From Microthrixaceae bacterium (GTDB lineage Bacteria; Actinomycetota; Acidimicrobiia; Acidimicrobiales; Microtrichaceae), in NCBI GenBank assembly GCA_020027475.1, contig JAHRAZ010000052.1:1-49066 (forward strand): DNA of 49,066 nucleotides. The letters run 5' to 3'. Below the pieces are notes generated by a model that was given only the letters and a program-made list of their open reading frames with translations, made no database searches and was not told where the DNA came from. Within the stretch, counting starts at the first letter, position 1, and every line of letters starts with the position of its first letter. Made by a program: the position numbers and the translations under genes. This document shows, piece by piece, positions 1 to 49,066 of the stretch.

Positions 1-1
1 T

Positions 2-1021
2 CAGTCCTGTCGAGATGACCTGATCAAGCTCGAGGACAAGCCGATCGCGGTGAAGATCGATGGAACGGTCGAGCAGATCCTCAACGGTGATCTGATGGAA
101 TACCAGATCTGCGATCGAGTGGAGATCGCTCAGGAACAGGAACTCCTCAACACGTCGGCCGGACGCGACACGGGCTACAACGTCGAACAAGTTGTGCTGG
201 CATCGGCAGCCGGAGGGACTCCGGGGCAGAACACGATCACCGCCGGTCCCGAATCCGCTGAGGCCGCGCCGGCAACATCAGTGGACAATCCCTCCCGACT
301 CGACTGGACCGTGGATGTGGATGGCGCTCAGGATCCCTACTGGGTGGTGCTGGGACAGTCATTCAGCCCGGGTTTCTCCGCCACAACCTCCGACGGAGCC
401 GACTTGGGCGAACCCCAGCTTGTTAACGGATATGCCAACGGTTGGCTGGTGGATCCGGCAGTACACGGCCCGGATGTTTCCATCAACATCACCTGGACAC
501 CCCAAAAACTCATCTGGCTGGCTCTCGCGGCCTCCGCCATCGGCGTGCTCATATGTTTGCTTGCCCTCTTCCTGCCGATTCGCCTGCTTGCCGGCAAGTC
601 GATCGAAGTTGTCCGTTCCATGGCAGTTTCCGGAATCACTCCCGGGTATTCGGATGGGAACGTACTGCGTTTGGGGCGAGCCCTCGCGTGGGGTATTGGT
701 ACCGGCGTGGCGGCTTGGCTGCTGGCGGGCTGGCCCGTCGGGGCGTCCACGGGGATCGTGGTGACGGTCGCGCTCGGGGTCAAATGGGGGCAGACCCTGC
801 TGAGAATCCTCGCGATTGCTTCGTTTGGCGCCGCGAGTGCTTTCGTGGTGCTCAAGCAATTCCGCAACGACTACGTCGTCGACTTCAACTGGATGAACCA
901 GTTCGAGGTAACACACGCCTGGACGCTTCTGGCCTTCGCCTTGTTGCTTGCCGACCCGCTTGTGAGTCACCTGCGGGAAAACGCCGGTGCTCAGGAGTCC
1001 GCCCCGGATTCCGAATCCTGA
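2..1021 (+). CDS. AftD/DUF3367-like arabinofuranosyltransferase, C-terminal part (5' truncated by window)
   Basis: The frame is open from the first bases of the window, so only the C-terminal 339 residues are present. They hold an extracytoplasmic beta-rich part with a conserved-looking CRDDL near the start, then YWVVLGQSF and VNGYANGW, followed by three to four hydrophobic segments (about residues 170-310) and a short polar tail. That order resembles the C-terminus of actinobacterial DUF3367/AftD alpha-(1->3)-arabinofuranosyltransferases, which add arabinose to cell-envelope glycans from a polyprenyl donor. The catalytic GT-C membrane domain lies outside the window. The 3' end overlaps the convergent methyltransferase gene by 31 bases. 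The neighbouring glycosyltransferases fit an envelope-glycan role. The family call rests on recalled motifs and is moderate. Confidence 0.6.
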   Translation, partial: QSCRDDLIKLEDKPIAVKIDGTVEQILNGDLMEYQICDRVEIAQEQELLNTSAGRDTGYNVEQVVLASAAGGTPGQNTITAGPESAEAAPATSVDNPSRLDWTVDVDGAQDPYWVVLGQSFSPGFSATTSDGADLGEPQLVNGYANGWLVDPAVHGPDVSINITWTPQKLIWLALAASAIGVLICLLALFLPIRLLAGKSIEVVRSMAVSGITPGYSDGNVLRLGRALAWGIGTGVAAWLLAGWPVGASTGIVVTVALGVKWGQTLLRILAIASFGAASAFVVLKQFRNDYVVDFNWMNQFEVTHAWTLLAFALLLADPLVSHLRENAGAQESAPDSES

Positions 1022-1881
1022 GTCGGGTCCTCGCACACCGCAAACAACACGAGAGTGGACGGATCAATCTCTTCGGTCAGGAAGAAGTCGTCCTCTGTGA
1101 TGCCTGATTGCCCGCCGACCTGTTCGGTGTTCGTGTACCTGTATGCCACGCGCCGACCGGTGGCATGCAACCACACGAATGCCCCACGCGGGAGTTTGTG
1201 TCTGAGACCCAGTGGATCCAGACGGAGCAGCTTCTGTGCCATCTCCCGGCGCTTCTCGAAGTCCCCCTTGGCCTCCGCAGAGGCATCGAGGCCATACAAC
1301 TTCACGGAGGCGAAATGGCGGGAAAGCATCGCTTGCAGGTCGGGAGGATCGAAAAGGTGGACGTGATAGGGATTTTCGAAGTCCGCCGGTTTGTTGGGCG
1401 TCAGGAAATAGGCCTTCCCCCCGGGCGAGAGCACGCGTGACACCTCGCGTACGTGGTGCTCCGGATCGACAAAGTGCTCGATCAAATGGGATGAGCAGAC
1501 ATCATCGAAGGTGTTTGCGGCCAGTCCAATGGCTGACCCGTCGCTGCAGATTGCACGGAATCCCTCGGAGCCGTGAACCCGCGTGGCAGTCGCCGCCGTC
1601 TCGGCGTCGTAGTCCACGCCGACCACGTAGCGGCCGGCGCCGCTGAAGCCCACACTTTCATCGCCGAGACCGCAGCCGACATCGAGAAACATGCCCGCAC
1701 CCATGCGAGAACGCACTTCGCGATAGCCGGCAGCATGAAGCGCCAGGAGCGAGTCCGGGGTTTCTCCCTGCATTGGGCGTTCGCCGGTCAGTTTCACATA
1801 TGCCTCCTGGTTGCGGGGCTGGAACCCCGGCTGAATATCATATGCGAAGTAGTGGCGAATCCCGGAGGCCCGTGAACACAC
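991..1881 (-). CDS. class I SAM-dependent methyltransferase
   Basis: A Rossmann methyltransferase core is clear: motif I FLDVGCGLGDES with the acidic VVGVDYD strand behind it, then SHLIEHFVDPEHHVREVSRV and a post-motif LSPGGKAYFLTPN, typical of the Methyltransf_11/UbiE-like group. A segment before the fold (GERPMQGETPDSLLALHAAGY) suggests a substrate-recognition N-terminus. The start is uncertain: GTG at 1881 or TTG at 1884 would make the 5' end overlap the divergent GT4 gene, whereas ATG at 1773 would shorten the protein by 36 residues but drop the conserved-looking FAYDIQPG stretch. Context suggests modification of a surface glycan or its lipid-linked precursor. The substrate cannot be read from the sequence. 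Confidence 0.8.
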   Translation of the reverse strand: MCSRASGIRHYFAYDIQPGFQPRNQEAYVKLTGERPMQGETPDSLLALHAAGYREVRSRMGAGMFLDVGCGLGDESVGFSGAGRYVVGVDYDAETAATATRVHGSEGFRAICSDGSAIGLAANTFDDVCSSHLIEHFVDPEHHVREVSRVLSPGGKAYFLTPNKPADFENPYHVHLFDPPDLQAMLSRHFASVKLYGLDASAEAKGDFEKRREMAQKLLRLDPLGLRHKLPRGAFVWLHATGRRVAYRYTNTEQVGGQSGITEDDFFLTEEIDPSTLVLFAVCEDPTQDSESGADS

Positions 1882-3089
1882 CAAGAGTGAGCGAAGTGAC
1901 GCGGCGGGAGATTGCCGATCTGGCCGAAGAAGCTGGACTGCGAACGGTCCACATGATGGCTTGGCGCGATCTGGACGACGACGAGGCCGGTGGATCCGAG
2001 ATCCATGCACACAACATTGCCGCGATCTGGGCCCAGTCGGGCCTCGAAGTTACGATGCGCACATCCTTCTCCGAGGGTCGGCCCAACATCGATGAGCGCG
2101 AGGGATACAGGGTGTGCCGATACGGCAGCCGCTACTCGGTGTTTCCCCGCACCGCAGCCGCCGAGATGGGTCGGCGAATGGGTCCCTGTGACGGGCTCGT
2201 GGAGATCTGGAACGGAATGCCGTTCATGTCCCCGGTTTGGCGTCGCGGACCGCGGATGATCTGGCTGCACCACATTCATGGACCGATGTGGGAAATGACC
2301 CTTCCCTCCCCAGTTGCCAAAGCCGGCGTGTTCCTGGAAGAACGCATCGGGCCGATCGTCTATCGCAACCAGCCGATAGTCACACTCTCGCGCTCCCCCG
2401 AAGAGGAGCTTCTGGTGCTTGGATTCCCCCGGGACAGGGTCCAAGTCGTCACGCCCGGCATCGACCCCAGTTTCACACCCGGTGGCACCGACAGCCTGGT
2501 CCCGCTTGTTCTGGGGGTAGGGCGGCTGGTTGCGGTCAAGGACTTCCAACGGCTGGTGCGCGTGTTCGCCCGCACACTCGCGGAGGTTCCGGCGGCTCAA
2601 CTCGTGATAGTCGGTGAGGGCTACGAACGGCCCGAAATCGAAAGGGAAATCAGTGACCTCGGGATCGAAGCCTCCGTGACCTTGCCGGGACGAGTGAGTG
2701 ACGACGAGCTGTTGTCCCTGTATCGCCGTGCCTGGGCGGTGTCATCGGTATCGGTGAGGGAGGGCTGGGGCATGACCCTGACTGAAGCCGCGGCCTGTGG
2801 AACACCGGCGGTTGCCACTGACATCGCCGGGCACTCCGATGCAGTCGACAATGGACGCTCCGGAATATTGGCAACAACTGACAATGAGCTGTCGGACGCC
2901 ATCACCAAGGTGCTGAGCGATCCGGCACTGCGTCGACGTCTGTCCGACGGCGCGCTGGATCGGGCATCGGTGCTCACTTGGGAGAATGCGGCACTGGCCA
3001 ATTTCGAAGTGCTGGCCGCCGATGCCCGAAGACGCCGAAACGGTTTCGTTCCACGGATGCGCAGCCGATTGGGCAGTCGTGGCCGATGA
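1872..3089 (+). CDS. GT4-family glycosyltransferase
   Basis: This protein of about 405 residues is a GT-B retaining glycosyltransferase that would transfer a sugar from an NDP-sugar to a glycan or lipid acceptor in the cytoplasm. The N-terminal half holds GGSEIHAHNIA, the acceptor-side glycine-rich loop; the C-terminal half begins VPLVLGVGRLVAVKDFQRLV and ends with the GT4 signature EGWGMTLTEAAACGTP containing the paired glutamates. The start is GTG 1872 with GGAGG at 1864-1868; GTG 1887 in the same frame is the alternative. Its 3' end overlaps the next gene by 11 bases, which points to translational coupling. The 5' end is divergent from, and may overlap, the methyltransferase gene. Confidence 0.88.
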   Translation: MNTPRVSEVTRREIADLAEEAGLRTVHMMAWRDLDDDEAGGSEIHAHNIAAIWAQSGLEVTMRTSFSEGRPNIDEREGYRVCRYGSRYSVFPRTAAAEMGRRMGPCDGLVEIWNGMPFMSPVWRRGPRMIWLHHIHGPMWEMTLPSPVAKAGVFLEERIGPIVYRNQPIVTLSRSPEEELLVLGFPRDRVQVVTPGIDPSFTPGGTDSLVPLVLGVGRLVAVKDFQRLVRVFARTLAEVPAAQLVIVGEGYERPEIEREISDLGIEASVTLPGRVSDDELLSLYRRAWAVSSVSVREGWGMTLTEAAACGTPAVATDIAGHSDAVDNGRSGILATTDNELSDAITKVLSDPALRRRLSDGALDRASVLTWENAALANFEVLAADARRRRNGFVPRMRSRLGSRGR

Positions 3090-3729
3090 GTTCATCCTCG
3101 GGGTTGACCTTGATGGGGTCTGCGGGGACTACAACCACGCGTTTCGCGACGCCGTGGCGCGACACCGCGGGGTGACTTCAGAGTCACTGACACTGGATGT
3201 CCAGTGGGACTTCGTGGACTGGGACCTGGATCGGGAAGGCTTCCTGGCGCATCATCGGCGTGCCGTGGTGGAGGACAGGATCTTCGCCACGATGCCCGCG
3301 ATCCCCGGGGCTGCCGAGGCGCTGTGGCGGCTTTCCGACGCCGGGGTCTGGATCAGGCTCATCACCCACCGACTGATCCACAACTGGTCGCACGCCACGG
3401 TTGTGTCCGACACGGTGGAATGGCTCGACAGCACGGGCATCCCGTACCGGGACATCTGTTTCCTGGGCCAGAAACCCCAGGTGGAAGCCGACGCCTACAT
3501 TGATGATGCTCCACACAATGTGGAAGCCCTGCGAGCGGCCGGCAATGAGGTGATCGTGTTCAACCAGTCCTACAACCGCGAACTGGCCGGTCCCCGTGCT
3601 GACAACTGGATGCAGGCCGAAGAGATCATCACCCGACTGGTGCTCGATCACTCCGGCAGTTTTCCGACGTCGCTGCCAGGCCTCGATGCAGATCCCGACC
3701 GGATCCAGCGCAACCGGCCCCAAGGCTGA
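3079..3729 (+). CDS. HAD-superfamily phosphatase, 5'(3')-deoxyribonucleotidase (NT5C)-like
   Basis: The HAD motifs are in order: motif I VDLDGVCGDY near the N-terminus, motif II LITHR in the middle, and motif III/IV KPQVEADAYIDDAPHNV. The overall arrangement and length (216 residues) match the cytosolic 5'-nucleotidase type C group (PF06941), which dephosphorylates (deoxy)nucleoside monophosphates; a sugar-phosphate substrate is equally possible in this glycan neighbourhood. The GTG at 3079 lies inside the end of the GT4 gene (11-base overlap), and no good ribosome-binding site is seen, so coupled translation is likely. An ATG at 3086 exists but is out of frame. The gene faces the GT2 gene tail to tail. 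Confidence 0.75.
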   Translation: MADEFILGVDLDGVCGDYNHAFRDAVARHRGVTSESLTLDVQWDFVDWDLDREGFLAHHRRAVVEDRIFATMPAIPGAAEALWRLSDAGVWIRLITHRLIHNWSHATVVSDTVEWLDSTGIPYRDICFLGQKPQVEADAYIDDAPHNVEALRAAGNEVIVFNQSYNRELAGPRADNWMQAEEIITRLVLDHSGSFPTSLPGLDADPDRIQRNRPQG

Positions 3730-3733
3730 CCAC

Positions 3734-3750
3734 CCGTTGCTCGACAACGG
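3734..3750. terminator. possible bidirectional terminator hairpin
   Basis: CCGTTG and CAACGG form a 6-bp stem with a 5-base loop, 4 bases after the stop of the nucleotidase-like gene and before the convergent GT2 stop at 3787. No clear T-tract follows on either strand, so intrinsic termination is uncertain. Confidence 0.3.
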
Positions 3751-3786
3751 CACAGAAACCCGCTCTTCGGTTCCATGCGTCCCGGC

Positions 3787-4701
3787 TCAGCGCGATATTC
3801 GCGTTGAAAGACCGCGTCTTGCCGGAAAGTCGGAATCCGGGGGTGGACCGAAGCGGCGCAGAGCGAAGTCACGCATACCGGCCAATCTGGCTGAGACTTC
3901 GAACACCGGAGGGCGGGTCGACTCGTCGCGAACACCGCGCGAGATTTGCGCCAATGTGAAGCATGACCGGATGAACGCGTGATACCAGCCCGACATTTCC
4001 TGCACCAGCAGAAGTGTGTTGCGAGTCTGCAGATAGTCAACGAGCCACACCGAGGACCCGAGGTTGAGGTTCCTCACCATGGCTCCCCGGATCAGGCCTA
4101 CCTTCCAGCCGTCGCGGCGTGCCCTGATGGACAGGTCGGCCTCCTCGCAATATGAGAAGAACCGTTCGTCGAAGAGACCGATCTCGTTGAGGGCAATCCC
4201 GCGCAGCATCATCAGCGTGCCATGCGGGTACCCCACGGTCTCCCAGCCGGGAACCGACGATCCCGGAACGACCATGCCGCCGAAATAGGGATCAATCACC
4301 GGGGACATCCCGTCACCAACATCGGCGCACATGAGTGCTGCCATGGGTTCCGACTCGGCTGCGTCGAGCATGGTGATCAGTGTGTCACTGCCGGGATCCA
4401 CGTCGTGAGGGGCGAGTACGACCCACTCAGACCGTTCGGGATCACTCAGGTAACGCCGGATCCCGGCGTTGGCACCCGGGCCGAACCCGGAGTTGTACGC
4501 CATTTCCAGCAACTCGATCGAGATGCCGTCCGCGGCTCGCGAAGCTATGCCGGCGCGCAGCGGAGCCAATTCATCGGCTTCCGATGAGTTGTCGACCACC
4601 ACGAAGCGGGTTGGAGCTGATTGTCGATGAAACCTGTCAATGGTCTCGAGCAGATCCTTGTGCTGATTCCAGTGGACCAACACCACCCAGAGTGGATCCA
4701 C
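3787..4701 (-). CDS. GT2-family glycosyltransferase (rhamnosyltransferase-like)
   Basis: A GT-A inverting glycosyltransferase of 304 residues. It opens with WVVLVHWNQHKDL, followed by RFVVVDNSS (nucleotide-binding strand), NSGFGPGANAGI, an LAPHDVDPG stretch in the place of the DXD metal site, and GLFDERFFSYCEEADLSIRARRDGW, the acidic acceptor/base region typical of rhamnosyl- and galactofuranosyltransferases. GTG at 4701 lies one base beyond the gltD stop, and the gltD terminal codons supply a GAGG directly ahead, so it is probably co-translated with gltBD. That pairing of a nitrogen-assimilation operon with a surface-glycan gene is unusual, though it may simply be read-through into the neighbouring glycan locus. 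The acceptor is unknown. Confidence 0.85.
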   Translation of the reverse strand: MDPLWVVLVHWNQHKDLLETIDRFHRQSAPTRFVVVDNSSEADELAPLRAGIASRAADGISIELLEMAYNSGFGPGANAGIRRYLSDPERSEWVVLAPHDVDPGSDTLITMLDAAESEPMAALMCADVGDGMSPVIDPYFGGMVVPGSSVPGWETVGYPHGTLMMLRGIALNEIGLFDERFFSYCEEADLSIRARRDGWKVGLIRGAMVRNLNLGSSVWLVDYLQTRNTLLLVQEMSGWYHAFIRSCFTLAQISRGVRDESTRPPVFEVSARLAGMRDFALRRFGPPPDSDFPARRGLSTRISR

Positions 4702-4702
4702 C

Positions 4703-6172
4703 TCAGGCGAGAGGTCCGTCGCCCGGCTTGATCGGCGAAGGAAGGTCGGTCTCGCCCATCAGGTATCGGTCCACCGAGGCCGCACAAGAACGGCCTTCAG
4801 CGATCGCCCACACAATCAGGCTCTGACCGCGACCTGCGTCACCAGCCACGAATACGCCTGGAACAGAACTCGACCACTCGTCGTCGCGCGCCACGTTTCC
4901 CCGTCCATCCAGATCGACGTCGAGTTCGTCCAGCAAACCGACACGTTCCGGACCGGTGAAGCCCATGGCGAGGAACACCAGATCCACTTCCAGTTCCGTC
5001 TCGGTGCCGTCGACGGGAATGAAACTGGGCCGTCCATCCACAATCTGCTGATCCACTTCGACGTACCGCACCCCGCGCAGATTGCCGTCGCCATCATCGA
5101 GAAACTCCATCGTGTTGACCGAGTAGATCCGTTCACCGCCCTCTTCATGGGCCGAAGTGACCTTGTAGGTGAATGGCCAAGTTGGCCACGGATGGGCATC
5201 GGTGCGATCGTCCGGCGGCTTCGCCATGATCTCGAACTGATACACCTCAGCGGCACCTTGGCGATGGGAGGTGCCGAGGCAGTCAGCTCCGGTGTCACCG
5301 CCACCGATGATCAACACTTTCTTGCCCGCCGCTGAGATCGGGACCTCATCGACGGCCATTTCACCTTCCTGAGCACGGTTTGCCCACGGAAGGAACTCCA
5401 TCGCCTGATGGATTCCGTTGAGTTCACGGCCGGGAATTGGCAGATCGCGGGCCTGGGTGGAGCCAGTTGCGATCACCACGGCGTCGTAGTGGCCGCGGAT
5501 CTGCTCGGCGGTGATGTCCACCCCCACATCCACTCCCCGGCGGAACTCCGTACCTTCGGCGCGCATCTGGGCGAGGCGCCGGTCGAGAACCGACTTCTCC
5601 ATCTTGAACTCGGGGATCCCGTAGCGCAGCAATCCGCCGATGCGGTCGGCCCGTTCGTACACAACCACCCGGTGGCCGGCTCTGGTGAGTTGTTGGGCAG
5701 CGGCGAGACCAGCGGGTCCGGATCCCACGACTGCGGCAGAACGGCCGGTGAATCGGGTCGGGCGATGCGGGCTCACGTGTCCCTTGGTCCACGCCTCCTC
5801 GGCGATGGTCGCCTCGACCGACTTGATGGTCACTGGGGGCTGGTTGATTCCCACCACACAGGCTGTCTCACAGGGTGCCGGGCACAGTCGGCCCGTGAAC
5901 TCGGGGAAGTTGTTGGTGGAGTGGAGTCGGTCGATCGCACGTTCCCAGTGTCCCCGGAACACCAGGTCGTTCCAGTCAGGAATGACGTTGCCGAGCGGGC
6001 ACCCGTTCAGGCAGAAAGGAATGCCACAATCCATGCAGCGACTTGCCTGGGTCTGCAGTTCCTCGAGAGGGAACGGTTCGTAGACCTCTTCCCAGTCCCG
6101 CAGCCGCACCGGAACCGACCGGTGTTCGGCAGTTTGGCGATCGTGTTTCAGGAAACCTCTGATGTCACCCAT
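4703..6172 (-). CDS. gltD: glutamate synthase (NADPH) small subunit
   Basis: The small subunit takes electrons from NADPH through FAD and passes them over 4Fe-4S clusters to the large subunit, which makes two glutamates from glutamine and 2-oxoglutarate. The N-terminal cluster region is present: CMDCGIPFCLNGCPLGN and, further on, CPAPCETACVVG. The FAD-binding motif VVGSGPAGLAAAQQL follows near residue 150, and the NADPH-binding VLIIGGGDTGADCLG near residue 290; the C-terminal PGVFVAGDAGRGQSLIVWAI closes the FAD site. At 489 residues it has the usual family length. It starts 14 bases after the gltB stop, as a gltBD operon, and its stop abuts the GT2 start. Confidence 0.97.
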   Translation of the reverse strand: MGDIRGFLKHDRQTAEHRSVPVRLRDWEEVYEPFPLEELQTQASRCMDCGIPFCLNGCPLGNVIPDWNDLVFRGHWERAIDRLHSTNNFPEFTGRLCPAPCETACVVGINQPPVTIKSVEATIAEEAWTKGHVSPHRPTRFTGRSAAVVGSGPAGLAAAQQLTRAGHRVVVYERADRIGGLLRYGIPEFKMEKSVLDRRLAQMRAEGTEFRRGVDVGVDITAEQIRGHYDAVVIATGSTQARDLPIPGRELNGIHQAMEFLPWANRAQEGEMAVDEVPISAAGKKVLIIGGGDTGADCLGTSHRQGAAEVYQFEIMAKPPDDRTDAHPWPTWPFTYKVTSAHEEGGERIYSVNTMEFLDDGDGNLRGVRYVEVDQQIVDGRPSFIPVDGTETELEVDLVFLAMGFTGPERVGLLDELDVDLDGRGNVARDDEWSSSVPGVFVAGDAGRGQSLIVWAIAEGRSCAASVDRYLMGETDLPSPIKPGDGPLA

Positions 6173-6186
6173 TGTTTGTCGTCCTC

Positions 6187-9100
6187 TCAGGCCCGCGAGG
6201 CGGCCATGATCGTCTCCACCGCGTCGAGGCCCTCAGCGGTAGCCCTCGCAGTGGCTTCCAGTACCCGGCGGTAGTCCTTGGGCATGACCTTGCGGAACGA
6301 CACCACGTGTTTCGACCAGTCATCGAGAATCTCACGCGCTGTCGCCGATCCGGTCAATTCCAGATGATCGCCGATCGTGCTCTGCAGGAACTCCTGATCG
6401 GTGTCGTCAAGTTCCTCCAGCTCCACCATCTCGAAGTTCACGTGGCTCGAGAAGCTGCCGTCGCGATCGACCACGTAGGCAACGCCACCAGACATGCCGG
6501 CACCAAAGTTTCGACCGGTGGTTCCCAGCACCACCACTGCACCGCCGGTCATGTACTCACATCCATGATCACCCACGCCTTCCACTACCGCAATGGCACC
6601 TGAGTTGCGCACACAGAAACGTTCACCGACCTTGCCCCTCAGGTTGATCTGTCCGCTCGTGGCACCGTAGGCAATCACGTTGCCCGCAATGATGTTCTCC
6701 TTCGGAATCAGGTCGGGGTGACGGTTCTTTGGAGGCCCTATCACGATCCGACCGCCTGAGAGCCCCTTGCCGACGTAGTCGTTGGCATCGCCGTGCAGCC
6801 GCAGGGTGATACCCCGGGGAAGAAATGCTCCGAAGCTGTTTCCTGCGGACCCGTCGAAATCAATCACGATCGTGTCGTCAGGCAATCCAGCATCACCGTG
6901 CCGCTTTGAGACCTCATGGCCGAGCATGGTCCCCACGGTGCGGTTCACGTTGCGGATCGGCAAGCGCAGTTGCACTGGTGTTCCGGTTTCCAGGGCGTCG
7001 GCGCACTCTGCAATGAGTGTCCGATCCAGTGCCTTGTCCAGACCGTGATCCTGGCCACGGGTGTTGTGCAAATGATCGTCGTCCCACGGTTCCACGACAT
7101 GCAGGATCGGTGAGAGGTCGAGACCGCCGGCCTTCCAGTGCTTCACGGCGGAATCCACATCGATGAGTTCCGCGTGCCCGATCGCCTCCTCCACGGTTCG
7201 GAAGCCCAGTTCGCCAAGCAGTTCCCTGACCTCTTCAGCTATGAACAGCATGAAGTTCTCGACGAACTCAGGCTTTCCGGAGTAACGCTCCCGCAGTTCC
7301 GGGTTCTGCGTGGCGATACCCACCGGGCAGGTATCGAGATGGCAGACACGCATCATGACGCAGCCCGACACCACCAGCGGTGCAGTGGCGAACCCAAACT
7401 CCTCGGCTCCGAGGAGCGCTGCAATGAGAACATCGCGGCCAGTCTTCAACTGGCCATCCACCTGAACCACGATGCGGTCGCGAAGACCGCTGAGGAGCAG
7501 GGTCTGCTGGGTCTCTGCCAGACCCAGTTCCCAGGGTCCACCTGCGTGTTTGATGGAAGTGAGCGGGCTTGCGCCCGTGCCTCCGTCGTGACCGGAGATC
7601 AGCACAACGTCGGATTTCGCCTTGGCGACACCCGCAGCGACGGTGCCGACTCCTATCTCGGCGACGAGCTTCACGTGGATGCGAGCGCCCGGATTGGAGT
7701 TTTTCAGGTCGTGAATGAGCTGAGCCAGATCCTCGATGGAATAGATGTCGTGGTGCGGCGGAGGTGAGATGAGGCCGACACCCGGGGTTGAGTGACGGAC
7801 TTCGGCGATCCATGGATACACCTTGTGGCCGGGTAGCTGTCCACCCTCGCCGGGTTTTGCTCCCTGAGCCATCTTGATCTGAATGTCATCAGCGTTGGTC
7901 AGGTAGTTCGAAGTCACTCCGAATCGACCCGAGGCAACCTGCTTGATCGCAGACCTCTTGGAGTCACCGTCATCCATCGTGTCGAACCGCTCGGAGTTCT
8001 CTCCGCCCTCGCCGGTATTGGATTTGGCGCCCAGGCGATTCATGGCCACGGCGAGAGTCTCGTGGGACTCTGCGGAGATCGATCCGTAGCTCATGGCCCC
8101 GGTCGAGAATCGTTTCACGATCTCAGAAGCCGGTTCGACCTCCTCCAGCGCAATGGCGGTGCGCTCACCGATTCTGAGATTGAACAGACCTCGCAAGGTG
8201 GCAAGGTTCTCGGACTGGTCGTCGACCAGCTTCGTGTACTCCTTGAAGACGTCATATTGACCGGTTCGCGTGGCGTGCTGGAGTTTGAAGACAGTCTTTG
8301 GATTGAACAGGTGGTACTCACCCTCGCGGCGCCACTGGTATTCACCACCCTGTTCGAGACCACGGTGAGCCAGTTCGGTCGGACGCATGGGGTAAGCGGA
8401 GGCGTGCCGTCGACGAACCTCCTCTGCGATTTCATCGAGGCCGATACCGCCGAGACGGCTGACCGTTCCGGTGAAGTACTCGTCGACGAACTCCCCACCC
8501 AAACCGATCGCTTCGAATATCTGTGCACCTGTGTATGACGCAGCAGTGGATATGCCCATCTTGGACATCACCTTGAGGATCCCCTTGCCGCAGGCCTTGA
8601 TGTACTTGTCGACCGCCTCGTCGTAGTCGGTCATGGACGTGGAGCCATTGGCAATCAGCTGTTCGATCGAGTCGAACGCGAGGTACGGGTTGATGGCCGC
8701 GGCGCCGTAGCCGAGCAGCAGGCAGTGATGATGCACAGTCCGGGCCTCACCGGTCTGAACAATCAGGCCGACCTGGGTGCGGGTTTTCTCCCTGATCAGG
8801 TGATTGTGCACGGCCGATGTTGCGAGCAGCATCGGAATTGGAGCGAGGTCCTCATTCGACATCTCATCGGAGAGGACAATGATGTTGATCCCTTCCGCTA
8901 TTGCCTCGGAGACCTCCGCGCGGATCCGTTCGAGAGCCCTTCGAAGGCCGTCTCCCCCGGAGAAGGCCGCGTACAGGCAACGGATCGTGCGGGCGCGAAA
9001 GCGCGAGTCGGCCTCCTCGATGTGAAGAATCCGCTCAAGGCTGTCGTTGTCGAGGATCGGATGTGGCAGATCCAGCTGCTGGCAGGAGTCGGGACCCGGT

Positions 9101-10824
9101 TCCAGGATATTGGCCTCGGGGCCGATGAAACGGCCCAGGCTTGTCACCAACTCTTCACGAATCGCATCGAGGGGCGGGTTGGTGACCTGCGCGAACAACT
9201 GCTTGAAGTAGTCATAGAGCAGCTTCGGCCGCTCAGACAGCACCGCCAGAGGAGTGTCGGTGCCCATGGAACCCAGTGATTCCTGGCCGACACGTGCCAT
9301 CGGCTCGATGAGAACCTTCAGTTCTTCGATCGTGTAGCCGAACGACTTCTGCTCACGCCGAACCTCGCGAGAGGGTTCGGTGATGTGGAACGTCTCCGGC
9401 AGGTCATCCAGATGACGGATACCGGACTCGAGCCACTCCCCGTATGGGTGTGCATCGGCCAACTCGGTCTTGATTTCTTCGTCGTCAATGATCCGGCCCT
9501 GTGAGGTGTCGATCAGGAACATCCGACCTGGGCGCAAACGACCCTTGGTGATCACCTTGGCCGGGTCGATGTCGAGGGTTCCGACCTCGGATGCCATCAC
9601 CACGAGTCCATCGTCGCAGACCCAGTAGCGCGACGGCCGAAGACCGTTGCGATCCAGAACAGCGCCGACCACGGTGCCATCGGTGAAGGTCACCGACGCG
9701 GGGCCGTCCCAGGGTTCCATGATTCCCGCGTGGAAGCGGTAGAAGTCGCGGACCGCCGGATCCATGTGTCGATGGTTCTCCCACGCTTCGGGAATCATCA
9801 TCAGCATTGCGTGAGGAAGGGAATAACCACCGAGATGAAGGAGTTCGAGAACCTCATCCAGACGAGCGGTATCAGATGCGTCCGGAGTGCAGATGGGAAA
9901 TATCCGTGACAGATCCTCGTTGCTGGCCCCATTGGGGAACAGCGGGGACGAAATGAGAGCTTCGCGAGCTCGCATCCAGTTCTGGTTGCCCTGGACGGTG
10001 TTTATCTCGCCGTTGTGGGCCACGAAGCGGTAAGGGTGTGCCAAAGGCCAGGAAGGGAAGGTGTTGGTGGAGAACCGGGAATGGACCAGACCAAGTGCCG
10101 ACTTGAAGTGTTCATCGGAGAGATCCGGATAGAAGTCGCCGAGCTGCGGAGTGGTCAGCATGCCCTTGTAGACGAGCGTCCTGCACGACAGGGACGGGAA
10201 GTAGACCGCCGAGCGCCCTTCGGCATCCAGCACCTTGTGCTCCATGCGCTTGCGGGCCACGTATGTCAGGCGGTCGAGGGTGATTCCGCTACGTTCACCG
10301 GCGGCGTCAGAGATGAACAGTTGCCGGAACACGGGCATCGCCTCGGTTGCTGTGAATCCGATGCTCGAAGGATCAGTCGGAACATCCCGCCAACCGAGGA
10401 CACTCAGCCCCTCTTCGGCACAAATCTTCTCGACACCCTCAACAGCGGCGTTGCGCTCCTGCGGATCTGTGGGCAGAAAGGCGATACCAACCGCATATTC
10501 CCCCTCGGGAGGAAGGTCGAAATCAACGGCCAGACGGAGAAACTCATCCGGAATCTGGACGAGGATTCCGGCGCCGTCGCCGGTGTTCGGTTCAGCCCCG
10601 GTCGCCCCGCGGTGATCCAGATTGCACAGGCTCGTCAGGGCTTTGCCCACCAGGTCGTGGCTCCGACGCCCGTACAGGTCCACCACGAAGGACACACCAC
10701 AGGAGTCGTGCTCGTTGCGGGGGTGATATAGCCCCTGCGCCTCGGGATAACGGCCCTGTGCCGTAACCGATCCCCGCTTCGACAGCTCCACTCGTGTGGA
10801 AGACATCTGGGTTTGTTTGGACAT
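6187..10824 (-). CDS. gltB: glutamate synthase large subunit
   Basis: This 1545-residue protein is the glutaminase and synthase subunit. A short propeptide-like leader of 41 residues precedes Cys42 in HDSCGVSFV, the expected N-terminal nucleophile of the class II amidotransferase domain after cleavage. The central and FMN-binding synthase domains follow ([15 protein letters not shown] and [12 protein letters not shown]), with the 3Fe-4S ligands in [15 protein letters not shown] around residue 1155. The C-terminal beta-helix carries repeated GG motifs ([20 protein letters not shown]). The ATG at 10824 has AGAGG eight bases upstream. It is the first gene of the gltBD-GT2 unit and is divergent from the CapA-like gene across a 315-base intergenic region. 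Confidence 0.97.
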
Positions 10825-10913
10825 TCCTCGGATCCTCTTGCATCTGTGCCGCCGGGGCGCGCTCTGGTTCAGTGTCGTTCAGTGTCGTCTTCGTTGCCGT
10901 TTGGCGGGACAGC

Positions 10914-10927
10914 CGACAACGTTGTCG
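10914..10927. promoter_or_regulatory. 14-bp perfect palindrome, candidate operator upstream of gltB
   Basis: CGACAACGTTGTCG is exactly self-complementary and lies 90 bases upstream of the gltB start in the divergent region. The size suits a dimeric helix-turn-helix regulator. The protein that binds it is unknown, and a chance palindrome cannot be excluded. Confidence 0.35.
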
Positions 10928-11127
10928 AACTGCACCTCGCTCGGGGAGGTCTGCACCATTGCAGCCACCCGCTCCGACAGCCCCACTGGGGCATCGATCG
11001 AGAACAACTCTGTCCCCTCTCCCACCCCTGCGGAGCGGAGGTTCCTCCGAATGGAGGTCCCGATACGTTAGCCGAGAAGATGTACCCGACCCAACCAATT
11101 GACCCCTTGGGGACCACCAAACACCGC

Positions 11128-11133
11128 TACTGT
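11128..11133 (+). promoter_or_regulatory. -10 box of a leaderless promoter (CapA-like gene)
   Basis: TACTGT ends six bases before the GTG start at 11140, placing the transcription start on or next to the start codon. No Shine-Dalgarno sequence is present. The -35 region is weak (TTGACC at 11099 is too far at 23 bases). Confidence 0.45.
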
Positions 11134-11139
11134 TTTGGG

Positions 11140-12384
11140 GTGAACAGCAGGAGTTGGGAGAATCCAGCCACAGCCGGGAGACCGCACCGGGCCGCAATCG
11201 CGGTCTTGGTCGCCGTGACCGCTGTGCTCGGGATGGCCGCCTGCTCCGGCACGTCCAGCAGTCAGGTCAAGTCAGCGGATTCCGATCCAGCGCCGGCAGA
11301 GGCTCCAACATCTACAGAAACAACTCTTGCGGAGCGGGACCCTTTACTCGGAAATGGCGAAACTGTCACCATCGCATTCGGCGGGGATGCCTCATTCGAA
11401 AACCTCGATTCTGCCCTGGCCGGCGACACCTCCACCCTGTTGAGCGCCATTGCGCCGGTGATGAACGGGGCCGACCTGGGAGTCGCGAATCTCGAAGCGG
11501 CCCTCACCACCGGCGGATCCCCCTCACCCAAAGCCTTCAATTTCCGGGTTCCGCCGTCCGCTCTTGATGCGCTCTCGGCGGGCGGTGTGCAGGTCGTTTC
11601 GCAGGCGAACAACCACGGGATGGATTTCGGGCAGGACGGCTTCACCGAGACCCTTCAGATTGATGCCACCTCCGCCGAGGATCACGGCGTGGACGTGATC
11701 GGAGTCGGGGCAAACATGGATGAGGCGTATGCACCCGTGATCAAGGAGGTGAATGGCCAGCGGATCGCCATCTTCGCCGCGAGCGATGTCTTTGACTCCA
11801 ACCTCGAGGCAACCTGGACCGCCACGGACACAAACCCGGGGCTGGCGAGTGCCCGTCAGGGTGATCGCCTCGATCGCCTTGTCTCCGGGATCGCCGAGGT
11901 TCGGGATTCGGTGGACACGGTGATCGTGTACCTGCACATGGGGGTCGAGAAGGACACCTGCCCCACGGAGCGCCAGGTCTCCTTGTCGGACACCTTGGCC
12001 GACAACGGCGCAGACCTCGTGATCGGCACCCATGCGCACCGCCTCCAGGGAGCCGGCTTCCGCAACGGTCACTTCGTGGCCTACGGCCTCGGCAACTTCA
12101 TTTTCAAGGGCCCGAGCGCTGAATCCCGCAAGTCAGCCGTGTTGCGGGTGGACGTGACCGGCCGCCGGGTTGATGGCTACGAGTGGGTTCCTGCCACGTT
12201 GTCCAACAACGTTCCGGTTCCCCTGACCGGCGCGAGCGCCGATTCGGCACTCGCCGAACTCGATCAGCGGCGCCAGTGCGCAAACCTCGATTCCGAACCA
12301 CCTGCTGCTGTTCCCGAGTCCCCGGAAACGAACCTCGAATCGACTGATGCCGGCATCGACTCAGCGGACCAGGCGGCCGGCTGA
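11140..12384 (+). CDS. CapA-family (PgsA-like) lipoprotein
   Basis: The protein of 414 residues begins with a lipoprotein signal: a basic N-terminus, the hydrophobic stretch AAIAVLVAVTAVLGMAAC and a lipobox cysteine at residue 35, then a Ser/Pro/Glu-rich spacer. The body is the CapA metallophosphatase-like fold (PF09587): FGGDASFE, NLEAAL, SQANNHGMDFG, YLHMGVEKD and GTHAHRLQG in the expected order. CapA homologues take part in poly-gamma-glutamate or capsule metabolism, but no capB/capC partners are present, so the substrate here is open. GTG 11140 is chosen because it opens a proper signal peptide and has a leaderless -10 box; the frame stays open further upstream, but that stretch is not signal-like. 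The M18 peptidase starts three bases after the stop. Confidence 0.87.
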   Translation: MNSRSWENPATAGRPHRAAIAVLVAVTAVLGMAACSGTSSSQVKSADSDPAPAEAPTSTETTLAERDPLLGNGETVTIAFGGDASFENLDSALAGDTSTLLSAIAPVMNGADLGVANLEAALTTGGSPSPKAFNFRVPPSALDALSAGGVQVVSQANNHGMDFGQDGFTETLQIDATSAEDHGVDVIGVGANMDEAYAPVIKEVNGQRIAIFAASDVFDSNLEATWTATDTNPGLASARQGDRLDRLVSGIAEVRDSVDTVIVYLHMGVEKDTCPTERQVSLSDTLADNGADLVIGTHAHRLQGAGFRNGHFVAYGLGNFIFKGPSAESRKSAVLRVDVTGRRVDGYEWVPATLSNNVPVPLTGASADSALAELDQRRQCANLDSEPPAAVPESPETNLESTDAGIDSADQAAG

Positions 12385-12387
12385 TCC

Positions 12388-13719
12388 GTGATCTCCGAAC
12401 CAAACAATCCGGGATTCAACACCCCCGAATTCCCCAATCCCGAGGCCGCGGCACTCGCCAGATTCATCGATGCTTCCCCAACTCCGTGGCACGCGGCCGA
12501 GATGGCGGGACGACTTCTCACCTCGGAAGCCAGTTACGTTCCTCATGAACCCGGAGCGTCTCCGCTGGATTCCGAACGGGGATTCGTGGTCCGCGGCGGA
12601 TCACTCATCGCGTGGAATTGGGCCACGGATGCCGCCCCTCGATCCGGCGACGCGCTCCGAATGAGGCTCATCGCTGCGCACAGCGACTCCCCCAACCTGA
12701 GAATCCGACCTCGACCCGACTCAGGCTCGGTGGGCGTCAAACAGCTTGGAGTGGAGATCTACGGTGGAGCACTCGTCAACTCCTGGCTGGACCTGGACCT
12801 CACCTTGGCAGGTCGCGTCCAGTTGACAGATGGCAGCACCGCCATGTTCTCTCATCACGGTGCCCTGCTTCGGGTACCCCAACTTGCCATCCATCTAGAC
12901 CGCGAGATTTCCGCTGATGGCCTCAAACTGAACAAGCAGACTCACCTGAACCCCGTATGGGGCCTCGGCGCTCCGGCCCCTGGCGAGTTCCGGGACTGGC
13001 TGGCAGCTCAGGTCGGATGCCCGGCTTCTGATGTCCTGGATTGGGATGTGGCATGTGCAGACACGCGGCCCAGCACATCATTTGGCAAAACGCAGGAGTT
13101 TCTGGCTGCTCCCCGCCTCGACAACCTGTGCTCGGCGTACGGCGCCCTGGCGGCCCTGGGTTCAACCACTCCAGCCGATGGGCCGAATATCGTGGTGCTC
13201 CATGATCACGAGGAAGTGGGTTCAACAACTGCCACCGGTGCGGCAAGCGCCTGGCTAACCCAGATCCTCGAACGACTCGCCCTCGCACGGGGCATCGACA
13301 GGACCGGGTTCCTGGAACTGTTGGCCAACTCCACGCTGTTGTCTGCCGACATGGCGCACGCAACACATCCGAACTATCCGGACCGACATGAACCGTCTCA
13401 CCACATCGATCTCGGAGCCGGACCCGTGATCAAACACAACGTCAATGCCCGTTACGCCACGGACTCCGAAGGTGCCGCCAAGTTCCGACGGGCCTGCGCC
13501 GCAGCTGGTGTCGGAGTGCAGGATTACTCCCATCGCGGAGACCTCGCGTGCGGTTCCACCATTGGCCCGGTCGCCGCGGCGGAACTGGGAATGGAAACAG
13601 TTGATGTGGGAATGGCGCAGCTGTCCATGCACTCAGCACGGGAGATGATGGCCAACGCCGACGTGCCGGCCATGGTCGCCGCCTTTTCAGCCTGGTTCAG
13701 GCCGAGGGTAGGGTCGTAA
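12388..13719 (+). CDS. M18-family aminopeptidase (aspartyl aminopeptidase-like)
   Basis: A cytosolic dinuclear-zinc aminopeptidase, usually preferring N-terminal acidic residues. Family landmarks are all visible: SPTPWHAAEMA near residue 31, the first zinc ligand in LIAAHSDSPNL (His98), the bridging aspartate in RLDNLCSAYGAL, the catalytic and metal glutamates in HDHEEVGSTT, DMAHATHPNYPDRHEP, and the terminal His of QLSMHSARE. The length of 443 residues fits the family. The GTG start lies three bases after the CapA-like stop, so the two are likely co-transcribed, and the L,D-transpeptidase follows after four bases. Nothing is missing from the active site. Confidence 0.93.
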   Translation: MISEPNNPGFNTPEFPNPEAAALARFIDASPTPWHAAEMAGRLLTSEASYVPHEPGASPLDSERGFVVRGGSLIAWNWATDAAPRSGDALRMRLIAAHSDSPNLRIRPRPDSGSVGVKQLGVEIYGGALVNSWLDLDLTLAGRVQLTDGSTAMFSHHGALLRVPQLAIHLDREISADGLKLNKQTHLNPVWGLGAPAPGEFRDWLAAQVGCPASDVLDWDVACADTRPSTSFGKTQEFLAAPRLDNLCSAYGALAALGSTTPADGPNIVVLHDHEEVGSTTATGAASAWLTQILERLALARGIDRTGFLELLANSTLLSADMAHATHPNYPDRHEPSHHIDLGAGPVIKHNVNARYATDSEGAAKFRRACAAAGVGVQDYSHRGDLACGSTIGPVAAAELGMETVDVGMAQLSMHSAREMMANADVPAMVAAFSAWFRPRVGS

Positions 13720-13723
13720 CCTC

Positions 13724-14338
13724 ATGAAAACTCGTATCTGGCTGCCCGCACTGTCCGTGGCGGCTGTTCTGATTTTCGCAGCCTGGGGCATCGACACTCT
13801 CTTGAAGTCCGACAGCGCATCGTCTGTTGCCGGTGCCGCAGAACTCACCGGCGAAGCCGCCGTCGGCGCAGACACCGAATCAACCACCACCACATCCACA
13901 ACCACCACATCGACTACAACCACAACTGCGCCACCTGACCTGCTCCCGGAAGGTACGGGTGCAGGCAAGAGAGTGGTGCTTTCCGTCTCGGGACAACGGA
14001 TGTGGTGGGTTGACCAAAACGATCAGGTACTGAGAACCGCACTTGTTTCCGGTCGCGCGAATACTCCCGGACTCGGAACATTCGAGGTGTACTCCAAGAC
14101 CCTCAATGCGACGGGTCTGGACGGCTCACAGATGGATTACTTCGTGAGGTTCACCAAAGGCCCCAACGGTTGGGCCATCGGGTTCCATGACATTCCCACC
14201 ATGGGGGGAGCACCAGTGCAGACACAGAGCCAACTCGGTACTCCCCTTTCGCACGGCTGCATCCGTCAGGACGAAGCCGATGCCCAGTTCACGTGGGAGT
14301 TCCTGGATGTGGGCTCCACGGTGGTCGTCGTAGCCTGA
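13724..14338 (+). CDS. L,D-transpeptidase (YkuD domain), membrane-anchored
   Basis: The protein has an N-terminal signal anchor (residues 5-26), then a Thr-rich linker (about residues 53-69, encoded by repeated ACC/ACA codons) and a YkuD catalytic domain. The active-site motif PLSHGCIRQDEADAQ carries the Cys nucleophile at about residue 179 and His at about 177. Such enzymes form 3-3 cross-links in peptidoglycan or attach proteins to it, outside the membrane. At 204 residues it is a compact single-domain form without a peptidoglycan-binding module. The ATG is four bases after the M18 stop. A TAGGGT box lies nine bases before the ATG, so a private, nearly leaderless transcript is possible but unproven. 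Confidence 0.92.
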   Translation: MKTRIWLPALSVAAVLIFAAWGIDTLLKSDSASSVAGAAELTGEAAVGADTESTTTTSTTTTSTTTTTAPPDLLPEGTGAGKRVVLSVSGQRMWWVDQNDQVLRTALVSGRANTPGLGTFEVYSKTLNATGLDGSQMDYFVRFTKGPNGWAIGFHDIPTMGGAPVQTQSQLGTPLSHGCIRQDEADAQFTWEFLDVGSTVVVVA

Positions 14339-14345
14339 TACTCCA

Positions 14346-15161
14346 ATGGAATTCAAGGTAATTGACTTCTCGACCGACGACCGTGTGGCCCTGATCACCC
14401 TGAATCGTGCCGAGCGGTTGAACGCCTGGACCGGCAGGATGCACCACGAATACCGTGCCGCGCTTGCCGCGGCAGATTCCAACGACTCCATTCGGGTGAT
14501 TGTGGTCACCGGTGCGGGACGTGGATTCTGTGTTGGCGCGGACTCCCGGGCCCTGGAGGGACATTCCGTACGCGGATCCTACGATCCCGGCGTACCTGAG
14601 GATCTTCCGAGTCCGGGTGCTTCCACAGATCCTGCTTTCGACGCCGATTTCGCCTACCACTTCGGTCTTTCCAAGCCGATCATCGCTGCCATCAATGGCC
14701 CGGCCGCAGGCGTTGGCTTTGTCCTGGCCTGCTACTGCGATCTCCGATTCGCGGCACCGGGAGTGAAGCTCACCACGGCCCATGGAAAACTGAATCTGCC
14801 GGCTGAATACGGCCTGTCCTGGTTGCTGCCGAGGATTGTCGGCACGGGCAGGGCGATGGACCTGCTTCTGAGCAGCCGCGTGATTCTCAGCGAAGAGGCC
14901 CTCGAGTGGGGACTGGTGAATCGGATCCATCCCAGCGAGAGTCTGCTTGACGAGACGCTGGACTACGCCCGCAACCTGGCATCGTCGGTGTCGAGGGGCA
15001 GTCTGAGGGAATCCCGGCGACAGTTGTGGAAGGATCAACATCGACCGGTGAATGAGGCGGTTGAATACGCGGGTGATCTGCTGTCAGCGATGATGGGCGA
15101 GGACGACTTCGGTCGGGGTGTGGATGCACTGGCCAGACGGGAACCCCCCGACTTCCAGTGA
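14346..15161 (+). CDS. enoyl-CoA hydratase/isomerase family protein
   Basis: A crotonase-fold protein of 271 residues. The first oxyanion-hole segment is GRGFCVGADSRAL and the second is AAINGPAAGVGFVLACYCDLRFA; the third landmark is KLNLPAEYGLSWLLPRIVG, then SEEALEWGLVNRI and a C-terminal helix. Enzymes of this type hydrate or isomerise acyl-CoA thioesters in fatty-acid or side-chain degradation; the substrate cannot be read from the sequence. It begins seven bases after the L,D-transpeptidase stop, with no functional link evident. A loop of about 25 residues (after the first oxyanion segment) is longer than in short hydratases. Confidence 0.9.
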   Translation: MEFKVIDFSTDDRVALITLNRAERLNAWTGRMHHEYRAALAAADSNDSIRVIVVTGAGRGFCVGADSRALEGHSVRGSYDPGVPEDLPSPGASTDPAFDADFAYHFGLSKPIIAAINGPAAGVGFVLACYCDLRFAAPGVKLTTAHGKLNLPAEYGLSWLLPRIVGTGRAMDLLLSSRVILSEEALEWGLVNRIHPSESLLDETLDYARNLASSVSRGSLRESRRQLWKDQHRPVNEAVEYAGDLLSAMMGEDDFGRGVDALARREPPDFQ

Positions 15162-15246
15162 GCCGGATTCCTACCGAAAGGAACTGCCCCGGGTACCACG
15201 ATGGAAAACGTCTGCCACGAATACGATGATCTGAGGGACCGACCAC

Positions 15247-16173
15247 ATGAGCGACCAAGGCGAACAGACTCCGGGCACACCCGAGGATGATTCCCATGAG
15301 GATCTGCGCGACATTCCCGACAGGTGGTTCATCAACCGAACGGGTATGAGAATTGCCGCCGATGTCCATGGTGACCCTGAGAATCCCGGAGTGATCCTCA
15401 TCCATGGTGGCGGCCAGACCCGGCACTCGTGGGGAGGAACAGCAGAGGCTCTTGCCCGGGACGGCCTTTACGCCGTGGCCTTTGACCAGAGAGGCCACGG
15501 TGCTACCGACCGTGCTCCCGACCGCGACTACTCCCTCGACCGATTCGCCGAAGACTGCATCGATGTGGCATCGGAAATGGAGGAACGAAGCGGAGTGGCC
15601 CCGGTGATCGTGGGTGCCTCACTCGGTGGCCTTGCTTTGTTGCTGGCTGAGGGAGAACTCGCTCCCGGCACGTGCCGGGCGATCGTGTTGGTGGACATCA
15701 CTCCGCGCATGGAACCCGATGGTGTTCTGCGAATCGTCGAATTCATGCTGGACAAGGTGCATGAGGGCTACGGATCACTCGAGGAAGCCGCCGAGGCGAT
15801 CGCGGAGTATCAACCGCATCGAAAACCCACTTCCGACCTCAAGGGACTCTCCAAGAACCTCCGACGCGATCCGGACGGTCGGTGGCGGTGGCACTGGGAT
15901 CCAGACTTCTTCCTCGGCCCGCTTCCAGTCGGCGCTTCACAGTCACATCCCCGCTACGAGGCCGCCACCAAGGCTCTCGACGTTCCCACACTCCTGGTGA
16001 GGGGACGCTTGTCAGACCTGGTCAGTGAAGAAACCGCAACGGAATTCCTCGAGCTTTGCCCTGATGCCGACTTTGTGGACGTCAGCGAAGCCGGGCACAT
16101 GGTTGCGGGAGACCGTAACGACGTGTTCACCGATGAGGTGGCCCGCTGGATCGAGGCCCTCGCGCAACCCTGA
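15247..16173 (+). CDS. alpha/beta-hydrolase
   Basis: A cytosolic alpha/beta-hydrolase of 308 residues. The oxyanion region is VILIHGGGQTRHSW, the nucleophile elbow is VGASLGGLALLL with the Ser in GxSxG, the acid is in VRGRLSDLVS and the catalytic His in SEAGHMVAGDRND, so the triad is complete. The lid between strand 6 and helix D is of ordinary size. Its sequence is close in type to haloalkane-dehalogenase/epoxide-hydrolase-like and 3-oxoadipate enol-lactonase-like esterases; the true substrate is not decidable. GAGGGA lies ten bases before the ATG. It follows the crotonase gene by 85 bases and converges on the aldehyde dehydrogenase gene. Confidence 0.9.
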   Translation: MSDQGEQTPGTPEDDSHEDLRDIPDRWFINRTGMRIAADVHGDPENPGVILIHGGGQTRHSWGGTAEALARDGLYAVAFDQRGHGATDRAPDRDYSLDRFAEDCIDVASEMEERSGVAPVIVGASLGGLALLLAEGELAPGTCRAIVLVDITPRMEPDGVLRIVEFMLDKVHEGYGSLEEAAEAIAEYQPHRKPTSDLKGLSKNLRRDPDGRWRWHWDPDFFLGPLPVGASQSHPRYEAATKALDVPTLLVRGRLSDLVSEETATEFLELCPDADFVDVSEAGHMVAGDRNDVFTDEVARWIEALAQP

Positions 16174-16210
16174 GGTTCCTGCTGCGAAGCCATGCTGAAA
16201 GCCGGCAGCG

Positions 16211-17782
16211 CTATTTCCGGCGGAGACCGGAGAGACGTCCCTTGAACGTGCTGGCGAAGCGCATGCGCATGGTGGAAATCCCGAGGCGGTCCATGCCCCT
16301 GGGAATCGGGTACCACCACGGCTCTTTCGGCACGGGAATGTTCCTCTGGCTCAGCACAGACTTGAGGTTCGAGAATTCCCGGAGACCCTCTGCCCCGTGC
16401 ACCCGTCCGAATCCGGATTCCTTCACGCCGCCGAAGGGCAGTCCCGCAATGCCGTAGCTGGTGAGGCAATCATTGATGCAGACATTTCCGGCCTCCATCT
16501 CATCGGCCAGGACCTTTGCGCGGGCCTCATCGGATGTCCAGACGGAACTGTTGAGTCCGTATTCGGAGTCATTGGCGAGTTGCATTGCCTCAGCGTCACC
16601 GGAGACCGCCATGATCGGCATGACCGGACCAAAGGTCTCCTTCATCATCACATCCATGGTGTGGTCCACGTCAACGAGCACCGTTGGCTCAAACCAGAGG
16701 CCCTCACGATCCAGGCGTTTGCCTCCCGTGAGGACCTTTGCTCCCTTGGCAACGGCGTCAGCAATGTGCGCCTCGACGATCGCCACCTGGGACTGCGCTG
16801 TCATGGCTCCGATGTCACCATTGCCGTCATCTGTCTGACGGACATGGAGGGTTTCGTCGACGACCCGCTCCACGAACTCATCATGGATGCCGGAGGCAAC
16901 ATAGACCCGCTCCACGGACATGCATGTCTGTCCGGAGTTCTGGAAGGCTCCCCACACTGCACCCTTGACTGCCCGCTTGAGGTCGGCATCGGCACACACA
17001 ACCATTGGATCCTTGCCGCCAAGTTCCAACAGCACAGGTGTGAGGGAATCGGCGGCAGCAGCCATGACCCGCTTGCCGGTGGCCGCCGAACCGGTGAAGA
17101 CCACTTTGTCCACATCGCCGCGAACCAGCGCCTCGCCAGTGGTTGCGCCCCCGGTGACAACCGCCACGATGTCTCCCCAGAGTTCGTCCTCGAACAATTC
17201 CCCGATGGCGAGTCCAACCGTCGGCGTTATCTCTGATGGCTTGAGCACCACGGTGCTGCCGGCGAACAAAGCAGTGATGATGGGAGTCATCGCGAGAACG
17301 AACGGGTAGTTCCAAGGACTGATCACCGCGATCACACCCATTGGTTCGTACTGTTTCCAGGCCTTCTTGTGCGCCATCGTGCCGGTGGACACCTCTATCG
17401 GCCGGATGGCCTCGGCACCGTTCTTGGAATACCACCCCATGATCTCACACAGCGTCATCAACTCGGTGGTGACAGCTTCCGCGGGCTGCTTTCCGGTTTC
17501 GGAGCAGATGATTTCCACGAACTCCTCGGCGCGATCCAGCAGTCGGTCCCGTACCTTGAGCAGATGCGCAGAGCGGTCCTTGAAGGACAATTCGGCCCAA
17601 GCCGGGAATGCGGCGCGGGCCCGCCCGATTGCAGTGTCCACCTCATCTGCTGACTGGTCGGCAACGATCGCCAGAAGTGTGTCGGTGCGGGGATCGCGAG
17701 TCTCGATCACGGGAGTATCCGGGTGTGAATCAAACGAGTCGCCATTCGCCACCGAGTCGACGCTTTCTGAGGTCAGTGCCAT
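16211..17782 (-). CDS. aldehyde dehydrogenase (succinate-semialdehyde dehydrogenase-like)
   Basis: NAD(P)-dependent aldehyde oxidation. The cofactor loop FTGSAATGKRV starts near residue 229, the general-base Glu253 is in LLELGGKD, and the nucleophile Cys287 in NSGQTCMSVERVYV; FGPVMPIM and PFGGVKESGFGRVHG complete the fold. A basic C-terminal extension of about 45 residues (PWWYPIPRGMDRLG to the end) may bind a membrane or partner. ATG 17782 is chosen because a TATCTT box ends six bases before it; the longer frame back to 17890 would add 36 residues that do not look like an ALDH N-terminus. No co-oriented partner is close, so it is probably a single-gene unit. Confidence 0.93.
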   Translation of the reverse strand: MALTSESVDSVANGDSFDSHPDTPVIETRDPRTDTLLAIVADQSADEVDTAIGRARAAFPAWAELSFKDRSAHLLKVRDRLLDRAEEFVEIICSETGKQPAEAVTTELMTLCEIMGWYSKNGAEAIRPIEVSTGTMAHKKAWKQYEPMGVIAVISPWNYPFVLAMTPIITALFAGSTVVLKPSEITPTVGLAIGELFEDELWGDIVAVVTGGATTGEALVRGDVDKVVFTGSAATGKRVMAAAADSLTPVLLELGGKDPMVVCADADLKRAVKGAVWGAFQNSGQTCMSVERVYVASGIHDEFVERVVDETLHVRQTDDGNGDIGAMTAQSQVAIVEAHIADAVAKGAKVLTGGKRLDREGLWFEPTVLVDVDHTMDVMMKETFGPVMPIMAVSGDAEAMQLANDSEYGLNSSVWTSDEARAKVLADEMEAGNVCINDCLTSYGIAGLPFGGVKESGFGRVHGAEGLREFSNLKSVLSQRNIPVPKEPWWYPIPRGMDRLGISTMRMRFASTFKGRLSGLRRK

Positions 17783-17788
17783 TGGCAG

Positions 17789-17794
17789 AAGATA
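17789..17794 (-). promoter_or_regulatory. -10 box of a leaderless promoter (aldehyde dehydrogenase)
   Basis: TATCTT on the minus strand is six bases (CTGCCA) from the ATG at 17782, with no Shine-Dalgarno sequence. It supports the shorter start. Confidence 0.5.
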
Positions 17795-17910
17795 CACAAA
17801 CAGTGCGGATCCCGCGCGTTCGTCGGGATTGGCTGTTGGCAGTGTCGCACTGGTTGACGCCGCAGTGACCACTGGACCGACGACGATCACCGCAGTGATC
17901 GTCGCCTCTG

Positions 17911-18465
17911 TCAGCTTTCGGTGATCGTGATCGATTCGATGATGACGGGATCGGCAGGACGGTCACCCTGACCGGTCGGGGTGCCCTGGATGGCCGCAAG
18001 CACATCCTGGCCATCGATCAGCTTGCCGAAATGGGCGTACTGCGGTGGCAGTTGCATTCCCTGGGGACCTGAGATCACGAAGAACTGGCTGCCGTTGGTG
18101 TTGGGGCCGGCGTTGGCCATGGCCAACGAACCAAGTTCGTATTTGCCGGGCTCCGGAAGTTCATCCTCGAAACGGTATCCGGGACCACCCGTGCCGGTGC
18201 CCTCCGGGCATCCGCCCTGAATGACGAAGTCACGGATGATGCGGTGGAAGGTCAGACCGTCGTAGTAGTGATACCGGGCCAGACTGACGAAGTTGTTGAC
18301 AGTCTTCGGTGCCATCTTCGGATACAGGAAGGCGTTCATCGTGCCGAAGTTGGTCACGATCTTGGCCGTGTACTCCTTCTCCACATCGATGCACATCGGC
18401 ATTTCGGACTTGAACTTGGTCTGGCGTTCGGAGGAACCATCGGGATTCGGGCAGTCAGTGGACAT
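17911..18465 (-). CDS. cyclophilin-type peptidyl-prolyl cis-trans isomerase
   Basis: The protein catalyses proline isomerisation during folding. The core reads TNFGTMNAFLYPKMAPKTVNNFV, split here by family motif FHRIIRDFVIQGG with the catalytic Arg, Phe and Gln, then GPGYRFEDE, AMANAGPNTNGSQFFV and AHFGKLIDG with the active-site His. The Trp that binds cyclosporin in human cyclophilin A is not at the equivalent place, as in many bacterial forms. An N-terminal extension of about 30 residues lacks a signal peptide, so it is probably cytosolic. Its promoter is unusual: the -10 box is directly abutted by a 17-bp tandem array reaching into the end of the LCP gene. Confidence 0.95.
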   Translation of the reverse strand: MSTDCPNPDGSSERQTKFKSEMPMCIDVEKEYTAKIVTNFGTMNAFLYPKMAPKTVNNFVSLARYHYYDGLTFHRIIRDFVIQGGCPEGTGTGGPGYRFEDELPEPGKYELGSLAMANAGPNTNGSQFFVISGPQGMQLPPQYAHFGKLIDGQDVLAAIQGTPTGQGDRPADPVIIESITITES

Positions 18466-18471
18466 TGCGAC

Positions 18472-18477
18472 AACCTA
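18472..18477 (-). promoter_or_regulatory. -10 box of a leaderless promoter (cyclophilin)
   Basis: TAGGTT on the minus strand ends six bases (GTCGCA) before the ATG at 18465. Its first two bases belong to the last unit of the 17-bp tandem array, so the -35 zone consists entirely of repeat sequence. Confidence 0.5.
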
Positions 18478-18540
18478 GTGGTTCCAGCGCGCTAGTGGTT
18501 CAAGCGCGCCAGTGGTTCAAGCGCGCTGGTGGTTCAGCGG
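18476..18540. repeat. 17-bp tandem repeat, three full units plus a partial one
   Basis: Units at 18476-18492, 18493-18509 and 18510-18526 read (T/C)AGTGGTTC(C/A)AGCGCGC, followed by a shortened unit at 18527-18540. On the minus strand each unit supplies TGAACCAC or GGAACCAC; the outermost TGA is the stop codon of the LCP gene. The array fills the whole space between the LCP stop and the cyclophilin -10 box, so copy-number change would alter the promoter but no protein. Confidence 0.9.
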
Positions 18541-19646
18541 AACTGTTGCAGTACGGCGTCCGCATCCGGTTGGATCAAAACAAGCACCGCCGCACCACCG
18601 ATGCGGGTCGGGGTTGTGGGCAGGATCACGGTTTCGGGTGCCTCGCCCCCGAGGTGTCGTCCAAGCGACAGTGCGTCGAACAGTGAAAATCCGGTGTCCA
18701 CGGTCAGACCTTCGGAAACCGAGGAGGCCGCTCGGCCGATGGCGACCGGATTCTTGGTGCCGCCCACTTCGGAGAAGGCAGCCAGCAGGAACCGCTGCTG
18801 ACGCTCCTGGCGCCCCAGGTCTCCAGTCGCATCCGTGATTTGCCGGCCGTCGATGAACTCGGTGTAGTGACGACTGCGGACATACGACAGAGCGTCCCGC
18901 CCGCTGAGCGTGACATCACCGGCCTCGGTTACGTTGAGACCCGATGCCGGGTCCGATGCCGGGTGGTCGAAATGGATGGTCACCCCTCCGACGGCGTCGA
19001 TCACTCCCGCGAACGAGGCAAAATCAACTTCTGCGTAGTGATGAACCGGCACATCGAGGGCGGACTGCACCGTTGCGACCAGATTTGCCGGTCCGTTGTT
19101 GAACGAGCCGTTGATCCGACCTTTGGTGCCGGAGCCAGCGATCGTGACCCAGAGGTCGCGGGGAATCGACATCATTTTCGTACCGGCCATCGAAGTGCTC
19201 AGGAGAATGATGGTGTCGGCGCGACTTCCCTCCACGGTGGGTTCCGCACCGGCGACTGCATCGGGATCGAGGTTTGAGCGCGAGTCTGAGCCCACCAACA
19301 GGTAGTTGGTCACATCTCCGATTTGCTCATCGAGCACTCCGGAGAGGTCAACCCGATCAACCGCATTCCACGAAGTCCACAACCAACCCGCGAAGGCCAG
19401 CATCACCACCAGGAACAGGACCAGAATGAACCCGATCCAGCGCTTGACATTCCGCTTCTGTTTCTTTCCTTTCGGCTTACCCCCGGGCTGTGTCGGCGGA
19501 GGCGTGCCAGGGGGCGGTCGTCGAGGGGGCTTGGGTGGCGGTTGGACCGGTTTGGCCGCCCGGCCCGGTATGTGCACGGTGGCCGGTGCGGCCGGATCCG
19601 GGACATGCCACTGCCGTCCTGGTTCTCCGGGGCGCTGATCCGACAC
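18534..19646 (-). CDS. LytR-CpsA-Psr (LCP) family protein
   Basis: LCP enzymes transfer lipid-linked glycopolymers onto peptidoglycan, outside the membrane. A proline- and lysine-rich cytoplasmic N-terminus leads to one membrane helix (WIGFILVLFLVVMLAFAGWLW). The LCP domain follows with NYLLVGSDSRSNLD, GSRADTIILLS, MMSIPRDLWVTI, GRINGSFNNG, a long YAEVDFASFAGVIDAVGGV stretch and SYVRSRH, containing the acidic and arginine residues that bind pyrophosphate. Mycobacterial relatives ligate arabinogalactan, which fits the AftD-like gene at the window start. The start is GTG 19646 or GTG 19673 in the same frame; neither has a good ribosome-binding site. The stop codon is part of the 17-bp tandem array. 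Confidence 0.93.
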   Translation of the reverse strand: MSDQRPGEPGRQWHVPDPAAPATVHIPGRAAKPVQPPPKPPRRPPPGTPPPTQPGGKPKGKKQKRNVKRWIGFILVLFLVVMLAFAGWLWTSWNAVDRVDLSGVLDEQIGDVTNYLLVGSDSRSNLDPDAVAGAEPTVEGSRADTIILLSTSMAGTKMMSIPRDLWVTIAGSGTKGRINGSFNNGPANLVATVQSALDVPVHHYAEVDFASFAGVIDAVGGVTIHFDHPASDPASGLNVTEAGDVTLSGRDALSYVRSRHYTEFIDGRQITDATGDLGRQERQQRFLLAAFSEVGGTKNPVAIGRAASSVSEGLTVDTGFSLFDALSLGRHLGGEAPETVILPTTPTRIGGAAVLVLIQPDADAVLQQFR

Positions 19647-19836
19647 AGCGACAGTGTTGCATCCGCGGCCCACACTGGAGCGTCATGCGGCCACGAATCC
19701 CTGCGTTCGATCTGGGGACAGATCCGAGAGTCCCGGATAACCCGGACTCTCCCAAGAAGCCCGGATTCTCCCCGGGGCGGGCTGCCTCCCACAACCCCGA
19801 ACCCGCGACAAGTCGAGGCGGGTTGCTTCGGTCGAA

Positions 19837-19842
19837 TATGTT
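19837..19842 (+). promoter_or_regulatory. -10 box of a leaderless promoter (sigma-like/hydrolase-like fusion gene)
   Basis: TATGTT ends six bases (CAGGTT) before the GTG at 19849. The AGG inside that spacer is too close to act as a ribosome-binding site. Confidence 0.45.
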
Positions 19843-19848
19843 CAGGTT

Positions 19849-21336
19849 GTGGATTCGGGCGATACCTTCAGCGTTGCTGTTCAAATTGCGACATCACTTC
19901 TCGGGGATCCAAAAGCTGCAGCAGAAGTAGCGGCGACAGCCGAGGTACGACACAGTCTCGCTGATCCGATTCCCTGGCCCCGCGTGCTGACACCGGTGGC
20001 ACACGACGTTGTGGCGGAATGCCTCCAGAGGCAAACGGGCGACGGGGCCCCGGGCGACGACGCGGACCGCCCGGAGGCAAGCCTGCGTGAATCGGTGCGA
20101 CGCAGGTTGGCGAGCTGCGATGACCAAGAGCGAATCGCCTGCGCCCTGCATCGACTGGGCGGAGTGGACCAAACGCTGACAGCCGAAGCGATGCAGATCT
20201 CACCGCAGCAGGTCCACCGGCTGTGCGTTCCACTCTCGCTGGGGCCGGATGTCAGTTACGCCGAACTCACAGACACAACCCCCACGAACACCGCCCCCGC
20301 GGACCCGACACCCGCGGACCCGACACCCGCGGACCCGACACCCGCGGACCCGACACCCGGCCGGGCAGGGACCGTCCGGCGCAAGCGCCCCCGGAAATCC
20401 CTGATGCCGGTGATCATCACAGTCACATTGTTGGCCGTGGTGTCGATCGCTCTGTTGGCCCGCTGCAACGGCGAGCGACCTGCATTCGACGACGTGGACT
20501 CAGACCCCGGAACTGTGATTTCTGCCGATGCCGCTCCGATCCCGTCAGCAGGCTGTGGGAATCCGAGCCTCCCAACCGATGGTGACACTGATTCCGCAGA
20601 GTTTGCTGAACCATCTCCGAAACCGATGATCGTCTCTCTACCCGGTTTCGGGCAGACCGCGGATGAACTTGCCGGAATCATCGGATGGCCGCTCCTCGCA
20701 GAGGAAGCGTTGGTGATCGGGATAGACCCGGCACCCGATGAATCGGAGTTCAATACGCTCGGCGATCCGAACCGCCGTGACGACCGCTCCGAAGTCGTGC
20801 GCATGACCGAGGACGCAATCGCCGGCGAGTGCGTCGATCTCGCACGTGTACACCTTGTCGGATATGGACCCGGAGGCCAGCTGGCAGGGGGCATTGCGTG
20901 CACGAACGCCGCCCTCTACGCGACCGTGACCATGGTCTCGGGCTGGATGATGCCAGACACATGCGAACTTGATCCCCCCATATCCGCATTGTTCGTGGCC
21001 AACTTCGCCGACCCGGTCATCTCGATCAACGGCGGATACGGACCCGAGGCCCAATCCGTCTTTGTTGACCAGGCGCTCCGTCGAGCTGATTCGGAGCCTC
21101 TCGGCGACGTCGCCTCCCGCTGGGCCGAGGCCATCGATACCGAGACGTTGCCGGAGGTCCCCTACCTCGGCACTGATCTCTCCCGAGATCAGGGAGCTGG
21201 GGCCGTGGCTGAATCCTGGAGCGCATCCACGGGAGCAGAGGTAACCGTGGTGATCAACCCGAGCTCCTCCCATGACTGGTATCCGGACAATTTCGGCACG
21301 ATTCTGGAGTTCATGGTTGCGCACGCCCGCAACTGA
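19849..21336 (+). CDS. membrane protein joining a sigma-region-4-like cytoplasmic part to a PHB-depolymerase/LpqC-like domain lacking the Ser nucleophile
   Basis: I do not know a named family for this 495-residue protein. Residues 1-130 resemble a degenerate ECF sigma factor: a helical segment GDPKAAAEVAATAEVRH and a region-4-like DDQERIACALHRLGG with a helix-turn-helix-like TAEAMQISPQQVHRL. A linker of four perfect 15-bp repeats (PADPT units, residues about 150-170) and a basic patch precede one membrane helix (residues 186-205). The outer part from residue 258 has an alpha/beta-hydrolase pattern as in LpqC/PHB depolymerases: SLPGFGQTADEL, VHLVGYGPGGQLAGG, FADPVISINGG and SSHDWYPD. The nucleophile position in GxSxGG is Gly340, so catalysis is unlikely, although the Asp and His475 remain. 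A transmembrane sensor-regulator is one reading; a structural protein is another. Confidence 0.7.
   Translation: MDSGDTFSVAVQIATSLLGDPKAAAEVAATAEVRHSLADPIPWPRVLTPVAHDVVAECLQRQTGDGAPGDDADRPEASLRESVRRRLASCDDQERIACALHRLGGVDQTLTAEAMQISPQQVHRLCVPLSLGPDVSYAELTDTTPTNTAPADPTPADPTPADPTPADPTPGRAGTVRRKRPRKSLMPVIITVTLLAVVSIALLARCNGERPAFDDVDSDPGTVISADAAPIPSAGCGNPSLPTDGDTDSAEFAEPSPKPMIVSLPGFGQTADELAGIIGWPLLAEEALVIGIDPAPDESEFNTLGDPNRRDDRSEVVRMTEDAIAGECVDLARVHLVGYGPGGQLAGGIACTNAALYATVTMVSGWMMPDTCELDPPISALFVANFADPVISINGGYGPEAQSVFVDQALRRADSEPLGDVASRWAEAIDTETLPEVPYLGTDLSRDQGAGAVAESWSASTGAEVTVVINPSSSHDWYPDNFGTILEFMVAHARN
20296..20355. repeat. 15-bp tandem repeat in coding sequence, four perfect copies
   Basis: Four exact copies of CCCGCGGACCCGACA encode the PADPT linker repeats between the cytoplasmic domain and the membrane helix of the fusion protein. 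Because the unit is a multiple of three, copy-number change would alter linker length without shifting the frame. Confidence 0.95.
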
Positions 21337-21436
21337 GGTGATCCCGGCACAACACCCCGGATTCGAGGCCCGGAAAAGCCTGCGATCCAAGCGTTGCTCC
21401 GGCGAGCGTGACCGACATCAGCACGAACGGCCTCCG

Positions 21437-22021
21437 TCAGCGAAATGGTGGTCCCGACAACCACGAAACAAGTGAACAACGCAGCCCACTGATCAACGGT
21501 GTCACCCTGTGATACTCAAAGGCCGGAAACGAGATGACCGAACCAATCGCGCGAGCCGACAAGAGGTAGCCGTCTCGCTCCTGGCTGTCGTAGTCCTCGG
21601 CGACCTCCAGGAATTCGAGGTCGGCACCCTCATATCCGCTCGGGTCACTCAACTGGATCACCAACGAAAGCTTCCGGTGTTCCAGACCTTCTTCGAAGCC
21701 GTCGTGGTGCCAGGTGTAGTGAGATCCCTCCGACTCATAGACCGTGAACTGCAGATCTTCGGAGAAACCGTCCAGATCGAAGCCATAACCATCGTTGGCG
21801 GCTTCTGCCACTGCGGCCAGACGCTCGTGTATCCAGTTGTCATCCCCGGATTCACCAATCCAGGCCACGCGTGATTCGCGGATGTCGGCGGAGACGTCCT
21901 CCACCCCTTCCACACCTGCCACGGTGCCGGACCGCTCGAGCCGGATTTGCTCGAACCCGAGACGGACAATCTCGGCACATTCGCGCGGCGTGAAAACGTC
22001 GGGATGGATATGGAAGTTCAT
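21437..22021 (-). CDS. 2-oxoglutarate/Fe(II)-dependent dioxygenase (PKHD/P4H type)
   Basis: A double-stranded beta-helix oxygenase of about 194 residues. The iron ligands are His and Asp in YTWHHDGFE and the distal His in FPAFEYHRVTP; the Arg in SGLRCSLVSWL would hold the 2-oxoglutarate carboxylate. The N-terminal HIHPDVFTPRECAEIVRLG is typical of PKHD-type hydroxylases such as the PiuC/YbiX group, which hydroxylate proteins or small molecules. ATG 22021 is preferred to 22036 (five residues longer); no clear ribosome-binding site precedes either. It is divergent from the Rrf2 regulator across about 95 bases, which may control it. Confidence 0.9.
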   Translation of the reverse strand: MNFHIHPDVFTPRECAEIVRLGFEQIRLERSGTVAGVEGVEDVSADIRESRVAWIGESGDDNWIHERLAAVAEAANDGYGFDLDGFSEDLQFTVYESEGSHYTWHHDGFEEGLEHRKLSLVIQLSDPSGYEGADLEFLEVAEDYDSQERDGYLLSARAIGSVISFPAFEYHRVTPLISGLRCSLVSWLSGPPFR

Positions 22022-22116
22022 GGTGGATACTGGCATCCCGCGGACCGGTTCGGGCGCACCGACATCAACCGATCACAACCTGCCCTGCCACGGTTCCACG
22101 TGCCACACTTCTGATT

Positions 22117-22584
22117 GTGAGAGTCACTGCGAAGGTTGATTACGCTGTCCGTGCGGCCTTGGAACTTGCCGCCCGGTCGCCGCAGCGTTCCGCTGGAGCG
22201 ACCAAGGGTGATGTCTTGGGGGAATCGCAATCGATTCCCACCAAGTACCTCGAGAACATCCTCTCCGAACTGCGCAGGGCCGGCCTGGTGGGAAGCCGAC
22301 GGGGATCAGACGGCGGCTATTGGCTGGCGACCCCGGCCTCGGAGATTAGCGTTGCCGACATCATTCGGGCCGTTGAGGGACCCTTGGCAGATGTCCGCGG
22401 AGAGGCTCCGGAGAACCTGGATTACTCAGGGGTCGCAGAACCCCTCGAGAGCGTCTGGCTGGCCACCAGGGCCTCCCTGCGAAATGTGCTCGAATCCGTG
22501 ACCCTCGGCGACCTGATCTCGGACTCAGTGCCCACGGAGGTGCTGGACCTGCTCCGGACACCCGGTGCACTGAACCGTCGCTGA
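22117..22584 (+). CDS. Rrf2-family transcriptional regulator
   Basis: Rrf2 proteins are dimeric winged-helix regulators. The protein begins MRVTAKVDYAVRAALELA, with the N-terminal helix and the start of the HTH, then IPTKYLENILSELRRAGLVGSRRGSDGGYWLA, the recognition helix and wing, and a dimerisation helix to residue 155. The three cysteines that hold an Fe-S cluster in IscR or NsrR are absent, so it is not an Fe-S sensor of that type. GTG at 22117 has no good ribosome-binding site. The oxygenase gene lies divergently upstream, and the small Cys protein gene converges on its 3' end with an 8-base gap. Confidence 0.92.
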   Translation: MRVTAKVDYAVRAALELAARSPQRSAGATKGDVLGESQSIPTKYLENILSELRRAGLVGSRRGSDGGYWLATPASEISVADIIRAVEGPLADVRGEAPENLDYSGVAEPLESVWLATRASLRNVLESVTLGDLISDSVPTEVLDLLRTPGALNRR

Positions 22585-22592
22585 ATACCGGA

Positions 22593-22964
22593 TCAGACCT
22601 GTTCGGTCTCCGCCAATGCTGACTTCAACAATTGGGCGAACGCATCCACATCACCGTCGACCTGATCCAGGTCGGCTGCGCTGAGAAGCACCTTGAGATC
22701 CTCCTGGCGATGAGCGACAACGAGCGGCTGGAGTCCAGCGGTGAAGGCGGCCAGCTCCGGAGACTGTTCGTTTCGATGCAACACGTCGACCGGTATTTCC
22801 AGACTGCATGTCAGCTCCTCGAACTCCGATTTCTTGCGGAGCTTGCCATGGCTGATGTCGCACAGCGCGCAATGATTTCCCCGAATCGTTCCGAGCACAT
22901 AACGGAGCTCGCCGGAGATTCCACTGTCAGCGTCGTAGATCATCGAGAGCTTGGTTACAGTCAC
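22593..22964 (-). CDS. uncharacterised small protein with CALC motif
   Basis: The predicted protein (about 123 residues) belongs to no family I can name with certainty. It starts VTVTKLSMIYDADSGISGELRYVLGT, moves to GNHCALCDISHGKLRKKSEFEEL with a CxxC pair followed by a conserved-looking DISHG, and ends with an acidic helical part (LKVLLSAADLDQVDG). The CxxC could bind a metal or act as a redox pair. I have a loose memory of similar actinobacterial proteins annotated as hypothetical. The start could be GTG 22964, ATG 22943 or TTG 23009. It faces the Rrf2 gene tail to tail and is divergent from the oxidase gene. Confidence 0.7.
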   Translation of the reverse strand: MTVTKLSMIYDADSGISGELRYVLGTIRGNHCALCDISHGKLRKKSEFEELTCSLEIPVDVLHRNEQSPELAAFTAGLQPLVVAHRQEDLKVLLSAADLDQVDGDVDAFAQLLKSALAETEQV

Positions 22965-23050
22965 ATCCGGGACAACCCGCGATTGGCGCGGATTCTTCCC
23001 TACCGCCAAACATCATCATCGCATCGAGGCCGGGATCCCGGAGGAAACAA

Positions 23051-24454
23051 GTGAGCACACCTACAGCAGACCCGGGGGACATCGAATCGGTGTTGGCCGG
23101 ACTGACCGAATCCGTGGCCGGAGCAGAGATGCTCATCGGCGACCAGATATCCGAGGAGTACGAACAGGACGAGAGTCTGACGGTTGATCCATGTCGGCCC
23201 ACGGCAGTGTTCCTGCCGCGCTCGACCGCCGAGGTCTCCCAGATAATGAGGCTCGCCGATCACCACCGTGTACCCATCACCGGCCGCGGTGCCGGAACCG
23301 GGCTGTCAGGCGCAGCAGTGCCCCGAAACGACTCGATCGTCGTGAGCTTCGAGCGCATGAACGAGATCATCGAGATCGACACAGAAAACCACGTCGCTGT
23401 GGTGCAACCCGGCATTCGACTCAATGAACTCGATGAGGCACTCAAACCGTACGACCTGGTGTATCCGGTCTATCCAGGTGAGTATTCGGCGAGTCTCGGC
23501 GGAAACGTGAACACCAACGCCGGAGGCATGCGGGCCGTGAAGTACGGAGTCACCCGCCACCATGTTCTCGGGCTCGAGGTTGTGCTGCCCGGCGGAGAAG
23601 TGATCCGCACCGGTGGCAAGTTCGTGAAGTCGACTTCTGGTTATGACCTGACCCAGCTAATGGTGGGCAGCGAAGGCACACTGGGTCTGGTCACGGAGAT
23701 CACGCTCAAGCTCCATCCCCGGCTCCCCCATTGCGCAACAGTCCTCGCCCCCTTCGCCACACTCGACAGCGTCACCGAAGCGGTACCCAGAATCGTGGAC
23801 TCCGGTGTTTCTCCATTGATCCTCGAGTACATCGACATCATGACTATGTCAGCAACGGCCGAATTCACCGGCCTGGAGCTGGGCATTCCACAGGAGATCA
23901 AGGACACGGCACTCGCCTACCTCGTGGTGATGCTCGAGAACAGCCACGAATCCCGTCTGGAGGAAGACACGGCATCGTTGGCCGAGCATCTATCAGAACT
24001 CGGCGCGATGGACGTCTACGTGCTCCCGAGTAATGCGGCCGAGAAACTCATCGAGGCGCGCGAGCAGGCGTTCTGGATCTCGAAAGCCAACAACGCCGAT
24101 GAGATCGTCGACATCGTGGTTCCACGCGCTGATATCCCGGAGTTCATGAATCGGGTGGCCGCTCTCGCCAATGAGTATGAAGCCTGGATAGCCGGCTGCG
24201 GCCACGCCGGTGACGGCAATGTTCATCTGGGAGTGTTCTGCGGTGGCGACCCGCACAAACGCGACCGGATCATGCACGAACTCTTCGACGCCAGCCGGGC
24301 GCTCGGCGGCGCAATCTCGGCCGAACACGGGATCGGCCTCGCGAAGCGGGAACACTTCCTCACTCTGGAGGATCCCACCAAGATCGAATTGATGCGCAGG
24401 ATAAAGACCGCGTTCGATCCGAACGGCATCATGAATCCCGACACCATCTTCTGA
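23051..24454 (+). CDS. FAD-linked oxidase, GlcD/D-lactate dehydrogenase type
   Basis: A flavoprotein of the VAO family that oxidises 2-hydroxyacids such as glycolate or D-lactate. The FAD-binding half carries VPITGRGAGTGLSGAAVP, SASLGGNVNTNAGG, VTRHHVLGLEVVLPGGE and TSGYDLTQLMVGSEGTLG; the substrate half ends with CGHAGDGNVHLGVF and SAEHGIGLAKREHF. At 467 residues it has the length of GlcD. The companion GlcE/GlcF genes are absent nearby, so either another electron acceptor is used or the partner lies elsewhere. GTG 23051 has GGAGG eight bases upstream. The ThDP enzyme follows after 121 bases. Confidence 0.92.
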   Translation: MSTPTADPGDIESVLAGLTESVAGAEMLIGDQISEEYEQDESLTVDPCRPTAVFLPRSTAEVSQIMRLADHHRVPITGRGAGTGLSGAAVPRNDSIVVSFERMNEIIEIDTENHVAVVQPGIRLNELDEALKPYDLVYPVYPGEYSASLGGNVNTNAGGMRAVKYGVTRHHVLGLEVVLPGGEVIRTGGKFVKSTSGYDLTQLMVGSEGTLGLVTEITLKLHPRLPHCATVLAPFATLDSVTEAVPRIVDSGVSPLILEYIDIMTMSATAEFTGLELGIPQEIKDTALAYLVVMLENSHESRLEEDTASLAEHLSELGAMDVYVLPSNAAEKLIEAREQAFWISKANNADEIVDIVVPRADIPEFMNRVAALANEYEAWIAGCGHAGDGNVHLGVFCGGDPHKRDRIMHELFDASRALGGAISAEHGIGLAKREHFLTLEDPTKIELMRRIKTAFDPNGIMNPDTIF

Positions 24455-24575
24455 CACAGATCGGCAGCAATCCTCAGATGTCCCCTTACACCTCGCCTGC
24501 CGACGAACTCCCAGCATCCAGTCAGTTTCGAGCGGATACCCCTTCACCGGGTGTCCGTCCTACGGAAGGAATCCA

Positions 24576-26132
24576 ATGAACGGTGCCCAAGCACTCATAC
24601 GCACTCTGGTCGACTCCGGAGTGGACACCACATTCATGAATCCGGGCACGTCCGAGATGCACTACGTGGCTGCTCTCGATGACGTGCCGGACATGCGGGG
24701 AATCCTGGCGCTCTTCGAAGGTGTGGCAACAGGAGCCGCCGACGGGTTCGCACGTATGGCGGGCCGCCCTGCTGCGTCCTTGTTGCATCTCGGACCGGGA
24801 CTAGGCAACGGACTGGCGAATCTGCACAATGCGCGCCGGGCCCACACTCCCCTTCTCAACATTGTTGGCGACCACGCCACACACCACGCCCGTTACGACG
24901 CTCCGCTGCAGTCCGACATCGAAGCGATCGCGTCGAGCCTCAACGGTGTGATCCGGGCCTCAACCACTTCCGGAGATGTGGCCCGCGACACTGCCCGGGC
25001 CGTGGCCGATGCTTATGGTCCTCCCGGCCAGATCTCAACCCTGATTCTTCCGGCGGATGTCTGTTGGGATCCCTGCGATGGTCCGGCGCCGGCGGTTGCT
25101 CCGCGCCAACCCGCAGCTGTGGACGGCAATGTGATCTCCGAGATCGCCGCAATCCTGCGTTCCTCCGGGGAATCCGCGGCCATCATGGTGGGCGGCACGG
25201 CCTGCATGGCAGGTCCAGCGGAGTTGGCTGGTCGCATCAGTGCGTCCACGGGCGCCAAGCTCCTCGCGGAAACCTTCCCGACCCGATCGCAACGAGGCGC
25301 AGGAAGGGTTGCTGTGGAGCGCCTGGGATACCTCGCCGAGTTCGCGCAGATGCAACTGGATGGTCTACAACACCTGATCCTGGTGGAGGCCGCCTCACCG
25401 GTGTCATTCTTCGCTTACCCGGACAAGGCATCCGAGCTGGTGCCCGACGGCTGTACTGTGCACACACTTGCGGTGCCGGGACAGAACAGCACGGGTGCTC
25501 TGGCCGCTCTGGCTGACCTCGTGGCTCCGGATGCCGAGCCAGTGCTGACCTCTGCATCGCGCCCCGATCGACCGACCGGCGAGCTCAATGCCGAAACGCT
25601 GGCATCAGCCGTGGGGTCGATCCTGCCCGAAGGTGCAATCGTCGCCGATGAGGGCAACACCACAGGATTGTTCGTGTCCGGATTCACAGCCGGTTGCCCG
25701 CAGCACGATTGGCTCTGCCTCACTGGTGGTGCGATTGGCTATGGCATGCCCGTGGCCACGGGCGCCGCGGTGGCCGAACCACATCGCAAGGTGCTCAACC
25801 TTCAGGCCGACGGAAGCGCGATGTACACGTTCCAGGCCTTGTGGACCCAGGTTCGGGAAAACCTCGACGTGACCACGGTGATCCTCAACAACAGTTCCTA
25901 CGCCGTACTCAACATGGAGTTGGAACGGGTGGGCGCGGCCGGCGACGGTGCGCGGGCCCGCGACATGCTCGACCTGACCCGCCCCGACCTGGACTTTGTG
26001 TCCCTGGCCAGGGCTTGCGGCGTGGAACAGGTGAGCCGGGCCACCACGGCCGAAGAGTTCACCACTCAGCTCGAAGCAGCCTTTGCCGTCGAGGGTCCAG
26101 CGGTGGTGGAGGCCGTGCTTCCCCCACTCTGA
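24576..26132 (+). CDS. thiamine-diphosphate enzyme, acetolactate synthase large-subunit-like
   Basis: A ThDP-dependent protein of 518 residues with the three expected domains. The PYR domain has the catalytic Glu in LALFEGVATGAADGFARM, then NIVGDHATHHARYDAP with a His pair typical of decarboxylase-like relatives; the middle domain is around residues 190-330; the PP domain has LTGGAIGYGMPVATGAA and the ThDP/Mg segment ADGSAMYTFQALWTQ with NN downstream. The usual GDG is ADG here. Its sequence is nearer to the IlvB-like or benzoylformate decarboxylase-like group than to true biosynthetic IlvB, and no ilvN is adjacent, so a 2-oxoacid decarboxylase or carboligase role is likely. GGAAGGAA precedes the ATG. 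Confidence 0.85.
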   Translation: MNGAQALIRTLVDSGVDTTFMNPGTSEMHYVAALDDVPDMRGILALFEGVATGAADGFARMAGRPAASLLHLGPGLGNGLANLHNARRAHTPLLNIVGDHATHHARYDAPLQSDIEAIASSLNGVIRASTTSGDVARDTARAVADAYGPPGQISTLILPADVCWDPCDGPAPAVAPRQPAAVDGNVISEIAAILRSSGESAAIMVGGTACMAGPAELAGRISASTGAKLLAETFPTRSQRGAGRVAVERLGYLAEFAQMQLDGLQHLILVEAASPVSFFAYPDKASELVPDGCTVHTLAVPGQNSTGALAALADLVAPDAEPVLTSASRPDRPTGELNAETLASAVGSILPEGAIVADEGNTTGLFVSGFTAGCPQHDWLCLTGGAIGYGMPVATGAAVAEPHRKVLNLQADGSAMYTFQALWTQVRENLDVTTVILNNSSYAVLNMELERVGAAGDGARARDMLDLTRPDLDFVSLARACGVEQVSRATTAEEFTTQLEAAFAVEGPAVVEAVLPPL

Positions 26133-26152
26133 GGGCTTCCCCCACTGTGAGG
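26117..26152. repeat. 18-bp tandem duplication across the ThDP gene stop
   Basis: GCTTCCCCCACTCTGAGG (26117-26134) is followed at once by a copy with one change (26135-26152). The first copy encodes the last residues and stop of the ThDP gene; the second lies beyond it. Confidence 0.85.
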
Positions 26153-26153
26153 A

Positions 26154-26183
26154 ACACTCAGGAGAGGGACACTCAGGAGAGGG
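26154..26183. repeat. 15-bp tandem duplication at the end of the convergent gene
   Basis: Two exact copies of ACACTCAGGAGAGGG. On the minus strand each unit encodes Val-Ser-Leu-Ser-stop, so the stop of the minus-strand gene (26173-26175) lies in one copy and is repeated in the other. Confidence 0.85.
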
Positions 26184-26964
26184 ACACAGTGGTCCCGGGC
26201 TCCTCGTGCGGAAGGTGGGGCGCGCCATCACGCATGGGCGGGAACTCAAAGGTGGCTGCCGTTGTCCCGGCGGTGATCTGGGTGATCGGAGCTTCCGGGA
26301 GCGTTTCATTGCCTTCGTCGATGGTGATCTCCCATCGGCAGTGAGGTACCCGGTCGGAAGGTGTTCGCGGAGGTCGGTGAACGTGGCTGATGTGGGCCTT
26401 GGGGTTGATCGCCTGAGCAGTCACATCGAAGGTTGCATCCTCGATCGTGTGGCACATCGAAGTCACGAAACCCTCACCGAAAGGTTCCGCGTCGAGCAGC
26501 GCACCGCAGCTCGCCAGCTCGAAGAACCCGTGGTTGGAGTCAACAACTTCGTAATGGACGTCGAGATAATGGTGGGGAAACCCGGGATCCAGCTGGAGAA
26601 CCTTGAATATGGCCTCAACATCGTTTCCTTCTATCCCCATGATTCGACGCAATCGATCGCCATAAACCGGACTCGCTCCCTTCCATTCCTCGATCGCCAG
26701 TTCCTCCATGGCTTCCCCTCCGAACTTCATGGAAATGGCCGCGCACATCGAACGGTCGAGAAGATGCACCGCCAAGGCGAATTCGCGAACCAGCCTCACA
26801 AGTGCGTCGTGTGAGAGATCCTCGTAGCGAAAATCGGTCTGGAACTCACCGGAATAGTCTTCCAAGCCGCCCTGGTCGGTTCCCTCGCCGGAACTGGCCA
26901 CAACATCCGGTGAACGTTCTGAAACCTCTGGCTCGGCTTCCTCGCTGGTCTTTCTGGCGTTCAT
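26173..26964 (-). CDS. conserved protein, DUF6125/ATC-hydrolase-like
   Basis: This 263-residue protein has an acidic disordered N-terminus, then RYEDLSHDALVRLVREFA, AISMKFGGEAMEELAIEEWKG, and a compact domain with GFPHHYLDVHYE, GFFELASCGALLDAEPFGE, SMCHTIEDATFDVTA and PHCRWEITID. The conserved Cys, His and Glu residues suggest a metal-binding or thiol hydrolase fold such as the L-2-amino-thiazoline-4-carboxylate hydrolase-like group; this call is tentative. ATG 26964 follows GGAGG by five bases. It is divergent from the TetR-cyp51 series and shares its palindromic operator region, so it may belong to the same regulon. Confidence 0.7.
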   Translation of the reverse strand: MNARKTSEEAEPEVSERSPDVVASSGEGTDQGGLEDYSGEFQTDFRYEDLSHDALVRLVREFALAVHLLDRSMCAAISMKFGGEAMEELAIEEWKGASPVYGDRLRRIMGIEGNDVEAIFKVLQLDPGFPHHYLDVHYEVVDSNHGFFELASCGALLDAEPFGEGFVTSMCHTIEDATFDVTAQAINPKAHISHVHRPPRTPSDRVPHCRWEITIDEGNETLPEAPITQITAGTTAATFEFPPMRDGAPHLPHEEPGTTVSLS

Positions 26965-26990
26965 GTGTACCTCCGACTGTTTGCCCCATG

Positions 26991-27031
26991 CAGGCTTCGC
27001 GCTGTATCCCTCAGGCTTCGAGCTGTATCCC
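26991..27031. repeat. 20-bp direct repeat with 21-bp period
   Basis: CAGGCTTCGCGCTGTATCCC at 26991-27010 and a copy with one change at 27012-27031, one base apart. It lies in the 5' leader or promoter of the minus-strand conserved gene. The 21-bp period is two turns of the helix. Confidence 0.85.
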
Positions 27032-27066
27032 CGAATGAATTTGGTACTCGTGTCATGAAAGCAGAC

Positions 27067-27072
27067 TAGTGT
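27067..27072 (+). promoter_or_regulatory. candidate -10 box for a leaderless leader peptide/TetR transcript
   Basis: TAGTGT ends eight bases before an ATG at 27081 and overlaps the left part of the palindrome, so a repressor bound there would cover the promoter. Confidence 0.4.
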
Positions 27073-27088
27073 CTGGACACATGTCCAG
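27069..27088. promoter_or_regulatory. palindromic operator of the TetR/P450 locus
   Basis: CTGGACA-CA-TGTCCAG (27073-27088) is a perfect inverted repeat; an overlapping one, GTGTC-TG-GACAC, occupies 27069-27080. This is the size and style of a TetR dimer site. It lies 28 bases before the TetR start and between the divergent genes, consistent with autoregulation. Confidence 0.65.
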
Positions 27089-27119
27089 TTCCGGATCGCG
27101 ATCACGAGCGCCCCAATGA
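27081..27119 (+). CDS. candidate 12-codon leader peptide overlapping the TetR start
   Basis: ATG 27081 opens a short frame encoding MSSSGSRSRAPQ whose TGA (27117-27119) overlaps the TetR ATG (27116) as ATGA. Its ATG lies inside the operator, eight bases after a TAGTGT box, as in leaderless transcripts. The TetR gene has no ribosome-binding site of its own, so coupled reinitiation would explain its translation. A frame this short could arise by chance; the function, if any, would be regulatory. Confidence 0.35.
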   Translation: MSSSGSRSRAPQ

Positions 27120-27760
27120 GCCAATCACTTGAACGCTCCGGACCCGCAGGGCATGGCGCGCGCATCGTCGACACGCGCGGTGGCGGCCCCCGGACTTCGC
27201 CCCGACGGCACCTCGGCGCCAAACAGGCCGACACCGTCACCCGCTTGCTCCATGCGGGTGTGGAAGAAGTGCGCGAACACGGGTACGACGGATTGAGCAT
27301 CCGGGCGGTGGCCGCGAGGGCTCAGGTCGCTCCCGCAACCGCCTACACCTATTTCGCATCGAAGGATCATCTGGTCACCGAGATGTTCTGGCGGCGACTC
27401 TCGGAGATCGAATCACCTCCCGAGTCGACTGAGCAGGACACGGCGGAACGCGTCTCGCAGTCGCTGTCTGACATTGCCGTGTTGGCGGTTCAAGAGCCGG
27501 AACTCGCCTCCGCCTGCACCACAGCAATGCTCTCGAACGACGCCGAGGTCGACCGAACCAGGGCAATGATCGGCCAGCACACACACACACTTCTTCGACA
27601 GGCAGTGGGTCCGGATGCAGATCCACACGGACTCCAGACACTGGAAGCCGCCTGGTCCGGGTTTATGCTCCAAGCGGGCATGGGATACATCAAGTACGAA
27701 GATCTGCCCCTACTCATGGAGCAGGCAGCAAGTGTCGTTTTTCGAAAGGAAATCCAATGA
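27116..27760 (+). CDS. TetR-family transcriptional regulator
   Basis: The helix-turn-helix is clear: TVTRLLHAGVEEVREHGYDGLSIRAVAARAQVAPATAYTYF, given here in parts, with the recognition helix at APATAYTYFASKDHLV (about residues 70-85). The all-helical ligand domain follows to residue 214. A basic and glycine-rich tail of about 30 residues precedes the HTH. No other start lies upstream in frame before the palindrome, and no ribosome-binding site precedes the ATG. Its stop overlaps the P450 start as ATGA, so it heads the P450 series, and the upstream palindrome is its likely operator. In mycobacteria a regulator-like gene occupies the same place next to cyp123. Confidence 0.92.
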   Translation: MSQSLERSGPAGHGARIVDTRGGGPRTSPRRHLGAKQADTVTRLLHAGVEEVREHGYDGLSIRAVAARAQVAPATAYTYFASKDHLVTEMFWRRLSEIESPPESTEQDTAERVSQSLSDIAVLAVQEPELASACTTAMLSNDAEVDRTRAMIGQHTHTLLRQAVGPDADPHGLQTLEAAWSGFMLQAGMGYIKYEDLPLLMEQAASVVFRKEIQ

Positions 27761-28971
27761 CAGTCACCGACAGCACCAGTAGCGATACCCCGGTTGTGTA
27801 CAACCCTTACCACTACGCCATTCATGAGGACCCCTATCCCACGTATGCGCGCATGAGGCAGGAGGCGCCGCTCTATCACAATGCAGATCTGGATTTCTGG
27901 GCGTTGTCGGGGCACGCCGACGTGGAGGCAGCGTTCCGCGATTCGGGCACGTACTCCAACTCTCACGGAGTGTCGCTGGACAAGACAGCCTCCGGACCAC
28001 ATGCACACAAGACCATGTCATTCCTGGCGATGGATCCCCCGCAACACACCCGGATGCGGTCCTTGGTGAACCGCGGGTTCACTCCTCGCAGAGTCGCCAA
28101 AATGGAGGATCGGATCCGGGAGATCGCCAAGCAGCATCTGGATGAATGTCTGCCATCCGGATCCTTCGACATGGTTGGCGACTTTGCCGGAAAGCTTCCG
28201 ATGGATGTCATCTCCGAACTGATCGGTGTGCCCCAACCCGACCGAGCACAACTTCGTATCTGGGCTGACCTTCTGGTGCATCGCGAGGAAGGTGTGGAGG
28301 ACGTTCCGCAGTCCGGAATCGACGCAAGCCTGTCACTGGTGGGCTACTACGCCGACATGATCGCTGATCGACGCAAGAATCCAACCGATGACCTCACCAC
28401 TGCGTTGTTGGCAGCGGAGATCGACGGCGACCGCCTCACCGACGAGGAGGTGATGGGTTTCCTCTTTCTGATGGTTGTTGCCGGCAACGAGACCACCACA
28501 AAACTGCTCGCCAATGCCTGGTACTGGGCTTGGAAGTTTCCGGAACAGCAGAAGCTGGTACTCGAGGATCACTCACGCGTTCCCGACTGGGTGGAAGAGA
28601 CCCTTCGCTTCGACACTTCTTCGCAGATGCTTGCCCGCATCACCACCCGCGACGTCGAGATGCACGGTGAGGTGATTCCCAAGGGCGACAGGGTGCTGCT
28701 GCTCGTCGGCTCCGCGAATCGCGACGAGTCAGTATTCGAAGACGCGTGGGATTACCGAATCGGTCGCGACACCATCTCCTCCCTGAGTTTCGGAATGGGT
28801 CGGCACTTCTGCCTCGGAGCCTCCCTGGCGCGACTCGAGGCGCAGGTCTGTCTGGAAGAACTGCTGAACCGCGTCTCCGGGTGGGAGATCGACGAGAGCG
28901 GCATCGAACGCGTCCACTCCGTCAACGTGCGCGGCTTCGCCGCACTGCCGACGACCGTAACCCTCTCATGA
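27757..28971 (+). CDS. cytochrome P450, CYP123-like
   Basis: A soluble class I bacterial P450 of 404 residues. The I-helix oxygen motif is VVAGNETTTKLLA, the K-helix ExxR is in WVEETLRFDTSS, and the heme loop is SFGMGRHFCLGASLARLEA with the axial Cys at about residue 352. The stretches MDVISELIGVP, FLFLMVVAGNETTTKLLANA and VNVRGFAALP match what I recall of CYP123 (Rv0766c) of M. tuberculosis. Its substrate is unknown there as well. AAGGAAATCC precedes the ATG, which overlaps the TetR stop; its own stop overlaps the SDR start, again as ATGA. Electrons would come from the ferredoxin encoded downstream. Confidence 0.92.
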   Translation: MTVTDSTSSDTPVVYNPYHYAIHEDPYPTYARMRQEAPLYHNADLDFWALSGHADVEAAFRDSGTYSNSHGVSLDKTASGPHAHKTMSFLAMDPPQHTRMRSLVNRGFTPRRVAKMEDRIREIAKQHLDECLPSGSFDMVGDFAGKLPMDVISELIGVPQPDRAQLRIWADLLVHREEGVEDVPQSGIDASLSLVGYYADMIADRRKNPTDDLTTALLAAEIDGDRLTDEEVMGFLFLMVVAGNETTTKLLANAWYWAWKFPEQQKLVLEDHSRVPDWVEETLRFDTSSQMLARITTRDVEMHGEVIPKGDRVLLLVGSANRDESVFEDAWDYRIGRDTISSLSFGMGRHFCLGASLARLEAQVCLEELLNRVSGWEIDESGIERVHSVNVRGFAALPTTVTLS

Positions 28972-29744
28972 CTCCGCCAGCTCACCCGGACCGGCGCCCC
29001 GCTTTCGTCACCGGGGCTTCCAGCGGCATCGGAGCCGCCACCGCCCTGATGCTCGCCGACCAAGGCCATCCGGTGGCTCTGGCAGCCCGGCGCATGGACC
29101 GACTCACCGATCTCCGCGACACGATCCGCTCCAAGGGTGGAGAAGCAGTCGCAGTCGAACTCCACCTGACCGATCCGGAAGCGATCGCGGCCGCTGCCGA
29201 CGAGGCGGTGGCGGAGCTCGGCGAGATCGAAGTATTCGTCTCCGTCGCCGGAGAAGTCCTGCCGATGAGGGCCCACGAGGTTGATCCACAAGAGTTTCTG
29301 CGCCAGATCCAGATCAACCTTCTCGGCGTTCAAGCCCTCGTCGCCGCATTCGTGCCCGGCATGATCGATCGCCGCCGCGGTGATGTGGTGCTTGTGAGTT
29401 CAGACGTCACACGCCTGCCCCGTCCCACAATGGCCAGTTACGTAACTGCCAAGTGGGGTCTCGAGGGGTTGGCAAGGGGAATGCAGCTGGAACTCGAAGG
29501 TACAGGCGTGCGCTCCTCTCTTGTCCGTCCGGGACCCACACTCACCGAAATGGGTTCGGAGTTCCCAGCTGAGCGACTGTCCGATCTGATGGCTGAATGG
29601 ACCAAACACGGGTTCATGCGGCACGAGGGTTTCCTCGATGCCGAAGGCCCCGCGTCGGCAGTGATGGCGATTGTGTCCGCTCCGAGGGGAACCCACCTGA
29701 CAATCATCGAAGTCCAACCAGAAGCCCCCGTGAAGGAGTCATGA
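28968..29744 (+). CDS. short-chain dehydrogenase/reductase
   Basis: A classical SDR of 258 residues. The cofactor motif is FVTGASSGIGAATALML, with ALAARRMDRL behind it, which suggests NADP(H). Where most have NNAG this protein reads VSVAGEV. The catalytic Ser is in VLVSSDVTRL and the YxxxK pair in ASYVTAKWG. ATG 28968 overlaps the P450 stop. The same position between cyp123 and cyp51 is held by the SDR Rv0765c in M. tuberculosis, so it likely acts on a hydroxyl or keto group made by one of the two P450s. The stop overlaps the cyp51 start. Confidence 0.92.
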   Translation: MTPPAHPDRRPAFVTGASSGIGAATALMLADQGHPVALAARRMDRLTDLRDTIRSKGGEAVAVELHLTDPEAIAAAADEAVAELGEIEVFVSVAGEVLPMRAHEVDPQEFLRQIQINLLGVQALVAAFVPGMIDRRRGDVVLVSSDVTRLPRPTMASYVTAKWGLEGLARGMQLELEGTGVRSSLVRPGPTLTEMGSEFPAERLSDLMAEWTKHGFMRHEGFLDAEGPASAVMAIVSAPRGTHLTIIEVQPEAPVKES

Positions 29745-31198
29745 TGGCCCACGACACATCCGCCGGAACCAATCTCTCACAGGATTCTCCCCCAGAGGGT
29801 CCTGCCACAGACGGGCTCGAACCCGCAATGGTGAGTGGCCGGGTTGGATCCAACGGCCATCTCGACGAACTCGGTACTGACCCGATCGGTTTGATGGAAC
29901 GGGTTCACGACGAGTGCGGAGACGTCGGCGCCTTCGAACTCGCCGGTCGGCGTGTGGTGATGGTTTGTGGCGCCGAAGCCAACGAATGGTTCTTCCGGGC
30001 TCCCGAGGAAGACCTGGATCAGGCCGAGGCGTACCCGTTCATGGCTCCCGTGTTCGGCGAAGGTGTGATATTCGATGCATCACCGGAGCGACGCAGGGAG
30101 ATGCTTCACAACCAGGCGCTGCGGGACAAGTACATGCGCGGGCATGCGGAAACAATCTCCGAGCAGGTTGAACGCATGATCGACGGCCTCGCCGGCACTG
30201 ATTCCGTGGACTTGCTGGATTTCTTCGCCGAGCTGACCATCTACACCTCATCAGCATGTCTGATCGGAAAGAAGTTCCGTGAGTCTCTCGACGTTCACTT
30301 CGCTGACCTTTTCGCCGATCTCGAGCGTGGAACCGACGCGATTGCATTCGTTGATCCGTATGCGGACATCGAAAGCTTCCGGCGCCGGGATTCAGCTCGG
30401 GTCGAGATGGTGTCACTCCTCGAGCGAATAATCGCCGAGCGTGAGGCGGGTCCCGAACCCACGGAGGAAGACCGCGACCTGCTCGACGTTCTGATCTCGA
30501 TCCGCGACGATGACGGCGGCCTCAGATTCAGCGCCGACACGATCACCGGAATGTTCATCTCGATGATGTTCGCCGGCCACCACACCACCTCCACCACCGC
30601 GTCCTGGACACTTCTGGAACTGCTCAAGCACCCCGAGGAGATGTCCAAGGTGATGTCCGAGCTGAGCGCCCTTGCGGACACGGGCGAACCGGTCACCTAT
30701 CACGCACTCAGGGAAATGCCGCACCTCGAGTCCGCCATCAAGGAAACCCTGCGGCTTCACCCGCCGTTGATCCTGTTGTTGCGGGTGGCCATGAGGGACA
30801 TGCAGGTATGCGGATATCAGATCAGCAAGGGGGAACTCGTGGCTGCTTCACCGTCGGTGTCCAATCGTCTGGCCGAGGACTTTCCCGATCCTGGTGCCTT
30901 CGATCCCGATCGATACCTCGAACCGCGCGAAGAGGATCTTGCCAATCCATGGACCTGGATTCCCTTTGGTGCCGGTCGCCACCGCTGTGTGGGTGCGGCG
31001 TTCGCCCTGATGCAGCTCAAATGCATCTTCGCCTGGTTGCTCCCCCGGTTCGAGTTCTCACTCGCCCAGGCACCGGAGACATACCGAACGGATCAATCCA
31101 AGATGGTCATCCAGCTGGAACATCCGTGCGTCGTCAACATGGCTCCCCGCCCGGAAGCGCTGGCTGCTTCCGGGAAAGCGAATTCGAATCCCTCATGA
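29741..31198 (+). CDS. cyp51: sterol 14-alpha-demethylase-family cytochrome P450 (CYP51)
   Basis: CYP51 removes the 14-alpha methyl of sterols in three oxygenation steps. The match to mycobacterial CYP51 recalled from memory is strong over the whole length: DPIGLMERVHDECGDVGAF, QAEAYPFMAPVFGEGVIFD, YTSSACLIGKKFRESLD, the I-helix FISMMFAGHHTTSTTASW, the K-helix KETLRLHPPLILLLRVA and the heme loop FGAGRHRCVGAAFALMQ with Cys416. The N-terminal 30 residues are an extension not seen in the M. tuberculosis enzyme. ATG 29741 overlaps the SDR stop; ATG 29744 is better spaced from GGAG and gives one residue less. The ferredoxin gene overlaps its end. Confidence 0.95.
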   Translation: MMAHDTSAGTNLSQDSPPEGPATDGLEPAMVSGRVGSNGHLDELGTDPIGLMERVHDECGDVGAFELAGRRVVMVCGAEANEWFFRAPEEDLDQAEAYPFMAPVFGEGVIFDASPERRREMLHNQALRDKYMRGHAETISEQVERMIDGLAGTDSVDLLDFFAELTIYTSSACLIGKKFRESLDVHFADLFADLERGTDAIAFVDPYADIESFRRRDSARVEMVSLLERIIAEREAGPEPTEEDRDLLDVLISIRDDDGGLRFSADTITGMFISMMFAGHHTTSTTASWTLLELLKHPEEMSKVMSELSALADTGEPVTYHALREMPHLESAIKETLRLHPPLILLLRVAMRDMQVCGYQISKGELVAASPSVSNRLAEDFPDPGAFDPDRYLEPREEDLANPWTWIPFGAGRHRCVGAAFALMQLKCIFAWLLPRFEFSLAQAPETYRTDQSKMVIQLEHPCVVNMAPRPEALAASGKANSNPS

Positions 31199-31410
31199 GT
31201 CGATGGGTGATCGCGGTGGATCGGGACCTCTGCCAAGGACATGGAGTTTGCGAGAACGAAGCGACCGGCATCTTCACGGTATCCAAATCGGGTGAACTCA
31301 CCATTGTTGAAGAGTCGCCGCCTGACGCTCGTCGCCCCGACGTTGAACAAGCGGTCAAGTACTGCCCTACCCACGCACTCAAAATCGTTGACCTCACGGA
31401 CAGCCCGTAG
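31195..31410 (+). CDS. 3Fe-4S ferredoxin, P450-associated
   Basis: A 71-residue ferredoxin. The cluster motif is CQGHGVC early in the protein and YCPTHAL near the end, i.e. CxxHxxC plus CP: the second cysteine of the usual motif is His, a pattern seen in ferredoxins that serve actinobacterial P450s and carry 3Fe-4S or labile 4Fe-4S clusters. Its ATG overlaps the cyp51 stop, exactly as Rv0763c follows Rv0764c in M. tuberculosis. It is the obvious electron donor for CYP51 and perhaps for the CYP123-like enzyme. No ferredoxin reductase is encoded in the window, so that partner must lie elsewhere. Confidence 0.95.
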   Translation: MSRWVIAVDRDLCQGHGVCENEATGIFTVSKSGELTIVEESPPDARRPDVEQAVKYCPTHALKIVDLTDSP

Positions 31411-31504
31411 ACGCCACCAACGAATCCAGCCCGGTTCAAAACAACTCGACATTCCTGACCGTTCAAGGTCGGGATCCAACCCACACTCACCACAGGAGAA
31501 CACA

Positions 31505-32068
31505 ATGGCTGAATATCCCAGAGAAGAACTCGAAGAAATGGTCCAGCGCTGGCTCGACACCAACAAGGCAGCGGAGGAGGCCGGTGACTGGTCCGCCATG
31601 GCGGATCTCTACACCGAAGACGCAACCTATGGCTGGAACTTCGGCCCGAAGGAAGACTTCATGGCCGTGGGCCGCGAACAGATCCGCGAGTGGGCGCTCG
31701 GGACCGAGATGGTCGGCCTCGGTGGATGGGAATACCCATATCAGCAGATTCTCATCGACGACAAGGCCGGTCAGGTACTCGGCCTGTGGAAACAGATCGC
31801 CGATGCAAAACGATCCGACGGCTCGAACTACGAGATCGGTGGAATCGGGGGCTCCTGGTTCCGTTACGGTGGCAACTTCCAGTGGAGTTGGCAACGGGAC
31901 TTCTTCGACTTCGGCAACGCCGCAGCACTCTTCGTCGAGATGTTGGGTGACGGGACCCTGAGCGATGGTATGGCACAACGCATGAAGCGCAGCCTGGGTG
32001 ATCCGCTCCCGGGACACCACAAGATCTGGCAAGCTCCGGTACAGATCTGGGAGGTTCCAGGTGAGTGA
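31505..32068 (+). CDS. SnoaL-like/NTF2-fold protein
   Basis: The 187-residue protein begins with an amphipathic helix (REELEEMVQRWLDTNKAAEEAGDW in parts), then LYTEDATYGWNFG and FMAVGREQIREWALG, the cone-shaped NTF2/SnoaL pattern, and an aromatic-rich C-terminal half (GSWFRYGGNFQWSWQRDFF). Such proteins are isomerases, hydratases, cyclases or small binding proteins; the sterol-cluster context suggests a steroid-like ligand by analogy with ketosteroid isomerase, which shares the fold. This is inference. AGGAGA precedes the ATG by four bases. It is set between the ferredoxin and aldehyde dehydrogenase genes and overlaps the latter by eight bases. Confidence 0.8.
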   Translation: MAEYPREELEEMVQRWLDTNKAAEEAGDWSAMADLYTEDATYGWNFGPKEDFMAVGREQIREWALGTEMVGLGGWEYPYQQILIDDKAGQVLGLWKQIADAKRSDGSNYEIGGIGGSWFRYGGNFQWSWQRDFFDFGNAAALFVEMLGDGTLSDGMAQRMKRSLGDPLPGHHKIWQAPVQIWEVPGE

Positions 32069-33530
32069 GTACGAGGTAACCACCGAGTTGCTGATCGACG
32101 GCGACCTTGTTCCCGCCGACAGTGGTGCGGTGTTTGACACGATCAATCCCGCCACCGAGGAAGTCGTCGGGCAGGTCGCCGACGCCGGCGAAGACGAACT
32201 GCACCGCGCAATCGGCGCCGCAAGAACTGCCTTCGACGAGTCGTCATGGTCGACTGACCATGCATTCCGCAAACACTGCCTCGAACAACTGCGAACCGCT
32301 CTCGAATCCGATTCTGAAGCTCTGACCCAGCTCACCATTGACGAAGTCGGAGCCCCCAGATTCCTGGCAGAGAACGGTCCACAATTCGGTGCTCCGGTTG
32401 CGGACATCGCCTTTTACTCCGACTTGATCGATGAATATCAGTGGACCGAAGATCTCGGAACAGCTGAACCCATGGGAGTCCCTTCCCACCGCTGGGTACT
32501 CAAGGAAGCTGCCGGCGTGGTGGGCGCCATCACCCCGTGGAACTTTCCCTGGCAGATCAACCTCGCCAAGGTCGCGCCGGCACTGGCCGCCGGATGCACC
32601 GTGATCCTCAAGCCACCGCCGGACACACCGGCTGTCGCCACCGCACTCGGCAGGATTGTGGCCGAAAAGACCGACATCCCGGCGGGAGTGTTCAACGTTG
32701 TGACTTCCTCGGCGCCGGCTCTGGGCGCGGGTCTCTCAGTGGACCCTCGCATTGACCTCATCTCTTTCACGGGAAGCACTGATACCGGCCGTCGGGTGAT
32801 GTCCGATTCGGCAAAGACCATCAAGCGGGTCTTCCTGGAACTTGGCGGGAAGTCGGCGTTCGTGATCCTCGATGATGCCGATGTGGGTTTGTCCTCCATG
32901 CTGGCCGGCATTGCCGGCTGCACTCATGCCGGTCAGGGTTGCGCTCTGACCACCCGCGTTCTGGCGCCGAGAAATCGTTACGATGAAGTCGTGGAAGCCA
33001 TCGCCGGTGTAATGGAGGGCGTCGGAGTGGGCGATCCGAACGATGAGGGGACCATATGCGGGCCTGTCATTTCTGCGCGCCAGCGCGAACGAATCGAGGG
33101 ATACCTTCGCACCGCCACCGACGAAGGAGGGACGTTCGCCACGGGCGGAGGCCGCCCCACCGACCGGGACAGGGGATTCTGGATTGAGCCGACCGTGGTG
33201 GCAGGACTGGACAACAACGCCACAGTGGCCCGCGAGGAGATCTTCGGACCGGTGATCACGGTGATCGCCCATGACGGTGATGACGACGCCGCCAGAATCG
33301 CCAACGACTCACCGTACGGGCTGTCCGGTGCTGTGATGAGCGCCGACACAGACCGCGCCTGGGCCTTCGCTCGGCGGATCCGTACTGGGACAATGAGCGT
33401 CAACGGAGGAGTCTGGTACGCCGGGGATACACCCTTCGGCGGATACAAACAGTCCGGTGTGGGTCGCGAAATGGGCATACCGGGATTCGAGGAATACCTG
33501 GAAACAAAGACAGTTGCGGAGCCAGCATGA
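32061..33530 (+). CDS. NAD(P)-dependent aldehyde dehydrogenase (AldA/Rv0768-like)
   Basis: This 489-residue aldehyde dehydrogenase keeps all catalytic parts: SFTGSTDTGRRVM, Glu260 in FLELGGKSA, and Cys294 in HAGQGCALTTRVL, plus EEIFGPVITV and FGGYKQSGVGREMG. A PPPDTP segment replaces the usual PSE/PAE after the KP lysine. The start is GTG 32061, with GGAGG seven bases upstream, within the end of the SnoaL-like gene. In M. tuberculosis aldA (Rv0768) is the divergent neighbour of the cyp51 series; here it is co-directional. It could oxidise an aldehyde released in sterol demethylation, although CYP51 normally releases formate, so a different step is more probable. Confidence 0.94.
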   Translation: MSEYEVTTELLIDGDLVPADSGAVFDTINPATEEVVGQVADAGEDELHRAIGAARTAFDESSWSTDHAFRKHCLEQLRTALESDSEALTQLTIDEVGAPRFLAENGPQFGAPVADIAFYSDLIDEYQWTEDLGTAEPMGVPSHRWVLKEAAGVVGAITPWNFPWQINLAKVAPALAAGCTVILKPPPDTPAVATALGRIVAEKTDIPAGVFNVVTSSAPALGAGLSVDPRIDLISFTGSTDTGRRVMSDSAKTIKRVFLELGGKSAFVILDDADVGLSSMLAGIAGCTHAGQGCALTTRVLAPRNRYDEVVEAIAGVMEGVGVGDPNDEGTICGPVISARQRERIEGYLRTATDEGGTFATGGGRPTDRDRGFWIEPTVVAGLDNNATVAREEIFGPVITVIAHDGDDDAARIANDSPYGLSGAVMSADTDRAWAFARRIRTGTMSVNGGVWYAGDTPFGGYKQSGVGREMGIPGFEEYLETKTVAEPA

Positions 33531-34360
33531 CCAACACATACGGATTCATAGGACTTGGCAACATCGGCGCCCCGATGGCCCGGCATCTCATCGACTGGCC
33601 CGACGGGCTGATGGTGTTCGACCTGCGCTCAGAAGCATTGGAACCATTCGTTGAAGCCGGTGCCACAGCAGCGACCAGTGTGTCCGAGGTCGGCACACAG
33701 TGTTCGGTGATCTCGCTGATGGTTCTCAATGACGGTCAGGTTCGCGACGTGTGTTCCCAGATATTCGCGAACGCATCCGCAGGAACCGTTGTGGCCATTC
33801 ATTCCACGATCCACCCGGAGACCGCCGTGGCGATGGCCAAGGCCGGGCACGCTCGCGGAATCGAGGTGGTGGATGCTCCAGTGAGTGGGGGGTTCATGGG
33901 TGCCCACGATGCCTCCCTCGCAGTGATGGTGGGTGGGACCGAAGAGGCATTCGCACAGGTTCAGGAGCCCTTCTCGCGGTTCGCGAACCTGGTTGTGCAC
34001 ATGGGGCCGATCGGTTCGGGAACCAAGGCCAAACTGGCTCGCAACCTGATGCACTTCGTGGCATTCACCGCGGCCGGTGAGGCCATGCGTCTGGCCGATG
34101 CCGCCGGGTTGACCGTGCAGGATCTGGCAAATGTGGTCCGGCACAGCGATTCGGTCACCGGTGGTCCCGGTTCGATCATCCTTCGCTCCAGCACCGAACC
34201 AATGACCACGGACGACGATTGGTACGAAACCCTTACACACGTGCGGGAACTCGGAGAGAAGGATCTTGTGCTGGCGCTCGAACTCGGATCCGACCTCGAT
34301 GTGGATCTGCCGCTGGCGAAGTTGGCGCTGAACCGACTTGGAACCGAACTTGGGTTCTAG
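33527..34360 (+). CDS. NAD(P)-binding oxidoreductase, 3-hydroxyisobutyrate dehydrogenase family
   Basis: A beta-hydroxyacid dehydrogenase of 277 residues. The Rossmann motif is GFIGLGNIGAPMARHL at the N-terminus, the substrate-binding motif is VDAPVSGGFMGAHDASL, and the catalytic Lys is in GSGTKAKLARNLM. The all-alpha C-terminal domain completes the fold. The family oxidises or reduces 3-hydroxyacids and related carbonyls. Its ATG overlaps the aldehyde dehydrogenase stop as ATGA. Rv0770, of the same family, lies near aldA in M. tuberculosis, so this gene probably closes the conserved sterol/P450 series. The following 165 bases hold no gene. Confidence 0.93.
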   Translation: MTNTYGFIGLGNIGAPMARHLIDWPDGLMVFDLRSEALEPFVEAGATAATSVSEVGTQCSVISLMVLNDGQVRDVCSQIFANASAGTVVAIHSTIHPETAVAMAKAGHARGIEVVDAPVSGGFMGAHDASLAVMVGGTEEAFAQVQEPFSRFANLVVHMGPIGSGTKAKLARNLMHFVAFTAAGEAMRLADAAGLTVQDLANVVRHSDSVTGGPGSIILRSSTEPMTTDDDWYETLTHVRELGEKDLVLALELGSDLDVDLPLAKLALNRLGTELGF

Positions 34361-34525
34361 GCTCGTTGCCGACAGGTCCCCAATGGGCTGTCCGCCCGAA
34401 GCGATCTCTCCCTGAAGTCTGGGTGACACGGGCTTGAATCGCTCGGCTGCCGGTGCTGTCACGGATTCGGACGCTGCTTCACAAGTCGGTTCCTCGGCTT
34501 CGATCTGACTGACAGAATCGGGCGG

Positions 34526-35272
34526 ATGCTCCTCAACGAAGTAGCCCGCACGGGGCTCCGGATCGGGTTCCGTCGATGCTTCGCACTCGCCGTGGGCGTC
34601 GTGCCCTTCGGGATCGTCTATGGGGTGGCGGTTGCCCAGAGCAGCGTGAACCCTTTTGTTGGGTACATGGCCGGCCCCCTGGTGTTTGCCGGTGCGTCGC
34701 AGATCACTCTCCTCGAACTCTACGAGTCAGATGCGGCTTGGTATGTCGCCGTTGGCACGTCCCTGATCATCAACGCCCGCCTGATCCTGTATTCGGCGGC
34801 GCTGGCACCCTCTTTCCAGGACTTTCCAAGGCGTTGGAGGCTCGGACTCGGGTACATGATGACCGACCAGGCGACCTCCCTTTCACTCGTCGAGTTCCGG
34901 AATCAACACGATCCGGTGGCCAGGAGATGGTTCTATCTCGGTGCTGCGGCCACCCTCTGGACATTCTGGCAAGCAGGAACTCTGGTGGGCGTGCTGGCGG
35001 GCACGGGCCTGCCTGACTCACTTCAGTTCGAGTTCATGATCCCGCTGATGTTCACGGCCTTGGTCGTTCCCGCTCTCAGGAACCGGCCGGCGATCCTGGC
35101 CGCGGTGGTCTCGGCACTGGTAACGGTCGGAACGGGGTTCATGCCGCCGGGAACGAACATTCTGGCGGGAGCGTTCGCCGGGATCGCGACAGGGTCCGCG
35201 CTGACATGGTGGATGGCATCGTCTGGAACCGGGGACACCGGATCCGAGGACACCGGAGTCGAGGAATCATGA
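34526..35272 (+). CDS. azlC: AzlC-family branched-chain amino acid exporter, large subunit
   Basis: An inner-membrane protein of 248 residues with about seven hydrophobic segments. The family start is clear: GFRRCFALAVGVVPFGIVYGVA, then GPLVFAGASQITLLEL, INARLILYSAALAP, and GLGYMMTDQATSLSL. AzlC with AzlD exports branched-chain amino acids or analogues. A polar tail (GTGDTGSEDTG, a small repeated motif) ends the protein. The ATG has no ribosome-binding site; CAGAAT lies seven bases before it and might be a weak -10 box of a leaderless transcript. The AzlD gene overlaps its stop by ATGA. Confidence 0.92.
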   Translation: MLLNEVARTGLRIGFRRCFALAVGVVPFGIVYGVAVAQSSVNPFVGYMAGPLVFAGASQITLLELYESDAAWYVAVGTSLIINARLILYSAALAPSFQDFPRRWRLGLGYMMTDQATSLSLVEFRNQHDPVARRWFYLGAAATLWTFWQAGTLVGVLAGTGLPDSLQFEFMIPLMFTALVVPALRNRPAILAAVVSALVTVGTGFMPPGTNILAGAFAGIATGSALTWWMASSGTGDTGSEDTGVEES

Positions 35273-35577
35273 GTTTCGGCCTCCAGGTTCTGTTGCTCGG
35301 CGCCGGCACCTACCTGTTTCGGATCTCAGTGGTTGAACTCGCGGCGGGGCGGGACATCCCTGCCCGATATGAAGCGATGCTGCAGTTGATTCCGCCGGCG
35401 GTGCTCAGTGCTCTGGTGGCAAGTTCGCTGGCACTCGAAAACGGCTCAATCCGTCCGTTCGGACCATGGTGGGTGGCCGCGGCAATCTCAACCGTCGTGG
35501 CGGCGAAGACCAGGTCAGCAGCGTGGACTCTGGCAGTCGGCATGGTCTCGGTCTGGATACTCACGGCGCTCTGGTGA
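35269..35577 (+). CDS. azlD: AzlD-family branched-chain amino acid exporter, small subunit
   Basis: A small membrane protein of 102 residues with four hydrophobic segments. It has the AzlD landmarks GAGTYLFRISVVEL, a short loop, LIPPAVLSALVAS and a C-terminal WTLAVGMVSVWILTAL helix. It works as a partner of AzlC. Its ATG overlaps the azlC stop, and GAGG lies six bases before it, so the two subunits are translated together. No regulator such as AzlB/Lrp is next to it. Confidence 0.92.
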   Translation: MSFGLQVLLLGAGTYLFRISVVELAAGRDIPARYEAMLQLIPPAVLSALVASSLALENGSIRPFGPWWVAAAISTVVAAKTRSAAWTLAVGMVSVWILTALW

Positions 35578-35616
35578 GCTCACACCTCGCCGGGGCGCGC
35601 CGAGGGAGCCCGGCAG

Positions 35617-35622
35617 TATCCT
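35617..35622 (+). promoter_or_regulatory. -10 box of a leaderless promoter (alpha-mannosidase)
   Basis: TATCCT ends seven bases (GCTGTCA) before the GTG at 35630. There is no Shine-Dalgarno sequence. It decides the start against the frame that stays open further upstream through azlD. Confidence 0.5.
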
Positions 35623-35629
35623 GCTGTCA

Positions 35630-38600
35630 GTGCACGACAACGCAACGATCCTCGAAAACCGCCTTCGACGCGAACTGAACGAGCACATCCGCCCGGCGGC
35701 GATCTCCGCCCGCCACACCTTGGGAGTTAAGGCGCATCACCTCAGCGGGGAACCAATCCCGGTATCGGATCTCCCGCCAACTGGGTTCGAACCAATCTCG
35801 CCCGGAACACCCTGGGGCACACCCTGGGGCACTACCTGGTTCAGTATCGACACCGAGATTCCAGCTCAGCTCGATCAGGACCGGACCGAGTTGCTGGTGG
35901 ATCTGGGGTTCACAGGTTCAGGACCGGGATTCCAGGCCGAAGGTGCCATCTATCGCAATGGACAGATCGTTTGCGGAGTTCATCCGCGAAGACGTTCCAT
36001 ACCGCTCCCCCAACTCACCACGGGTGATCCGAAGTCCGGTGGAAGCCACCTGGATCTACTGGTGGAGGCCGCGGCGAATCCAGACATCTCGACCAATTTC
36101 CGTCCCAGCCGGCTGGGTTCGCGCCCAACTGGTGGAACAGATCTTCTCTACACGTTCGGCGGAATCCACCTGATCGAGTACCACAGCGATGTCCGGGCGC
36201 TGGCGTTCGAACTGTCCACGCTGATGATGGTGATGAACACCCTTGCCGTGGATCACCCTCGGAGCCAACGGATTCGTTTCCTGATAGGCAGGGCCCTCAA
36301 TTCGCTGGATCTAAGAGATGTGCCCGGCACGGCGAGCCTCGCCCGTCCATTCATCAGCGAAGCATTCGCTCCCGGTGCCTGCGATGCGGCGCACCGGACA
36401 ACTGCTGTGGGCCACGCCCACATCGACACCGCATGGTTGTGGCCGCTGCGGGAAGCCCGCCGAAAGTGTGCGAGAACTTTTTCGAACAGCCTGCAACTCA
36501 TGGCGGAGCGAAGCGACTACCGGTTCACCTGCTCCCAGGCGGTTCAATACTCCTGGATCCAGCAGGATCATCCCGAATTGTTTGCTGCCATGCAGGAGAA
36601 GGCGCGCGAAGGGCAATGGGTGCCGGTGGGTGGCATGTGGGTGGAAGCAGACATGAACCTGCCGTCCGGTGAGTCCCTCCTGCGCCAATTCATCCATGGA
36701 CAGCGGTACTTCGAGTCCAACTTCGGTGCGAAGTGCACCGAAGTCTGGATTCCGGATGTGTTCGGCTATCCCGGCTCATTGCCCCAGATATTCCGGGCTG
36801 CAGGCTGCGAACGATTCGTTACCCAGAAACTGAGCTGGAACGACCGGAATCGGTTTCCACACCACAGCTTCGTATGGGAGGGCATCGACGGAAGCACCGT
36901 CCTCACCCACTTCCCTCCAGTGGACACTTACAACGCCGAGATCGTGCCGGGCGAGATGAAACACGCCGTGGATACGTTCTCCGAGCATGCGTGGTCGGAT
37001 CATTCCCTGATGCCATTCGGTTTCGGCGACGGCGGAGGTGGCCCGTCGCCCGAAATGATGGATCGTTTCGACCTGCTTGCCGACCTTGACGGCATGCCGA
37101 AAATGACCATGGGTTCCGCATCCGAGTTCTTCGATCTTCTCGAATCCGAGGTCGCGGGGATCGAACCACCCATATGGCGCGGGGAGCTCTACTTCGAGAT
37201 GCACCGCGGCACCTACACCTCGCAGGCACGCACGAAGGTCGGCAACAGGGTCTGCGAGAATCTGCTGCGCGAAGCAGAACTGTGGCTTGCCATCCTGTCG
37301 GTGGCACAGAAATCGGTCGCAGAGAACTCAACGACACAGAACACGGTCGACCCCTCGCGGATCGGCGACGCCATGACGACTCTCGATGCGTTGTGGAAGC
37401 GGCTCCTGGTACATCAATTCCACGACATCATTCCCGGTTCCTCCATCGCATGGGTGCATGAGGACACCGAACGGGAACACACGGAAATCGCAGCCGCAAC
37501 AGAATCCTTGATCACGCTCACCCTGGACTCCCTTCGCACCAGTGCTCCCGTGGTGGCAAGCCCCCGCTCGCACCCCGGCGCCGAGGTGGTCACCACCGAT
37601 GGCGACGTGATCGGCCATGGGACAACCCAGAGACTCACCGACGGGCGGACCGCCTTCTACTGCGGAGTCAGCGGCCTCGGATTGTCTCCCGCACTCGCTC
37701 TGGCCTGTGAGGACCACGTCGAGGTGAACCAACGCCGCCTGAGCAACCAATTGGTGACCGCCATCCTCGACGACTTCGGCAACTTGGTGAGTCTCCTGGA
37801 TCGGCGAGACGACAGAGAGGTGATCCCCGCCGATCGAGCAGTTCATCTGAACATTGCGCCGGATCACCCCGTGGAGTTCGATGCCTGGAATCTGGAGCAA
37901 TGGACAGCAGGCCTTGCGGTGCCGCTCTCCCGCCCGGAGTCAATCGAAATCCTCGAGCAGGGTCCCCTGAGGGGATCAATCCGGGTGGTTCGAGCCTTCG
38001 GTGATTCTCGCCTGATCCAGACCTACGTTCTCAACGCAGGCAGCGCCCGGCTCGACATTCAACTCGAGATCGACTGGCACGAATCCGAGAAACTGCTGGC
38101 ACTCGAGGTACCTCTCGACCTCCGTTCGAACACGGCGGAGTGTGAGATCCAGTTCGGCCACGAAAGCAGACCCACACATGGCAACACCTCCTGGGACGAT
38201 GCCAAGTTCGAGGTCTGCGCTCACCGCTGGGTCGACATCACTGAGCCGGACTTTGGTGTGGCGGTGCTCAACAACGGGCGCTACGGACATCAGGTCCAGT
38301 CAAGTGGAATTCCGGGTGACCACAGCCGGATCCGTGTCTCACTCCTGCGGGCGCCTCTGTATCCCGACCCATCAGCGGATCAGGGACATCACGAGGTCAC
38401 GATCAGTCTGCTTCCGCACGGGCCCGGCCTGGAAGCGGTGCTCGGTGCTGCTGAGGCCCTCAACATGGAACTCCGGGTGATCCCACCTGCGGACTCTGAG
38501 GCAGAACGGCGCACCAGCAGTGAAATGGCTGAACCGCTCGTGCGGGTCAAAGACGAAAATGTTGCAGTGTCCGCACTGAAGCCCGCTGACGACGGCTCGG

Positions 38601-38818
38601 GTGATGTCATCTTGCGAATCTACGAGGCGTGTGGACGTCGAACAGACTGCGCGATCGTCCTGAACCCGGACATCGTGAGTGCAGAGATCGTTGACATCTA
38701 CGAGGATCCGATGGCAGATGCCGAGGAAGCCTCACTTGTGGTGTCGTCAGATCAGGGCCAGGTCACCATGAGGCTGCGTCCGTTCCAGCTGATCACCCTC
38801 CGACTGCACAGGGCGTGA
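35630..38818 (+). CDS. GH38 alpha-mannosidase
   Basis: This 1062-residue glycoside hydrolase cleaves alpha-mannosidic bonds using a zinc-assisted retaining mechanism. The zinc site begins with GHAHIDTAWLWPLREA (His264, Asp266); the nucleophile Asp376 is in VWIPDVFGYPGSLPQI; LSWNDRNRFPHHSF and VHQFHDIIPGSSIAWVHED give the remaining family landmarks, the last with further zinc ligands. The C-terminal half is beta-sandwich. No signal peptide is seen, so it is cytosolic, as expected for turnover of mannose-containing glycans inside the cell. Residues 58-70 carry a GTPW repeat from a 12-bp tandem duplication (35807-35830). The GTG start is supported by the leaderless -10 box. Confidence 0.95.
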   Translation: MHDNATILENRLRRELNEHIRPAAISARHTLGVKAHHLSGEPIPVSDLPPTGFEPISPGTPWGTPWGTTWFSIDTEIPAQLDQDRTELLVDLGFTGSGPGFQAEGAIYRNGQIVCGVHPRRRSIPLPQLTTGDPKSGGSHLDLLVEAAANPDISTNFRPSRLGSRPTGGTDLLYTFGGIHLIEYHSDVRALAFELSTLMMVMNTLAVDHPRSQRIRFLIGRALNSLDLRDVPGTASLARPFISEAFAPGACDAAHRTTAVGHAHIDTAWLWPLREARRKCARTFSNSLQLMAERSDYRFTCSQAVQYSWIQQDHPELFAAMQEKAREGQWVPVGGMWVEADMNLPSGESLLRQFIHGQRYFESNFGAKCTEVWIPDVFGYPGSLPQIFRAAGCERFVTQKLSWNDRNRFPHHSFVWEGIDGSTVLTHFPPVDTYNAEIVPGEMKHAVDTFSEHAWSDHSLMPFGFGDGGGGPSPEMMDRFDLLADLDGMPKMTMGSASEFFDLLESEVAGIEPPIWRGELYFEMHRGTYTSQARTKVGNRVCENLLREAELWLAILSVAQKSVAENSTTQNTVDPSRIGDAMTTLDALWKRLLVHQFHDIIPGSSIAWVHEDTEREHTEIAAATESLITLTLDSLRTSAPVVASPRSHPGAEVVTTDGDVIGHGTTQRLTDGRTAFYCGVSGLGLSPALALACEDHVEVNQRRLSNQLVTAILDDFGNLVSLLDRRDDREVIPADRAVHLNIAPDHPVEFDAWNLEQWTAGLAVPLSRPESIEILEQGPLRGSIRVVRAFGDSRLIQTYVLNAGSARLDIQLEIDWHESEKLLALEVPLDLRSNTAECEIQFGHESRPTHGNTSWDDAKFEVCAHRWVDITEPDFGVAVLNNGRYGHQVQSSGIPGDHSRIRVSLLRAPLYPDPSADQGHHEVTISLLPHGPGLEAVLGAAEALNMELRVIPPADSEAERRTSSEMAEPLVRVKDENVAVSALKPADDGSGDVILRIYEACGRRTDCAIVLNPDIVSAEIVDIYEDPMADAEEASLVVSSDQGQVTMRLRPFQLITLRLHRA
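35807..35830. repeat. 12-bp tandem duplication in the alpha-mannosidase gene
   Basis: Two exact copies of ACACCCTGGGGC encode the repeated GTPW motif near residue 60 of the alpha-mannosidase. In-frame, so the protein is only lengthened by four residues. Confidence 0.85.
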
Positions 38819-38872
38819 CCGGCGTACTCCTCGGCTCCTGAGCGACTCCCGGCCGGCAAGCCTGAGTGGTTC

Positions 38873-39214
38873 TCAGTACGCAGGTGGCGGCGGTGTCGCG
38901 GGGGGATAACCGCCGGTAGGCCCCTGATTCTGCTGAGCGTAGTAGTAGGTCCGGCTCCGACCGGCACCGAAGAACGACATCAGATCGATCAGGAACGCGA
39001 AAACCACGAGCGCCACACCAAGTCCCGTTGGTCCGCCGGGTTCCCAGACCGCCGCGTAGGCAAGGGTGGTCCACGGGAGAAACAGAAAGCCGATGAACGG
39101 CAACCAGAAGGAGTCATAGACAACCGACATCCTGTCGCTGAACAGCCAGACCGCGAAGATGGCCAGTCTTGGTGAAATGACGGCGAACAGTGCAACGAGA
39201 CAACCACAACCCAT
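38873..39214 (-). CDS. small membrane protein with proline-rich tail
   Basis: A 113-residue protein of unknown function. It begins MGCGCLVALFAVISPRLAIFAVWLF, continues with the hydrophobic segments WLPFIGFLFLPWTTLAYAAVW and GLGVALVVFAFLIDLMSFF, and ends in a soluble Gly/Pro/Tyr-rich tail (GGYPPATPPPPAY). Three membrane helices with a cytoplasmic tail are likely. It resembles small uncharacterised actinobacterial membrane proteins that often start MGCG. ATG 39214 is backed by a TAGGGT box six bases upstream. It is convergent with the alpha-mannosidase gene, with 54 bases between the stops. Confidence 0.8.
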   Translation of the reverse strand: MGCGCLVALFAVISPRLAIFAVWLFSDRMSVVYDSFWLPFIGFLFLPWTTLAYAAVWEPGGPTGLGVALVVFAFLIDLMSFFGAGRSRTYYYAQQNQGPTGGYPPATPPPPAY

Positions 39215-39220
39215 CCGCGG

Positions 39221-39226
39221 ACCCTA
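39221..39226 (-). promoter_or_regulatory. -10 box of a leaderless promoter (small membrane protein)
   Basis: TAGGGT on the minus strand ends six bases (CCGCGG) before the ATG at 39214, with no ribosome-binding site. Confidence 0.5.
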
Positions 39227-39333
39227 CCCCGCTCCGCGCCGAGGTTGATCGTTTTGTGAGGTTCGCGCTGTTCCCCGGTCCCCAGAATGCCGGCGATGGG
39301 CAGACCGGGGATCCGGATCTGATCCGGTCCTGA

Positions 39334-40509
39334 TCAGGGGCGACCGAGCAGTGAGTCGAAATCGCCGGCCACCTCATAGGTCACCCCGGCTGGTGTCCCC
39401 AGCGGCCCCACGCCCCCTCGTTGTGAACTGAAGTAGAGCCTGGATCCATCGGGGCTGAAACAGGGTCCGGTGATTTCACTCTGATCATTGCCGAGGATCT
39501 GAACGATTGACTCCAGGGACAGATCAGGTCGAACCATGACGACTTGCATGTCATCGCCGTCCTCGGCCACCAGCAGTGACCCGGAGGCTTCGTCGAGCCA
39601 GAGGTTGTCGAGTCCGTCCAGGATCGTTCCACCTCCGGCCTGCAGATGAACATCGACCAGTGATGTTGCGAGGGAGTAGTGCCAGATCCGGCTGTCACCC
39701 TTCGTGGTGAACCAGAGGTCATCACCTTGGGTGTCGACGCCTTCTCCTCCGTCGAAGATCGTCATCGACGGCACCTGATACCGCGCCAAGGTTCCGATGG
39801 AGCTTGGATTCGGCAGTTCAACCCAGGTGAGCGGTCCGGGCGCGGTGCCCGTCGCAACTTCCAGCAGGCCGCGAGACAAGTCCCCGGGGGTGTCCGGTGT
39901 GAAGCGATAGAAACCACCGTCGGGTCGATCTTCGGTGAGGTAAATGCGATCATCCGCGCCAACCGCCGCTGCCTCGTGCGCAAATGCACCGAGGGCGGGC
40001 CTCGCCACGGCTTTGTTGGTCCCGGTGGGATCACATTCGAACACGCGGCCGCCGTCGAACTCCTCACAGCTGAGCCAGGTGCCCCAGGCGGTGGCGCCAC
40101 CGGCACAGTTCAGTGACGTGTGTCCCAGGATCTTTTCGGCCCCCACAACAGTCCCGTCAGGGGCGAAACGGATCGATGAGACTCCTCCGGATCCGCCCGG
40201 GACCTCATGGTTCACCACGAGATACCAACCACCTGCGACATCAGTGTCGACGAACGTGGCTGCACCATCGGGGAAGATCCCGAACTGGAAACCCGTTCCG
40301 GGCACCATCTCGTTGCCACGTGCGATCACCCGGGCTCCGAAGCCGGGCATGACCTTGATCGCTCCGCTGACTCCGTCGAGCGTCTGACCGGCTCCGCTGT
40401 AGGGAGGCACACAGGAAGCCGCCGCCACCCCGATGGCCATCATCCCAGCGGCTCCACTCCACTTCAATAATGCGCGCCGACTGACTCGTTGACCTGCCCC
40501 CTGCATCAT
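39334..40509 (-). CDS. Tat-exported DUF839/PhoX-like protein
   Basis: The protein of 391 residues has a twin-arginine signal: QRVSRRALLKWSGAAGMMAIGVAAASC, of which SRRALLK is the Tat motif and AAASC a possible lipobox, so it may be a Tat-exported lipoprotein. The mature part has the beta-propeller-like DUF839/PhoX pattern: YLVVNHEVPGGSGG, SLNCAGGATAWGTWLSCEE, GAFAHEAAAVGADDRIYLTED, and LWLDEASGSLLVAEDGDD near the end. PhoX enzymes are metal-dependent alkaline phosphatases, but many DUF839 members are untested. Start ATG 40509 rests on the Tat signal and on a TACGAT box seven bases upstream. It is divergent from the MFS gene. Confidence 0.88.
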   Translation of the reverse strand: MMQGAGQRVSRRALLKWSGAAGMMAIGVAAASCVPPYSGAGQTLDGVSGAIKVMPGFGARVIARGNEMVPGTGFQFGIFPDGAATFVDTDVAGGWYLVVNHEVPGGSGGVSSIRFAPDGTVVGAEKILGHTSLNCAGGATAWGTWLSCEEFDGGRVFECDPTGTNKAVARPALGAFAHEAAAVGADDRIYLTEDRPDGGFYRFTPDTPGDLSRGLLEVATGTAPGPLTWVELPNPSSIGTLARYQVPSMTIFDGGEGVDTQGDDLWFTTKGDSRIWHYSLATSLVDVHLQAGGGTILDGLDNLWLDEASGSLLVAEDGDDMQVVMVRPDLSLESIVQILGNDQSEITGPCFSPDGSRLYFSSQRGGVGPLGTPAGVTYEVAGDFDSLLGRP

Positions 40510-40516
40510 GCGCCAG

Positions 40517-40522
40517 ATCGTA
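40517..40522 (-). promoter_or_regulatory. -10 box of a leaderless promoter (DUF839/PhoX-like gene)
   Basis: TACGAT on the minus strand ends seven bases (CTGGCGC) before ATG 40509. No ribosome-binding site is present. Confidence 0.5.
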
Positions 40523-40525
40523 TCG

Positions 40526-40553
40526 GAGGTCACCTCGTGCAGCGAGGTCACCT
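40526..40553. promoter_or_regulatory. direct repeat, candidate regulator site between DUF839 and MFS genes
   Basis: GAGGTCACCT occurs at 40526-40535 and again at 40544-40553, 18 bp apart. It covers the -35 zone of the DUF839 promoter. The binding protein is unknown. Confidence 0.35.
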
Positions 40554-40608
40554 TCCCCGGCAGTGACAGCCGGACTGCATTCGAGTTCCAGCGCTCCGGG
40601 AGTGGCTG

Positions 40609-40614
40609 TAGCGT
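40609..40614 (+). promoter_or_regulatory. -10 box of a leaderless promoter (MFS transporter)
   Basis: TAGCGT ends eight bases (CAGCACAA) before the GTG at 40623; no ribosome-binding site. Confidence 0.45.
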
Positions 40615-40622
40615 CAGCACAA

Positions 40623-41870
40623 GTGACGTCCGATCAGACAACGACGAATTGGCCGGGCCGACGTCCGCCTGCGCTGCTGATCTATGCCGTCACGCTCACG
40701 GGGATCACGGCAAATACACTCGTCTCGCCGGTCCTGCCCGACCTCGTCGCCTCATTCGGTCGACCCGATTCGTCAGCAGGATTGGTCGTGGCAGCCGCCT
40801 CCATACCCGGCTTCATTGCCGCACCGGTCATCGGAGTGGCGGCGGACCGTATCGGTCGCAAACGGGTACTCGTCCCCTGCCTCGTGTTGTTCGGCGCCAT
40901 GAGTGCGGTGCTGGTGACGGCGCAGGCCTTCTGGGTGGTTGTCCTCGCAAGGTTCCTGATGGGCATCGGATCGGCCGGACTGATCAACCTCGCCGTGGTG
41001 ATGATCGGCGATCACTGGCATGGTGAAGCGCGCGTCCGCCAGGTCGGCCGCAATGCAGCGGTACTGACCTCATCGCTGGCAGTACTCCCGATGATCTCCG
41101 GACTGCTCGCTTCTCTGAACGGATGGCGGCTGGCCCTGTCACCGTCGATTCTGGCTCTGGTGACAGCCGCATTTGCCTACCGACTCCTCGATGACGTCAG
41201 ACCGGACACCGACCGTCGCCTCAGCGACCAGTTGAGGGATTCAGCGCGCATACTTCGGTCTCCGGTGATCGCCGCCACCATGGCATCCGGATTCCTCATC
41301 TTCGTGATGATTTTCGGGCTGTTCCTCACGACACTGCCCGTTCACCTCAAGTCGGAGTTCGGCCTCGAGGCCGCATCCCGTGGACTCATGCTCGCCCTGC
41401 CGTCCATCACTTCAACGGTCATTGCGCTCAACATCGCTTCTCTACGGAGGCGTTTCGGACTGCGCTGGTTGCTCGTGGCGGGTGCCGGACTGTTCGGTGT
41501 GGCACTTCTGGTCGCCGGATGGGCTGCCGCGATCTGGGGAGTGGCTCTTGGAATGCTCGTGTACGGGGTTGCGGAGGGATTCACGGTTCCCTCGCTTCAG
41601 GAAGCAACTGCGGCAAGGGCACCGGCCGATCAACGCGGAACGGTGTTGGCGGTCTGGGTGTCGGCCGTACGATTGGGACAAGCCGTGGGACCGCTTCTAT
41701 TTTCATGGCTGTTCGCATTGGTCGGAACGGGGCCAGCCTTGATGATCGGTGCCGGGTTGAGCATCCCGCTCATGGCACTGCACGGCTTCACTTCAGTCGG
41801 ATCCGAGCCGCTGGAACTCGAGGATTTCGATCGAGGACGGCCGTCCGATTCCTCCGGGGCGCTCGAATAG
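40623..41870 (+). CDS. MFS transporter, 12-helix drug/metabolite exporter type
   Basis: The protein of 415 residues has about twelve membrane helices. The A motif between helices 2 and 3 reads GVAADRIGRKRVLVP, and helix 1 begins PPALLIYAVTLTGITAN. Helix 4-5 has GIGSAGLINLAVVMIGD, and the C-terminal half has GVAEGFTVPSLQEATAARAP. This matches DHA1-type exporters; substrate unknown. The start is GTG 40623 by the leaderless -10 box; GTG 40602 and ATG 40563 in frame would add polar residues of no known use. It is followed by the ABC transporter genes after 27 bases and may be co-transcribed with them. Confidence 0.88.
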   Translation: MTSDQTTTNWPGRRPPALLIYAVTLTGITANTLVSPVLPDLVASFGRPDSSAGLVVAAASIPGFIAAPVIGVAADRIGRKRVLVPCLVLFGAMSAVLVTAQAFWVVVLARFLMGIGSAGLINLAVVMIGDHWHGEARVRQVGRNAAVLTSSLAVLPMISGLLASLNGWRLALSPSILALVTAAFAYRLLDDVRPDTDRRLSDQLRDSARILRSPVIAATMASGFLIFVMIFGLFLTTLPVHLKSEFGLEAASRGLMLALPSITSTVIALNIASLRRRFGLRWLLVAGAGLFGVALLVAGWAAAIWGVALGMLVYGVAEGFTVPSLQEATAARAPADQRGTVLAVWVSAVRLGQAVGPLLFSWLFALVGTGPALMIGAGLSIPLMALHGFTSVGSEPLELEDFDRGRPSDSSGALE

Positions 41871-41897
41871 GATTCATCCAGATCGAGGAGGCTCACC

Positions 41898-42608
41898 ATG
41901 GCCGTGGCCATCACCTGTAGTGACGTTCACAAAACCTACGGAGAGGGCGAGGCTGCCGTTGAAGCCCTGCGCGGTGTCACCCTGGAAATCCCCCAAGGTG
42001 AGGTGGCCGTGATTCTGGGCCCATCCGCCTCGGGCAAGACAACTCTGCTCAACCAGATCGGAGCGCTGGAGTCCCCGACCCACGGCGACGTGATCGCCAA
42101 CGGGGTGTCTCTGGCCGACCTTGACGAGAAGCAGCAGACCGAATACCGACTCAACAGCGTCGGCTTCATCTTCCAGCTCTACAACCTGGTGCCCACCCTC
42201 ACAGCGCGCGAGAACATCGGCCTGATCGCAGAACTGACCGGCAGCGACGTCGAACAACGCTGCGACACTGTGATCGAGCAGGTTTCGCTGACCGGGCGGG
42301 AATCCCACTTTCCGGCCCAGCTCTCAGGTGGTGAACAACAACGTGTATCCGTCGCGAGAGGACTGGTGAAGGATCCACCGATACTTCTCGCTGACGAGCC
42401 GACAGGCGCCCTCGACATCGAAACCGGGACCCAGATACTCACCCTGCTGCGGAACCTGGTTGATACTGGAGAGCGAACAGTCGTGATGGTCACGCACAAT
42501 CCCGACATTCGCCGTATTGCCCATCGCGTGATCGAACTGCGTGACGGAGAGGTCACCGACATTCGCGAACAAGCGAATCCTCCGGCGCCCGCGGACCTTC
42601 AATGGTGA
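41898..42608 (+). CDS. ABC transporter ATP-binding protein (LolD/MacB type)
   Basis: A 236-residue ATPase with Walker A GPSASGKTTLLNQ, the Q-loop in FIFQLYNLVPTLTA, the signature LSGGEQQRVSVARG, Walker B ILLADEPTGALD and the switch His in VMVTHNPD. It is of the LolD/MacB subgroup that pairs with FtsX-like permeases and often moves lipids, peptides or signals rather than small solutes. GAGGAGG lies six bases before the ATG. The permease gene starts 37 bases downstream. It could transport an antibiotic or a lipoprotein-like substrate, but no accessory periplasmic protein is encoded here. Confidence 0.95.
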   Translation: MAVAITCSDVHKTYGEGEAAVEALRGVTLEIPQGEVAVILGPSASGKTTLLNQIGALESPTHGDVIANGVSLADLDEKQQTEYRLNSVGFIFQLYNLVPTLTARENIGLIAELTGSDVEQRCDTVIEQVSLTGRESHFPAQLSGGEQQRVSVARGLVKDPPILLADEPTGALDIETGTQILTLLRNLVDTGERTVVMVTHNPDIRRIAHRVIELRDGEVTDIREQANPPAPADLQW

Positions 42609-42645
42609 ACACCGCTTCGTCTGGCCAAGGGACACGATCCCACCC

Positions 42646-45021
42646 GTGAGCTATCTGAGCACCAAGAGGCGGCGGGACTTCCGCGCCAGTCGACGGCAGT
42701 TCATGGCTGTCTACATCACCATCGGGCTCGGCATCCTGCTCTTCGCCAGCAGCTTCGATGCCTACAGGAACCTCGAGGCCTCCTACTCCACCACGTACGA
42801 ACGCCTGGCGTTTTCGGACATGACCATCAGTGGTGTGGATGACTCATTCACCACAACAGCAGAGGGGATCCACGGGGTTTCCGACGCCGAGTACCGCCGA
42901 CAGGCCGACCTGCCGATGCGGGTGAACGGGGAGGTGTTCTTCGGCCGGATTGTCGGCCCGGCGGGATCAGGTTCCTCCGAGATCAACAGGCTCGACATCA
43001 CCGATGGTTCTGCACTCGATGAATCCGATCTGACAGGCTCGGTGATCGAAACCCACATGGCCACGGAGTTCTCTGTGGGCACAGGTGACAAGGTGGAAGT
43101 TCTCGGGACGGCCGGCTGGATCGAATCCACGGCGCTGGGTGTGGCCATCTCTGCCGAGTACATCTGGCCGGCGAGGAATCGCCAGGAAATCTTCCCGCCG
43201 CCGGAAACATTCGGTGTGATGTTCGTGGACGACTCGTTCCTCGATCAGGTACCGGCCAACACCATCACCGAACAAGTGCTCACGAGGTACGACTCCTCGG
43301 CAACGGTGTCCACAGTTGACGAGAAGCTCACCGAGGCATCCACCTCCGCAGGAGCAGCCTCCGCGATCCCACAGGCACAACAGTCATCCAATGAAGCACT
43401 GCAACTCGATGTCCAGGGGTTCGCCCAGATGTCGGTGGCATTCCCCGCCCTCTTCCTGCTGGCGGCCGGCATGGCCACATTCATTCTGATGACCCGAATC
43501 GTGTTCAGCCAGCGAAGTGTCATCGGAACGCTGCGGGCGAGTGGCGTGAGTCGTCGCCGACTGGAGCGTCATTATCTGTCCTTCGGACTCACAGCCGCAG
43601 TGGTCGGCATAGCCATCGGACTCCCACTCGGGATGCTCGCAGGGTGGCTGGCAACGGGTGCCTACACGAATGCGCTGGGCATACCTGACAGCACTGCAGA
43701 ATTCCATCTGCTAACTCCCGTGATCGGTATTGCGTTCGGACTCCTGACCGGACTCCTGGCTGCATGGGTTCCAGCCCGCTCGGCAACCCGTCTCAGCCCG
43801 GCCGACGCCATGCGCGGCGAGGTCCCCGCGGAATCCGGCTCGCGCAGCCTGCCGGAACGCATTCTCCCGCCCCTGAGGAATCTTCCAATCCGTTGGAAAA
43901 TGGTGCTGAGAGGTATCGGACGTTCTCCCAAGCGGACCATCTCGACCGCGCTCGGCGTGGCGCTGGCGGTGATCGTGGTCCTCGTGTCGTGGGGAATGCT
44001 GGACTCGATACAGGTGCTCCTCGGCGACCAGTTCAACGAGATCGAACTGCAGGATGTCAACGTGGCAATGGCGGCGGAGATCGACGACACCACGGTGGAC
44101 CAGATCGCCTCGATCGAGGGAGTGGACGCCGCCGAACCGATGGTCAGCCTCACCGCAGCAGTGAAGGGACCGAAGGGAACGTACGAAACACAATTGACCG
44201 GTCTGCAGACCGACACCGTGATGCATGGCTTTCCCGATGGTTTGCCGACTGGTGGAATCATCGCCGGAGAAGCCTTGTCAGCCGAGACCGGTGTGGAGGT
44301 CGGCGATGAAATCACGGTCGAGCTGCCGACCGTCGGCACATCGATTCAAGAGAAGCTTGTGGGATTTGTCAGCGAACCCATGGGTACGTTCCTGTACATC
44401 GACAACACCGCACTCTCTTCTGCACTGGACGCCGGTGATCCGGGCGTTGACGGATCAGCCGTGTTGCAGAGTCCGGTGAACACCACTGTGGCTGCCCGCT
44501 TCGCCGATGGCTTCGACCGCGACGCCATCATCGCTGACATCAAGAAGACCGACTCAGTGGTGACCGTGATTGACGCCAAGGCCCTCGAGCAGCTCCTGGA
44601 TCAATCGATGTCGTTCTTCTACGTATTCGTGGGAATCATGTTGCTTTTCGGCGGCGCCATGGCGTTCGCGCTCATTTTCAACACCATCTCGGTGAATGTG
44701 GCTGAACGCTCGACTGAGTACGCAAACATGAGGGCCAACGGCATTTCCATGACGACACTTGCCCGTCTCGTCGCCGGCGAGAACATGATTCTCACGATGA
44801 TCGGCATACCCTTCGGACTGCTGGGCGGGTTTCTGCTTGGCAGCCAGTTCATGAAGACTTACTCGTCGGATCAGTTCCAGATGACCTTCAGCGTGCGACC
44901 CTCCACACTGATCCTGTGTTCATTGGCCATGCTTGTTGTGGCCGGGCTCTCACTGATCCCTGCGTTGAGAACCATCAGACGACTGTCAATTGCCGAAGTG
45001 GTTCGCGAAAGGAGCCTCTGA
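42646..45021 (+). CDS. ABC transporter permease with two FtsX domains
   Basis: The permease has 791 residues. A cytoplasmic basic N-terminus precedes the first helix (about residues 18-35), then a large extracytoplasmic domain up to about 255. The first FtsX core follows (three helices, MSVAFPALFLLAAGMATFI onward) ending with SATRLSPADAMRG. A second copy begins RWKMVLRGIGRSPKRTIST with one helix, another outer domain, and a C-terminal FtsX core of three helices ending IRRLSIAEVVRER. This doubled form is typical of single-chain MacB-like permeases. The start is GTG 42646; AAGGGA lies a little far upstream. The stop overlaps the phosphofructokinase start by one base. Confidence 0.93.
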   Translation: MSYLSTKRRRDFRASRRQFMAVYITIGLGILLFASSFDAYRNLEASYSTTYERLAFSDMTISGVDDSFTTTAEGIHGVSDAEYRRQADLPMRVNGEVFFGRIVGPAGSGSSEINRLDITDGSALDESDLTGSVIETHMATEFSVGTGDKVEVLGTAGWIESTALGVAISAEYIWPARNRQEIFPPPETFGVMFVDDSFLDQVPANTITEQVLTRYDSSATVSTVDEKLTEASTSAGAASAIPQAQQSSNEALQLDVQGFAQMSVAFPALFLLAAGMATFILMTRIVFSQRSVIGTLRASGVSRRRLERHYLSFGLTAAVVGIAIGLPLGMLAGWLATGAYTNALGIPDSTAEFHLLTPVIGIAFGLLTGLLAAWVPARSATRLSPADAMRGEVPAESGSRSLPERILPPLRNLPIRWKMVLRGIGRSPKRTISTALGVALAVIVVLVSWGMLDSIQVLLGDQFNEIELQDVNVAMAAEIDDTTVDQIASIEGVDAAEPMVSLTAAVKGPKGTYETQLTGLQTDTVMHGFPDGLPTGGIIAGEALSAETGVEVGDEITVELPTVGTSIQEKLVGFVSEPMGTFLYIDNTALSSALDAGDPGVDGSAVLQSPVNTTVAARFADGFDRDAIIADIKKTDSVVTVIDAKALEQLLDQSMSFFYVFVGIMLLFGGAMAFALIFNTISVNVAERSTEYANMRANGISMTTLARLVAGENMILTMIGIPFGLLGGFLLGSQFMKTYSSDQFQMTFSVRPSTLILCSLAMLVVAGLSLIPALRTIRRLSIAEVVRERSL

Positions 45022-46094
45022 TGAGTACCGAAATCAAGCGCATAGGTGTGCTGACGAGTGGTGGGGACTGCCCCGGCCTCAACGCCGCGATCCGCGCAAT
45101 CACCAGGCGGGCAGTCAACGGCCACGGATTCGAAGTCATCGGCATCGAAGATTCCGTGGCCGGCCTGGCCAACCGCGAGTTCCGGACCCTCACGCCGTCA
45201 TCCATCGATCAGGGCGGCTTTGATCCGCTGTTGGTCACCGGCGGCACGATTCTGGGTTCGATCAACAAACCAATTGATGCCCTCGCGGAGGTCATCGAGG
45301 CTGGATATCAGGACATGGGCCTGGACGCGATGATCGCGATCGGGGGCGACGGATCCCTGGCCATCCTCCAAGGCCACGCCCAGCATGCGGGCTGGAATCT
45401 CGTCGGAGTACCCAAGACGATCGACAACGATGTCGCCCTGACCGATCGCAGCATCGGCTTCGACACCGCCGTGGCAACCGCCACTCTGGCCTGCGCCCAC
45501 CTTCGCACCACCGGGGTCAGCCACAACCGCGTGATGATCCTGGAAACCATGGGCCGCGGGGCCGGCCATCTGGCTCTTCATGTGGGCATTGCAGGAGGGG
45601 CCAACGCGATACTGATCCCCGAGCTGGACTGGAACCTCGATGACCTGCTCGCAAGCCTTGAACGCACCAGGGAGGAGCGCGGAGAACTTTTTGCCCTGCT
45701 GGTGGTCGCCGAAGGTGCATCTGCTCCCGATGGCGGCACCGTGGAAGTGGTGGACACCAAGGGTAGGCGCCGTCTGGCTGGAATCGGTCATGTGGTGGCC
45801 AGGGCGATTGAATCCGCCACCGGTGGCGAACTGACGGCCCGCGCCACCGTTCTCGGCCACATTCAACGTGGCGGACGCCCAAGTCCCAATGACACCATTC
45901 TGGCGACACAATACGGCACCGTTGCCGTTGATCTGGTTGCCCAGGGACTGTTCGATCAAATGGTGTCGTTGAGGGGAACATCCATCGACGCGGTGCCGCT
46001 CGATGAGGTCGTTGCCCTGGGTTCAGCGCTTGTGCATCCCGATGATCCGCTGGTACATGCCGGTCGTTCGATGGGGGTCTACACCGGCGGTTGA
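45021..46094 (+). CDS. pfkA: 6-phosphofructokinase, ATP- or PPi-dependent
   Basis: The enzyme makes fructose 1,6-bisphosphate. Motifs: GVLTSGGDCPGLNAAI near the start, IAIGGDGSLAIL, GVPKTIDNDV with the catalytic TIDND, and ETMGRGAGHLAL. The two residues that distinguish donors are Gly111 (after GGD) and Lys132 (before TIDND). In family knowledge, Gly plus Lys occurs in actinobacterial enzymes of both ATP type (Streptomyces) and PPi type (Amycolatopsis), so the donor is undecided. At 357 residues it has normal length. AAAGGAG lies six bases before the ATG, which overlaps the permease stop by one base: an unusual translational link of glycolysis and an exporter. Confidence 0.95.
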   Translation: MSTEIKRIGVLTSGGDCPGLNAAIRAITRRAVNGHGFEVIGIEDSVAGLANREFRTLTPSSIDQGGFDPLLVTGGTILGSINKPIDALAEVIEAGYQDMGLDAMIAIGGDGSLAILQGHAQHAGWNLVGVPKTIDNDVALTDRSIGFDTAVATATLACAHLRTTGVSHNRVMILETMGRGAGHLALHVGIAGGANAILIPELDWNLDDLLASLERTREERGELFALLVVAEGASAPDGGTVEVVDTKGRRRLAGIGHVVARAIESATGGELTARATVLGHIQRGGRPSPNDTILATQYGTVAVDLVAQGLFDQMVSLRGTSIDAVPLDEVVALGSALVHPDDPLVHAGRSMGVYTGG

Positions 46095-46102
46095 ACCGCC
46101 GG
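46084..46102. terminator. bidirectional terminator-like hairpin over the pfkA stop
   Basis: CCGGCGGTT-G-AACCGCCGG is a near-perfect inverted repeat of nine bases each side, holding the pfkA stop TGA at its centre and ending one base before the stop of the convergent minus-strand gene. A GC-rich stem of eight pairs with a three-base loop results. No T-tract. Confidence 0.55.
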
Positions 46103-46103
46103 C

Positions 46104-46376
46104 TCAGGCGTTCTTGCCAACCTTGGATCCACGGATCGCATTCCAGATCGCCAAGACGATCACGGCACCGATCGTCGATCCGATGATTCCCGAAAACTGC
46201 AGGGCGAACAATCCGTTCCCACTCAGCCAGCTTCCGAGCATTCCACCGACGAACGAGCCGATCAGGCCCGCCAACGCGATCTCGCCCCAGTCCTGCGGCC
46301 GCATTCCTCCGCCGAGGATCAGATTCGCCAGCCATCCGGCGGAGACGACCACAACGAGCATTGCAAGGATCAGCAT
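46104..46376 (-). CDS. GlsB/YeaQ/YmgE-family small membrane protein
   Basis: A 90-residue protein with the three-helix, glycine-rich pattern of the transglycosylase-associated/GlsB family: MLILAMLVVVVSAGWLANLILGGG, IALAGLIGSFVGGMLGSWL, and FSGIIGSTIGAVIVLAIWNAI, split by short loops. Relatives respond to general stress; no enzyme activity is established. ATG 46376 is chosen over GTG 46415 because TATTGT lies seven bases before it and the result has the usual family length; the longer form would run through the palindrome at 46391-46408. It is convergent with pfkA. Confidence 0.87.
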   Translation of the reverse strand: MLILAMLVVVVSAGWLANLILGGGMRPQDWGEIALAGLIGSFVGGMLGSWLSGNGLFALQFSGIIGSTIGAVIVLAIWNAIRGSKVGKNA

Positions 46377-46383
46377 GCCCGAG

Positions 46384-46389
46384 ACAATA
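46384..46389 (-). promoter_or_regulatory. -10 box of a leaderless promoter (GlsB/YeaQ gene)
   Basis: TATTGT on the minus strand ends seven bases (CTCGGGC) before ATG 46376. The palindrome begins one base upstream of it. Confidence 0.5.
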
Positions 46390-46390
46390 G

Positions 46391-46408
46391 TTGGCAGGGA
46401 CCTGCCAA
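46391..46408. promoter_or_regulatory. 16-of-18-bp palindrome, candidate operator in the GlsB/YeaQ promoter
   Basis: TTGGCAGG-GA-CCTGCCAA is a perfect inverted repeat of eight bases each side with a two-base centre. It lies between the -10 box and the -35 zone of the GlsB/YeaQ promoter, where a bound dimer would block polymerase. The regulator is unknown. Confidence 0.5.
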
Positions 46409-46443
46409 GTATCACTCGGGGGACCTGATCGGCACCCGGCGGA

Positions 46444-47850
46444 TCAGGCCTCTGCCGGATCCTTCACATCAGCCGAGGCACCGACGGTCGCATCAGCAGG
46501 CTCCGCTTCTGCGGCTTGGGTGGCCAACCCGGCCACCAGGGTGATGGCACCGATCACAACACCGCACAGCAGCGCGATTCCCAGCACGGTCAGCCCGGTC
46601 GGGTGATCCAGCAGCAGGAGCCACGCAACGCCCAAAGCCACTACGGACCAGGTGATCGGCGTCCGGTGATCGTCGAGGAAGCGCGGCACTGGTCCGAGGT
46701 CTCGGCCGCCCGCCGTTTCGTCGGCGGCGTTCACGGCAAGTTGCCCCCATCCGCGTACTTTCAGCGCCGCCGCGGACGGCCCGAACAACCACGCCCCCGT
46801 GATGAAGACCACCCCAAACGCCAACACAGCCCTCAGCGACATTCGCAAGAAGTTCGTGACGATATCAAACGCGTTGAGCGCTGCCTCCAGGTTCTCGAAC
46901 GTGCCGTTGCTGTAGATGTCGCGAACGAACGCCAGGCCGATCAGGGTGACGATTGTGGATGCAACCAGCGCAATTCCGCCGCGACGTACTCCCAACCTGC
47001 GGTCCTCAGCCAGGAAGATTGCTCCGAGCAGACAGGCCACGAAGGCGATCACCAGGAACCACGCAATTCGGTCGAACCACTTCACGGCCGTCTGGATGTC
47101 GGCCAACTCCTCGGACTGGAACAGCACAAATTCGCTCTCGATCACCCCACCGGGGACCAATCCCGCCAGATCGATGCCGGTGAAATCCTCGACTCCGCCG
47201 AGAACGGTGTCCAGCAGAGCCTCGAGTGAGAGAGTGACTTCTCCCCCTGCGGTGCCCACAAGATCAGTGCTGCCACCGGTCAGGAGAACAACAAGTTTCT
47301 CATGGGCCGCGCGGTTGGCTTCCACCCAGACGGTCTCGAACTGCTCACTTTTCACAGCTTTGTCCGCAAGCGTCGCTACCAAATTGTCACCACCAACAGC
47401 TATGAATCCGGCCAATGGTTGTGCCTCCTCCGGCAGCAGGTCCTCCACAAAAGTCTCGAGATCCAGGGCCTCGATGACCTGGGAAGTCAGCCCAGTCGCA
47501 ACAGCACTCTGGATGGCTGGATCAGACGCCAGCGGACTGACGGTTTCAACGTACTTGTCCGTATTGAGCAGCAGGTTTTTCGTCCAGAGGGTCGTGATCG
47601 ACAGGGGCAACAAGATCGCTGTGAACACCGCCAGCGTGATCGACAGCCGCCTGCGTCTCTTCCTGGGATCGCCGTGACCTTTCTTGTGGTCACCGTCGGC
47701 CGCTTCGACTTCCTGCCTCAGTCGCTCATTTTCGGCGCGCAACGACTCCAGCTCGCTGACGTCGGAGGCTGTGGGCGCCGGGGAACCGGTCTCCTGTGCG
47801 GAAGCCGGTGTTTCGTCGGGGCCACCACCGTCTGAGGAATCACTGGTCAC
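46444..47850 (-). CDS. multi-pass integral membrane protein, uncharacterised
   Basis: The 468-residue protein begins with an acidic Ser/Pro-rich tail and a short coiled coil (ELESLRAENERLRQEVEAA), a basic patch KRRRRLS, and a first helix (ITLAVFTAILLPLSITTLW). An outer domain of about 150 residues follows, containing TDKYVETVSPLASDPAIQSA, then five to six more helices ending in a polar tail. The TDKYV/VSPLA pattern is recurrent in actinobacterial membrane proteins of unknown function. AAGGAG lies eight bases before the GTG, which overlaps the stop of the efflux pump gene (GTGA). The two are likely one operon; the role may be accessory to export, by context only. Confidence 0.8.
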   Translation of the reverse strand: MTSDSSDGGGPDETPASAQETGSPAPTASDVSELESLRAENERLRQEVEAADGDHKKGHGDPRKRRRRLSITLAVFTAILLPLSITTLWTKNLLLNTDKYVETVSPLASDPAIQSAVATGLTSQVIEALDLETFVEDLLPEEAQPLAGFIAVGGDNLVATLADKAVKSEQFETVWVEANRAAHEKLVVLLTGGSTDLVGTAGGEVTLSLEALLDTVLGGVEDFTGIDLAGLVPGGVIESEFVLFQSEELADIQTAVKWFDRIAWFLVIAFVACLLGAIFLAEDRRLGVRRGGIALVASTIVTLIGLAFVRDIYSNGTFENLEAALNAFDIVTNFLRMSLRAVLAFGVVFITGAWLFGPSAAALKVRGWGQLAVNAADETAGGRDLGPVPRFLDDHRTPITWSVVALGVAWLLLLDHPTGLTVLGIALLCGVVIGAITLVAGLATQAAEAEPADATVGASADVKDPAEA

Positions 47851-49066
47851 GTGGTTTTCTCCTTGGCGTCATCGGGCGAGGTCAACGGGTCCGAGGGTAC
47901 TCGACCGGTTGCGAACAACGCTGCCAAAGCAACGAAGGTCACCACCACCATCGCGAGCTGCAGGGCTCGGATGCGCGCGGAACTGTTGACGTCGAGCACC
48001 TCCTGTTGTTCGGCCTCGCTGAGGTCGGTCTCTGCCAACGCCTGCGAGAGGCTCTCGTCGGAAACAAAATCGGCCCCGCCCTGGAGTTCCACCGCGGCCG
48101 TCTCTTTCAAGCTGTCATCCAGAACGGTTGAATCAGTGACACCGGCCAGCAACAGGCTTGACAGCGAACCGATCACAACGGCTCCGACAATCGCGGTACC
48201 GAGGGTGGCCCCCAGGTTCTGGGCCGTGTACTGAAGCCCTCCCACCTCGCTGCTTCGTTCTTCGGGTTCCGATGAAACAATCACATTTCCGAGTTGCGAT
48301 GCCAGCAGACCCAGACCTGCTCCGAGCAGGGCAAACGGCACCAATACGATGCCTGCGTCGGCACCTGATTGCCCCAGCAACACCCCAAGCAACGCCGTGG
48401 ACGCGGCCATTGTCAGAAGTCCCACCCGGACCAGCCGTCTCGGGGACACGTTTGGCCACCATTTCGACACTCCGGGCGCAACGATGATCAGAGCCACGGA
48501 AAGCGGCAGCATGCGCAACCCGGTCTGGAATGAACTCAATCCGACCACGAGCGTGAGAAACAGGGGCACTGCGAAGAAGACACCCTGGGAGATGAGGAAC
48601 TGAGCGGAGAGGAGGGTCAATCCCCCCTTCAACTGTGAGTTGGAGAAGAGAGCCGTTGCCACAAGTGGCTCCTGACCCACTCGTTCCCGGCGATGCAACC
48701 ACATTGTGAACAACCACAACACAGTCAGGCCCAGCCCGATCAACCAGGCGCTCAAGGAGATGCCGCCAATCGCCGGAGTGGCGGCGTCACCCGATGTCAC
48801 GTTCGGAATTAGCAATCCCCACCTGGCCGACTGAAGCACTCCGAACACCACGAGTGTCATGCCGGCGGCCGACAGCACAGCGCCAACCAGATCCAGTTGT
48901 GGCACCTCACGGCCCTGTTCGGCAGGGCTCAGTCGCCGCGATCCGATGAGCAGCAGAATCACAATGAACACCTCGGCCACGAAAACCCAGCGCCAGGACC
49001 AACGGGTGGTGACGAATCCACCCACGATCGGCCCAGCGGCAACTGCAACTGCCGCCGCGGCTGCAA
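47847..49066 (-). CDS. DHA2-type MFS efflux transporter, C-terminal part (5' truncated by window)
   Basis: The frame is open to the window edge, so the N-terminus is missing; about 405 residues remain. It starts within the helix 5 region with the antiporter motif C AGPIVGG followed by WSWRWVFVAEVF, then about nine further helices. LDLVGAVLSAAGMTLVVFG marks the central helix of 14-helix DHA2 exporters. A large outer loop (TVLDDSLKETAAVELQGGADF onward, in parts) stands before the last helix. These proton-driven pumps export drugs or lipids. Its stop overlaps the membrane protein gene downstream. Confidence 0.92.
   Translation of the reverse strand, partial: AAAAAVAVAAGPIVGGFVTTRWSWRWVFVAEVFIVILLLIGSRRLSPAEQGREVPQLDLVGAVLSAAGMTLVVFGVLQSARWGLLIPNVTSGDAATPAIGGISLSAWLIGLGLTVLWLFTMWLHRRERVGQEPLVATALFSNSQLKGGLTLLSAQFLISQGVFFAVPLFLTLVVGLSSFQTGLRMLPLSVALIIVAPGVSKWWPNVSPRRLVRVGLLTMAASTALLGVLLGQSGADAGIVLVPFALLGAGLGLLASQLGNVIVSSEPEERSSEVGGLQYTAQNLGATLGTAIVGAVVIGSLSSLLLAGVTDSTVLDDSLKETAAVELQGGADFVSDESLSQALAETDLSEAEQQEVLDVNSSARIRALQLAMVVVTFVALAALFATGRVPSDPLTSPDDAKEKTT

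Follow-up and report, generated by a model that had tools for sequence, protein, structure and literature searches.

The P0001 gene and its divergent neighbour

The window, by which we mean the whole 49,066-nucleotide stretch of Microthrixaceae DNA analysed here, carries on its plus strand, at positions 19849-21336, a gene for a membrane protein of 495 amino acids, P0001, in which a pseudo-sigma domain, a transmembrane (TM) helix and a pseudo-esterase domain appear to follow one another. The open reading frame begins with GTG, and this codon at 19849 is the first ATG, GTG or TTG in a stop-to-stop frame of 531 amino acids. When P0001 was used to query its own genome a single match was obtained at an E value of 1 or less, and a scan of genome contigs with P0001 alone as the query revealed no relative. 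A Pfam search of P0001 gave no match up to E 10, and of the three rows returned by an NCBIfam search one, NF050058, was significant.

Divergent from P0001 lies a gene for a LytR-CpsA-Psr (LCP) protein (18534-19673, minus strand; PF03816, E 5.5e-31, and synteny), the next gene after which encodes a cyclophilin-type peptidyl-prolyl isomerase (17911-18465, minus strand; PF00160, E 7e-38, and synteny). The LCP gene and P0001 are separated by a 175-bp intergenic region (19674-19848), and a scan of positions 19500-21600 for sigma-70-type promoters gave no match. The P0001 orthologue is divergent from an LCP gene in all 21 genomes where this could be tested (G003 and G006, which have no LCP gene on the contig, lie outside the 21), and the cyclophilin gene follows the LCP gene in 19 of these, G004 and G025 being the two in which it was not seen. 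Note that more than 1 kb lies between the LCP gene and the P0001-type gene in G001, G022 and G025. At 23 LCP loci from 22 genomes outside the bacterial family, neither a sigma-like open reading frame upstream nor a cyclophilin gene was found in flanks of approximately 1.5 kb, three of these loci (L146, L151 and L155) having almost no upstream sequence. The LCP neighbour would point to work on wall polymers; synteny of this kind need not imply joint function.

Within P0001, a perfect 15-bp tandem repeat of 4.3 copies (20296-20359, plus strand, as are all features of the gene) encodes a linker of Pro, Ala, Asp and Thr, and its copy number could vary between strains. Farther along is the TM helix (residues 186-206; 20404-20466), with the stretch RRKRPRK just before it and a juxtamembrane outer motif, GERP (residues 208-211; 20470-20481), after it; most of the 20 proteins compared carry a G-x-R-P motif after their TM helix. 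The TM assignment rests on a helix in the AlphaFold2 model, on hydrophobicity and on flanking charge, and agrees with the single membrane helix described in an earlier note on this DNA. Because the 15 residues before the helix carry a net charge of +7, and the 15 after it one of -2, the N terminus is placed inside.

The inner sigma-like domain

In an AlphaFold2 model of residues 1-142 of P0001, helices at residues 6-18, 21-37 and 47-64 correspond to sigma region 2 (residues 6-64; 19864-20040), and helices at 75-89, 92-103, 108-115 and 119-125 correspond to sigma region 4 (residues 75-126; 20071-20226), the part that bears the helix-turn-helix. Consistent with this, ECF sigma factors align with the profile of the P0001 family over regions 2 and 4, in that order, as expected of an ECF sigma factor. 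The earlier note had likened the inner part to sigma region 4; the sigma likeness stands, the restriction to region 4 does not, and the sigma fold whose presence the note had wanted checked was recovered by profile, AlphaFold2, Foldseek and VIA.

A search of the PDB with the family profile (13 rows) matched AlgU (6in7, deposited as a sigma-H factor; E 8.3e-4), SigJ and PhyR sigma-like chains; the top-ranked chain, a CAP REPEAT (3e-4), contained no significant stretch. Because an order-wide search with the profile recovers ordinary ECF sigma factors, at up to E 1.4e-16, and because one orthologue, L013 of genome G001, matches both TIGR02983 (4e-10) and the depolymerase model (1.8e-38) within a single protein, we consider the sigma likeness to be beyond chance. 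The TIGR02983 match of L013, together with the order-wide matches, also makes it likely that the N-terminal domain descends from SigE-family ECF sigma factors. (Elsewhere in the genome of origin, an open frame of 571 codons contains a match to sigma region 2, at G000:C133:14394-14600, locus L096.)

The model of residues 1-142 had a pLDDT of 83.6 and a pTM of 0.82. With this model Foldseek placed PhyR (2.7e-2) and the SigW-RsiW complex (2.9e-2) first, with no match below 0.001, and VIA returned SigW (Z 8.3; 125 residues aligned, 5.2 Å), CnrH-CnrY (Z 7.8) and PhyR-NepR (Z 7.6). Note that helical bundles scoring below Z 13 in VIA can be common arrangements, so it is the sequence evidence that carries the sigma-fold claim. 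The rmsd of the model was 4.0-5.3 Å against SigW-RsiW, CnrH-CnrY, RpoE-NepR and PhyR-NepR, and 28-29.5 Å against polymerase-bound sigma factors aligned over both domains. The pseudo-sigma domain is thus predicted to adopt a closed form resembling that of PhyR and of anti-sigma-bound sigma factors, a form that AlphaFold2 may favour for any ECF sigma factor.

What the domain appears to have lost are the residues with which a sigma factor works. Among 25 ECF sigma factors of the order we hand-picked, from conserved columns, 13 contact-type positions, which we take to contact polymerase and promoter. P0001 retains none of these in either region, and the 13 family members examined retain between 0 and 5, compared with 10-13 in the ECF comparison set (one ECF, with 5, excepted). 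In a count made without picking, 18 polar columns (conserved in at least 20 of the 25 ECFs) showed 28% identity, versus 47% for 24 columns of hydrophobic or small residues; a list of core positions, likewise picked by hand, was left out of the evidence. Moreover, net charge across the domain averages -5.5 in the family versus +6.6 in the ECFs. At the positions of R84 and R86 in P0001, 10 of 13 family members have Arg and none of the 25 ECFs does, a hint of a new contact surface; R80 is Arg in all 13 members and also in 22 of the 25 ECFs. Compared with SigE-family sigma factors (TIGR02983), then, P0001 has lost contact-type residues and positive charge and gained a TM helix. The DNA binding for which the earlier note had proposed a test is not supported by these residue and charge data, on which a DNA-binding or active sigma role of the N-terminal domain was rejected.

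These losses bear on whether P0001 could be an active sigma factor that is tethered to the membrane, in the manner of ECF52/ECF53, and released by proteolysis. Like the actinobacterial ECF52/ECF53 proteins, represented by SCO4117, P0001 has a sigma part followed by a TM helix, a proline-rich stretch and an outer domain, the order described for SCO4117 (PMC5826349; PMC8999054). According to the first of these sources, ECF52 combines a zinc finger with a carbohydrate-binding domain, and its sigma part has effects in vivo (PMC5826349). P0001 differs in having no zinc finger, in its lost sigma residues and in the pseudo-esterase outside. In particular, zf-HC2 was not among the 21 Pfam families matched by the 13 members, all 13 of which were without a zinc-finger match, and P0001 residues 127-205 contain no Cys; membership of P0001 in ECF52/ECF53 by way of the zinc finger was ruled out on the former ground. 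Given the lost contact-type positions, the missing zinc finger and the negative net charge, we regard an active tethered sigma factor as very improbable despite the shared domain order.

PhyR belongs to the general stress response of Alphaproteobacteria and is, to our knowledge, the single known case of sigma mimicry. Its sigma-like domain shares a degenerate ECF fold with the inner domain of P0001, among whose best structural matches it is; PhyR, however, is a NepR-binding response regulator, whereas P0001 joins its sigma-like domain to a TM helix and a pseudo-esterase outside the cell, and no receiver domain was found among the Pfam matches of the 13 members. By analogy, P0001 might be a membrane-anchored mimic in which engagement of the outer domain would cause the pseudo-sigma to take an anti-sigma factor from a real ECF sigma factor. 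The degenerate fold and its modelled closed form, like that of PhyR and of anti-sigma-bound sigma factors, are consistent with such a role, as is the description of PhyR as correct in ECF structure but degenerate in its promoter and RNA polymerase regions (PMC8103513). In the genome of origin, furthermore, two zf-HC2 matches that score over the cut-off each share a strand with an ECF sigma match, at distances of 63 and 227 bp. However, neither zf-HC2 nor RskA tracks the P0001-type gene: six genomes that lack the gene (G023 and G027-G031) carry both. Conversely, zf-HC2 was not found in five of six g6 genomes, RskA was not found in the genome of origin and neither was found in G017, absences that incomplete assemblies weaken. 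We therefore treat this mimicry as tentative and rather doubtful, and we think it unlikely that the full version holds, namely that a tethered pseudo-sigma under the control of a pseudo-esterase competes with a real ECF sigma factor for a regulator, in Actinomycetota and without a phosphorelay.

The outer esterase-like domain

The outer domain (residues 253-495; 20605-21333) resembles PHB depolymerases and feruloyl esterases. NF050058, the model for type 1 short-chain PHA depolymerases, matches residues 256-369 of P0001 at E 6.9e-11, its curated cut-off of 150 bits being reached neither by P0001 (42.1) nor by L013 (132.6). With the full P0001 model, VIA found the feruloyl esterase 7wwh and the PHB esterase 9byu (Z 11.4; approximately residues 253-473), and Foldseek found 9byu (2.3e-4) and LpqC (3d0k; 2.4e-2). 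Note that the model of this domain is poor, with pLDDT below 50 from residue 362, so that the fold is less well defined past that point. These matches support the LpqC-like, PHB-depolymerase-like fold that had been proposed from the sequence.

The place of the catalytic nucleophile, Ser in active enzymes of this kind, is taken in P0001 by Gly340 (20866-20868), in a GYGPGG stretch that begins at residue 338, and the places of the catalytic Asp and His are held by Asp388 (21010-21012) and His475 (21271-21273) in the alignment, just as the earlier note had read them. Among the 14 orthologues that have the outer domain, the nucleophile column holds Gly in 13, Glu in one and Ser, the residue that would have spoken against a dead enzyme, in none, and hence the Ser-Asp-His triad is incomplete in all 14. 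By contrast, Ser is present in this column in all 12 non-fusion esterase paralogues examined (these were the non-fusion matches with a locus that were placed in the alignment; further matches had none). Asp and His are both retained in 11 of the 14 orthologues and were lost in G003, G004 and G022. In addition, where the paralogues have HG (or HP) at residues 265-266, P0001 has P instead of H. The outer domain thus looks like a pseudo-esterase: it shares its fold family and its Asp and His places with NF050058 depolymerases, LpqC and feruloyl esterases, and it differs from them in the change of Ser to Gly and in being part of a membrane-tethered fusion.

Judged by residues, both halves of P0001 look dead, and the protein would be neither an active ECF sigma factor nor an active depolymerase; what alignments and models show is that in both domains the predicted activity sites are lost and the folds kept. 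Among the matches listed in mostly open-access literature, as far as their titles and abstract openings tell, an architecture of sigma-like part, TM helix and pseudo-esterase was not described, in line with the earlier remark that no such family was known. The nearest described ideas are PhyR and SCO4117.

Distribution, history and proposed role

P0001 matches occur in 29 of 33 genomes of the same bacterial family, many of them being separate esterase paralogues. Orthologues were counted by a search of these 33 genomes together with LCP-anchored inspection of the 15 that had no N-terminal match, and were found in 23 of the 33. The genomes, all from a single Microthrixaceae-like family of Acidimicrobiales, span 16 genera, 13 of which have an orthologue. 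As regards the spread of the fusion among relatives, which the earlier note had raised, 14 of the 23 have the outer domain, seven are N-only (sigma-like part, TM helix and short outer tail; G007, G008, G009, G011, G016, G017 and G024) and two are ambiguous (G012, cut by the contig end, and G032). Both halves are clear in nine: the source genome, G001, G004, G005, G006, G013, G014, G015 and G020. In a search of eight chosen proteins the sigma-like part was weak in G025 (17 bits) and barely recognisable in G022 (9 bits), whose protein matched no NCBIfam family at E 0.01 and was identified by alignment and genomic place. The contig of G003 begins past the sigma-like part, and G021 gave no N-terminal match, its neighbouring frames also being broken. 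Six genomes (G023 and G027-G031) have an LCP gene with no P0001-type gene beside it, and G002, G010, G018 and G026 were left out of the presence/absence judgement.

Three orthologous loci depart from these forms or stand out within them. L078 of G019 (3264-4223, minus strand) encodes a TM helix, a GDRP motif and a pseudo-esterase, with no match for the sigma part. At L084 of G032, two pseudo-sigma-like open reading frames lie near the LCP gene (1986-2657 and 3-977, both minus strand), one without a TM helix (59 bits in the search of eight proteins) and one running off the contig end (32 bits). L013 of G001 (1255-3084, minus strand) is the least decayed orthologue, with 5 of the 13 sigma contact-type positions kept and Glu at the nucleophile place, and is a possible bridge toward the ancestral state.

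Beyond the bacterial family, an order-wide search at E 0.001 gave matches in 142 of the 298 genomes covered, and the proteins at L111-L135, the best 25 of a longer list of loci outside the family, look like ordinary ECF sigma factors. A class-wide search (395 genomes, E 1e-13) returned four family members and weak matches at L163 and L164 (frames of 164 and 230 amino acids), and a phylum-wide search (396 genomes, E 1e-15) returned the genome of origin only; the profile misses divergent members even within the family (G022, in the order search), which limits what these absences say.

In a tree of LCP and cyclophilin sequences, the g6, g9 and g13 genomes, all of which are N-only, cut or ambiguous, form one clade with a support of 100, and the midpoint root has fusions on either side of it. 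It is therefore simplest to suppose that the pseudo-esterase was lost once; support at deep nodes is low (43, 43 and 11), and with the root placed elsewhere the change could be read as a gain instead. Since the outer domain is missing from the seven N-only proteins, and the sigma-like part is missing in G019, barely present in G022 and weak in G025, neither half is needed everywhere.

The module losses, the two inactivated domains and the gene's absence beside LCP in six genomes could be taken to mean that this is a functionless, decaying gene. The family is, however, under purifying selection, with dN/dS well below 1: we obtained values of 0.05-0.27 for whole N-only genes and 0.02-0.29 for their first 150 codons (both methods put whole-gene dS above 1 in three N-only pairs, and the G016/G017 pair is saturated); three fusion pairs gave 0.28-0.47, by NG86 only. 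With frames open and the place kept in 13 of 16 genera besides, we consider decay extremely improbable, even more so than an active tethered sigma factor.

The constant LCP neighbour, together with the fact that the TM helix with its GxRP motif is what both truncated forms retain, would also suit an envelope scaffold for LCP-dependent wall assembly that has no link to transcription, the sigma-derived domain being a mere cytoplasmic anchor or contact. Purifying selection on the first 150 codons of the N-only pairs, and the family-specific Arg positions, argue instead for a specific inner role, and we regard the scaffold as possible, with somewhat better prospects than sigma mimicry.

P0001 is most likely a membrane-tethered receptor or adaptor and not a DNA-binding regulator. 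The fuller proposition, which we judge about evenly balanced between right and wrong, is that P0001 is a type II membrane protein whose inner half derives from an ECF sigma factor and whose outer half derives from a secreted esterase of the PHB-depolymerase type, both dead, and that it serves as a receptor or adaptor of the cell envelope. As such, the outer pseudo-esterase, where present, would bind a partner protein or some ester-bearing component of the envelope and leave it uncut; the inner and outer domains would be coupled near LCP by the TM helix and its GxRP motif; and the closed, acidic pseudo-sigma domain would bind a protein partner and not promoter DNA or RNA polymerase. More speculatively, and with no better prospects than the mimicry described above, the inner domain may, like PhyR, have an anti-sigma factor for its partner. 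Ligand sensing is plausible, the seven N-only orthologues having only a short outer tail for it.

If the receptor or adaptor reading is true, P0001 would represent a second route from a sigma factor to a module that works outside transcription, and its family would offer a concrete, testable way into the biology of the cell envelope in a group of Actinomycetota that has been little studied.
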